This document shows positions 1 through 64,000 of a DNA stretch of 64,000 nt, in pieces. The stretch is from Chrysoperla carnea (Eukaryota; Arthropoda; Insecta; Neuroptera; Chrysopidae): the NCBI RefSeq assembly GCF_905475395.1, contig NC_058338.1, positions 70,443,435-70,507,434 on the forward strand. The letters run 5' to 3'. The position numbers and the translations under genes were made by a program. The notes under the pieces were generated by a model. It did not search any database. It had not been told where the DNA came from and was given only the letters and a program-made list of their open reading frames with translations. Numbering within the stretch: the stretch's first letter is position 1; each line of letters opens with the position of its first letter.

Positions 1-2651
1 TTCGGTTTTCTTCAGTTTTTAAAAAAGTTTTGAATTAAAGGCATTTTAAATTAAAATTGTAAAAAAAGAATATATTTGGTGTAACCAGTTTCTCTATCGG
101 CGAAAAGTTACAAGTTTTCCTTCAATCATTATTCTGAATTTCACCATTCGGAAAGAAAACATTTTTGAACTATTTTCCCTAAAACAAATCAAGAGAAATT
201 TTGACTCACTATATAGAGTAGTATTGACTCAAAAAAATAAAATTTAAACCAAATTGGCATTAATTTGTCATTAGTAGTGGTAGTCAACTAACACAAATTG
301 ACTTTGTTTTTAGAAAATATCAATATTTTGTAATTATAGTGTACAATTAATTATGTTACAACTGTTCAATGAAAGCATTAACTTGCGGCGTTTCGATATC
401 AAAACGAAATTTTTCCCAAAAAATTTTGTGTGTCAATTACTGAATATTTAATAAGCTTTCTGTATAGATTTCAAGACGATTCTCTGTACAGTTTACGATG
501 AATTAATTATTAGAAACAGCCCTTTTTACATGGTGGTATATGAAAAAGTCGTTATAAATGTTGGTTTTATAGTCAATAAAAATGTTTTACCATTTACACA
601 AAAACTTTTTTCAATATTCCTCAAGTTTTAAGCTTTAAAATCATGCCAAAATTAAGAACTGTGCATAAAAATTAAGAACTTTTTTTGGAAAAAAACACTG
701 ACTTTGATAGTTAATTTCTCCTAAACCGTACAGGCAATCGGTATGAATTTTTCACAAAAGACGTGTAAAAGGATGATTAATTGATAAATGAAATTTCAAA
801 TCCTTGGTATCATTTTCAATTTACGGTATCGAAATACTTTAAAGAGTTGAAATGAAAATGATAACAAAAATTTAAAATTTTACTTATCAATTCATCCTTG
901 TATAGGTAGGACTTTTGTAAAAAAATAGTCCATCAATTCTCTGTGCAGTTTATGAAAAATGAAGTTTGTAAGATAATTTCTCAAAAATCGTTTCGAGAAA
1001 TGATATGAATTTTTCACAAAAGACGTATAAAAGGATGATTAACTCTCAAATAAACTTTCATATTTATTTTATCATTTTCATTTTTGGGTGTCGGAATACT
1101 TAAAATGAACATCGGTAGAATAATTACGAAAAAGCAGAGTATCAAAATTGAACAAGTTTCTCATCTTCCATTTAATGCACCTACATTTTCATATAATACT
1201 TTACACTATAATTGAGCCCCTGTATACAAATAAGAAGTCTACTTAAATTTATTTAAAATAAATGCAAAAGTAATATAAAGTTGTTGAATACATTTAACAA
1301 ATTTTTTTTTATAAAAACATACTTTCTTTTATTCACAAAAAACACAATAATAATAATAATAATATTTGTATTTTATTGTATATTAATAAATATTTTAATT
1401 TATATCTATTGTTTGTTTATAATAGATTTAATTTTATACAAATATGATCTTCTAAAATTGCAAGTTCTTTGTCAACTCATATGTATAGACATTAGATAGA
1501 AGCAACATAGAATCTTATTTTAAATTCTTGGATAAAAAACTTTAAACCTAAAATTCAATAAATATAGGATTGCAGACGAAGAATTTTCTGTTTTAGGATA
1601 TTGTTTGAAGTAAATAATTTCTCCTTATGTTATACATTTAAAATCAGTTTAATATTTACCTTAAGCCAATTAATTGTGTAAATAAAAATGATTCAAATTC
1701 TAGATTTTAAACAAGTTTTTATTGGGTTCACCTTTGACCAGTTTAGCCACTTAATGTAAATAATTTTCCAAATCTTCAACTACTTCTGATGGCATGAAAA
1801 TAAATGCGCGCACCATTTACCTGATATCATATACATATTTAAAAATACGTTTAGATACAGGTTTAACGTTTGTTGGAAGCGGTGGGAAGAGGTATGTTAA
1901 GAAGTAGAAGTTCAAGAAGAACATCAAAACCCATATCAAATCCATAAAAACATGCTCTTTTATTCATGTACTATTTGTGACTACAGTGTAGAATACTAAG
2001 ACATTGTATACATACATATACTCAATACACACTTATTATTGAAATATTACCTGAAACATACAAAATATAGACTTGGATAAACTTGAATAAACTAAAATTT
2101 TTTAACAAATTGGGATTTAAAAAGCAGAAAGAACTAACCAATACTTTATATTAATAATAATTAATTTTAGGGAAATAGGACAAGTAGAAAAAAAAAAGGA
2201 TTTAATTTGAATAAATTGACCGTTTCTTCATTTATTTAGGGTATGCTCAGCAACTTATTTTTATAATTAAATTATCTAATACATAGAAACTATCGAGATG
2301 GATCTTATATATTAATTTTATTGCCATAATTCGAATCATCATTATTGCAGTTTGTCTTTAAAATAATTTCTGTTAATTTAATTGAAACCTATTTTATAAT
2401 TAAAAATCCAATTGTTGGCTTATTTTTCCTAAAGAATGTATGAGCATGACAACAATGTTTGATTTAATGGCTCAAAATTTTTTTGTAGGTAGACTTTTAC
2501 TCAAAGAATGTGTGTTCAAATTTCAGATACTAATGCAAATTTTACAGAAAAGTCATTAGGTATAAATCGAAATAAAATACATTGCTTAAAAACGACATAT
2601 TTTGAAATTTTTTGATAATTTTCATTTGGAACGAATGGAAACAAATATAAA
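1..2651. other. AT-rich region without a recognised gene
   Basis: I see no convincing coding exon on either strand; the short open frames are low-complexity and AT-driven. The only clear structure is the inverted/direct repeat at 749-1105, listed separately. Confidence 0.6.
749..1105. repeat. Palindromic repeat with an extra direct copy
   Basis: An arm at about 749-835 (TTCACAAAAG...GGATGATTAATTGATAA...ATCATTTTCA) returns in inverted orientation at about 841-925 (ATGAAAATGAT...TTATCAATTCATCC...CTTTTGTAA). A third copy, in the first orientation, lies at about 1007-1105. The arms are diverged but colinear. This looks like the remains of a foldback or MITE-type element; the exact ends and target duplications are not visible. 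Confidence 0.6.
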
Positions 2652-3235
2652 AACAAGTGAAAACAAACAATGGACTAAGTAAATTGTTTAAATACCATGT
2701 ATAGACAGTGTTGACATTACACAGTGTCACATTACACAGTGTCACACATATACATACATGTCACACATATACATATACCCATATACATATACCCATACTA
2801 TACAATATGCGCATAATTTGCGCTCTCACGGGTAAACAGTGACGTTTACGAAAAAATGTTTCGTACAATTTCGTTTATTTTTTTATAAGGAACATTTTTT
2901 ACATTTAAACTTTTGTTCTATCTCTAACGGTTTACAAGATACCCAAGATACCTACTACCCAAGACTCAATTAGCCTATGTTGCTTATATACGAACTTAAC
3001 CTAACTTTTTACGTTCTCAGCACATTATAAAAATTTCGGCTAGATATCTCTTTTCGTTTTTGAGTAATCATGATGACAGACGGACAGATAGACAACCGGA
3101 AATGGACTAATAAGGTGATTTTATGAACACCAATACCAAAATTTTGTTCATAGCATCAGTATGAACAAAAAGCGTTAAGCGTTACAAACTTGGGACTAAA
3201 CTTAGTATACCTTTGTATATTTCATACACATGGTA
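2652..3235 (+). repeat. Dispersed ~560-bp repeat, copy 1
   Basis: The copy starts with AACAAGTGAAAACAAACAA and ends near CACATGGTA. Shared landmarks are CTCACGGGTAAACAGTGA, TCTAACGGTTTACAAGAT, an ACGGACAGA-type stretch, and TTACAAACTTGGGACTAAAC near the end. It is more diverged than the copies at 32533 and 48092 and carries a short CATATACATA microsatellite near 2750. Ends of the family carry imperfect inverted ATACCATG / CATGGTAT, so it may be a non-autonomous DNA element. Confidence 0.8.
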
Positions 3236-4424
3236 AAAAAACTTTTTAGTAGAAAGTAAACTTATAAGCAATGACACAGAAAATAAAAAACCCAAGTGTC
3301 TCCATTCATATACGGGATGTACGAGCAGGGTAAATTTAGAATTGAAATTATTTTAATATTATTTTCAACTTTGGATTTCGAAATATCGAAATGTGAATAA
3401 TTAAAGAAAATTTTCAATTTTCAATATTTTGAAAATTACGCCTAATATCGAAAAATATTTTTCTTACTGTTCACTCTATGTCGTCAAGTTATAACATAAT
3501 TCACTGTCAAGATTGACAGTTTTTTTTATTATTCGTTAAGCTAAAATTACTTTATCGTGAACAGGGAATTTTCGCAATACATTTTTTAAGAATTGATTTC
3601 AATTCAGTATTGCAATGCTCTTATTGTTATTTATAATCAATTCAATAATAAGGACTTTCTCTTTAAATATATAAAAACTTTCTGCATCATTTACAATTCA
3701 AGGAACGCAATTCCATAATAAACTACTTACATTAATGTTTAAATACAAAACACACATAATTATAATAACAAAAACATTATTTTAATAAATAAATCACATC
3801 GCATATAGACACATCATCATCATAGATACCTGGTGCAATTTGTAAAACAACAAAAGGTCTATAAAAATAATATGTATTTGTGTTTAAAATATTAATGTTA
3901 AATTAATTAATAGCATATATAGTATATGTAGACGCAAAAGGAAATTCCATAGATGAAAACTTTATCGCGACAGGCAGTGAACCTTATGTCCAGAATTTTT
4001 TTTCATTAATAGGGAACATGCATGTTTTTTTTTTGCCTTGATAAAAGCGTATTCATGTAACAAAAGGAAAGAAAATTTTTTCGAAAAGCTTTACAAGCAG
4101 CCATCAAAGATTTGTTTGTATCTCTTTCTATCCAAACTATAACTAAAACAAAATTTAGCATAGGCGAATGGCAACTTTAATTTTTTCTGTTAAAATTAAG
4201 AAACTGTAAATGATAATTAGTAAAGTTATAGAAAATGAATTAAACAATAGTTAACGCCCTGGCTATTGTTTCTCAAATACAAAAACAAAAAAGTGCTGAA
4301 ATGGTAGTTTACACTACCTGCTTCTTTTCTGTGTCCTCAAATGTATAAATATATACATAAATTTCGATTTCTAAATTTTAATTGAAATATTCATTTTTAA
4401 CCCCGAACTAGAAAAAAGAGTTTT

Positions 4425-4620
4425 TATAAATTTGACCGCTATGTGTGTGTGCTAAAAAATTGGCGATGATCTTCAAAATTGGTTCAATTCGGAAAAGGCT
4501 TTAAAGAAAACGGTAATTTAATGGAGAGTCTTCATAGATATGTTTCTAGTGCGAGTTTAGGGTTCCGTACTTGAAAATTTGTCGGGATTTTTTAAATCTT
4601 ATAAATTTCACTATCCATTA
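4425..4620 (+). repeat. Copy of the GACCGCTATGTGTGTG repeat family
   Basis: Shares GACCGCTATGTGTGTG, ATGATCTTCA, GGAAAAGGCTTTAA and GGTAATTTAATGGAGAGT, in the same order, with the copy at 19970-20225. It lacks that copy's internal TGTCTGTCTGTGGCATCGTAG segment, so it is internally deleted. A phrase near 4550, GCGAGTTTAGGGTTCCGTAC, resembles a repeat tail also seen in altered form near 44905. The class is unknown. Confidence 0.6.
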
Positions 4621-5574
4621 ATTTCTTTTGATTAGTCTATAAACATATCAAATTAAAAAACTACACATATTGGGTAGATGATCAAGTCCATAGTTTGAAA
4701 GAGTTTATTATCGATCTTGATATTATTTTGTAGAAACTTGAACTTGAATAAGTTAAATATAATTGTACTATGATAAGAAAAAATTGAGGAACATACCGGC
4801 TGGCAAGTGTCACTATCAATTTACATATTAATTAAAATTTTACTCAAACAGCATATTTAAATTTAGACGTGCGTTTAAAGAATTTTTATTAAGTATATCA
4901 CCTTTTTAAAAGGTTTTTCACACAGGGAACAGCATATCAGCGATTTAACATAGTATGAGTGCAGATACAAAAGTTATTTCGCTTCAGACAGTCATCTAAA
5001 GATTAACGCTTGTTATACATTTTTTATATTCAACTAACGTATCTGTTTTAATATAATTTTATCGAAGAAAAAAAACTAATAAACTAACGAAAATCGATTT
5101 TCCAACAAATTTGTAATTATAAAGTCACTGTGTCCGTCAAACTAAACCCCTTTATATTCCAAAACACGATTCGATATCAAATTGAATGACCAAACAAACT
5201 AAAAATGGAGATTTACGCAAAGAAATTATGTTCAAATTCCACCAAACAATTCAACTACAATAACCACAATCAGTTTCAGAAAACTTGTAAATTATAATCA
5301 CTATCTGTCCGCTGCCACGCTTTGCTATAAACGCTTCGGCATTATTTTTGTATAAAAATAGATGAGTATAAGAATAAATAATAATAGATAAATATAAAAA
5401 TATCTAATAAATTTTATGAGTTGATTTTCAATTAATGTTTAATGTGTACATCATGCCCTTTTATTTGCTACCAGGCTCAAACTCCCCCCCCCCTGGAAGT
5501 TAGATATAGATAAAAACCTTCCTCGAAGCAAGGTTGTCTTTTTAGTCTATAAACAATACACAAACGAGCATAAC

Positions 5575-5576
<2 letters not shown>

Positions 5577-5655
<79 letters not shown>
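5577..5655. repeat. (TA)n microsatellite
   Basis: An almost uninterrupted alternating AT run of about 78 bases. Confidence 0.98.
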
Positions 5656-5659
<4 letters not shown>

Positions 5660-6750
5660 GATTAATTGAGACCGGATTTTCTTTCATGACGTGTAACCTA
5701 TTATAGTTTGTTACCGTAATTAGATTTGTATCTGTAACGCAATCGTATCAACTAACTTTTTGTTTGAATTTAATTTCTATCATTTTACGCATTATGATGA
5801 AATTATTACTCAATACGATAAAAAAAAATGGACACTTATTATTTAAGGTTAAGTTAATATCATCTATTGTTCAATTTCAGTCAGGCATACTGGATTTTTT
5901 ACACCAATTAGTCAACTAACAATTTATATTTTACTTAAAAAAATAATTAAGGCAAATATTAATTGACTTTTCTGTTCAATTTACTTCAACTTTTGGGAAA
6001 AAATTAGTTCAAGGTATTACGAAAATGCAATAAGAATGTGAAATGTTGGCATTGCTATGTCGCTATGTCATATTTCTTCCATGAGACCTTCAATTGTTTG
6101 CAATTTACTGATTGCCTCGAAGAAAAATGCTAAAACTAAATAGATTCATTTTAATATGTTTTGTTTATTACTAGAAATGCCATACCCTAAAAAGATTTTC
6201 TTGAGTAGTAATTTTCCGATGATGATGGTTGGTTCAGGGTATTACGAAAATGCAATAAGAATGAGCTATATCATATTTATTCCTTTAGACACATAAGAAG
6301 TCCTTTCGATAATTTTGTATTATTTGGGTCTTGGAAACTATATTTTCACACTGGCAGAAAAAAGTCACTCGGTACATACCAAAAAAAAGTTCCAACTCGA
6401 TTCACGGGGAAACAACTGTCCCCTCCCTCTCCTGCATCGTTTTGACATGTGGTAAAAGAAAATAGCTTGGGTACATTTTTTGATAGCATGGAACGGACTG
6501 TGGTATGAAAGAATTTAAGCTGTTATATACATAGACAACTGTTAACACATATGAATATCATTTTTGCAGTGGTTGATGTTGAAGATACATTTATGATATT
6601 TTATTTAGTCAGTCTTCACTTCAGGTCAATTCAAGTTCATTTTCTCTTATTTTCATTTAAATTTAGATAATTTACTTTCCTACAATAATAATAAAAAAAT
6701 TCGGATTTAAAGGTCAGTTAAAACAATTTTGTGAACTAAAGGGAGTCGCT

Positions 6751-6885
6751 ATGGGTATACCCAAAGGTAGTGGGAAAATATATACCAATATCAGACCAAA
6801 ACCCATGAACCGCGTTCTTAGAGTCATTAAGCAATTTTATAAAACACTCCCACTCTTTCCCGTTAGGCTTCGATACAGTGAATAG
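6751..6885 (+). CDS. Small 44-aa open frame, unrecognised
   Basis: ATG to TAG, 44 residues beginning MGIPKGSGK and ending RLRYSE, with a basic central stretch. The segment is GC-richer than its surroundings. An overlapping basic frame (6878-7084) follows in another phase. I do not recognise the product, and no clear splice partner was found. It may be a chance frame, part of an old transposon or a short exon. Confidence 0.15.
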   Translation: MGIPKGSGKIYTNIRPKPMNRVLRVIKQFYKTLPLFPVRLRYSE

Positions 6886-8654
6886 ATCAATTCAATTATT
6901 CAAGAGAGAAATATGGCTCAAAAAATTTGTATATCGAAATGAAATTAAAACGATAGAAAGAAAAAGAAGGAACAATTTTATTAAAATACAGTGGAAATCA
7001 TTGGAAAAAAGCAATTTAAAACGCAAACGCTTTCAACGATTCAAAAATTTTAAAATGAAATATAACTTTTTTATTCATAATTAATTTTCAAATATTTAAT
7101 AATTAATTATAAATATTTTCAATAATTGTTATGTTGTTGACTAATTATATTTAATAATAAATTGTCAGATTATTATAAATATTATTTTGAAAATTATTAA
7201 CATAAAACTATCAAATATTTATGTCAATTAAGCATTCAAATTCAATTGTGAAAAAATGAATGAACATTGAATTTTGTAAATTCTCTGCACTAAACATTAA
7301 TATAATTTTAGACCAGTTTTATCGATTGCAAAAATAAATAAAAAGAATGACCTTTTTTTGTAAAACCCATAAATAAAATTTTTGTATTATGATAAACTCA
7401 AGCCGTAGAAATTCATCTAATTTTTATCATAATAATAATTCGATATTTGTTGCTTCCGAAAAGTAGAAAGGCTTCAAATTCGAGTGTATTATGTATTATC
7501 TTTCATTTGTATGGTTAGCTTTGGTAAATATAATCAGATTTCAACGATTCGATTTTTTATAGAGAATAGTCGAGGTTTATTTGAAATTTTAAATATATTA
7601 CTTTTATTTCTAGTACTTTTTTCAAGGGTACTTCCCTCTAGGCCAAAACAGGATTTTTGGGGTTTTCTCAAAAAACTTGGCACAAGACTAGACCTTAAGG
7701 TATTCCTAGGATTGGTATAAGCCACTAACCGGGAAAGGCCCACACCCTAGGGAAAACCTTTCCAAATACAGGAAAATGGGATTTTCTAGGGAGAAGCTGA
7801 GGGGACAGCAGTGAAATTTCGTATCAGGGTTTATATCAACAAGGTCCTATTTTTGCCTCTGGGACCCCTACCCAAAATTGTATCAACCCTACCCAAAATT
7901 GATCAAATATTATTTAAAATGTCTTTTTAAGTAGCTTTTTTAACTTGGTAATCTTTACTTAACTTAACCCTAACCAAACTACAGCCTTCTAAATATTATA
8001 TTAAATCCAAGAAATACCTAAGCCTGTTCCTCATTACTTGTTTTTAAATAATTCTTACAATTGGCTGCTTTCAATAAAATGAATACAAGAATAATATATC
8101 AATTTTATAATATAACAAAGTCTTGTCCGATGTTTCGGACCGTTTATTTCAAGTTTTCTCACTCAGCATTTTAAGAAACACACTTGAAAAGTACAAACAA
8201 CTTTTTTTTTAAAAAAGAACATTATATCGAAATGAAATTTAAATTTGATAAAAATTCTATTTATTAAATACTTATAAAGATTACTCTGGACAAATATCAA
8301 TGTTAATTAATCTGATTATGGACATACAAATTTCATTGATTATCAGAAATGTTTTGTGATTTAATAAGCACTTTGATGACAAATCAAATATGCTAATCGA
8401 AAATTTTAATTAAAAGAATGCAATGAATTATTCGAAATGTATTATCAAAATTTCGTACAGTTCTATTTTATACTAAGTTCTTGCAGTACGCTGCGAAATG
8501 ATTACTGTATGCATCATTCGCACTATGCTTCTTGGCTGGATGTTTATTCGAACTGGATATTTATTCTTGTCTATATTGAAATTAAAAGGACTTTATTGTA
8601 CTATTCGACCCATATATCAAATGCTATAGAACGCAAAAATTATATAAAAATATG

Positions 8655-8790
8655 TTCAAAAACTAGCTCGATACCCGCCCGCATCACTGGGCTTAAAAGT
8701 AAAAACCACCGCTTTATAGCCTTCGCCTCCATTGTTCTCACTCATCCCCCAATCAAAAAATTTGAGTGGATTGCTTTACGCTGCTAAAAA
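8655..8790 (+). mobile_element. Transposon-like end fragment
   Basis: Contains AACTAGCTCGATACCCGCC, which resembles the AACTAGCT-CCGCGG type ends of common insect non-autonomous elements and the start of the element at 46839. The remainder of the fragment is not alignable by eye. It falls within a 116-codon open frame (8437-8787) that I treat as non-genic. Confidence 0.3.
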
Positions 8791-9649
8791 ATATGCACTG
8801 TTTCCATTTTTTAATTGTTAAATCGTTATAACTCATTGAGTATATCAGAAAAGATTGTCATGAATTGTTTGACATTTACTATTTTAAATTTTTACAGAAA
8901 TCTTTAATTTATGGTTCAAGATGATGGTCGTAGATCTGCTAAAAATAGTAAATGTCAGATTAAATTTAATTTTTTTTATTTTTTTTTAATATACCTTTAT
9001 AAATTATAGTATTATTCTGATGTATGAGCTATATTGCTGTACAGTTTCATAAAAAACCATTCGCTAGTTTTTGCGTAAAAACAAACAAGCAAACCAGCAA
9101 CACATTTATAATATATAGAAATAGTTTATTCGCGAAACAACGTAGTATTCTGCTGTTTCTAAATATTACACCTCGATGTCAAGTAATACTTTTGAACAAT
9201 ATCTTTTTGCTATTCCTAAGTGGCTCAGCTTCGTATTTCCCGGAAATATTTCTCTTTCGACCAGAATCATCAGAAGAGAATTTACCGACATTTGGCAGAC
9301 AGAGAAGCTAGCTATGAATTATTTTCGTGTATATTTTCACAACAAGCTTCAACAGTTTTATTTATTATTTATAATCAATAATATTATAATACCCCCACCA
9401 TTCATTTAAATTTATCCATAAACCTAATTTGTAATTAAATTCGAGTTAAAATATCATTTAAATGCTATAAATTTAACAGTTAAGATTTCAATGTAAATAT
9501 TTCATGAATTTAATCATAATTTATTATAAAAGTAAAAGTGAGCCAAAATTTAAAAAAAAAGTATCTAATAATAACGACTTTATGGTCATTTGAAAGCAAT
9601 ATCTGTAGATAAAAATTTAATTAACCAATAATAATTAATAAAATTAACA

Positions 9650-12600
9650 ATGTTAGAATTAAATATTTTGTTTACAATAATTTGCATCATACTTTGTAGT
9701 GTAAGTAATACTTTTACAATTTTGTAAAATATATGTATATGTATAAATTAATGGGTAATAAATGGGTTTGTTTAATTTAATGGGTAATTTACCTTTTCAT
9801 TTACATATGTGAAACTTATGGTAAAAAATTTCAAAAATTTTCGAAGGTGAATAAAAATAATAGCATTTTAGATACACATAAAATAGGACCAAGTTCTTGC
9901 TAAATTACACCCAAGTTATAATTAGTATATACACCAGGTATGGGCAAACGTGGCTTAGAGAAGTTCCTCAGTCTTTTGAACCTAAAATACGAGTAAGACA
10001 GAGAGACAACTTTTTTTTCTACCTATCTCATTACTATAAGAGAAAATGAGATAGACAGAAGAATCGCATACCGGTCTCGCTTCCTCCTCTATGAGCAATG
10101 CGTTCTTGGATAAAGAGACACGCAATAAAGTTTATGACAGCCAATAAAGTTATAACAATGGTGACTTCGAGTTAAAATAACTCGCCCATGCCTGATATAC
10201 ACGTTATCTTTATTGAACGTACTGCTATATTTGCTCTGCAGCTAGCCTATCCGCTTCTCTATTTTCAGATGTAGACTCGAGTAAATCTCTTATTAAGGCT
10301 AATAAAGATAATCTATACTACGGTCCCACCAGATACTGCTCTAATGACTTATAAAAAACCATCGACTGATTAAATTTTATGCAGTTGAAAAACAAAAATA
10401 CGACATATGTACCCATATCTTACGTATATTCGTATTGATGCTCATTTCAAATACTTTATATCCTTCAACACGAAATGTAGTTAGAAAATTCACTTTTTCT
10501 TGGAAAAATATTTTTAGAAATGACATGTTTTGAGCTGAAGATACCGTTAACTGTAGATGTAGTGATTCATGAAAATGGTGCTTAACTTCCCAGTATAGGG
10601 AAGTTCTTGTAATCGTTCTATAATAATTCATGTTGAAGTATTTTAGGTAGTTATAGGAAGGTATTTATTATTTATTATTTATTTAGCCCGTTACATCAGA
10701 ATTACTTTTGTCATTCATTTTGCGTGCGAAAAATAGTTTATTACCGCACTCATTGTGGCAATGAATACCCATTTTTCATTGCCACACTCATTTTCAACCA
10801 ATCAAATAAGGCTAAAAACCTGTTAAAGTTACTATGTGGAAACCTGTTTAAGTCTTGTAAAAAAAGATTTTCTTCGGCCCGTTCCGTATTTTTACCTATC
10901 AACTAGAGATTCATTTCAAAGAAAAGTGTAGAAATTCCCATCTTGGTAAAAGGTCTTTGAAATCATTATCAATCATAATATACTCCACTTTCACATAGAT
11001 ACATTTTGCTCGAACTTTATGCATAATCATGCACTTTGATAACAAAAATAAGGTAATTTCATCACATACGGTTACAATGATAAACCAGGCCCGTGCGCAG
11101 GAATTATCCAAGGTAGGGGTTCAAACTTGTGTTCGCCATGTTAGGTGATTAAGTCAATATCACAAGAAATAGTTTTTTCGAGAAAACTAGAGAACTTTTA
11201 ATTAGGTCAAAATGTGATACTCAGTCACTATTTTTCAATAAGTTAATTCTACGCACTACAGAAAAAAACTTTTCCAAAACTCTGTGGGCATCGACGTCTA
11301 CACCGCGATATATATTAAGCGAGGCTAAACCGATCTAAGATTTAATGAGACGACGCAAGGTTAAAAGGAACGTTCATTTGCCGTTGTTGTCACAGGCAAA
11401 ACTTCCAGAACGCGAAGCATTTGGTAGACATTCGCGAACGCGTCTTTTTTGCCAATATCGTGTGCTTCGAGTGAATTTTTGGCATTCCGTCCGGCAATGC
11501 GTTTTCGCCAAAGCTGAACTTCGTCGATCCAAATGTCATGGGAATCATCGTGCAAAATTGAATATTCTAATTCAAAAAGTCTAGAGAAACGATTGTCTTT
11601 GAATAATTTTGTTTCTAATTACCTCGGAAACTATTTTTTCTAAACTGGTTATCCTTGTTACCCTACACAGTTTTTACATTCCAAAGTATTCAATAGCTTA
11701 ACACAGTTTTTACATTCCAGAGTATTGTAAATTCAAATTACATGGAATACGACATCTACAATGGTACACCCGTAAATGGTCAAAACGTAAATGTCCATTT
11801 CCTTCCAAGTACTCGTGAAAGTAATTATAATAAAAATGTTGATATCGATAAAGCAAATTATCTTAAAAATGTCAATGTTAATGAAGTTAAATATCAAAAT
11901 GATAACGAAAATGCAAGTATTAATGTAACAACAGCCGATTTAAAAGTTGTTGAATTGAATAAAACCGATTCAACATCCTTTCATCCAGAAACCGATTTAT
12001 TACTACAATTAAATGTAACATTTTCTAAGCAATCGGTACCACCAAATGATACTGAAGATCTCTTAAATTCTTTGAATTCGGAAGATGCAATAAATCTACA
12101 TAATCATCTATTTAGGGGTAGTGAAAGCTATCATATATGTCGAAGACTCCAACATAATCAATTCACTTGTTACACAATTCCAATACAGAATTTAAAACCA
12201 TACGTAAAACAACGTTTACATAAGATATTTCACTCGAAACAACCAAAAATACCATATTTATGTGATTTAACCAATCGCAAATTATTCGAGCAAAGTGAAT
12301 ATTGTAAGAAATTAAAAATGTATAAGAAAACTTATATGAAATTAAAATATCAATCGCTGATTCCAACCGATTTAGTTGATAATAATAAAACAGATGTGGA
12401 TGGACTTTTTTATTTTTGTGGATTTGACGATAATGATTTCGATGCAAATATTTGTTGGCCCGTAAATAATTCGAATAATTCTAAGGAAATTAGTTATTCA
12501 ATGCCGATTTTAGAAAAACATATACGTTCAAACACTACGTTATTATGCTACGTTGCAAAGGAACGTAATAATACACAAATTACATGCTGGCCAACACATC

Positions 12601-15600
12601 ATGTATCAAATCATTCGAGTGTTTTCCCTACTAATCGAACTTACATTTGTAATGTTATTTATAAAATTGATTCCGTTAAATTAACCAAATGTTGGTTGAA
12701 TACATCACGTAGAGAAAAGTCAATTTTAATGTCACGCAATGATTCATTTGTTTGTGAATATAAAACTGATGGATCTTTGTTGTCGGAATTTGTATGTCGC
12801 TTACGACACGTTCTAGATGAACTAACCCCAAGAGCCTCCACACCGCCAATGTATGCAAAAGAGGATTTTAATAATGTGTATCATCGGAGGCAGCGGTTCC
12901 ATAATTTTAGGAACAGTCGTCGAGTGAGACGTAATAGTTTCGAACATTTCCATACCAATCAAATGATTAATGAGCCACAAGTATTGAAAGTAAAATTCAA
13001 CGATATAACGTATATTGATGAACATCCAAATTCAACGCAATTAACAATGTCTTTGGTCATGAATCGTGGTAATGAAACGGAAAATCATCATTTGGCAGAC
13101 GAAAGTGACAAACACTCAACAAGGTAAGCTAAATTAGACTTAATCCAAACAAGTGAAAACAAACAATTGACTGAGTTGATTGTTGAAATACCATGCATAG
13201 TCAGTGTTGATTTCTTTATCACATAACACATACAAACATGTGACACATACCTATTATAAAATTTCCGCCCAATTAGCGCCCTCACGGGTAAACAGTGATG
13301 TTTGCGAAAAAATGTTTCAAACAAAAGTTGTTTAATTTTTGATAAGGAACATTTTTTACATTCAAACTTTTGTTCTATCTCTAACGGTTTACAAGATGGG
13401 TCCTACGGACTCAAGACCCAATTGACCTATGATGCTCATTTACAAACTTGACCTCACTTTTTACGTCCTGAGTACGCTGTAAAAATTTCAGCTCGATATC
13501 TTTTATCGTTTTTGAGTTATCGTGTCCACAGACGGACGGACGGACAACCGGAAATGGACTAATTAGGTGATTTTATGAACACCTATGACAACATTTTTTT
13601 CCTAGCATTATTATTTTTAAGCGTTACAAACTTGGGACTAAACTTAATATACTATGTATATTTCATATATGCATGATATAAAAATGAATCGAGACTAATC
13701 TTGACGTCAATTTTTTGGATTCCTTCAAGAAACATCCCTAGCCTACTCCCATAGTTTTCATTCACACTATATCAAAAGGGATTTTAAATAAGGCCGGAAA
13801 TCTTATCTACAACAAATTTTGCTTAATAGCCCATCCCATCCTAAAATACATCAGTCAAAACGCGATTTATCAACTTTGTTTCAGTTTTTCGTTGGTATGA
13901 ACGGGGAAAAACCCCCTTCACACACCCAAAATTAAATAATCGTTAAATTGATGTGAGTTGTTTCTTGCGTTTATAATCAGGGACAAAATATCCCCCGACA
14001 AAATATTCTCACGACACATTTCCACGGTCAAACTCTCACCTTGGCGAAATATTCCCACAACAAAATATCTTCAGATAAAATATCTCTAAATATATTTAAA
14101 AAATAGAAAATCTTTGAAATCAGTAAATGAATACGATCACAGTGTTAACCAAATAGCCAAACCCCAAGATCCGAGCCTACTCGACCCCATTTAAGGACTG
14201 GTCAAACTGTGGATCGCGGAATGAACGCAATCACAGAGTTAACCAAATAGTCTAAAAAACCTGCAGAGCCGTGAGAGAACTCAATTCCATTAAAATCATA
14301 ACCAACCCGTACACCAGTGAATAACCACAATCAAACGGGTAACCAAACAATCAAAAAACTCGTAGACTTTTGCTAACTCGACCCCATGAAAGCCATGGAC
14401 ATTTAGTTTGAAGATATTTTGTATTGGGAATCTTTTGTCGAGGATATTTTTTATCAAGAACTATTTTATCCAGGAATGTTTTTCGGTGTGTATTTTCTGT
14501 CAATGTGAAATTTTTCCCGAGAGATATAAACGTACAGTACCCTATTAGTTCTGGTCTAATGGTCATCTTAAACCGTAAGAGAAGGATACAATTTATGATA
14601 AATTTCAGACATAATTACACAGTGACACAGTACATTCTTGCACTTTAAGCTTATTGGGTTTAAAAATTTCATACAATTTGGCGTTATCATATAATTAACC
14701 TAAAAACCCTAATATTCAATCAAAACTCGTAAATAATCTTTTTGAAACTTAGGCCAAATTTTTAATCCAAAACTGTGACTTCTAAAAAAAATGTGCCAGG
14801 TTTTCGGTGAGTTTCTCACATATTATCGCATAGTTATAGAAATAATCCCACTTCTGTACGTCATTTAGTCGATTTGTAGAATGCTCTCAGGCAAACCAGC
14901 CTATTCCATTTAACAAACTATTATTTTGACATTCTGTTTTAGTTCTTTTGATTCTAGCGAAGAGAGAAAATATTCACAAACCAAAGAAAGTCATTTTTCA
15001 CCGAAACCAACGATACAAAACCATAATACAACGCCAAAACCAACTTATCATCATGAACCACTTACTGACGATTCAATTGCATATTTTCAATCCGACGAAA
15101 ATGTAAGTGAAGATCCCAGCGCAAATTTGGAGAAACTGATTAAAGATGCGAATTTTTCTAATCCACACGATATGAAACAGATAGTTCAAGGTGTTTTAGC
15201 AGAAATTAGCCAAGATCTTCTACAAAATCGAACTAAATTACATGCTGGCGATGTAAATAATCAGTTAGATTTTGATTTGAATTGGCTAAAGAACTTGTAC
15301 AATTCGTCACACAAAGATGTACATCCAGATGAACATATAGACGCACGTTCGGGTGGAAACTCACATGTAGACTCACCGTCAGAAAAGAATGCCCCTCCAC
15401 CGGAAACGGAAAAGCCGGAATCTGATCCTTCATATAAAACTTCATTCGTAGATACAAACAAGTTCGATAAAATATTTTTCAAGTAAGTTAAATTTGTCTG
15501 CTTTTATAAACGTTTTCAAGGTTAGACAAATGAACCTCAGACGTGAATGAGTGAGTTGTCTGATCCTTCTTACCAGCCCCTTCAATGAAGCCTTCTCTAA

Positions 15601-16875
15601 CTTTAAATAGGATGAAATTGTGCCCGTCTGTGAATGACGTTGGTGAACGTATTTGAATGCATCATTACCCTTAAATTAGAAAAATATTTAAATAATATAT
15701 ACTTTTGAAGGACAAGCTTTTGTACTAAAAAGTAAAAAATAATTATTTCTTTGAGTCACTCATACATGACTATTTGTAAAGCTTATATCAACTAAGCTAT
15801 CGCTAAAGCTTATATGCACAATTATACAGAGAAAAAAAGTATTAAAAATATATGTTAAAATTATTCTTAAGACTTTGTTCCTTGATTCAAGAAAATTTTT
15901 GCCTTTCTTTTAAAAGTAAAAAATTTTTTGAGGCAAAACACCCTTTTTTTCTGTACGCTACATTCAAAAATGTAACACAAATCGATCTGATAGAAGTAAT
16001 CGAAAAGAAACAAATGCCTTTAAAAGTCTGCCCTTTCTTAAGTTATTCTAGCCGTGTATGCCCGGAGATGGTAATGATAAATATGGTACTTTATTAATAT
16101 AATTTTATGCACATATAAGTCTATGATTTGAATATATGATTTACATTCATTATTTAATACTATTTTCAAAAAAAAAAAAAAAAACTAATTTAATCTAACA
16201 TTGTTTTTAAAAATATTATTTATGCAGCAATTTTGTCTATTATTTTCACAATTTCTAATGCAACAAGTTTACTATATCAATTACAGGTAAGCATTTGAAA
16301 CATAGAACACATTTTAAATAAAACGTTTGATTTATTGCAAATTTCATTAAAGAGCAGCGCTGCAATCGATTCACTTGCCCCCTTCACCTACTTTGTACTC
16401 AACAAATAGTGTGGACATGAAGAGTCCGATTTTCAATTAAATGACCAAAGACTTTATTTTCGAATAGGTACACGATGATAAAATTTTAAAATTAAAACAA
16501 GTAAAATATTGTAGATAATTTTAAAATTTTATCTTTGTTATTTTAATAACCAATTCATTTGGTTTTAGGTTTATTATGAATCACCAGCCAGAACGCGAAT
16601 GTAGCCATCAAAATCATCAATCCGAGCCGATAATTAAAACTAAATTATTTAGTTTTATCCCATTTACACATATCGTGCATCATCAAGTTGTTCAAATATT
16701 CCCAGATTCAAATAATACTGAACAACATCTGAATGTTCCTGAAACAGTAGCTTTTACAAATCATACAGAAAAATTCTATAAACCACAAGTGATTACAAAA
16801 ATTCCAAACAATTGGTTTAATTTAATGTCAAGTACTAAAGATATTCCGAATTTAGTCCATTATGACCGTGCATGA
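9650..16875 (+). CDS. Gene A: secreted six-module two-cysteine protein
   Basis: Exons 9650-9700, 11721-13123, 14943-15482 and 16569-16875 (stop) join with phases 0, 2 and 2 to give 766 aa. Exon 1 is a pure signal peptide, MLELNILFTIICIILCS, ending at donor GTAAGT; exon 2 follows acceptor ATTCCAG. Residues 25-156 are Asn-rich with several N-x-S/T sites. Residues 157-376 hold six modules, each with one cysteine pair spaced by 9-13 residues: C157/167, 198/212, 250/262, 293/306, 327/341 and 362/376. The second cysteine is often followed by W or Y. Next come RRQR and RRVRR, possible furin-type cleavage sites (about 406-421), then a hydrophilic Pro/Asp/Glu/His-rich tail. There is no membrane segment after the signal. 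I recognise no named family. A secreted lineage-specific protein (salivary, cuticular or reproductive) is my inference; structure confidence is high, function unknown. Confidence 0.8.
9935..10194. mobile_element. hAT-type MITE with perfect 8-bp target duplication
   Basis: Ends are CAGGTATGGGC at the left and GCCCATGCCTG at the right, an inverted pair. The element is flanked by identical 8-base copies ATATACAC (9927-9934 and 10195-10202). An 8-base duplication and a CAGG...GGGC end are characteristic of hAT transposons. At 260 bases it cannot code for a transposase. It sits in intron 1 of gene A. Confidence 0.9.
11086..11621 (-). pseudogene. hAT transposase C-terminal relic
   Basis: On the minus strand, an open frame through TKLFKDN, HDDSHDIWIDE and YQMLRVLEVLPVTTTANERSF matches the dimerisation region at the C-terminus of hAT transposases (the pattern ...LP-V-T-x-A-x-x-ERSF). 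A shift of frame follows; then TLRRLIKS, a stop, IGLASLNIY and VDVDAHRVLEKFFSVVRRINL continue the motif to a stop at 11221. The usual LRSTM segment is deleted. Sequence CAGGCCCGTGCGCAG at 11086-11100 is a plausible hAT terminal end beyond the stop. It lies antisense in intron 1 of gene A and is clearly dead. Confidence 0.75.
11665..11736 (+). repeat. 36-bp tandem duplication at the gene A exon 2 splice acceptor
   Basis: ACACAGTTTTTACATTCCA occurs at 11665 and again at 11701. The second copy reads CCAG-AG and is the acceptor used by the in-frame model (exon starts 11721). The first copy reads CCAAAG instead. Confidence 0.85.
13148..13680 (+). repeat. Dispersed ~560-bp repeat, copy 2
   Basis: Starts AACAAGTGAAAACAAACAAT and ends TATATGCATGATA. 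It carries CTCACGGGTAAACAGTGATG, TCTAACGGTTTACAAGATGG, an (ACGG)n tract near 13530 and TTACAAACTTGGGACTAAAC. It lies in intron 2 of gene A, beginning only 24 bases after the donor site. Confidence 0.9.
13981..14490. mobile_element. Foldback-like element with three internal tandem units
   Basis: The left arm is rich in GACAAAATAT / CAAAATATCTTCA (13981-14090). The right arm (14402-14475) carries the inverse, TGAAGATATTTTGTATTGGG and TTTTGTCGAGGATATTTT. Between them lie three degenerate units starting at about 14127, 14221 and 14317, each with (A)TCA(C/A)A...GTTAACCAAATAG or close variants; unit length is 94-96 bases. Inverted outer arms around a small tandem array is the architecture of foldback transposons. 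It is in intron 2 of gene A. Confidence 0.6.
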
Positions 16876-16990
16876 TAAACACCAATTATTTAGTCTACTA
16901 TGCGCAGTATCTAATTTTTTCGTTTCGCAGCGAAGCATAACATACCTCAAATTTTATTCGCGAAGCTATGTACCTTCGAAGCTCACTTCG

Positions 16991-16996
16991 AATAAA
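16991..16996 (+). terminator. Possible polyadenylation signal of gene A
   Basis: AATAAA 115 bases after the gene A stop codon; it is the first canonical hexamer that I see downstream. Confidence 0.45.
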
Positions 16997-17620
16997 CAAT
17001 TGTAAAATGTTATTATTCGTAATATTTTACGACGTAATTTTTTGTTCAATTTAGCTTTTACAAAATTATAGACAGGAGGCAAAAAGAAAAACGGACGAAA
17101 TTGCCGTGAAAGTTATCATTTCAGAAATCGAAATTTTCAAAAAAAAATTATGTTTTTACCCAAACTGACAACAATTTTCGACTTATATACATCGCCGTAT
17201 CGTTTATTGGGACCATTTTGATACCAATCAAGTATGAATTTAGTGTATTTGGAACATATTTTGTTTCAGAAACTCTATTTTTTTTATATTTAGTTTCAAT
17301 TTGTGTATGATTATTTATGTGATTATTTCTAAGTGATTTTTTTAAATAGCAGAGTCAACAGATATCAGAAACTGATTAAATTTTACAAAAAAGCTGTTTG
17401 GGTTAGTATATTATATTTAATTGTATCAGTTTCTAAGATTTCTGAGGTTAACAGGAACTTTAATTAATTTTTGTCTTAATAACATGTAATTAGATATTAC
17501 ATTAAGATTAATAATATGTAATAAAAGAATATTTAGCAGAATATTTGAATAATAAACATTTCCTAAAAAATTTTCTATATACAAAAAACAATTTTTTTTA
17601 AATGTTAATTTGTAATGAAT

Positions 17621-17670
17621 AAAGCAAACAATTGACTGAGTTACTTGTTGAAATACCATGTATAGACAGT
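17621..17670 (+). repeat. 5' fragment of the ~560-bp repeat, copy 3
   Basis: Only the first part of the family is present: AAACAATTGACTGAGTTA, then TTGTTGAAATACCATGTATA. The remainder is absent. Confidence 0.7.
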
Positions 17671-18519
17671 AAATCTTTTTCAAAAATTAAATACCTACAA
17701 CTTTTTGTTTAGAAACTGCTCGTTTCAGAATATAATTTGCTAAATGTCTAATTTGTTCGGACTATTTAGTCCGAACAAAAAACAAAGTTTAATATTATTG
17801 TGATGTCTTACGAAGCAATTTTTCTTAAGTGTGGGTGTCGTTAATTAAAATAACCAAAAGAAAAATAGATTGTTCTGAAACAAAATCTGTGATATTAAAT
17901 ATCTTGAGAATCTTTTTTTTTTAAGAATTGTTTGTGATTTTTATAATATTCTTTCCTAAACAATTGCTTTTTATATTTTGATAATTGTAATTTAAGGGAG
18001 CGTTCAAGTAAGTAAATTTTTGGTGATTTAAGATCATATCTTGTGTAGAAAATATGAATATTTTCAATTTTCCCTAAAATAATAAAACAAATCTAATATT
18101 TTGTTAATGAAAACTATTATTTTAATTAAAAACTTGAAAATTAAATATTTATATCCATTTTGATACTTTTTTGATCTACCTATTAGGAATAACAGGCTCA
18201 AACTGAATTTAAGCAGGTGTTGTTTTACAAAATTTACAAAATATTGTTTAAATATATGACCACAACGTCTAATAAATAAAATAAATAATTTAAAAAATCT
18301 AAAAAGAAAGAAACAAGTCCAGTAGTTTACATAGCGACTGCAATAGTCGGAACCCATTATTGGGAAGATTTCAACCGATCTAGATTTTAATGAGCCACGA
18401 CTGTTAAAGTCACTATGTAAACTGTTGAACTTGTTTCTCTCTTTTCAGATTTTATTTAACGCAGTCGGGTTTTTTTTTCTCCCCCTCTGGGTGGAAGTGT
18501 CATCTTTCGTCAAGCTGTG

Positions 18520-18627
18520 CTACACGAAGCTGGCCAAGTTACCGCTTGCTGCCTTCGTCGTAAAGGAAAATAGTATACAAACAGCAGCGGTAGCAAGTAA
18601 AGAATGTTTCAAATCTGATGTTGTCAT
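18520..18627 (-). CDS. Candidate orphan signal-peptide exon (strand uncertain)
   Basis: Minus-strand frame of 35 aa starting MTTSDLKHSLLATAAVC, then ILFSFTTKAAS, a good secretory signal, and ending at TAG. A donor-like GGTAACT inside it (exon end 18543) could splice away the stop. The patch 18440-18620 is clearly GC-richer than its surroundings. On the plus strand the same patch is also open (18425-18661) and follows a strong pyrimidine tract ending TTTTCAG, so which strand codes, if either, is unresolved. No downstream minus-strand exon was found. It could be a remnant of a secreted-protein gene. Confidence 0.25.
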   Translation of the reverse strand: MTTSDLKHSLLATAAVCILFSFTTKAASGNLASFV

Positions 18628-18914
18628 CTTATCTGTGAAATTCTTTACTTTTGCTTCTTAGATGTGTAATATAATAAATACTTTTTTTATTTTATATTAA
18701 GTAAAAAATGAATTTTGAAAATCAATACTTACACGACTATTGATCACAATAGCCAATTTAGTGTCAAATAATTTAAATTCTCATAATATAGATGTTTACT
18801 TTGTAGAACATAAAATTTTTATGGAAAGTTTCATTAGGATATAAAAAAAAATTCATAACATATACCATATTTAGATAACTTATTATTTTCAAATAAAGTT
18901 AATATTTCAAAATA

Positions 18915-19349
18915 CAGTCAAACCTGGATAAGCAAGAGTTCAAGGGAGCACAATGTCATTCTCGCTTTTATAGAGGTTTCTCACTAACCCGTGTTTCTCG
19001 GTAATGCAGGTATATGGATGGGTAGCGTTTCTCTCTTATAGAGGCACGCAGCAATAACAAGTCACAGCCAGTACGAATGTAGTAAATATGTAATATGATA
19101 AAATTATGTTGTAGCTATAGTTCCTCCTAAATAATATAAATAAATAAAGCTCGACTGTCGCTTATAGAGGTATAGATAAGTAGCAGTCTCACTTACGGAG
19201 GTCCGTGAGGGAAAAACAACTCTATCTTACAGAGGTTTCCGTTTCTCGTTAATAGAGGTTTTGGGAGCTTAAAATGACGGGTTCTGGCTATTACTCTCAC
19301 TTATAGAGTTTTCTCACTTGTCCATATCTCACTTACCCAGGTTTGACTG
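18915..19349. mobile_element. Tigger/pogo-like MITE, 435 bp
   Basis: Inverted ends CAGTCAAACCTGG (left) and CCAGGTTTGACTG (right) are flanked by TA on both sides, the target duplication of Tc1/mariner-pogo elements. The interior repeats CTTATAGAGGT-type phrases several times on one strand, and CTCACT-rich phrases. No transposase frame is present. It lies between genes A and B. Confidence 0.85.
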
Positions 19350-19355
19350 TATATA

Positions 19356-19470
19356 CAGTATACGCCAAAAGTCTGGATACACCTAAATAACTTTTGTAAA
19401 AACGAAAGTATCATAAAAATGGAAAAACAATAATCTTGATTTATAAAAAAAGCTGCCATTAATACTAATC
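19356..19470 (+). mobile_element. Tc1/mariner-type left end, truncated
   Basis: CAGTATACGCCAAAAGTCTG followed by GATACACC resembles a Tc1-like terminal repeat and is preceded by TA. It starts only six bases after the Tigger-like MITE ends. No matching inverted right end is visible in the following 400 bases, so the element is truncated or badly decayed. Confidence 0.5.
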
Positions 19471-19969
19471 ATCCCCCACCTCTAGATACGCAAGAGTAAA
19501 GGGGGTTGATATTTTTAAATTTCACCAAAGGTCGAGCGGGAGGCTGGTCCTCAAATAAGCAAACCCTTAAAATCTTAAAACCTTTAAAATAAGCTTTTAA
19601 AAGTAAATTAGCTTTTATGAAGTATCCAAAATATTGTTTTTCTGTTTTTTTTTTATATGTTCGTTTTTATGGAAAAGAAACGATTCGTCGAATTATCGAT
19701 CGAAGTTATGATTACAAAATTATTTCCAAATTTTCGAATTACATTTCAATAACTGGATATCTGGGTTGCTGTATAGAGTAATGTTATCAGCGATACTTTG
19801 AAAAGACTATAATAAGTTCTTAAAACAACCTTCAAAATTTTAATAACTCGCTCCTAGATTATCTTTTGCTATTTAAGAATGTAAATGAAATAATTTGAAT
19901 TTGAAAATCTGGCATAATTCGTAAAGCAATCCTTTGCTATTTGTAATTTTTATCACCCAAACAAAAAAG

Positions 19970-20225
19970 GAGTGTTATAAGTTTGGCCGCTATGTGTGTG
20001 TCAGTCTGACTGTTTGCCTTGTGTCTGTCTGTGGCATCGTAGTGCCTAAACGGGTGAACCGATTTCGATTTTTCAAGTTCTTAGCTATGTTTCAAGTGAG
20101 AGTTTATTGTTGCGTATACTCAAAAAACTAAAAAAAGTACAATGATCTTCAGAATCGGCTCAGTTTGGAAAAGGCTTTAAGGAAAAAGGTAATTTAATGG
20201 AGAGTTTTTTAAATTTTGTAAATTT
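19970..20225 (+). repeat. Copy of the GGCCGCTATGTGTGTG repeat family
   Basis: Contains GTTTGGCCGCTATGTGTGTG, TGTCTGTCTGTGGCATCGTA, ACGGGTGAACCGATTTCGAT and GGAAAAGGCTTTAAGGAAAA, ending with GGTAATTTAATGGAGAGT. The related copy at 4425 lacks the middle; a shorter relative is at 21990. The class is unknown. Confidence 0.6.
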
Positions 20226-21008
20226 CACTCGTTTGTAAAGCTAATATATATGAACAGTGTTATCGATGTTATAAAATAATGATAATCGTCCAATACAATG
20301 TCAAAATTTGACGAAATTTAGCTCTTGGTATATTATTGTAACCAATATTATTTCTATTTAATGTGATTATTATTTCATTTTTATTAGTTAATAAATATTT
20401 TTATAGTGAAATGGTTCATTAATTTTGTTTATACTTTTTTATTTTACAATTGTTTATATTGACAAATTAATTCATCATTTACTAAGCGGTCAACTCTTGC
20501 TTCTTGCTAGCTCCGCTATTGATATATTCAAGTATAAAAGTGCAATTGTTTATATTACTGCTATAGCATACACATAAACCTTGGATATTTGATTTTTAAT
20601 TATACCAAATAATATATAATATAATTTAATAGTTAAAATTAATAATTAAATTTAGGTCAAATTATATATTATATTAATTTTTATTTTTTGATTACATTAT
20701 TAATATTGGAATGCAAGAGATAAATAATTAATATTGTGCTAACAATTATATCAATTGAAGAAGATCTTCTTCCTTTTAAAAAAATTATTGGTTTTTTTAA
20801 CTAAAGCATAGGGAAATTAATGTAATAGGTCCAAAAATTCATATCGAAATTTACAACATGTATATCCGTTTTCTAATCATGGCGATGTATTAACACTATT
20901 TTTAAATGGATGTCTATGTATTCACCTTTTCGTTTGTGGCATTCTTTCCTTCACAATTGATCGTGAATGAAAGGTGATAACGATCTCAGACTTGCATCAG
21001 AATAATAA

Positions 21009-21286
21009 GTTAGATTATGTCACTCTGTTAGTCGCAATATTGCTCATGTTGGTTAAGGCGTAACCACGGGATCGATTCCCGGCATCGCAACAAAATTAAT
21101 TTAATTAATAGTTGTGATGGGCTGGTGTAGTGCATGTTATATGCATGAAGAAAGTGCACTCAGGCTCTGATATTGAGGTGCTGATAAATGAAATTATCAG
21201 CGAAAAGGTGGCAAAACACATATGGTATCACAATGGGCTCTATAGCCTAAGTGTGTCCTTCGTGGACAGCCAATATAACCTAACCT
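21009..21286 (+). mobile_element. tRNA-derived SINE with perfect 13-bp target duplication
   Basis: A tRNA-like head contains an A-box region with GGTTAAGGCG (to 21060) and a B-box GGATCGATTCC (21069-21079), the internal RNA polymerase III promoter. The body ends ATATAACCTAACCT. Identical 13-base copies ATCAGAATAATAA flank it at 20996-21008 and 21287-21299, as made by LINE-assisted insertion. The anticodon arm region between the boxes is deleted. The perfect duplication points to a young insertion. Confidence 0.9.
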
Positions 21287-21935
21287 ATCAGAATAATAAA
21301 ACTTGAAATTTTTCTTGACTATTAAGAAACTTAGTAAAGTTGTATTATCCGGTCAAATAAAACCAAAAAATAGGAGTGAAGGTACAAAAATTCACACCCA
21401 GCTCAAAGTTGGTAGAATTGTTCAAAACACCATCATAAATGAAATCTAAAAATTCTCATCGATCCGATACCTGGAAAAAATTTACTTGAGGTCAAATGGT
21501 CGCAAAAACGGGTTCTTCGGAGTTTTTAGCCAAACGGTAAGTTTTATCTTAAAATAAGTTCTGACAAAAATTTTAGATCAGATAATTAATAACCGTTTCT
21601 GAGATATAACGATTAAAACATTTCGAAGAGTTGTAATCGTCATATGATTCTCAAGGTTACAAAATGTCTGCCCCCGAAAGGAAAGTTTAGTTGAACTTAT
21701 TTATTATTCTTTGAAAAGTATTAACCTCTATAATTTCTAAATTCAATTTCTACCGAATCTAAACAAGATTTAAAAAAAAATATTTCAAAGAAATAAAAGA
21801 CTATATAGAAGCTTGCTTCCTCAAAATATGTTCTATCTTGTATCATTTATGCTTCGTTTGAATACATCGTTCCAACTTTTATTTGACAGATATTTGCGTA
21901 AAATGTGTTCCCAGTTTTTTTATAATATTAGTTAA

Positions 21936-21940
<5 letters not shown>

Positions 21941-21974
<34 letters not shown>
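21941..21974. repeat. Poly(A) run of 34
   Basis: An uninterrupted run of A, directly before the repeat-family copy at 21990. Confidence 0.95.
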
Positions 21975-21975
<1 letters not shown>

Positions 21976-21989
21976 GATAGAAAATCGGG

Positions 21990-22240
21990 TGCGATTAATT
22001 CGTTTGTGGCGTCGTAGCTTCTAAAAGAATGAAACGATTTTAATTATTTTAATGATTATTTGATCGGGAGTGCTCTTAGGTATGTTTAAAGAAAATTTCT
22101 CTAGTTATCTCGCACTTAAGACAAAGCTAAGAATTATCGTTTAAAATAACTTAAAGAAAAAAAAGAAACAGTAAATCGCGATTCATCCGTTTAGCAGCTA
22201 CGATATCACAGACAGATACGACAGACACGTACAACTTATA
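21990..22240. repeat. Inverted pair of CGTAGCT-containing repeat pieces
   Basis: TTTGTGGCGTCGTAGCTTCT and AATGAAACGATTTTAAT at 22000-22045 are mirrored by TCATCCGTTTAGCAGCTACG plus ATATCACAGACAGATACGAC at about 22183-22228. The two arms are relatives of the 19970 repeat family facing each other, which gives a possible hairpin. Confidence 0.45.
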
Positions 22241-22244
22241 ACTA

Positions 22245-24649
22245 CTTCCTGTTAGTTCTAATGCTCAAAATATTAAAACAAAATTTTTTCGCTTTACCAG
22301 ATTCAAGGCTTTTACCTTTAAATTTTTAACGAACTTTTTTCTCAACTCAAAATATTTTTTTATATAATTTTTCTGAAACATAAAAGTTTACACATTCGGA
22401 GAAAAAATTGAAGTTATGGTTCAAATAAAGAAAACAGTTTTTTTTATTTCATATAATTAAATTTTTTTATTTATAATTTAATTTACATTTTGCATAATAA
22501 ATTAACAAATTTCGATTGGAAATTTTCAATAATAAATAATATTGTATAAAAATAAACAATACAATAAATACATTAGATATATATAAATATTTATTTCAAT
22601 TTTTAATAATTTTTTTTTTAATTTTTATTAGATTATCAATAAAATATTTTTGAGAATAATGGGGCTATATTTCTTATTATTAATTTTTACTTATTTTTTT
22701 CCTCACTTATAAATTGTTTTGCTTTTGACACAAATTTCTACTAAAATTTCCACTAAATATTTTTTACAGTTAATTAGTTTAAAATTTTAAAGTTTAAAAT
22801 TAAATACATAAGATACAAAATGTTACAACTGAAGATTACATTTATTACTTAGGTACTAAGTTATTCGGGGTTAGTTAATTATACTAAGGGCTTAAAGTAG
22901 GTATCCAGAATTGTGATTTTTTTATTCATTTTTCTGTCTTTTTCTTTTAGAATTAAAAACAATTAAGTTCATTGGCCTCCCGCCCCATCTGCTACTTGTG
23001 AAGAAAAGAAATAATTTCAACCAACAGGATTGAAGAATAGCGCATTAAAATTGGAAAAACACCTTTTAAAAGGATATATTTTCCAGATCAACATTTGAGC
23101 TCTTTTTTTGCGCGGTAAGTTATTATGTTCCAATTTAACTGGCCAAAAAATCTTATTTTTGCACGGTGTATCATTCAATTTTTTTATTTACATTACTTGA
23201 TATAATACAATTAATTTGTTTTTAAATTTCATTTCATTAAAAATTAAATAAAATTCTACATAATTATATTTTAAATTATATTAAACTTTTAAAAATAGTT
23301 ACAATAATATACTCTAATTAAGACTAAAGTTTTAAATAATAAAAATTTTTCATAAGGCCAAAATTACCATAGATATTACATACCTAATTTACTACATGCT
23401 ACTAAATTTGGACAATTTTGGAATTACATTTTCCCAAACAAATACCAAAAATCATGTACGTTTACAATCAAGGTTCATTTTAAGTCATGTAAATTGAGAC
23501 AGGTTATTTAAAGGAATAATCAGAATTTTGTCATATTTTTACCAAACTATTTATGAAACAATTTTAAGCGATATCTAACACTTGCTAACGAATCTAAAAG
23601 TGTAGTGATTTATACTCGGTCGATTAAATAACAAATTTTTGCGCATTTAATTCGCAAGTTGTTTCTCAATTGTGAATAGGGGAAAATTTGCATCCCTTTT
23701 TCAATCCAAGTATGTATTTCAGTGAAATATAACAAAATTATGAAAAATAACTAAGGTTTGGAAAAGAAAAATAACATGTCTCCAAATTTACATTAACGAT
23801 AAGTGAACAAGATTTTAGCTGAAGTTACCCGTAAATTTCTAAAATATTCTATTATTTGCAAAATATTCGGTTTAAATTTGATGTTTGAATAATTTAACGA
23901 ATATCAGATATAATTCAGTCTCTTTTTATGTAAAATCTAACTTAAGACCAAAAATACATTTGCTATTGAAGAGCAAATTTGCTAACGCCACTCTTAAAAT
24001 TAGTGAGTTATTTTATCTACGCCCGTGAGAAAAGAAGTTCTTTTCTCAGTTAGTATACGTGGGAAAAATAGTTCATTGCCGTACTAAGGCGGTAATAACT
24101 GTTTTAATTTTCTATTTTTCTCAATAAGCCATGACAAATTTTAAATAATAATTATCATTTATTTTCACATTTTTGAGGCGTAGGCAAATTTTTGTAGGAT
24201 ACACATGTGATAACGCATTTTTAACATACTTCTGCGATGTATGATACTTTTCGTAGGCAAACGTTAATAATGCTGTTATCTCACTAGCACGTATATGACT
24301 ATTTGCACATGAGTGTATAATTCGGTGCAGTTTCTTCTAAAATTTTGAAGCACGAAATACATTTTAAGGCATGTGTCTAGAATTAAAACATTTAAAGGTT
24401 TATTTTAAGAGACTAAAGCTATGTGTGAAAACATATTTGTACTTTGTTTTAAAAACGTGTAAAAAGTTACTACGATATATTAGACACAACAACAAAAAGT
24501 GTGGGAAAAAGACCTTATTTAAAGAGTGACATGTTAAAGGATTTTTATTATTACCGAAGAATGATTCTAGCAAGATTAATTTCATACTTTTTTTGCTATG
24601 AGATGGCATTTGCTCTCAAATTAACAATTGTATTCGCGATCTAATTCTA
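22245..24649. other. AT-rich spacer 3' of gene B
   Basis: No gene or clear repeat is seen, only very AT-rich DNA with scattered homopolymers. This is the downstream flank of minus-strand gene B. A phrase near 24070 (AAAAATAGTTCATTGCCG) is loosely similar to one near 10730. Confidence 0.5.
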
Positions 24650-24655
24650 AATTTA
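24650..24655 (-). terminator. Possible polyadenylation signal touching the gene B stop codon
   Basis: On the minus strand, AATAAA directly follows and is read out of the stop codon (TAATAAA). Such a position would give a very short 3' UTR; another signal further downstream is possible. Confidence 0.4.
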
Positions 24656-27600
24656 TTAATATGGCATATTTTTTCTAAAATTATTCACAAATGGATTATT
24701 TTGTAAAATTAAGAAATCAGATTTTGGTGGTGATAAATTACTCTCAAAATTTTTGTGTAACGTTGATGGCAAATGATTATTTGATCGACTTTGTAATGGT
24801 ACATTTAAGAATGGTGGATCACTTTTATAATTAATTGCTGGATATGGAATCGCTTCCAATGGTCTTTTATACACGTATTGTATTAGTTTACTTAATAATA
24901 AATTCGCTTCTTGATTATTTAAATCTTTAATATTTTTACAAGGCCTACCATTTTTATTGGTGGATTTATCTAATTCATTCAATAAGTTATCAATACCAGC
25001 GTATAACTCAACCAATGTTTTTGGATTCGATAATATTAGCGTATTTGAGTATTTTGTATCTTCACGCTCAATTTTTATTGTAATATTACACAGTTTATCA
25101 TTAAATAAATCATTGGAAGCAAACCTTAATAACGTACGCGTGTGTTGTTTCAAATATTCTTTTGAACATGTTCTTGAATCATAACAAAAATGTCGTTCAG
25201 TTGAATTAATATGTATTGAATATGAATAACAAATTAAAGGTGAGATACCAAATGGTGTAGTGCCTGGTTCTTTTGTTACAATACAGGGTGATTTGGAAGT
25301 GTGTGTATTAATTGTTTTACATTTATTTAAATCATCATCATCAATTGTTACGCAGAATGGTAGATTTGTTGTTGTTGTAATTTTCGTTTCACATGGTGGC
25401 AAAGTTGATGATTTTATTGTTGGTTTACTCTCAGTTGTCGGAGTAAAATCTGGCCAAGTGGTTGATTTATTAGTGCCATTTTGGTTCCCCACTTCTGGTG
25501 TACTAGAATTTACAATTCCACTTGTTGAGCTCTCCGTAGTTGAAACAGTAAACAATGTAGGAGTAGTTCGCCTTGTTGTTTTTATACTTGGTGTATTTTC
25601 ACTAGGCGTAGAGACCGATGCACTTCCATCTTTCGTGACTGGCCTTGGATCATGAGTACTCGATGTAAGTGAAGTACTAGTATTTGTTACTAAACTTGAA
25701 CTTATCGTAATTGAAGTTGTAGGTGTAGTTTCCGCTTCTGGCATTTTATCGGAAATAGTGGTTATTTCATCGGTAGTTTTTGTTGATGATGTAACTGCTT
25801 CACTTGTAGACTCGGTAGTAATTATTACAGTATTCGTTACAATTTCATTCGTAATTTGAGCAGTTTCATTTTGAGTTATTAATTTGGAAAGAGTTGTAGA
25901 TTCTGATGATTTAATATTTTCTCTGGTCGTTTTTGGACGTCCGGAGCTTTGAGTCATACTAGCGGCAGTAGACGGATTTTGTGTATGTTCTGTATCTCGA
26001 GGGCTTGGACTTGCTTGGGTAGATGTTGACAAATCGGATTCAGTTGTCACGAAACTTGCACTCGTTTCTGGCGACACTTCAGTAGTTGTAGAGTCTCCAT
26101 TTTCAGTAGGGCTCGATTCTGATGAAGATAAACTGGGAGTCGTGTCTTTTGTCTCATAACTAGGTTCGGTTTCCGAAGTAACTGGTACATCACTTGGTTT
26201 TGTTTTACTTGAGTATTCTTTAGTAGTTGTAGATCCCAAAGAAATGTAAGTCGTTTCTACCGATGTCGATGTTGATGATAAGACATCCTTGTCTGTTGGC
26301 ACCCAGCTTGTGTGACTTTCTGTACCGAAAGTAACGTCATGAGTTCTAGAATCTGTTTCACCTGATGTAATTGTAGATGAAGTATTTTCTGTGCTTCCTT
26401 TAGGTTCAATGGAATCAGTAGCTAAATTTTCTCCCGGTGTACTTGTTTCACCTGTTGGTTTTGTTAATTCTGTCGCAGAGGTATTTTCAAAACTACTTGG
26501 ATTTATCGGTGTTGACGTAGTTGGTGTTGAACTATCTACAGATGAATCTCTTTTAGATGGTTCAGGTGGTACACTTTCGGTTACTGAAGTAGGAAAAGCA
26601 GTTATTTCAGACGAGGCGGGAGTGGTGTTTATATCAGGAGTTTTACTTGTATTGTCGGTAGTTGTAGAATCTTGTACAGGAGTAGTAGATTCAGTGATCG
26701 TTTGTTTGGGTGAAGAACTTATAGTAGTTTCTTTACTTTCTGTTCCAGTTGTAATTAGAGAAGAAGCAGTATTATTTGTGGGTGTTGAATCTTGTGTACT
26801 TGTATCAGCTGTTGGTTCTGTTGATTCTGTCGAAGAAGTACTTTCAACACTACTTGGATTTGTTGGTGTTGTCGCAGTTGATGTTGAAGCATCCACAGAT
26901 GAACCTACTTTAGAGAGTTCAGGTGATGTACTTTCGGTTACTGAACTAGGTAAAGTAGAAGCTTCAGACGAGAAGGCTGTTGTATTTATGTCAGAATGTT
27001 GAACAGGGGTAGACGTTTCAGTGATCGCTTGTGTTTGTGAAGAACTTGAAGGAGTTTCTTTACTTCCAGCTCTAGTTGGAGTTACAGAAGGAGCAGTATT
27101 ATTTGTAGGTGTTGAACTTTGTGTACTTGTATCAGCTGTTGGTTCTGTTGAGTCTGTCGCAGAAGTACTTTCAACACTACTTCGATTTGTTGGTGTTAAT
27201 GTAGTTGATGTTGAACCATTCACAGTTGAACCTCTTTTAGGTGGTACACTTTCGGTTAAAGAAGTGGGAAAAGCACTTACTTCAGGCGAGGTGGGTTTTG
27301 TATTTATGTCAGGAGTTGTACTTGTATTGCCTGTATTTATAGAATCTTGAACAGGGATCGTTTGTGTTTGTGAAGAACTTGAGGGAATTTCTTTACTTCC
27401 AGCTACTGTTGGAGTTATAGAAGGAGCAGTATAATTTGTGGGTGTTGAATCTTGTGAAACTTCTGTTGTTTGTTCTATTGATTCTACCGAAGAAGTACTT
27501 TCAACACTACTTGGGTTTGTTGGTGATGACGTAGTTGATTTTGAAGCATCCACAGCTGAACCTTCTTTAGAGGGTTCAGGTGATGCACCTTCGGTTACTG

Positions 27601-30600
27601 TAGTAGGCAAAGTAGAAGTTTCAGGCGAAGAGGGTGTTGTATTTATATCTGAAGTTGTACTTGTATTGCCTGTAGGTGTAGAATCTTGAACAGGGGTAGA
27701 CGTTTCAGTGATCGTTTGTTTTTGTGAAGAACTTGAAGGAGTTTCTTTACTACTAAATCGAGTTGGAGTCACAAAAGCAACATTATTATTTGTGGGTGTT
27801 AAACCTTGTGTATTTGTTTCAGCTATTGGTTCTGTTGCTGCTGTCGAAAAAGTACTTTCAACACTACTTAGGTTTGTTGGTGTTGAAGTAGTTGATCTTA
27901 AAGCATCCACAGCTGAACCTTCTTTAGAGGGTTCAGGTGATGCACTTTCGGTTATTGAAGTAGGCAAAGTAGAAGTTTCAGGCGAGGATGGTGTTGTAAT
28001 TATGTCAGAAGTTGTACTTGTATTGCCTGTAGGTGTAGAATCTTGAACAGGAGTAGACGTTTCAGTGATCGTTTGTGTTTGTGAAGAACTTGAGGCAGTT
28101 TCTTTACTTCCAGATCGAGTTGGAGTTACAGAAGGAGCAGTATAGTTTGTGGATGTTGAACCTTGGGGTTTTGTTTCAGCTGTTGGTTCTATTGATTCTG
28201 TCGGAGAAGTACTATCAACACTGCTTAGATTTGTCGTTGATGACGCAATTGGCGTTGAACCATATACAGAAGAATCTGTTCTAGATGGTTCAGGTGATGC
28301 ACTTTCCGTTCCTGAAGTTGGCAAAGTAGTAACTTTAAACGAGGAAGGAGTTGTATTTATGTCAGGTGTTGTAGATGTATTGCTTGAAGTAGAATCTTGA
28401 ACAGGGGTAGACGTTTCAGTGATCGTTTGTGTTTGTGAAGAACTTGAAAGAGTTTCTTTACTTCCCGATCCCGTTGGAGTAACAGAAGGAGCAGTATTAT
28501 TTGTGGGTGTTAAACCTTGTGTACTTGTTCCAGCTGTTGGTTTTGTTGATTCTGTTGAAGAAGTACTTTCAGACCTACTTGGATTTGACGTAGTTGATGT
28601 AGTTGATGTTGAACCATCTACAGATAAACCTGTTTTAGATGGTGCAGGTGATGCACTTTCAGTTACGAAAGTAGGCAAAGTAGTAGATTCAGAAGAGGAG
28701 GGTGTTGTATTTATGCCAGAAGTTGTACTTGTATTGCCTGGAGTTATAGAATCTTGTAGAGGGGTACTTGTTTCAGTGATCGTTTGTGTGGGTGACGAAC
28801 TTGGAGGAGTTTCTTTACTTCCAACTACTGTTGGAGTAACAGAAGGAGCAGTAATATTTGTGGGTGTTAAACCTTGCGTACTTGTTCCAGTTGCTGGTTC
28901 TGTTGATTCTGTTGAAGAAGTACTTTCAAAACTACTTGGATTTGATGTAGTTGATGTTGAACCATCTACAGATGAACTTGTTTTAGATGGTTCAGGTGAT
29001 GCACGTTCGGTTCCTGATGTAGGCAAAGTAGTAACTTCAGGCGAGGAGGGTGTTGTTTTTATGTCAGGAGTTGTACTTGTATTGCCTGTAGTTATAGAAT
29101 CTTGTGCAGGGTTACTTGTTTCAGTGATCATTAGTATTTGTGAAAATCTTGAAGAAGTTTCTTTACTTCCAGATCCGGTTGGAGTAACAGAAGTAACAGT
29201 ATTATTTGGGGGTGTTGTACCTTGTGTACTTGTTCCAGCTGTTGGTTCTGTTGATTCTGTTGAAGAAGTACTTTCAACATTGCTTGAATTTGTCAGTGTT
29301 GACGTAGTTGGTGTTGAACTACTTACAGATGAACCTGTTGTAGATGGTTCAGGTGATGCGATTTCGGTTACCGAAGTAGGCCAAGTAGTAGCTTCAGACG
29401 AGTTGGGCGTTGTATTCATGTAAAGAGTTGTACTTGTATTGCCTGTATTTGTAGAATCTTGTACAGAGGTACTTGTTTCAGTGATCGTTTGTGTAGGTGA
29501 CGAACTTGATGGAGTTTCTTTACTTCCAGCTACTGTTGGAGTTACAGAAGGAGCAGTATAATTTGTGGGTGTTGAATCTTGTGAAACTTCAGTTGTTGGT
29601 TCCGCTGATTCTGTGGAAGAAGTACTTTCAAAACTACTTGGATTTGTTGGTGTTGACGTAGTTGACGTTGAACCATCTATAAGTGAACCTGTTTTAGATG
29701 GTTCAGGTGATGCATTTTCGGTTACTGAAGTAGACAAAGTTGAAGCTTCGAGCGAGGAGGGTGTTGTATTTATGTCAGAAGTTGTACTTGTATTGCCTGT
29801 AGTTACAGAATCTTGTACCGAGGTAGTTTTAATAGTGATCGTTTGTTTTTGTGAAGAGCTTGAAGGAGTTTCTTTACTTCCAGATCCAGTTGGAGTAACA
29901 GAGGCAACATTATCATTTGTGGATGCTGAACCTTGTGTACTTGTTTCAGCTGTTGGTTCTGTTGATGTTGTCGACGAAATACTTTCAACACTACTTGGTT
30001 TTGTTGGTGTTGACATAGTTGATTTTGAAGCATACACAGATGAACCTACTTTAGAGGGTTCAGGTGATGCACTTTCGGTTACTGAAGTAGGCAAAGTAGA
30101 AGCTTCAGGCGAGGAAGGTGTTGTATTTATGTCAGAAGTTGTACTTGTATTGCCTGCAGGTGTAGAATCTTGAATATGGGTAGACGTTTCAGTGATCGTT
30201 TGTGTTTGTGAAGAGCTTGAAGGAGTTTCTTTACTTCCAGCTTCAGTTGGAGTTACAGAAGGAGCAGTATTATTTGTAGGTGTAGAGCCTTGTGTATTTG
30301 TTTCGTCTGTTGGTTCTGATTTAGATGGTTCAGGTGATGCACCTTCGCTTACTGAGGTAGGCAAAGTAGTAACTTCAGACGAAGAGGATGTTGAAGTTAT
30401 ATCAGGAATTAAACTTGTATTCCTTGAAGGTGTAGAATCTTGTACAGGCGTTGTTGTTTCAATGCTCGTTTGTGTGGGTGAAGAACTTAAACTTCCAGCT
30501 CTAGTTGGAGTTACAGAAGGGAAAGTATTATTTATGGGTGTTGAACCATGTGTACTTGTTGCTACGTCCGTTGAATTATCCACTGGTGATGTTTCTTCTG

Positions 30601-33600
30601 TTGGAACCCAAGAAGAATAATAATCTGGCGTTGTTCTTTCGGTATCAGTGTTTGTAGATGCTGTCATTGTAGGAGTTAATGTGTTGTACATAGTTGGCAA
30701 ATATGTCGTAGTTTCTGGTTCATCAGATTTTGTACTAATACTTGTTGTTTTTTCTGTACTGAAAGTTGGGTCCGGTGTAACTGATGATGATGGAATTCTT
30801 CTTGAAGAGGATGGTTTTATTGTCGAGGAGCGAGGATCTGGTCTATTTTTAGAAACACTACTGGGTAACATAGATGGATCAAATGGAGTGCTATATTTTA
30901 TGGTGGTGGATGTGCTACTAGTAGAGCTTGGTTTATTAGAGGAAATTGTACTTAATTCAGTCGTATATTCAGTTTGCGAAGTTATTGTACTATCACTCTC
31001 TGTTCTGCGACTAGGCTTGTCTGGCTGAGTGATTGTGGATTTTTCGGTTGCAGGTGTTTCTGTGAATTTTGTTAGATTATTACATTCAGCAGCTTTTAAC
31101 TTTTGTTTTTTTGGGCTAACTCGTATTTCTAATTTTTTATGTAAAGAATTAGACCATTCACTTGTTTCTGTTATTAATATAGGTCCTGCACCACAAAATT
31201 TTTTTTGATGTTCACGTATTTTGATATTATCAATGACAGAAATCGTTGTAAAATTTACCACTGTACTTTTTCTTGTATCACTTTCATAAATTTCAAACGG
31301 TTCAACCTCTTGCAAGTCGGTACTATTGTTTCGGAATTTTAACGATATGTGATATGAGAAATTTGTGTTTTTATTAATATTATTCTTAAAATCAGCTGGT
31401 GTTTCTACTGATATCGCATATTCTCGTGTTACATAACGTTCTATACCGGTTTCGGTTAGAATATCTTTGATTTTTGTTATTTCAATCCAGCATAATGTAC
31501 TGTAATAATCATTATCGTTTTGTCTGATTAATTTCGTAACATTGTTCTCATTTTTCGATTTTGAACTGAAGGGATCTGCAATATCTACACAATGTTTCTT
31601 TTCGTCTGTGCATACCTGTATAAAATAATATTTAACAATTAGCACTCTTAACATTTTTTAATAGAGTTAAACAAAAAGAACTCGTAAACCTTAAAAATTA
31701 ACTATCCATAATCTTTTCAAATACCACTAAAAAACTTATTTACCTTTTTATCACATGACACCACCATTGTGCAATTCGATTTTTCAGCACTTACACTTGT
31801 ATTACGATGGAACACCAATATCTGAAACAAAAATTTCAACAATGGTTATCTACAAATCAAATTAAATTACCGTTGTGTTAATTAACAATAAATGTCGAAG
31901 TTTTGAACAAACTCCAAAATTAATTAGTTCTTAAAATTTTTTAAAAAAGATCTAATACATAAATCAAAATGTACGTCTGTAAAAAATTTTAAAACATTTT
32001 TGAAAATCAAAAATTTACATTTAAAGCCAAACTTCCCGATTGGATATCAAAACGCATATGCTTATTGTTCCAACATAAAACTGCATTTAATTCGGAATTA
32101 ATTTTTCGGGAGAAAAGTGACTTTTCCGAAAAAAAGAGAAAGTATGTACGTATGTAGATATTAAGAGAAAATAAATACATATGTACAAACGTACGTACGT
32201 ATGTTCGTAGAAATTTTTTTCGTCGTCGATATCGCGCGAACAAAAAATTATATCGACTTCGTTGAGTTGTCGATCGAAGCGTATTAACGGCAATATAAAC
32301 CCAAAAAATGTCATAGCATTCGCAAAAAAGTCGTTTCGAGTCGATGGAGTTTTTATTATACTGGGAAGTTCTTTGTGTGGACCTCAAGGGTCGCACCAGA
32401 CTTTACCCACAGCTTGTTCCATTAGATTCCAAGGTTGACCACTTTTTTTGACTAAGATGATCGGGTTTTTATAGTTTAGATTTTGAGAGTAATGCTATGT
32501 TGCTTGGTTGAAAATACGTATCGTAATATAAAAACAAGTGAAAACAAACAATTGACTGAGTTAATTGTTGAAATACCATGCATAGTCAGTGTTGATTTCT
32601 TTATCACATTACACATACAAACATGTGACACATACATTACTAATAAAGTATAGTACATATGTAAATGACTTTATAGGTTTCTGCATTACCGACCGACATT
32701 TAGTGTATAGTTTGTACACATATTATAAAATTTCCGCCTAATTGGCGCCCTCACGGGTAAACAGTGATGTTTACGAAAAAATGTTTCAAACAAAAGTTGT
32801 TTAATTTTTGATAAGGAACATTTTTTACATTTAAACTTTTGTTCTATCTCTAACGGTTTATAAGATGGGTCCTACGGACCCAAGACCCAATTGACCTATG
32901 ATGCTCATTTACGAACTTGACCCCACTTTTTCGTCCTGAGTACGCTGTAAAAATTTCAGCTCGATATCTTTTTTCGTTTTTGAGTTATCGTGTCCACAGA
33001 CGGACGGACGGACGGGCAACCGGAAATGGACTAATTAGGTGATTTTATGAACACCTATGACAAAATTTTTTTCCTAGCTTCATTATTTTTAAGCGTTACA
33101 AACTTGGGACTAAACTTAATATACTATGTATATTTCATATATGCATGGTATAATGAGTGTTCATTACCCAACTGAGTGCGGTATGATACAAATAAAGTAC
33201 AAAGTGTCGAAGATAAAAGAGGTCAGGAGTCTTACTGAACGTGACATTTGAATCAAGCGCTCGAAAGAGATCATATGAAGTCCAGCGACCCTTTCATGTC
33301 AAAGATCAGGTTGTTTTTGACAGTATTGCTTTGTCAATTGTTAAAAGTAGTTATAGATAGGGTTTTCCATAGTAAAGTTTTCAATTTAATATCCATAAAC
33401 AATACCCGAATACCTAATGAACTGATACAAGTTTTCAGAAACATGTTGAAACCTGCTAACTTGTGTATCAAAGTTCATGACGAACACTAATTTTAAAAAA
33501 TTACTACTTCTTGCCCACTCTGTAGCACATTTAAGTTTAAAAAATTTACTCTGCAGGGAATAGTAATTTTACAATAAAATTATGAGTAATTTCATCGTAA

Positions 33601-36600
33601 AAATTATAAATTGATAATAAAAATGTTAATTAACAAATGTTCGAAAAAATTGTATTTATTTAAATTACATATAATAATTAATTACCTAATGGCGTTTATA
33701 TTTTCATTAAATATATATTAATTTTTGATAAGGTTTAATGAAACTTTTTTTAATTTAATTAGATTATCCGTAACAGAAAAAAGTTTGTTCGTCTAAAATT
33801 GGAACACAGTATAAGATTAATAACTTATCAAATATTAATAACGAATATTAATTTCATCTAAAATAATAATTTTAAAATTTTAAATTAGGTATATGTGTAC
33901 CTTATATGTAACCAATACAAGAAGTTCAGCACATCATCAAGAAAATTTTGCCGGGTTAGGTGCTTGATGTTCACAGGTGTCATACATGTTAAGCACATGT
34001 ATTGAAATTATGAAATTTTTTATTTGTGTGAAATTAATATTATAGTCTCATTTATTTATTATTTGATATAATAAGATTTGATATCATTAATCTGTACACA
34101 ATTTGAGTCTTATGAAAATGTCACAAAATATTGTTTTTATTTGAAATTTTTACTCAAAAATGTTCGTTCTATTTCTAGAACCATATTTCGTAACGGTTTT
34201 AATACAGTGGTAATGTTTTAATGAAAATCTTTCAAGTTCAAAGAAAGCATTTTAAATAGATGTTAAATTTCATGTTAATCTTCAGAGCCATTTAAAAGAT
34301 ATTCATGTTGATTATTGGAATAAGATAGATGAACATTATTAACAAATTTTGTTGGAAATATTTTGTCAAAAATCTAGTAAAATGGCGAATGGAAATTATG
34401 AATGTAATTTTGTAGTCAAATTAAACATCAAAATAATGAAAAATGATCCAAAACATATGCCTGTATTAGGAAAACATTTTGCCTAATACATTTGATTATT
34501 TTGAACCATGAATTATTTTCTCCGTGTGAATTCTACGTTTAATAAAATTAATATAGTTCTCAAATACAAAATCCATAAATTTTTCTAAAAGCACTCCGCA
34601 ATATTAGATAAGAAAATGGCTTTCTGATTTTTTTTAACCTCCCCTAAAATGTTCTTTTGATCATTCAAATCAAGAGCTCTCCATAAAAATTTTAAGCAAG
34701 GAGTTTTTGGGCTACGGGCGATAAAAGCTACGAATATATGGGGGCGATTGGAAAAAGTTTCACAGAAAGCCATTTTCTTATCTATTATTGCGGATTTCTT
34801 TTATATTTTATAACATTTTAAATAAATATTTTGTAAATACAAACATTGGAGAAAAATTATTTTATTAAAAGCGCTTATGAATAATTTTGAAGTTGTCTTC
34901 ATGAGAGAAAAATTCAATACAATTCAATGCATCGACTTAGGATGGGAAATGATGAAAAGCAAAGGGTTAGGGATAATTACATTCAATGTTTGCAAAATAT
35001 TGTATTTTTGGGCCTTGAACGTAAATTTTTTTGTAGGTAAATATTAAAAAATTCTCACATATTTGGCATATCAAATTAAAAAGGCGATAACTGCGATAAG
35101 TTAACTATAATTATAATTATAAATATAATTATGATTGGTGAGAGAACGCGTAGGCCTAATATTTGATCCGATTTTATTCAAAAAAATATTCGTCTCGTGA
35201 TTTTATTATAACATCTTAATAGAATAATCAAATTGTGTAGGTAAAATAAGATTATTATCGCTAAATTAATGAAAACAATATTAATAAAAATTGGATTACA
35301 GCATTCTCCCACGTAATCTAAGATTGTATAAATATTTTATAGTTTATGATAAATATAACTATGAGAATTATTGTATAAAATTAAGATTCATTCAAATTAC
35401 ATAGACCTGATCATCAGTTGACTAGGATAATTTAATAAAGATTAAATAATCCTATTTTTTAATATTATTTAATTAATTAGGATAGATTCATTCAAATTAC
35501 ATAGACCTGATCATCAGTTGATTAGGATAATTTAATAAAAAATTTGCCGTCCCCTTTATTACACTGCTATCCCTACGCCAAATTTTGACAGGGATGAAGT
35601 AGATCTGATTTCTGAGAGGGGCTGTGAGGACTACGTATACTAGTGGACTTTTAAACTTTATTTGATTGACGTGAGACTTTATAATTTTTTTAAGAATCCT
35701 CTTATGCGGAAATATAAGTGAAAATAATTTTTTTTTGAACTATGTTATTGGATGGACTTGTCGTCGGTTTAGAAAAAAAATCGCGAATTTTTAACTGATA
35801 ATGAATTCAAAACAATGTAAGTGAGCGTTAAATGAAAATGCATCTCAGAAACCTTTTCCATTGCAACATTGCTTAGAAAACGGTGTCTTTCTATCTACAA
35901 ATACTAAGAGGAAAAATTTTGATTTTTTTATGGGATAAGGAATTTTTATTCTAAGCCGACGGAATTCCAAAAGTAAAACTAACTGACTTCCTGTTTCATT
36001 TTACACCACAGAAGTTACATATACAAATTCCGAGTGAAAAGTAAGTATATAATCTACACTAATTATATAAAGAGAAAAGATTTTATTTTTTGTTTGTTAT
36101 GAATAAACTCATATACTACTGGACTGATTTAAAATTTTTTTTTACCTATAGAAAGCTATAGAGTTCCGCACCAAAAATTAAAACTTTTAGATAAAATTGT
36201 AAACAAAAGTAGGAATGAGAGAGAAATAGTTGAAATCTTTGTTTTCAATCAGACTCAGAAATTGAAATTACAATCAAATGCTGTATATTTGTTGAAAAGA
36301 GGGCAACGGAAAATGCTTAGAAAAGAAAAGAAGTCGAATGCAAAGAAAGGGTGAATATTACCAGCGCAGTATGCCTTCTTGTGGTGCAAATGAGAAACGA
36401 ATGATTCAATTAAGATCATAAGATTAAAATAATTTATTGAATTGATTTGTTTTCTCGTGAGCATTTGTTTTTTATTTAATCAATTTTGTTTAGTAAGCAA
36501 ATTATTTACTCAATCACGTCATTATCAATCTTCTTCAGAAAAAGAATAATATAATAATTTCAATTTTCAATTAATTTTGAAATTTCAATTTCATACTTAT

Positions 36601-39600
36601 CATAATTTTAAATAAACACATTTTTGTAGTTATTAGTTTAAGTTGTTCATTTTTGATTGGTTTCTTATGATTTATTTCTATTTAGTTAAAATAGGTAACA
36701 AATAAATGGCGCATTATTTCATGTTATAAAATTGAACAGTAAATTTACAAAAATTATACAAATAAGTGTATAAAATATTTGTCCTCTGCTAATGATACAT
36801 TAGCAAAGTTTTGATTTATCGTCAAGATTATAGATAGTATTTTGTAATAATATATTATACTTACTAGGCATAAAATTAGTAAAAATTCATCATAAGTCAT
36901 TCAATCATAGGTTTGTGACTTCCTTTGTCGATTTTTTATTGCTTTCTAGGGTTCGCCATACGCTCTTGCATATTTTAAGCATAAATAAAGAATTTGTTTG
37001 ACACGAAATGTGTTTTATCATAAAATAATTTTTAGCTAATTGTGGTTTCATTTCAGCTAATTGTGATTTCAAATGGACACGTAAATTTCACTATTAAAGC
37101 TTCTAGATCGATTCTAACTATGGCATAAGAGAAATAATGTAAATATGCTTTGAATTTAGCTAGAGCAGCTTGAGAAAATCACTTAGAAAATACATCAAGT
37201 AGAAAATATGGCAATCATAAGCAAGCTTAAATTCACAACAACAATACAAAACTAGCAATTATCTGTGGAAGCTTATTTTCGTAATTCTATTTATCGCAAA
37301 GGTTTTCCCCATGCAAAATGAATTTCCCTTCAGTATGTATGTCCTTTATATTCATATTATTAAAGTTTTCATGGATTAAAATGTATTTATTTATTATCAA
37401 TTATATATGAAATTATTTCAATTAAAAATAGTAAATAAATAATTAAAAATAGAATTTCACACAGAAAAATTTTTAATTTATTTTGGTCATGCGTTGTTCA
37501 CAGACTAATTAAAAACGCGTGTACATGTATTATTATATTAAACGTTCTAAATTTTCAATTAATCTATTTTACCTATTTTAAAAATTTTCATTCATGTGTT
37601 AATTAAAACAACTGTTGTCAAAAAAATTTGAAGAAAATATTTTGAAATGATATTTTTAATGTTCAAATGCATATCAAATTATTTTTTATCCATTTATAAA
37701 CTCGTAAAAATTGTGACGAATGGTAAGTGTCAGTTTCTCTCGATATTTTGAACGAATTCAACATGGATAACTTATATGGTGTAACACAGTTTATAATCAA
37801 TACCAAAGCTACCAAAGTTAAGTATGTGAGAGATTGTAGAAAATGAAATTTTTTTATCGCTTGGAGCAAATCATCCAATCAAAATTTTGGCTAAGAGTCG
37901 CCAAGAGAGAACTTTTCTTACTCACTAGGTATACTATAAGTTTCATTACTAACTATATCATTTTTAATTAAATGTGACATAAAATATATACTATAAATTC
38001 AAATTATAGTGGAGGCGACGAGAAGAATACACATATTATATTATTATAGTAAAAAAATGGTGGAGGCTTTAGAAAACAATATTCATTGTTTAGCTTAAAT
38101 AAATAAAAAATTTAAGTAAGAAAGCTTTTTTAAAATTTTTATTTTCATAAACGAAAAACTTAAAAAAAACGCTTCCCCTAGGTCATAAGATTATTCATTA
38201 AAAAGGATGCTTGTTCTTTAAAAGCTTTTTTTAACATATTGAATTCTATAGCTTAAAAATGGCTTTATATCAAACTCTGAGATAAAGATAAAAGAAATTA
38301 TTTTTTTAATTCAATTTAATTTATTTTCGATTTATCTTGTCTTTTCCTTCTATTTAAAAAATAATTGCCTACCAATTTTAATATAATATTCGAGTCTTTC
38401 AATGTCTTTAAACTTCTGTATGTCAATTATAATTATTGCTCCTTATTCCCGATTCATAAAATAATTGAACATAATCCCCATAGCTAGCCTATGTGACGCT
38501 GCTTTCACGTGAATTACATAATATGACACTTTTATATAAGTCTATATATTTTAAGTTCTATAATGAAGTAAACTTGTATGTAGGTACAACGAAAAAATTA
38601 TATTGTAAAATTGAAACTAGAAAAATTAAACTATCAAAGATTTTTTAAATACAAAATTACAATTTAAACTAATTGATAATATCTCAATAAATTTTTAAAA
38701 AGATACGATGTAAAATTTACTTGAAAAAAAGTTTAATGAAAACAAGATTCCCAGAAACTTTTTAAGAAAGCTTCATAAAACACATTTTAAGATTTTTTTT
38801 TAAATTTTAACTAATCGTTTATACTGTTTGTTTGAGTGCAAAAATGTTAATAAACAATAAAAAACACTCAAATTGAAATCATTTATCACACAAATTTCTA
38901 GAAGAATAAATCTTTGTAATTTAAAACGTGACCTAAATGAAGTTCAAATGAATTTTCAACTGTAATAGTTTTCCCCTTTAAAAACGAATTTTTGGTTAAA
39001 AATAAATCCTGTATTCTGATCCTTTATTTTATGCATTGAAATTATATTTATAGTAAACAAAATTCACAATACAAAATTCATGTGCTAGTACTTGTCTAAG
39101 TACCGCCATACAAAAATATGAAGAAGATCAATTGTAGTACATAAAATTCGAATTTCTTTTAAAAAATTTATCTTTTAATATTAATTTTGTTCTCTTATCA
39201 TTTTCAAAATAAGAGGGAGGCAAGAATTAGCGATATTATTATTGAAAAGCGTTAATTTTTGTATAATGTTTTCGCTAAAAAGTGTGTTCAAAAATAAGTC
39301 AAAGCTCTTTCTTACACAAATCAAAGCTCTTCAATATTCATATTTTCCGCAATAGTTGATTTCGGTAAAAATTAATTAGTTTTTTGTTTTGTTCTTAAAT
39401 TTGGGAAATATAAAAAATATTTGAAATGAAATATTTTCCGGAAGATAATTAGCTAATTCGTATTGATACTACTACATTGTAGTTGAAATACAGACATTAA
39501 TTTTAAAATTGTGGACTCCCGGTAATCCGGCCCCTGACTAATCCGCCGCCCCCTTTAATTCCACTATTGTTTTTGTATTGAAGTATGATTTGTTCTTCAG

Positions 39601-39974
39601 AGTATAAAATATAGAATCTTATCATTGGATTTGTGATTTGTCGGATTACAAAGTAGTCTTTTGTAAAAATTCCGGACTATAGGACTCTTAGTGCATACTC
39701 TATAACCCGAAAAATTTGATAGTCTGACAATGCCCTCCAAAAATCTTGCCGGATTACCGAGGGTCGCAGTATTTCACATTCGATTGTTGACTTGAAAAAA
39801 AAAGTATATTTTCACTATAACTTATTTGAAAGATCCTTAAGATCAGCAAATTAAGAAGATAAAATTAATTTAATTAAGTAAATTTCACTTTCAACGATTT
39901 TTTAAGAAGAATAAAACATGAAAAATACTTACAATTAAAAAAATAAAAAAACAGTTGGAATATATAAAATTCAT
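24656..39974 (-). CDS. Gene B: giant secreted mucin-like protein
   Basis: Minus-strand exons 39974-39933, 31821-31744 and 31615-24656 join at phase 0 to give 2359 aa. Exon 1 encodes MNFIYSNCFFIFLI (donor GTAAGT); exon 2 continues ILVFHRNTSVSA, completing a signal peptide with a likely cut after SVSA (residue 26). Residues 27 to about 235 form an N-terminal domain with cysteines at 31, 37, 42 and 49 and several N-glycosylation sites. The centre, roughly residues 240-2110, is Thr/Ser/Pro-rich and contains about 12 tandem units of about 119 aa, a typical mucin O-glycosylation region. The last about 248 residues are a non-repetitive domain with nine cysteines. There is no membrane segment. Mucins of this shape form gels or sheaths in saliva, gut or egg coats; the tissue is not shown here. 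I recognise neither terminal domain. Confidence 0.8.
26700..30560 (-). repeat. Mucin minisatellite, ~12 units of 324-360 bp
   Basis: The plus-strand phrase GGAGTTTCTTTACTTCC (coding for the KETPSSS motif) recurs at about 26727, 27051, 27384, 27738, 28095, 28449, 28805, 29152, 29511, 29865 and 30222, plus a reduced copy near 30485. All spacings are multiples of three. Unit hallmarks in protein order are SVTPT, KETPSSS, ITETST, VQDS, INTTPSS, LPTSVTESASPEPSK and STTSTPTNPSS. The reading frame stays open in every unit. Confidence 0.92.
32195..32400. other. CpG-rich patch in gene B intron 1
   Basis: A run of CG-containing words (CGTCGTCGATATCGCGCGAA, TCGACTTCG, GTCGATCGAAGCG, TCGTTTCGAGTCGATG) stands out in an AT-rich, CpG-poor surrounding. 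It overlaps a 129-codon minus-strand frame (32007-32396) that I do not recognise. It could be a promoter-like element, an alternative 5' exon or transposon debris. Confidence 0.3.
32533..33153 (+). repeat. Dispersed ~560-bp repeat, copy 4 (with insertion)
   Basis: A full-length copy in gene B intron 1, from AACAAGTGAAAACAAACAAT to ATATATGCATGGTATAA. It carries about 85 extra bases (32640-32725) relative to the copies at 13148 and 48092. Confidence 0.92.
34595..34794. mobile_element. 200-bp MITE with ~32-bp terminal inverted repeats
   Basis: The left end TCCGCAATATTAGATAAGAA is mirrored by the right end TTCTTATCTATTATTGCGGA, and the match continues inward through AATGGCTTTCTG / CAGAAAGCCATT. 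This makes inverted arms of 32 bases with one mismatch. The interior has no transposase. I cannot define a target duplication. It is in intron 1 of gene B. Confidence 0.85.
35385..35540. repeat. Tandem duplication, exact 100-bp period
   Basis: GATTCATTCAAATTACATAG followed by ACCTGATCATCAGTTGA appears at 35385 and again at 35485, with one mismatch over about 55 bases. The segment between is AT-only and less conserved. It lies within intron 1 of gene B. Confidence 0.85.
39509..39769. mobile_element. Tigger/pogo-like MITE
   Basis: The left end GTGGACTCCCGGTAATCCGG pairs with the right end CCGGATTACCGAGGGTCGCA. Both resemble the CAGT-start, AATCCGGC-containing ends of pogo/Tigger-type elements. 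Smaller inverted pieces of the same phrase (ACTAATCCGCC, CGGATTACAAAG) lie inside. It ends about 160 bases from the gene B signal-peptide exon. Confidence 0.7.
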
Positions 39975-40783
39975 TTTAATTTTTATCACACAATTTTTTA
40001 TAAAAATAAAATTATAATATTTATTTATTAAAAAAAAAAACTATCACAAAATTCCAATTAACAACACGACATTGTTTAAAAAAAATTTATTTATTGATTA
40101 TTTTTCTAGCCAAAAAAAAAATCACTATCAAAACACAACAACAATATTGTGTCAGGTCAAAATAACAATAATAAATTTCGATTTAAGAAAAATATATTAT
40201 ATGGTTTCCATTCGAAATCCGAAATGCATTTGCTCAATTTTTATCGTTCATTTACCTTTATATATTTGAGTCTACATTATTAAATGCATCATCTAATCAT
40301 GAATAGTTTTTCTGAACAAAATGACATTAATAGCATATCAAAAAAAAAAAAAAATTACATATGCGGTTTTTAATTTTAATATATTACTTGCTGACCAATA
40401 AGAGCACTGCATATGTACAAATTTTAATGTGCACATTTTCATTGATATCAAATAAACTTGTTTTTGGAATTAAAATCTCGATTTTTTGTTTGTTTTAGTA
40501 CTATTAAATAAAATTAATAGTTTCTTGTAAATTATTTTCCTACTTAGGAAGTTGAAAATTTGAAAGTTCCTATTTTGTAATATGGGACTTTTCAGCGCGT
40601 GCTTTTTAATTATCTGAAACCAGTAAGGATTTTTAATTATTTTAAAGATTTCCAAAATTAACAGCAACTTTAAAATCAAAGCCATGCAGTTGTAGAGTAG
40701 ATGAAATTGGGACGCTGGTAGCAAACCAATCATTGCAAAAGTTGTGAATTTTACTTTTAGTTTGTTTAAATGAAAGGTCGAAG

Positions 40784-41341
40784 TTAATTCACTAAAAGTG
40801 TTTTTTTTTTACTCAAAATTTTGTCTTTTTGGAAGCTAGGTCTCTCTTTCTCACGCTGAATAAATTTTCTGCATCCACCTGCAAATATAATGTCATAATT
40901 TCTAGACTTAAAAATAATCATGTTACATTTTCCTCTACTCCTGTCACATTTTGTCTCGATAAACAATTTGATTCTCTTGCCCTGTTGTATTAAACGTGAT
41001 GTATTACATGCATGGCCCCTGATAACCAAGCGGAAAGCGTTAGGGCTGAAGAATATATTTTCCAGACATCGTGGCAAGTTTAATATTGAATTGAAATCAC
41101 TTCAAAGGGTATGGTTTTGTTTTGAAGGCATAAGAATGTCGTCTATCTGTTGAAAATCACTTTTTCTATGGAAATCCAAACCTATGGTCCTTTTTTGAAC
41201 TCGACCTGTTTTCCTCGTGGTATAAAATCCGATTTGTTCAACGATATATGGCAGTGGTAAAACTCTTGCGAAAACAAAACTGTCTGGTGATATTCTTAGT
41301 CTTTTATAGGCTAAAACCAGCTCCAAGCTTTCTACTAATTT
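40784..41341 (-). pseudogene. Decayed coding segment, unrecognised
   Basis: On the minus strand, one frame stays open for about 185 codons with a single internal TGA at 41102-41104. It reads through SLELVLAYKRLRISPDS, FARVLPLPYIVEQIGFYTT and, after the stop, LPRCLENIFFSPNAFRLVI. So long a frame is improbable by chance in DNA this AT-rich. I recognise no family; an old transposon protein is the most likely source. Part is also open on the plus strand. Confidence 0.4.
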
Positions 41342-41460
41342 GAATCAGCTAACAAAAAATAATTTTTCAGTTAATTCGCGGCTCCTTACCTTTAAAACGA
41401 ATCAATTTTAGCCGAAATGTCGACTATAGTAAAAGAGATAATATGTATAAGGTCATGAGG

Positions 41461-41803
41461 AGGCTAAGGGGCCGAGATATTTAAGACGTATAATTGACTT
41501 TAACCGTTTGACTACTTAACTACGTTTCCAGTCCTTTGACTACGTTTCCGGTTTCGAATCCAGGTGGCGGCAGTCTGATCTACTATATAATTAACGGGGT
41601 GATAAATTTATTACACTTACACTGTCGTCGCTTGGACAGTAACAAAGTAACCGACTCCACCCACATCAAAAAGTTAATTGTATATGTGAATATAGTTTAA
41701 AGTAAAATAAAAGATTAAAAATAATGATGTGGGTGGCCTCTGTTGGCAACGTGTATGTCTAAATAACGGAGGTAAAACCCCATTATTATTATTATTATAA
41801 TTA
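41461..41803 (+). mobile_element. Second tRNA-derived SINE-like element
   Basis: GGGGCCGAGATATTTAAGAC (about 41468-41487) resembles a tRNA-Ser/Leu A-box region, and GGTTTCGAATCC at 41550-41561 a B-box. The body runs to an (ATT)n tail at about 41780-41803, a common SINE ending. A target duplication is not certain. The body differs from the SINE at 21009, so this is a separate family. Confidence 0.5.
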
Positions 41804-41949
41804 TTATGAGGTCGTTTTGAGATTATATGTATATGAAATATTTGACATTAAGGAACTCCTGATTACTCCAGATCCAAAGCATTCCAAATGTCATACATAT
41901 ACGGTTTTAATTATAATTTGAAAATGCACATTTTTCATTTGTTTCAAAT

Positions 41950-42230
41950 TAACCTCTGATTTTGGAATTAAAATCTAAATTTTATTAGGTTTTTTATTAG
42001 AGCTAATAAATAATATTAGTATGTTTCTTTACAAGTAAATTCTCGGCTTAAGAAGTCATACGTGAATTTTTCGAGGTGTATTTATTATTAAATTATCTGA
42101 AACTAAATAATAGCTAGTAAATAATATTAGTATTTTACCTTATAAGTAGTTTTCTCGTTTAGGAAGTATTTTGCCAAGTGAGAAATTTTTGGTGTGTGTT
42201 TATTACCAAATTATCTGAAACATAATAAAC
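41950..42230 (+). repeat. Two tandem ~115-bp units, with a third unit at 40490-40620
   Basis: Units share TAAATAATATTAGTAT, a phrase like TTCTCG(G/T)TTAGGAAGT, and AAATTATCTGAAAC. The lone unit near 40490-40620 has AAATAAAATTAATAG, CCTACTTAGGAAG and AATTATCTGAAAC in the same order, and both groups follow TTTTGGAATTAAAATCT. Confidence 0.6.
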
Positions 42231-42370
42231 ATTTCAATGTTGCAACAAATTCAATATCAATTATGTGCAAATCACATTCTCTGTTTCGATTTTAGTATAG
42301 TATGCAAAGGGCATAAAAAACTTTTTTTAAATTGGAGAACGTATGCAAATTGTGGACTATTTTTTACCAA

Positions 42371-42910
42371 GCATATATGTAATATGCAAAGTATACTAAG
42401 TTTAGTCCCAAGTTTGTAACGCTTAAAAATATTGATGCCACGAAAAAAATTTTGGTATTGGTGTTCATAGAATCACCTAATTAGTCCATTTCCGGTTGTC
42501 TGTCCGTCTGTCTGCCAACAAAATAACTCAAAAACGAAAAGAGATATCATGATGAAATTTTTATAGCGTACTCACGACGAAAAAGTGAGGTCGAGTTCGT
42601 AAATGAGCAACATAGGTAAATTGGTTCCCGGGTCCGTAGGACCCATCTTGTAAACCGTTAGAGATAGAACAAAAGTTTAAATGTAAAAAATGTTCCTTAT
42701 AAAAAACATAACAACTTATGTTTGATACATTTTTTTGTAAACATCACTGTGAAGGCGTAAATTAAGCGTAAATTTTATAGTATGTATTATATGTAAATAT
42801 CAGTTATGTATGTGTGACATGTATGTATGTGTAATGTGATAGAGTAATCAATACTGTCCATGCATGGTATTTCAACAATTAACTCAGTCAATTGTTTTTT
42901 TTCACTTGTT
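42371..42910 (-). repeat. Dispersed ~560-bp repeat, copy 5 (inverted)
   Basis: Opposite orientation to most copies: begins with GTATACTAAGTTTAGTCCCA and ends with TTCACTTGTT. It has internal CCATCTTGTAAACCGTTAGA. The usual CTCACGGG block is degraded here. Confidence 0.9.
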
Positions 42911-43114
42911 ATTCAATGATATTGCAATTATCGTTATCTCTTTTCTGAAGGAATTTTATAAATGCTCAACTTACTAAATGCTCAGAACACAAATCAATGA
43001 TGAAAACATTTCAGATCAATTGCCGCACCAAATAAAGCGGTCAAAACCTGCTTCAAAGATGATTTGCTTAATATGAAATGTTTGACTACCTACTGATCCA
43101 AAATATTTCTTCGT

Positions 43115-43335
43115 GTAGTAGTTACACCGTAGTTTAAATGCTAATAATTTATTTCTCAGCACAGGAAGCGCAGGAAGATCTTTTTCGAAATTGAAATTTG
43201 ATCATCGATTATTTGAGGAATACCATAAGACAATAAACTCTTTGGCCATCATTTCTATTGAAAACAAAGAAGAAAGAAATCTAGACTTATAATGTTATCA
43301 ATGTATTTGCGGCCATAAAAGTAAACAATATACAG
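43115..43335 (+). pseudogene. hAT transposase C-terminal relic, second
   Basis: The plus-strand frame TGSAGRSFSKLKFDHRLFEE, then YHKTINSLAIISIENKEER and NLDL, matches the ERSFSKLKLIK...NSLAILSIE...LDFD tail of ZMYM-like hAT transposases. Here ERSF has become GRSF. After a stop and a one-base frame change, NVINVFAAIKV continues the family tail. It is more diverged than the relic in gene A intron 1 and belongs to a different hAT group. Confidence 0.65.
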
Positions 43336-45227
43336 TGTATAAATTAATCAATTTTAGCGCAAAAAATATTCGGTCATTTTTCCTTGTTGCAAAATTAATA
43401 GAAGGAGTCTATGGAGAAAAAGGGGCTATTTTCTCAACGGGATACGTCTAAATCGACCGTAGTTACGACACTACTACCAACAGTACCAAACCTCCAAAAA
43501 AAAGGTATCGTGAAATGAAAATCGAGAAATTACCTTGAGGTTTGCTTGAAGTTATATCGAAGAAGATACATCATGTAGAAATATTATTTCGTAAACATTT
43601 TTTGTTTTCCCGTAAGGGTTCCACAACATTTGGAAAAACCCTTAATTTTCCATTTTCTCGAAGACTATTAAAGGTAGAAAGTTGCAGGTACCTTCAAATA
43701 GTAAGTCCATTGATTTTAATTTCATACTAAACTCATCCGATAATATTAAGTGAGCCAAAGAAGTCCTGCTTTTTTTATTTTTTCGTCCAAATTACTCTAA
43801 AAATTATTTTTACTTAAATCGGAGACACAGAAATTATCCCGATGTTTTGCAATTTGATAAAGAGATTTGGATACTTTTGAATGGAAGCGGGATAATCACA
43901 AAAATTATTTTTGCCTCAGAATTGAGTGAAACATAGTATATAGGGTAATTTTGATTCAAAAAAATGCAAAAATCGTGTACATTTGAGATTTGAATGAGTA
44001 GTTTATGAGATAACGCTGTAAAATTATGTATGGAAAGCTGGTATTTCGAAGCGATTTTTGGAATATTTCGAAAAATATACTGATCCAGTCGTTAGATGAT
44101 ATGAAATTGTATGTTATTTGAGATCTCATTACCGTAAACAATCCAGCGGTATGTAAATTTGGTTGATTATTGATTTAGTGATTAAACGGTCAGGTTTTGA
44201 AGTATAGTAACGGAGAACAGATTTTTATACTTTATGGATCATAATTGCTCCAGAATACTAATTATGTTCAAACCAGATACACACAAATTTTCCCGTTTTT
44301 TTCTTCAAATATTTTCTTAAGAGATTTATTCTCAAGTTTATAAGTGCTTCCCTTCTATTAATGGATCATATTCGAATATAGTTTTAAGTAAAATTGCCAC
44401 TGGTTATCGCGACTGCTATGTAATTATATTTTATTTAGTGATAAGAATGAAAAACTTAGAAATAGTTTAATTTATTCCAATAACAAATTATATTTCTTTG
44501 ATGATTACAAAAATTTGTACATTTCAGGGTCAAAATTTGTATTTTGAATTTTTTTTTTTTATATATACAAAATCAATATTTGTATAAACAGTCTTATAAG
44601 GTGTTCATTAGTTCATGAGATAAAGCGAAGCAAGACAATACTTCCATAACATCTTTTGTATCGATTTGTTGTCCCTGATCAACAGTCTCACAGAGTATTC
44701 TCGCTGCATATAATACTTACTTCTATGCATAGCCTATATAATCTATAAAATCTCTCTGGGTAGTTATAAAATGCTATTTATTTTGAATTTTATTTCAAAC
44801 ATGTCTCTAAATATATATGTTTAGAACTAGTTCGTTGTTGCTATTTTATTGTAAAACAAGCAGACATTCATTTCAATAAAACAAAATAAAGCGATGAAGT
44901 GTGAGTCAGACTCGGGTAGAGCGGGTTCCGCTATGAATCATCGCGCCTTAAATGTTCTTGGATCAGTGAACTAGGGCCAAGTTAAGTATTTTTCGTTTAT
45001 AAGATCAGAATATTCTTAAAGTTCAAAGGGGAATTTTCTGTAAACCGAGAACAAAACCCTACATTTTGTACTTTTCCTAAAATTTAAAAAGTATAGTAGA
45101 CTAAGAGATATGAAGGAGCGGAGATCGGTAGATTGGTTAATTTTCGTACATTTTTTAGTCAAGATATAACACTAATTTTTTGATATCTTGACAACAAAAC
45201 TTTGATAACTTGAACACAGCAGAAATC

Positions 45228-45453
45228 TGATTTTACTCTATCACTCCCAAATTTTATCCTAATAAACCAAGTATGTAATCCCACTAATTTTGAGCCATAC
45301 TTTTCAAATTTCTGGTTGAAAATTGCCCAAAATGTCCATAACATTGATTTTTTATACTATATAACGTCATTAAAATCCCTAAAAGTCGATTTTGCTCTAC
45401 TACACCCAAATTTTATCCTATTTTAATAAACCAGATATGTAATATCACTAATT
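45228..45453 (+). repeat. Degenerate direct repeat, ~160-bp period
   Basis: ATTTTACTCTATCACTCCCA plus AATTTTATCCTAATAAACCA (45228) recurs as ATTTTGCTCTACTACACCCA plus AATTTTATCCTATTTTAATA (45388). Each ends with ATGTAATnnCACTAATTT. A weak third start, CTACTCTACTACGCGCA, lies near 45517. Confidence 0.6.
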
Positions 45454-45855
45454 TATAAAAATAATACAAAAACTGATTATGATAAATTTTTGTCTGCTTA
45501 AAAAATCCAAGTGAAATCTACTCTACTACGCGCAAAAAATATTCAAATTATTTTTTAAATTAAAAATGTTTTTAAAAAATCAAAATTTTTAATTTTTTAA
45601 ATATTAAAAATATTTTATTTTCAATATTTTATTTTTTTGATGTTATTATATAAACCAGAACTTTTTTATGTAAATTTAACTAACGAACAAATTTTATAAT
45701 AACTAGAATTGCTATACTTCTAATTAAAAACCTATTTTCTCGCACTTTGACCTTGAATTATATTTTTGTGCACATGATTTTGCAATGGACTTTTCATAGG
45801 TTGCAACCAGATTAAGATAATCCCAGTGAAAAAACTTCACTTGGATTTTTAAGCA

Positions 45856-45899
45856 ATATTTCAACAATTAACTCAGGCAATGGTTTATTTTCATTTGTA
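45856..45899 (-). repeat. Fragment of the ~560-bp repeat, copy 6
   Basis: TTTCAACAATTAACTCAGGC and the following TTCATTTG correspond to the inverted first 45 bases of the family. Confidence 0.5.
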
Positions 45900-46838
45900 T
45901 ATTTCTATATTTTTATAAATGAACGAAATTTCGTGCATTTTTTTAAACTTGTTTTTTTCTTTGTGTTATAAAAAAAAATGGTTTCCTACTGTTTTGTGTG
46001 CCTACAAAGAAAATACCTACGAACTTTGATAAAAATTTGTTTAATACTTTTATAAATAACCGTTATGTATTCGCCAGCATTAAGCGTAACAATTTCTATT
46101 CATTGAATAAGCACAGTCATAACAATGGTATAAGTAATTTATTTATATTTACTGAAAAATACCATGTGACATCCTTGTACGTTTATAAACTGATACAAGA
46201 TTCAAGGATACATACTTATGCAATATGTTTGTACAAACGATACGTCGAACTTAGTTAAAATGGGTTCAAGAACATTGATTTACGATACTTCCGTTATTTT
46301 ATGTAGGGAAATGATTGTCTTATGAATCAAATTAGTGTTTAAATAATTCCGGCTGGAATACTAATTTATGCATCAAATTTTTATTAACGCCTTTAATATA
46401 GCTACCTAGCTCTGTGGGTACACAAGTAACATGTTACTTACCCAAGTGAGTACACAAATACTTAAGTAAAATGTTACCTAAGACTGATATTGAATAATCT
46501 GATTAAGAATATGTGATTATCATATAATAATAGATCTCATTACTTAAATTAAGAAAATTTCTTTCGAAGAGTTAATAATATTGATTTGTTTTCATAAAAT
46601 ATATAATTTTTGAATGTAAATGTTTATTTTCTTGTTCATATAAACTTTTCTAATAAGTCATTTGTGGATTTATTATATCATAACAGATTTATTTCAAACC
46701 CCTTTTTTCGACCCGCTAACGTGGTCGAAAGTAACAACTTACGAATTTTTTTTAAGTCTATGTGATTCATACAAAATATACAATTATAATAAAAACGAAG
46801 ATACTAATGTAAAGAGCATGCATGGAATTTATATAAGG

Positions 46839-47541
46839 ACTAGCTTTTGCGCACGGCTTCGCTCGTGATAAATATTCATTTCGATTTATTAATAAATAAA
46901 TGATTCATTTAATGAATCGTTGATTCATTTAGAGAACCAATTTTAAGATTTAGGGAACAGACTTTACTTACATCCTCTTGGAAAACAACGTGACATTTGT
47001 CCATGGAGTTCCCTGTGCTCCTTTAAAGAATGAAATAAAAAAGTGATATAGTATACTTTTCTCTCAATCGCTTGTGATAATGATTCATTTAGTGAATCAT
47101 TGATTCATTTAAAGATCCACTTTTTACCTTACTAATCCCCGCTATATACTGCAATATATACAATGTCAACTTTGAAGACCCAAGCGCTACCATTCAACCC
47201 TCTTGTCTTCGCTTAGTCCGCTCCCTAAAGGTCAGCTGTGCTGCTTTAATGAATGAAATAAAAGTGTGATACAGTATAATTTTTTCTCAAACCATGAGTT
47301 TCAAAGGAGAAAGTTTCATATCAACTTTCACCTCATATTTTAGCCCCTTCAACAATGAATTTTTCGAAAATTGTAAGTGATGATGATGATTTTCTTAGTG
47401 ACAGCAAACTTTTTTTTTGAACAATGTCGAGCTCACATATCATTCTTTGCAATTCTAACTTCAAAATTGATAAAGTAAGCGGTTTAGGCTGTACAATGAT
47501 TCGGCAGTCATTCAGGACAAAGAATTTTATATATATAGATA
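46839..47541 (+). mobile_element. Non-autonomous element with internal duplication
   Basis: It starts ACTAGCTTTTGCGCACGGCT, TCGCTCG, a start typical of widespread insect elements, and ends TTTTATATATATAGATA. Inside, a unit is duplicated: TGATTCATTT(A) GTGAATCA-type palindromic phrases at 46901 and 47081, each followed later by GAATGAAATAAA...GTGATA(T/C)AGTATA (47028 and 47251). No protein frame is seen. Confidence 0.55.
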
Positions 47542-48091
47542 TAATAATTTCATTAAAATACTAACACCTAACCAGCAACCAAGGTGAAAGTACAAAATGT
47601 TACTTTTGTACCCGGTCTCCCCTAAGATGTCAACAAATATGGATCAAACGACATAATTGTTCATTACTAATTATGAATTTTGAAATAAAAAACTTATTTT
47701 TTAAGCCTTTTAAAATTTCATTTATTTTTCTGCATCATAAAAATGATTAAGTTTTAAAAATTTAGGTACTTAATATCAATAAACTTTTTAGTAATTACGT
47801 CTCAAACTATGGAAAAAATTAGCATACACATATTAATTTTTTTCTTTTGACTGGTGAAAGAAAATGTATCGATTGTGTAAAGTCATGAATTTTTCAAGTA
47901 TTTTGTTTCATTTGAATGTGAAAAAAACGTGATGAAACGCAATTTTTCATCATTTAAATGAAAAAAATTGAAATAATTTAACTTTTCGGTTTTTACAACC
48001 GAAGCAAAAATTTTAAAATACATAATTTTTAAATATTTTAAACCCAAAAATAAGTTGATACTTTATTTTTAGGGCAGATACAAATTTTTAA

Positions 48092-48650
48092 AACAAGTGA
48101 AAACAAACAATTGACTGAGTTAATTGTTGAAATACCATGCATAATCAGTGTTGATTTCTTTATCACATTACACATACAAGCATGTGACACATACATAACT
48201 GATAATCAAGTATAGTACTTATTATAAAATTTCCGCCTAATTGGCGCCCTCACGGGTAAACAGTGATGTTTACGAAAAAATGTTTCAAACAAAAGTTGTT
48301 TAATTGATAAGGAATATTTTTTATATTTAAACTTTTGTTCTAACTCTAACGGTTTACAAGATGGGTCTTACGGACCCAAGACCCAATTGACCTATGATGC
48401 TCATTTACGAACTTGACCTCAATTTTTACGTCCTGAGTACGCTGTAAAAAATTCAGCTCGATACCTTTTTTCGTTTTTGAGTTATCGTGTCCACAGACGG
48501 ACGGACGGACGGACAATCGGAAATGGACTAATTAGGTGATTTTATGAACACCTATGACAAAATGTTTTTCCTAGCATCATTAGTTTTAAGCGTTACAAAC
48601 TTGGGACTAAACTTAATATACTATGTATATTTCATATATACATGGTATAA
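48092..48650 (+). repeat. Dispersed ~560-bp repeat, copy 7
   Basis: Full length, AACAAGTGAAAACAAACAAT to TATACATGGTATAA, 559 bases, with (ACGG)4 near 48497. It is the best reference copy in the window together with copy 4. Confidence 0.93.
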
Positions 48651-49443
48651 CAAGTTGATATCCTAATAAGAACTTGATTATCATTTAGTTTCAATTTTAA
48701 CATTAAAATATCGTTTTCATGAAAACAATTTTTTTGGTTGTGATTAATCGTTTTTCTTAATGTTCGAGAAAAATAAAGCATTCTGTAAATAAAATACATT
48801 ACTTCTATGAGTTTGGAAATGTGGGTAGCTTTTTTTTAGTTCATACTACTAAAAAAACTTTTGAAGCTTCTACTTCAAAAGTTCTACTTTAAATTTGCTA
48901 GACATTCTGGCAAATATGAAATTTTACTGCGAAGTTTCTAGAGACGCAAGGATAACATTCATGAAAATGACTTATTTAGGTTTTATTTTACATGCGCTTT
49001 TTATTAAATTCCCATCTTTCTCTGTCTAGGTACTTTATTGTTTGAGGTTCTTGTTTTCGTCGATTTTTATTTGTTTGTGAGTAATTTAATATGGATAAAT
49101 ATTCTATAAAAAAAAGTTGATATCCTTTCTTGAGAATATTTAAAGATAAAATTATCACATTTAATAAATTCTAAAAATTATAATTAACAAAAGCCCATTT
49201 TGTTTCAATATGTCGGATCGAAAAGTCAGTTTGTTTACAAATTCGCTGTGACAATTTAAAAGGCTTTAGTTCCAACAATTTTCCGAATGTTTTTTGGAAT
49301 CTGTATGAAAAACACATCTTTTTATGTTATTAGAATGGACTAAATCCAATACATATAGTTATATGCTTAGTTATGTTGAAGTTTATATGCCCCAATTGCA
49401 GTTTCAGATCGTTTTAAATGGTTCTAAATTTAAAAAAAAAAAT

Positions 49444-49445
<2 letters not shown>

Positions 49446-49510
<65 letters not shown>
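49446..49510. repeat. (TA)n microsatellite
   Basis: An uninterrupted alternating AT run of about 64 bases. Confidence 0.98.
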
Positions 49511-49515
<5 letters not shown>

Positions 49516-51383
49516 CTTTTTTTAGGAATTCAATAAATATAAGATGAATTCTATATTTAATTTTTTATTAAAGTAAATTTTTTCATCGTCTGTGACATGA
49601 AATATTAGTAATCAAAATGTGTAGGTTTACCGATTTCAAAAAATGGATATTGTTCTATACATCTCGAAAACGGTTTTTACAATTTTTTTGAAAGAACATA
49701 GTATTGAAACAATAGTTTATCACAAATACTGCACGAATGTGAGAGTACAGTTTTATGGATTTGAATTTAATGAGTGAATCTAAACTTTTTTTTTTTTGGA
49801 AATATCTTATATTTAAGGTATGACATGACGGAAGAAACTGTATTGATATGTGTAGTGTAAAATTGATCATTTTACAAATGTTTCTAATAGATCGAGCGAT
49901 TTTAACAGAAATAATGAAATGGGTGATCATTTAGTTCATATTCGTAGCTGGTGCGAAACAGAGGATAACTTATATTTAACCTTATTCTTTACAAAGTATA
50001 GCAGGCAACTTTTATTCGAATTATTTTTGAACCGAATTCATTATAGGTCAATTATGAAAAAATTTTACGAACAAATAGTAGTTTATTCTTTTATAAAGAA
50101 TAACGTTCTAATACAAATTTGTCTCTACCTGTTACCACTTATAGGTATATCTCGAAAATGAGCTATTTTTCACCTATTTCTTACCCCCGTGAATTATGTA
50201 ACAACTACGACGGTATAAAATTTCTCATTCAGTATTACGAAATATCTCTATTTTGAATATTTATAAGTATATCGATTGTATTCTGTACACTTCTCCTTGC
50301 CTTCGCCTTATTTTTTATGTAGATTATGTATAATTTAAACAAAGTTTATTTTTGAATATTTTTTTTACAAAATTTCATACTTGGTACAAAATCAATAAAT
50401 CGCATTTGCCTTGAAGAGAAATATTCGCTGAAAACTATTATTGTATATGATTTAATTGTATTTTATTGCAAATTTTACAGTACGTGCTGTCTAATATAAG
50501 TGACTTGAATCTATTAGATTAGTCATCATCATAGCAATAGCCTCTAGGTAGGTATTTAATAATGATTCAAGTAAATATGTGATAAGATAATGATTTGTGA
50601 TTAACAGCAATGTAAACAATATAAATATCTATGGATAGAAATGTGCACACTTTTAAAACAGGTGTGTCACCAACAAATTTTTAAGAGTACTTACTTTTTC
50701 ATTTAGAATTGTGAAACAAAAAACACTTTAATTTTTCGATATCTGCCTTGGTTTTCAAAATATCGAAAACTAAATTATTAAACAAAATTTTCAATTTTCG
50801 ATAATTTGGAAGTTATTCCAAATATCGAAAAATTTTATTCTTACTTTTCGTCTTATATTGTCAAGTTATATCATAATTCTCCATCAAAATTGAAATATAA
50901 TTTTTTTTTTTAATTTGTGTCTTCACTACCGTGCGTACTCATACATCCTTAATTAGTCGAGCACAACGGGTTAAATAATTTATTCAGGTTTTAATTTTAA
51001 TTTAAATAGTTTTTTTTTATTGCCACCGAGTAGTTGTGGAGAAATCTATTAAAACATATCATCCATCTACCGTTTTCCCATAAAACCAGTGTTAAATATG
51101 CCTGAGTAATTTTAAAGACATTTATTAGTTTAAATAATTGGCAACCCGCCTTAAATTTTCAGAATTGATTTGGACTTAGTCCAACATTTAAAAAAAAAGA
51201 AGCCTTTTATCCAAAATTTCCTTGGCGCTCCTACATTCTTTAAAAAAATGTTATGCCATTTTGTGTCTACTTTGACGACCGTAGACAGCGTCTTCCAAAA
51301 AGTACATTTAAGCTGGTACAACACTTTGCTGGTCTCCTGCAAACAAATTTTGTATACCCTGTATATATAAAATATAATATCAA

Positions 51384-51440
51384 GGTATATTAATTTTAGT
51401 CCCAAGTTTGTAACGCTAAGAAATATTGATGATACGAAAT
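51384..51440 (-). repeat. 3' fragment of the ~560-bp repeat, copy 8
   Basis: GTATATTAATTTTAGTCCCA, AGTTTGTAACGCTAAGAAAT and ATTGATGATACGAAAT are the inverted last 60 bases of the family. Confidence 0.7.
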
Positions 51441-51957
51441 TGATAATTATTGATGTATAATATATGACCGCTAGACGCACGTCGATGAGGTGCTTACCTA
51501 GGGCGCTCTCGACAGTTAATCCGCTTCTGTCGTTCCCTTCTATATGTTATTTATTTTAATATTTTTATTGTTAGTAAGTGTGAGTAAAGTACAAGCTAAT
51601 TGCACCCACCTCAGGATACACCCCTGTGAGCTAATATTGTATGATTTGAACACCATTTTCCAAATAGGTATACTTAGTACAAAATAATAATTACTGTCTA
51701 TCTTTTTTTATCTTTGAAATATAATGATTAACAAAATGTAATACATAATTTACTGATTGTCTTTTAATTTTACAAGCTAATTTTGTTATTGTTACGTTAC
51801 TTTGAATTGATAAAATTTATAAAAAAATTAATCCTACCAAATAAAAATTTTATTCTATCAAAGAACTTTAAGAAATTGTATTGTTTAAAATTTTTTTCAA
51901 TAATAAATAAAGAACAGTTTTTTTTTTTGTCTAAATGTATCGTAATTATTGTGAAAA

Positions 51958-54900
51958 ATGGATAAATTATGGAAACATCAACAATTGGATAATAATATAG
52001 AGTTACGTGCAAAGAAACAATCCACAAAATGGGAAATTTTGGTGACATCTTTTATTATAAATGTAAGAAATATTTGTGTTTATCTTACTAAATTTCCTAT
52101 TTGCTGGGCCAAAATTATAACAGGGTAACCCGGGTAGTGAAGCGGGGGTTGCCCTGGCAGGGTATGAAAAGAAAAAATTGTTAGCCCGTTCAGAACATAA
52201 TACAAAAAAATGTTTTTCTGATTACCTGAACGTAATAATTCTTAATACCCAAAAAAAATTTTGTTTGCTGCCGGTTATTGAAAAGACTTAATAATAATAT
52301 CTACCTAATGTATGTGCAGTTTATTCATTTGATCATCACATACCTCGAGTAAACTTTACAATGTATAAAGTTTCTAATTTGCGCCCTCACGGGTAAACAG
52401 TGATGTTTACGAAAAAATGTTTCAAACAAAATTTGTTTTTTTTTATAATGAAAATTTTTTATATTTAAACTTTTGTTCTATCTCTAACGGTTTACAGGAC
52501 CCAATTGACCTATGTTGCTCATTTACGAACCCGACCTCACTTTTTATGTCCTGAAAACGCTATACAAATTTCAGCTTGATATCTTTTTTCGTTTTTGAGT
52601 TATCGTGTAGGTACACAGACGGACAGACAGACAAGCTAAAATGGACTAATTAGGTGATTTTATGAACAACTATATCAAAATCAATATTTTTAAGTGTTAC
52701 AAACTTGGGACTAAACTTAGTATACCTTGATATACATGGTATAAAAAGGATAATCAAAAATCAATTCATTTATTTATACAATATACCTATATTGTTGTAT
52801 ATAAAATTCTTTATTATATTATTATTTCTTCAATTCTTTAAATCTTTATTTTGCACAAAATTTTTATCCCATATCCAAGTAATAGGTATTATATAAATCT
52901 TCTATGTTTTAGGCCCTTGTACCAACTACATTCTGTTCATTTGGTATTTACATTATGTGCTTGGAAGATATTCATATTAAAGTCAGCGAAACCATTTGGA
53001 ATCCTACAATATTTTTGGTTTCATTTATTATATCAAGTATGTTTTTTTCAAATTATATTTATTTGAGAGCTATATGTCAATCCTTGAAGTCGTTGTCTTC
53101 CTATTAGGCCAATCAAATGAAGCAAAAAGATATAGAGTTAGCAAAGTAAATCCTAGTAGATTGAAAGTAGTGTTATAAGATCGAGTAAAGGTTAAATATT
53201 GATTGATATTCGTGGTAGTGGACCCTAATAAAAGTTGCAGAAACAAAATGGTGGATCCTCTATCGATAAAAAAACATCAGAAAATCGGTTTTTTTAATCG
53301 AGCAGTTGATCAATCGTTTAAATTGCAAAAAGTTAAGTGCAAAAGTAAAAATCTACAAAATGGAATTATTTGCATCAAAATCCGTCCACAACAAATGTCC
53401 ATAATAACATTTTTTAATTTTGCAATTATGTAACTAAGCAATTATTATTGTTAAATAGAAATTGTCGGAATTGAAAAGTTCCGATTTCAAAGCCAGACTG
53501 AAAAATAATAATTAATTTCAACTAATTTCAAACAAATTCGCTTTATTTTAAACAAATTGTTATTAATATACAGTAGAATCTCGATAACTTAAACCTCGGT
53601 AACATAAAAACCTCTGTTACTTCAAAAAATACTATGTTCCCTTCCCATCAGAGCCCAAAACCTCTATAACTTAAAATACGCAACCTCTATAACTTAAATA
53701 AATAATCTCCGTATAGGCCCTCAGTAACTACATAGAAACATGTACATACCTCTATATTAACTAGCGTACATAGAAACATGTACATACCTCTATATTAACT
53801 AGCGTACATAGAAACATGTACATACCTCTATATTAACCTTTACCTAACATAGACACTTGATAACTTAAAACCTCTATAACTTAAAATATTTTGTGTTTCC
53901 CTTGGACTTTAACTTATCGAGATTCTACTGTATTTATTATTTTGACAGAGCCATGGTGTCAAGAACTCGCAGAATTTTGGGTTGAAAATGGAAAAAAATC
54001 GGGTAGATGGTGGACCATTCTTGGAGTAATAATAGCTGCAATAAGCATCGCTGCCAATTTAATGACAAATAGTATTTTTTTGAATACTATCGTGACTGGA
54101 ATACTTGCAGGTAATTATCACTACTTTTGTAAACTTTTAACAGCCAATTTTTACTTATCTACTACTTTTGTATTCTTTTAATGGCTAATTTTTACTTATC
54201 TCATTCTACCTTTTTGGTTTTCGATTTTCAATTCAAGTACCAGAAATGACATTCTTTTAATTTGTAATTTTTACTATAAAGTGAGATTGGGATACCCCAT
54301 AGCTACTACATGAAAAATATTTATACTTAATATTTGGCTTAAGAATAAGTATTCGAGCAAACTTATAGTTTTTATAATGCAAGACCCTGTAGTCAAGGCG
54401 TTTTTTTTTTTTTTTTTTAAGCAAATCCGGAATGAAAAGTATTAATACCATAATTGCTTGGAATTATTATTAAATTTTTGTTGCTTTTAATTTTTCAAAA
54501 CATTAAAATTAGTATATAAGTTTGTCTAGCACTTTTGAAACTGTAAATAATATAATAACTTTATCAATTACACCAGTGGTTCTCAAACTCATTTTGTCTA
54601 CCGCCAACTTCGAGAATCAATTATTTCTCAGCTCCTAAAAAGCGGATTTTAGCAGTCTTACCCTCTTATTTATTCTACGCAAATAAGCCTTACCGAGAAA
54701 CACTATATCTAAAGAAACAAAAATTCCAGTTCGAAAAAACCAGATAAAAAATTTAATTGAGTAAACAGTAAATTTAGACAATTGGAGTACCATGGGTTCT
54801 AATTTTTTATTTAGAAGATTATCTTGTAAAGATGATATTTTTACTCCGTATATTGTATGCTATAGACCCCAGTGCTCTACAAATTCCCTGCTGCGTTTTT

Positions 54901-57900
54901 TCAGAACGACAACTCAAATATGACGGCATCACGCTCAATTGAAACACAGCCTTTTCGAAAAAAATCTTAGAGGAAAGTTTGTTAGACTTTTAGTTAACTT
55001 TTGGTAGGCTTTCAGGCTTTTAAAGAAACTTCGATTTATTTTGTTGCCGCTTATTGCATATACATACGCCCAATTTAAATAACGGTTTCGTGACTTTAGA
55101 CTTTAGATAATTTCAATTTAGCTCATCTTTACAGACAACGCCGAAGAAATCGAAAAAAATTCGTTCATATAAAATGGCAAACTGTTAATCTTTAAAAAAA
55201 TATACCTACTTTTACTGATACTAGGAAATATGAAACCGAATGATAGATACCTAACTAAAATGACCAACAAAAGACCAACCGAAACTAAGTCCTTAAATCT
55301 TTAATATTCGCACTTAAAATCTTATCATTAATTGAAATCAATAAAAAAAATTATTTTTGTCAAAGAATGACGAAATATTAGCAGTATATCTAATAAACAA
55401 TTGAAATAATTTCATAATATTTTTTACGTCTTTTGACCATAATATAAGTTAATTAATAACCCGGGTTTTAAATCATTTTAACCTGTCAAAATTACACATA
55501 TACTGACGCAAACACGTGTACTTAAATTTTATGCAAAATGTTTATTTTTATTTTTATTTGTTTTATTTAATAGCCATTTACTTTGTTTATTTAATTTTGT
55601 AATGGACACATAATAAAGCGTTTCTATAATTAATTATTTTTGTCTGTTTTGCAAACAAAAATTTTGCGATGTGACGCTTCTAAGTTTTTTCCCAGAAATT
55701 CGTTTACGACTTATTTTTAAGAAATATGTATATTTTTCCATGAAGCTAATAAATTCAATTGGTTCATAGCTTATTGTTAGTGTCTATACAATAGCTATAT
55801 CAGTAAAGTAATTTACATTGCCTATAATTTTTTAATAAAAGCGAATTATTTTTTAAACTGAAAATATTTGTTACAGGAAGTGGTGTTAGTATTGTTTTGG
55901 AGTATGTAAAGTCAAATGTTAATGATCACTTTCAATTGCAAAATCCATTAATTCGTGTTGTAGATGAAGCTGCCCTTGCAATTGGTCAATTTATTATTCC
56001 ACACTTAACATATGGATTCATCCGATTGTATACATTACAATATGCACCAATACTTCAAAGTACAATTTTAATTCAAATTATACCGTCCATATTGTTATTA
56101 AAAAACTCGTTAATTGGCTTACCAACAATTAAATCTCGATATTCCGATTTTCAAAGGTAAATATAGGTAGGTTCAAAGGTATACACATTGATCAATTATA
56201 CTTTTTATCCACGCCATTTTTAAGATTACTTCAGTCTTCCCGAGGCCCTGTGTTAAGCGCTCGTAATTGTACACTCAGCTTTTTTCATCGTCAGCACGCC
56301 CTCTGCGAAGAGCATTACGGCGTTCCAAATGTTTTTAGTTTTGGGCATCAGATCTATGATATTGTTTAGGGATGGTGATGTTCTCTTAAGAAATCTCAAG
56401 CAGAATTCCTCTCCACGCCCTATTTTTTGCAACAAAATAAGGTTTGGTACACGCTGTCCGTTCCCTGGTGATACGCGCAGGTTTGGGCAGCTACCAAACC
56501 TACATATTCGTTGAGGATTCATGTCCGCTTTCTATCCAGGTGTAAAAGTGTCTTTCAAATTTCAAAATAAAATCCCTTAAAAATAATTTCGTATTGAAAT
56601 GAATCGAATCAACGAATGAATCAGAAACTCGGTTTTCGATTCAGTCGTATTAAAACTCATTAAAAATTTTGAATAAGACATTCTTCAAGATACGTTTAAG
56701 TAAATACAAACTAATTTTCAGGCCACTAGCATTACTAACTGATCAAGAAATGGTTGTATTCAATGCAGAACACGTTACTGCTACTCCTGAAGTAAATACT
56801 AATGAAAATGGCAGTAATTTAAGCACATTTCGACAGTGGAAGAGTTTACCAAATATATCGCAAACTGAAGAAGTTCTTCAATCAAATCAAACACAAGAAA
56901 ATGAGCAAGACAATAAAAATGACAATATCGTAGAAGAAATTGTGAAAGACAATGAAAATATTCCGGAGAATCCAAATACTAATATTTTCCGATTAAAAAC
57001 TGAATATGGTGTTGAAATTTTACCAGAAATACCTGAAGAAAATGAAGATACATGTTCAGTAATCAGTAGTAACACAAATGTGTATAATAAAAATTTAAAT
57101 CGTTTAAGTGTCATTAGTACAAAACTTGATGAAATGATTTTACGACAAGATGCAAAAGATGTCTATATTACTGATAGTAAAGATGGCGTCTTATCGATTT
57201 CAAATGAACATAGTTATAAAATATTATCGGAAAATACAAATTATAATTCAATATTATCACCATATAAGACATATCGAGTAAAAAAATCTTATCGTTATTT
57301 AAAACATTACATTTACGATTGGTTTTTACGACCATTAAAATTATCATTAAAGTTAAATTCATTTTATTTAACATTATTTGCTAATTTATCGTTGTATCTT
57401 AGTTGGTATTCATTCTTATGTTTTATTCCTGTATTTACAAAATTGATTGATGCATCATCATTGATTGGTTTACATGAACCAGTATTTATAATATCGATTG
57501 CAGCATTTTTATGGATTGTATTTCTAATAATTACACCGTGGATAGCTGATCTTCCAAAACGTCATTTGAAAATTATTTTTATATTTGGTACAATACTGAA
57601 AGGAATTGGATTCTTTGGTATGTAATTTATTTGTAATAGCTAATTTATTAATTTTTAAATCCCTGGAGGTTGCAAGAAAAGTTCTCCATCTATCACGATT
57701 TCCAACTATAGATTTAACTTAATTTAGGCCATGCATTATTCTTCGATTCGTTGCTCCAAATGATCTTACAACATTCATTATTTTGCCTTGAGAATTCCAA
57801 CCAATCTTCTGCCGACAAATTTTCTCGTAAGGTTTATAAACAATAAGCCAAATCCATTCAAAAAATCTTTCTTAATTTTTGCTACATAAATGTGGTTGGT

Positions 57901-59055
57901 TGTGGTACCATTCTACAGTTCTGGGTTTGGAACAATTTCAGTTCCAAATGCTTCTTGGTAATATATACTAGGATAGACGCCCGAAATATCTAAGTTTTTG
58001 CTCAGAAAAAATTAATAATATCTAAACTTGAGATTAATTATAATTAGACATTCTATTACTCCTAAATTAGGTGAACGCAAGTTTCTGGTGTTCGAAACGG
58101 AATTGTTCCAGTCAAACTTATGGAACTTAATTTCCTTTTCGCTCCCCCATATAAGTTCTTATATATATCTATAAGAGTCTAAAGGATTGGCATTGCACAA
58201 TTGTAAATTATTTTAAAAATTTTTTGAAAGAAATCCAACAGAATGTAGCGTCCGATACACTTGCGCGTCAAACGTGCACGTGCATATAATTTTTCTTAAG
58301 CTAATCCACCATACAAATGACGTTTCTATAATCAATCGCGGGGAACTTTTATTTGCACTATTTCAATTTTTTTACCAGCGATAATAATAAATTACTTTAA
58401 GTTTTAATTTTGTAATACGTCAGTCCTAAGACACATAAAACAATCAATTTTTTTTTTCTAAAATAAAACAAAATTATTCGTTTTCTATTCTTTTACTTTT
58501 TTTTAGAATCAGAATTTCAAGGACATGACGCTTGAATAAATTTGTGTTTTATTATTTAAACTGACCAAAATTTTTAAAGTTCTAAATATCTTAATGAGTG
58601 CTGTGCAAAATAGTTTCCCCGTCCATAAGGACAATAGCGCCCCATCCTGATTATAAACGTTCTTTTATTCCCGTATTCATATAATTTTATTTTATATTTC
58701 AGTATTTGCAAATAGTTCAAATCATGAAACAGTTACGTTTGGCAGTATTATTTTTGGATTTGGTTTTGGGGCAGCTTCATTTACACTGATGACAGTCATT
58801 AAAGAATGTTTAGGAGTCCGAAATTGGTCCTTATTAAAAAAGACTTTATATACATTTACCGGTTTAACAATTTTAATTTTTGTAAATCTTATACATAGAA
58901 AATTAAATGATTTTAATGGATTAACATTCTATTTTAAATTAATTGGTGGATTTGAAATCTTTGTTGGATTATATTGGTTTATCTGCCACATTATCTACAT
59001 GACAAATAATAACATCAATTCAAGATGGAATAGTATAGACTCAATGTATAATTAA
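51958..59055 (+). CDS. Gene C: monocarboxylate-transporter-like MFS protein
   Basis: Exons 51958-52062, 52913-53036, 53949-54110, 55877-56156, 56722-57617 and 58703-59055 join in phase (0,1,1,2,1) to give 639 aa. The plan is that of SLC16-like major facilitator proteins. An N-terminal half of about six membrane segments (residues 25-220) ends at RPLALL. A hydrophilic, acidic, probably cytosolic loop follows (about 225-435), then six clear segments: FYLTLFANLSLYL, PVFIISIAAFLWIVF, IIFIFGTILKG, FGSIIFGFGFGAASF, LYTFTGLTILIFV and IGGFEIFVGLYWF. Such proteins move monocarboxylates or related small acids across membranes; the substrate here cannot be told. It is divergent: the usual DGGWGW start of TM1 is replaced by STKWEILVTSF, and the usual RxGxR-type loop is weak. 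The ATG is the first after an in-frame break. Confidence 0.8.
52371..52744 (+). repeat. Dispersed ~560-bp repeat, copy 9 (5'-truncated)
   Basis: Begins inside the family at GCGCCCTCACGGGTAAACAG and runs to the end ATACATGGTATAA. About 40 internal bases around the ACAAGATGGGTCC block are missing. It lies in intron 1 of gene C. Confidence 0.88.
53571..53930. mobile_element. Tigger-like MITE, 360 bp, with internal 38-bp triplication
   Basis: Inverted ends CAGTAGAATCTCGATAACTT and AAGTTA-type ACTTATCGAGATTCTACTG are flanked by TA on each side. The interior repeats ACCTCTATAACTTAAA. The 38-base unit ACATAGAAACATGTACATAC + CTCTATATTAACTAGCGT is repeated almost three times (53728-53836). It lies in intron 2 of gene C. 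Confidence 0.85.
54574..54900 (+). mobile_element. hAT end relic
   Basis: CAGTGGTTCTCAAACTCATT at 54574 is a typical hAT terminal repeat. The inverted right end is not found in the intron, so only one end survives or the other is too decayed to see; my right boundary is arbitrary. It lies in intron 3 of gene C. Confidence 0.4.
56253..56522 (-). pseudogene. Possible LINE ORF2 C-terminal relic
   Basis: The minus-strand 89-aa frame ends with SLNNIIDLMPKTKNIWNAV then MLFAEGVLTMKKAE. This recalls the extreme C-terminus of I/R1/Jockey-clade reverse-transcriptase proteins (pattern ...W..V..F...V(L/M)..K..E), and the segment is GC-richer than the intron around it. The match is by eye and weak. It lies antisense in intron 4 of gene C. 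Confidence 0.3.
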
Positions 59056-59059
59056 TAAA
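59054..59059 (+). terminator. AATAAA overlapping the gene C stop codon
   Basis: The stop TAA and the hexamer AATAAA overlap (AATTAATAAATAC). If used, the 3' UTR would be very short, as proposed for gene B. Confidence 0.4.
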
Positions 59060-59711
59060 TACATTTTTATATAATCAGCTTTTTAATATCCATTTGAAAT
59101 AATATTTTTAACTTACTTTTAGCTCTTTTTAGGTAATTGACTCATTGTTGTCATATTGTTGTCCGATTATTTATTTATGCATGCTTTTGTTGGAATTGTG
59201 GGAATGGTAAAAGTAAATTTCCAAAAACTAAATTTCTGTTAGAAGCTAAACAATTACTAATTTGATATTTTCAAAATGATAAAAAATTTACTAACATCTG
59301 GCTGCAACTTTTTATTTAAAAAATCTCTATATCATGCATCTTTTTCTTTTACAGGTACGCCAGCAAATTATTAAGCTAGTTGGTCAAATTCTTTTAATCA
59401 CAATAAGACCTAAGCACTATAATTTCCAAAAAAACAATGAAAAAATGTCTAAATATAACAAATTATATTGCTAAATAACACAAATTAAAGCTAACTAAGC
59501 CTGTGTGAATTTACTGAATTTGTATTTTGTCAAAAAAATATCCATTTCTTTTAGCTGCTGACACGGAGGCCGTGATTAAAGAAAAAATTTGAATAAAAAA
59601 GTGTAGTTTTAATTTGCTATTTGAATGGGGGACGGAAAGTTAATTAATTATAAATTTAATTGCAAATTTTTAATGGATCGCGCAGTTTAAATTATTTTAT
59701 CACCTCTCATC

Positions 59712-60106
59712 CAGTGGCGTAGCTCGCCTTGGAGGGGCCCCGTATCAAAATTATTATTTGGGGGGCCCAAATGAAGGGTGAAGATTTCTCACAAAAGAAA
59801 CAAAATTGCTTGCATTAAATAAAAATAAATATTTATTGATTGATTATAAGTTATCACTTCCTCCTAGAAGTTGACCTAGCCAAACAATTCAAATTAAATA
59901 TACACTTTTCTTGCCTTTTTTCGGTAAATTGATTTATTGAAACATGTATAGCTGAAGACGATTTCAGTTTTCTATGCTTACGTAATTAATTAATGGCCCT
60001 TTAAGTGACATTGTGGATAACATTTACTAATTTTTGCTTGCAAATGTAAGGAGCTTCTGTAGCTCGGGGGCCCCGTATCATCGATACGGCGGTAACTACG
60101 CCCCTG
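59712..60106. mobile_element. hAT-type MITE, 395 bp
   Basis: The left end CAGTGGCGTAGCTCGCC pairs with the right end GGCGGTAACTACGCCCCTG. The 8-base flanks CTCTCATC (59704-59711) and CTCTAATC (60107-60114) differ at one position, a target duplication of hAT type. GGGGCCCCGTATCA occurs near both ends. There is no transposase. It sits between genes C and D. Confidence 0.85.
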
Positions 60107-60429
60107 CTCTAATCTAAAGCCCATTATACAATTAATGTCATATATTTTATTCTTGAATACATTAGGCAAGAATTTATTTTTTATTGCCAAAAATGCCTAT
60201 TCAATAACTAAAGTCGTTTGCATTCCTTATTACGCATGCGTACGATATATGTCGTCCGACAATATGACGTATGATTTATTGGCTAATTAGAAATAGCCTT
60301 AATTGATAGAGTGCGCTATTATACGCATACTTTTATAGCTTAGAATCAGCCTTCAAAAAAGTAATAACTTCACAGCTGTTTTTGACATTGACATTTAAAT
60401 GTGTATAAACAATATTTGCTACATTACAA

Positions 60430-62531
60430 ATGGATCCAAAAAAAGAAGATCTGCTACAAAAATATAATCAAAATGTAAAAGAAATTAGAAATTTAGGAAA
60501 AGAAATGAAATTAAGTGAGGAAGAAATTGATAATATTTTTACTGAATGCTTTAATGAATTAAGAAGAAATGAATGTAACGACTTCACTCATGTACTGATA
60601 AAAATTTTTAAATCCATTTGTTACATAATTTTTATATCTTTCGTAATTTATACTATTTTATATCATCATCAACCGACATTAAGCCTTGTTATGCGAAATG
60701 TTCAAGGGTTTATTTATCCTGGATTAAAAATTCTTCGATTACTATCAGTGCCCATAATTTCTGCTTATCCGTCACTTTCAGGTAAATATCTATTCCTGAA
60801 TCATACTTAAATATAATTACCAATGCCAAATTTATAAATTATTTTACAGAGCTATACGACGAATCATGTTTAGTCCAAAATCCTTATTTTATAGTACCAG
60901 ATATGGACTGTTATCCTTGTGAAAATGTTTATTCTGTTATAGATTTAACAGGGTTTACGAATATAAGTCTATATCAGTCCGGTATTCCTTATATAATTAA
61001 GGTAGGTTTTCATTAATTTTACAAATAACCGTTAGTTAGCTTAAAGTCAAAATCATTTGTTCTCGAATTTTTATATACAAAAAGTGTAGTAAAAAGTTAA
61101 CTATTAAGATGGACGATTTATATTCCGAGTATTTACTCACAATTATAAAGACTTTTCCTAGAAAAATACTGATGGCAAATGGGAATATTTACTTTAAAAA
61201 GCATCAGAAAACTTACCAAATGTTTAAAAAAATATTTCTTATTTACTCTCCATTCTGCCACTTCAGCTTTCACTAAGAGGTAATTTTTTTCGGTAATGAA
61301 TCTGTAGCGGTGAAAAACTGATCGTCCATAAATTTATGAAGAACGAGTTATTTATTTATTTAAATCTAAGTTTTAAATTGTAAAACTAGATATCAAAATT
61401 TCATAGATAATAAAAAATTGTAAGAATGTGTTAGGTTGGGTTATATTTCCTGTCCATTAGGGGTACACTTAGGCCATAGGGCTCATTGTGATACCATTTG
61501 AAAAATACTATTTCTTTCTTTTAAATAATTTTTTTTTATCAAAACATTTGGATACTTTTTTTTTTGCCAGAAAAAAGTTGACAATCATAATATTTAATCC
61601 GCCCAAACTAAATTATTTTAAATTACTGAGGTTTTTAAAGACTGGCTGACCCAAATTATTAAGTCTTCGCTCATCAGTGACAGAGTTGATAAACCTTGAT
61701 TTTTTTCTCTTTGCTTGTGGAAGCTCCTACAATAGTTATAATGCATGGACTGAAATGCTTCATGTTTACATCTCAACATTTTTGTCTATAGAGACTCTTC
61801 GAAGAAAGTTATCTTTGGAAAGTTTTTCAACTCCGCTTTGACCAAACATATTTTCTTTTAATTGCGCTTAGCTTATACTATGTTAATTATCCTAAACATA
61901 TGGATAATAGTTTTATGAATTGAATTTTACAGACTGATTTAGAACCAGTAAACATATCAACTTTACAAGATTTATACATTAAATATAAAAGTACATTTGA
62001 TCAAGATGCAAAACGAATTTATTCGAGAAATCAATCATTAAGAACAATTGAAGATTCATTGACAAATGAATTGCATGAGACTGAGCATATATTATGGAGG
62101 ATCAATCGTATGACACCTGCAAGAATATTAAGAACTGTTTTCCCGAAACCGTATACAATTTCTCAATGGTCGGGACAGAGTCCAGAACGTTATATTATTA
62201 TTGATGGTGAAAATTCCGAGCCTTATTATATTCCCGATATGGAATGTAGTTACGTGTATACGATACAAGGAAGTGGCCGACGTACGATTTTATTAAGACC
62301 TTCCAAGGAGTGTCTTGGATTGTGTCGAACAGTTTCTGTAGTACTTAATCCATCAGAAGTTTGTGAGTATTAAAATTGGAAAGAAATATTAAACACAATC
62401 GTTATTACATTTTGTTTTACTTTATATATTTATTTTCAGTATTCTACAATTGGTGGTATTGGAGACCAATAAGTGTACCATTTGCTTCATCTAAAGAGAA
62501 ATCCGTTACTTATATTGGATCGTATTGTTGA
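60430..62531 (+). CDS. Gene D: C6orf89 (BRAP)-like single-pass membrane protein
   Basis: Exons 60430-60781, 60850-61001, 61933-62362 and 62440-62531 join in phases 1, 0 and 1 to give 341 aa, close to the 347 aa that I recall for the human protein. Order: an N-terminal hydrophilic helix region (1-58), one membrane segment (about 59-78, CYIIFISFVIYTILY), then a juxtamembrane RLLSVPIISAYPSL and a lumenal part. The lumenal part has cysteines at 124, 138, 141, 273, 295 and 299, the motif GSGRRTILLRPSKECLGLC, and a conserved end NWWYWRPIS...YIGSYC. The family is tied in vertebrates to a Golgi/ER single-pass protein with reported histone-deacetylase-enhancing activity; what the insect protein does is not known to me. 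Reading through the exon 3 donor would instead end at CEY, losing the conserved end. Confidence 0.75.
61431..61499 (-). repeat. 3' end fragment of the tRNA-SINE family
   Basis: Inverted match to the tail of the SINE at 21009: AGGTTGGGTTATATTTCC, GTACACTTAGGCCATAGGGC and TCATTGTGATACCATTTG. It is 5'-truncated, as expected of a LINE-driven insertion. It lies in intron 2 of gene D. Confidence 0.8.
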
Positions 62532-62782
62532 TCGCTTTTCTCTATAATCTTATTGACGCTAAAACGATACTTACGCAGAGATATTAACCAAAGTGTTCTT
62601 TTAAATATAACAAAATTTATTTATTATAAACATTTCAGAACTACTTATAATCTATATCTATTGATTTTTCACAAATTTGTGAAAGAAATTATCATTATAT
62701 AAAATCTTCTCATTTAGAATATATTGTTGCCAAATTTCGAGTGCCATAAGCTCGCCATTTTAAAATAGCAAAAGATACTAAT

Positions 62783-63073
62783 CTAAAAAATAATAAAGAA
62801 GCGAGATGAAAAAAAGTAACGCTCACAATTTAAGAGTGTGGTCGGAATAAAAGCAAAGTTAATTAAATTTTTGTTTTGTCCTCTATCAGTTTTAAGTTTA
62901 CTCACATACAAGGAAAATACTTTCTTACTTGGACTAATATCCCAAATTAATCGAACATATCTTCTATCACCAATTGTTCGGTTAATAGTCTTCAATTCAA
63001 CTCTAGCCTCTCTTAAAATCTTTAAAGAAATTTTTCCCACGTGCCCGCGTTTATCATTTCTGTAGGCGTTCAC
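62783..63073 (-). CDS. Possible small gene or terminal exon, unrecognised
   Basis: The minus-strand frame of 96 aa reads through GKISLKILREARVELKTI and RRYVRLIWDISPSKKVFSLY, well-mixed and protein-like, ending at TAG. An acceptor-like CGCCTACAG at 63060 could make it a terminal exon (63059-62783). Its first base would be the third of a codon, but no upstream exon leaving two bases was found before the window end. AATAAATAAA on the minus strand near 62630 could end its transcript, overlapping the gene D tail. A plus-strand frame also covers it. Function unknown. Confidence 0.3.
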   Translation of the reverse strand: MNAYRNDKRGHVGKISLKILREARVELKTINRTIGDRRYVRLIWDISPSKKVFSLYVSKLKTDRGQNKNLINFAFIPTTLLNCERYFFSSRFFIIF

Positions 63074-64000
63074 TTTAACAAAATATATACATTATGTAAA
63101 GGCAAGATTTAATTTCCTTACGTTTGCTACTGTTAATTCAACAAATTAAAACTCATTGCAGACGTCACACTACGCAGCTAAGAATGTGAACCATTTCAAG
63201 AAATAGCCAGGAAGAGACAAGTAAAATTATTATGTTGTAAACGTGGCTACTTCAATGTCCTAAATAAAATTGATATTTTATGAGGTAATTAAAAATGATT
63301 TAATGAAAAAAATTGAGTAGAAAGTGTCAACTGCTGTGCTAAACGTCCTCTGGTGACAGAAAAATAGTATACACACAACAGAAGCAAGTCAAAAATATCT
63401 CAGCTCCTTAGATATGTAATATACTATTGTATTTGACATGCGTTTTTACAATATGAAAGACCCACTATTAGCAATCAATTTACTTACTACTCACTATATC
63501 TGGCTAGCACAGTCAGGTTGCCTAATCTAATTCGGTAACAACACAACATTTTCTAAAAAAATATTTATTTGTCTTTTTAAAAGATTTGTGAAATAATTGT
63601 GATAACAAATTGTGAAATAATTTTGTATTGAATAAATAAAAGAAAGTAATGAATAACAATGAAATAAAGTTGCAATACAATCAACTTTGCTCCCCTGTTC
63701 TATTCATTGAAATTTCTAACAACTGCTTTTAGTTCTTTACAGTTGCATATACTATATATTGTACGCATATCTGAACTGCAATTTTTTGTCACGTTTTAAA
63801 AAGCAAATTATACTGCTTTTCAGTGAATATACAAATTTTGATTTTGAAAAATGGAAATCATTAAACAAATGTAATTTTATTTATACATTTTAAAAGAAAT
63901 GGAAAAAAATATAGTTCTTCTATACATTCTTCAGCCTTTGAGAACGTCCAGTAGCGTATCAGTGCACTGTGTATTGTGAACAAATAACAATTGTTTAAAC
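63074..64000. other. AT-rich end of window
   Basis: No supported feature. Donor-like sites on the minus strand near 63121 and 63482-63493 were tested as exons feeding 63059 and none keeps an open frame in the right phase. Confidence 0.5.

What the first reader, a model, noticed from the sequence alone, without database searches (positions are those of the whole stretch)
9650..16875. Gene A: secreted protein of six tandem two-cysteine modules with its signal peptide on a 51-base exon
Seen: exon phases close exactly (2301 bases). Six modules each have one cysteine pair spaced 9-13 residues, mostly followed by W/Y, and all sit in one exon. Many N-glycosylation sites, RRQR/RRVRR possible processing sites and no membrane anchor follow. 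I know no family with this pattern. Paired-cysteine modules recall aphid 'bicycle' effectors, but those genes have many micro-exons, so membership is not claimed. This is the best candidate for an undescribed secreted family here.
Basis: partly seen in the sequence, partly recalled or inferred. Interest (0 to 1): 0.75.

Follow-up and report, generated by a model that had tools for sequence, protein, structure and literature searches.

The report
Lacewing secreted protein with cysteine hairpins
A green lacewing appears to carry a single-copy gene for a sugar-coated secreted protein built around six small modules that are probably each closed by one sulphur bridge; it matched none of the protein families searched, and what it does is not known.

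Summary
Four exons join with GT-AG borders into 2301 bases (766 residues), and exons 2-4 nearly fill their open frames. Of four candidate first exons in phase in 7.7 kb upstream, only 9650-9700 is strongly hydrophobic. Twelve cysteines alternate between short (10-14) and long (21-38) steps: P 9.5e-5 with limits set after seeing them, 0.0018 without limits. Sequons number 24 against 11.5 shuffled (0 of 5000 reach 24). The genome matches Chrysoperla carnea, chromosome 2. No convincing paralogue was found there. Pfam, NCBIfam and PDB sequences gave no significant match to the cysteine exon. Aphid bicycle genes differ in exon structure and cysteine spacing. A weak model (mean pLDDT 52) shows modules 4-6 as beta-hairpins with facing cysteines. 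My reading is a secreted, possibly furin-processed glycoprotein with six one-disulfide hairpins. It is an orphan relative to what could be searched, not a shown family. No RNA, peptide or other insect sequence was available, so splicing, tissue and role remain untested.

The parts
9650..9700 (+). Exon 1: start codon and signal peptide (residues 1-17, phase 0); the hydrophobic core runs into exon 2; putative cleavage after ...IVNS (by eye)
   Evidence: translation, GT donor; the only strongly hydrophobic one (3.47, next 1.31) of 4 candidates with a donor of at least 7 of 9 between 4000 and 11700; its own donor scores 7 of 9, as 127 of 3414 GT sites do or better; top hydrophobic window.
11721..13123 (+). 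Exon 2: residues 18-484 and two bases of 485; holds all six modules and both candidate processing sites
   Evidence: open-frame chance 9.5e-18; codon-position bias.
12138..12170 (+). Module 1, C157-C167
12261..12305 (+). Module 2, C198-C212; the odd one out, helical in the weak model
12417..12455 (+). Module 3, C250-C262, followed by W
12546..12587 (+). Module 4, C293-C306, followed by W; low-confidence beta-hairpin model with the two cysteines facing
12648..12692 (+). Module 5, C327-C341, followed by W; low-confidence beta-hairpin model
12753..12797 (+). Module 6, C362-C376; low-confidence beta-hairpin model
12885..12932 (+). Two candidate basic processing sites, RRQR (406-409) and RVRR (418-421, furin consensus R-X-[KR]-R)
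   Evidence: Read by eye; consensus recalled, cleavage not tested
14943..15482 (+). Exon 3: charged, Ser/Asn/Pro-rich tail without cysteine, probably disordered (by composition)
   Evidence: only its own place found in the genome; Pfam DELLA at E 0.099, 13 bits, below the cut-off of 23.8, taken as chance
16569..16875 (+). Exon 4: one base of codon 665, the last 101 codons and the stop (TGA directly followed by TAA); AATAAA at 16991
   Evidence: only its own place found in the genome. Weakest link of the model because of 16222-16286.
16222..16286 (+). Possible alternative first exon (ATG, open, strong donor CAG|GTAAGC) that would join exon 4 in the same phase: a possible separate small gene, or chance
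   Evidence: the only such candidate found in intron 3; 22 of 3414 GT sites of the + strand score 8 of 9 or better.

Best explanation
This is a real protein gene of a green lacewing, single copy as far as could be searched. The product enters the secretory pathway through a cleaved signal peptide (inferred) and is heavily N-glycosylated (inferred from sequon excess). It folds residues 153-385 into six small modules, most of them beta-hairpins closed by their own disulfide (inferred from cysteine alternation and weak models). A furin-type protease probably cuts at 406-421 and frees this rigid cysteine domain from a long, flexible, charged tail (inferred, untested). It most likely works outside cells as a structural or binding glycoprotein of a secretion or extracellular coat. 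Which secretion (larval venom or saliva, gut, egg, silk or reproductive tract) cannot be told from DNA.
For: Intact four-exon frame with matching phases; open-frame improbability and codon-position bias; one clearly hydrophobic first exon among 4 candidates; short/long cysteine alternation, P 9.5e-5 with limits and 0.0018 without; shared flanks around the cysteines (12 of 5000 shuffles); sequons 24 against 11.5 (0 of 5000); no membrane span; hairpins with facing cysteines in modules 4-6; no DNA repeat copy of exon 2 in the surrounding 263 kb.
Against: No RNA, peptide or orthologue evidence. Both structure models are weak: mean pLDDT 36 for all six modules and 52 for modules 4-6 with only three further, poorly aligned rows. 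The weaker model puts strands at modules 1, 3, 4 and 6, little at 5, and helices at module 2. Modules 2 and 6 lack the aromatic residue after the second Cys. The flank positions tested were chosen after seeing the sequence. Cleavage and disulfides are unmeasured.
Confidence: 0.6

Rival explanations
1. It is a component of the injected larval venom or saliva of the lacewing, one of the uncharacterised secreted proteins reported there.
For: The lacewing venom study reports 7 core-venom genes without similarity to known proteins, several with high predicted disorder (PMC12758981, section 8). Gene A looks secreted, matches no family and has a long low-complexity tail.
Against: No coordinates or accessions of those 7 were seen (supplement look-ups are capped at 0 and were not tried). 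Sections 8 and 9 and the passages seen do not describe a six-module cysteine protein. Most orphan secreted genes of an insect need not be venom.
Confidence: 0.15
2. Two neighbouring genes were fused in the model: exons 1-3 are one gene, and exon 4 belongs to a separate small gene that starts at 16222.
For: An open ATG exon 16222-16286 with a strong donor (8 of 9 positions) meets exon 4 in the right phase.
Against: Its peptide is only weakly hydrophobic (1.99 against 3.47 for exon 1), donors this strong occur 22 times on this strand of the window, and exon 3 also reaches exon 4 in phase with an 8-of-9 donor.
Confidence: 0.15
3. It is a highly diverged member of a known secreted family (for example an RCC1-like or lectin-type beta-propeller with six blades) that sequence profiles no longer recognise.
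For: Six modules with a hydrophobic-C-x(9-13)-C hairpin, W or Y following in 4 of 6, recall RCC1-type blades (recalled). Several of the 50 Foldseek rows shown are propellers or fucose lectins (named so by row title or my recall).
Against: All 90 Foldseek matches have E of 0.92 or worse, with TM 0.34 or less in the 50 rows shown, and the query model is poor. No Pfam match of the module region even at E 10 (HMMER's filters drop most weak ones). Modules 4 and 5 begin only 34-35 residues before the next, short for a four-stranded blade.
Confidence: 0.15
4. It belongs to the aphid bicycle effector family.
Against: Four exons rather than about 17; internal exons of 1403 and 540 bases rather than tiny; internal exons enter in phases 0 and 2; different cysteine spacing; the published folds are helical and saposin-like.
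Confidence: 0.01

Closest known systems
Secreted cysteine-rich repeat proteins (SCREPs), an architecture class
   Same: Secreted, one chain with several tandem disulfide domains; the class's filter asks for at least one disulfide per domain (passages of PMC6262176)
   Different: Repeats named in the passages seen are ICK, Kunitz, sushi, chitin-binding, thrombospondin type 3 and Sel1-like; here one putative disulfide per module, of none of these types, in a long glycoprotein. Independent folding of modules is unproven.
Bicycle proteins of aphids, phylloxerans and scale insects
   Same: Secreted insect proteins with repeated cysteine units
   Different: Exon structure and cysteine spacing differ; the published fold is helical, ours is undetermined
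RCC1-type beta-propeller blades (recalled)
   Same: A hydrophobic-Cys ... Cys-Trp hairpin of similar length
   Different: No RCC1 profile match, no glycine signature, shorter repeats (recalled comparison)

Membership tests
Bicycle family | Many small internal exons (characterised genes average about 17 exons, minimum 5), nearly all starting in phase 2 | tested here: not met
   4 exons; internal exons of 1403 and 540 bases; internal exon phases 0 and 2 (criteria from passages of PMC9168663)
Bicycle family | CYC motif | tested here: not met
   Six pairs with 9-13 residues between; in one solved bicycle protein the two cysteines of a motif are 62 and 71 residues apart (C30/C92, C120/C191; passages of PMC13041983). 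Some bicycle members lack the motif, so this alone is weak.
Bicycle family | Helical saposin-like fold | tested here: inconclusive
   Models are too weak; they show strands at modules 4-6 and helices at module 2
Bicycle family | N-terminal signal sequence | tested here: met
   Hydrophobic N-terminus; not specific to this family
SCREP architecture class | Secreted, at least two disulfide domains in tandem, at least 4 cysteines | tested here: met
   Signal peptide, 12 cysteines in six pairs; the disulfides themselves are inferred. The class's length limits were not checked.
SCREP architecture class | Independently folded disulfide-rich domains | not testable with these tools
   Needs a structure; models too weak
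Any Pfam, NCBIfam or PDB-sequence family (cysteine exon) | Profile or sequence match above threshold | tested here: not met
   Pfam: 0 families for exon 2 at E<=1 and for the module region at E<=10; NCBIfam 0 for exon 2 at E<=1; PDB sequences: 3 matches, best E 1.1
RCC1-like propeller | RCC1 repeat profile | tested here: not met
   No Pfam match of exon 2 or the module region

The most novel reading that the evidence does not exclude
A neuropteran-specific secreted glycoprotein family with a new elementary fold: a tandem array of six one-disulfide beta-hairpins that is freed from a disordered tail by furin.
Probability: 0.25. Interest if true: 0.6.

Novelty: new variant of a known kind. Interest (0 to 1): 0.36.

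Why it matters
Secreted proteins without relatives are where new insect functions (venom, saliva, egg and cuticle coats) can arise, and profile libraries miss them. This gene is a clean, intact example with a clear cysteine rule. Its fold and tissue can be tested directly in a commercially reared biocontrol insect (PMC10116181) with a published genome and long-read transcriptomes (PMC12758981 abstract). If it proves ordinary, it is one more orphan secreted glycoprotein.

Tried and rejected
Paralogues: protein searches of the whole own genome with exon 2 (itself and one place at E 0.25), exon 3 (itself only), exon 4 (itself only) and modules 4-6 (itself and three places at E 0.106, 0.174 and 1.83). 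The best, on C4 near 33163147, lies in an 81-residue open frame. Its alignment score of 90 beats 2000 shuffles of that frame (maximum 58), and the other five frames of the same 9.9 kb reach 42-50. But it was the best of a whole genome; by my own rough scaling (no call) a score near 90 is expected there by chance, and it keeps only the first cysteine pair. The other two places (C2:98046617, C4:48221705) do not keep the cysteine pattern. Not accepted as relatives, though a decayed fragment on C4 is not excluded.

Tandem cluster: of 534 stop-to-stop frames of 60 or more residues in 263 kb around the gene (900 bases not fetched; frames running into that gap dropped), gene A has six such pairs, one 80-residue frame has two, and no other has two or more. 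Kinship with the mucin-like neighbour: suggestive by eye; pairwise BLAST best E 1.9 for its C-terminus and 0.05 (an 11-residue match) for its N-terminus. Not claimed.

Viral or bacterial origin: no match in viral contigs; in prokaryote genomes 14 pattern matches, none confirmed; with a single protein this tool finds close relatives only. Structure: weak; Foldseek best E 0.92. Module alignments: both cysteines stay in register only for the short pieces. Literature: the listings (12 of 4,867 listed) showed no description of this protein; supplement look-ups are capped at 0 and were not tried.
Full report
Where it is. The window is G000:C2:70443435-70507434 of a 559,487,470-base genome in 337 contigs; C2 has 100,744,152 bases and C4 77,476,099. 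The published Chrysoperla carnea assembly has 337 scaffolds, 560 Mb, chromosome 2 of 100.74 Mb and chromosome 4 of 77.48 Mb (PMC10116181, main text part 1 of 2 read). I take the window to be chromosome 2 of the common green lacewing.

Gene model. Exons 2-4 nearly fill their open frames: in exons 2 and 3 the donor falls just before the frame's stop codon. The chance of such open frames is 9.5e-18, 2.7e-7 and 1.9e-4 at window composition, and the exons show codon-position bias that a 1.2-kb stretch of intron 1 lacks. I looked for first exons with a donor of at least 7 of 9 that could enter exon 2 in phase between 4000 and 11700: four candidates, of which only 9650-9700 is strongly hydrophobic (3.47 against 1.31, 1.22 and -0.17). 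Its donor is not exceptional: 127 of 3414 GT sites score as well or better. An AATAAA lies at 16991. The weakest part is exon 4, because an open ATG exon at 16222-16286 with a strong donor could join it in the same phase. No RNA was available, so no splice is proven.

The protein. Signal peptide; an Asn-rich linker with 6 sequons to about 152; the cysteine domain 153-385; two basic sites at 406-409 and 418-421; then a tail rich in Ser, Asn, His and acidic residues with a single Cys at 676. The twelve cysteines step 10, 31, 14, 38, 12, 31, 13, 21, 14, 21, 14. Random placement reproduces this with P 9.5e-5 for limits that I set after seeing the steps, and 0.0018 if only every short step must be below every long one. 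The flanks repeat as well: I, L, V or F precedes every first Cys (1 of 5000 shuffles), H, Y, Y, L, Y, F stand at -2, and W or Y follows 4 of 6 second cysteines; the total flank similarity is reached in 12 of 5000 shuffles. The flank positions were chosen after seeing the sequence. Sequons number 24, against 11.5 +/- 3.0 in shuffles, none of 5000 reaching 24, which is good evidence for a secretory glycoprotein. No later stretch could span a membrane.

Structure. A model of all six modules from one sequence is too weak to use (mean pLDDT 36); for what it is worth, it puts strands at modules 1, 3, 4 and 6, little at 5 and helices at module 2. A model of modules 4-6 with three further poorly aligned rows has mean pLDDT 52, with 54 of 97 residues under 50. 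It shows three hairpins, strands 3-10/13-20, 37-45/48-55 and 70-78/84-92, in which the cysteine pairs 5/18, 39/53 and 74/88 stand opposite or nearly opposite each other. This fits one disulfide per hairpin but is weak evidence. Foldseek found nothing significant (90 matches at E<=10, best 0.92); several propellers and fucose lectins among the 50 rows shown are a lead only.

Relatives. In its own genome the searches with exons 3 and 4 found only the gene itself; those with exon 2 and modules 4-6 added weak places at E 0.1 to 1.8 that I do not accept (see Tried and rejected). Within 263 kb no second frame has more than two such cysteine pairs. Exon 2 has no Pfam or NCBIfam match and no significant PDB sequence match; exon 3 has only a sub-threshold Pfam match (DELLA, E 0.099) and exon 4 none. 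No close viral or prokaryotic relative was found. No other insect genome could be searched, so orphan status is relative to these collections.

Known systems. Characterised bicycle genes have about 17 exons on average (minimum 5), small internal exons nearly all in phase 2, CYC motifs (passages of PMC9168663) and saposin-like helical folds (passages of PMC13041983). Gene A fails on gene structure and cysteine spacing. The broader architecture class of secreted cysteine-rich repeat proteins (passages of PMC6262176) fits by the part of its filter that I saw, with a module type not named in those passages. Lacewing venom includes 7 uncharacterised core proteins (PMC12758981, section 8; section 9 and further passages seen); whether gene A is one of them could not be checked. 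A second venom paper (PMC11319779, abstract and passages) says nothing on this gene in what I saw.

Surroundings. Downstream and convergent lies a mucin-like gene (24656-31657, minus strand) with a 2333-residue frame. Intron 2 carries a dispersed repeat with many copies nearby; intron 1 holds an hAT-like fragment below Pfam's cut-off. End segments of the mucin-like gene look similar to the modules by eye, but the pairwise comparison does not support kinship.

Verdict. It is a secreted, glycosylated protein, orphan in what could be searched, with a regular six-pair cysteine domain. 'Undescribed family' is possible but unshown; mechanism and tissue are inferred or open. The most likely function is an extracellular structural or binding glycoprotein.

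Noticed in passing
24656-31657 (-), exon upstream at 31744-31821 (-): Single 2333-residue open frame, Thr/Ser/Pro-rich and repetitive (mucin-like) with short cysteine-bearing ends; an in-phase upstream exon ends in what looks by eye like a signal-peptide tail. Own-genome searches with its two ends found only itself, plus one weak place at E 0.66.
   Followed up: partly
16222-16286 (+): Open ATG exon with strong donor inside intron 3 that meets exon 4 in phase: possible alternative first exon or separate gene.
   Followed up: partly
13147-13685 (+): About 540-base dispersed repeat in intron 2; 40 BLAST matches to intron 2 in the surrounding 263 kb, at least 4 of the 14 rows shown near full length at 79-90% identity.
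   Followed up: partly
11364-11618 (-): Open fragment in intron 1 resembling the hAT dimerisation region, below Pfam's cut-off (E 0.011).
   Followed up: partly
56654-59055 (+): Pieces that look by eye like a membrane transporter gene; a weak MFS_1 match lies in 56657-57622 (E 0.004, below cut-off).
   Followed up: no
L003:4600-4845 (G000:C4, near 33163147): 81-residue open frame with an LLICY...FCF stretch that was the best genome match to modules 4-5 (E 0.106-0.25); chance or a decayed fragment.
   Followed up: partly
G000:C2:70545141-70549215 (in L019 and L020): Two consecutive long frames (466 and 893 residues) that look by eye like a non-LTR retrotransposon.
   Followed up: no
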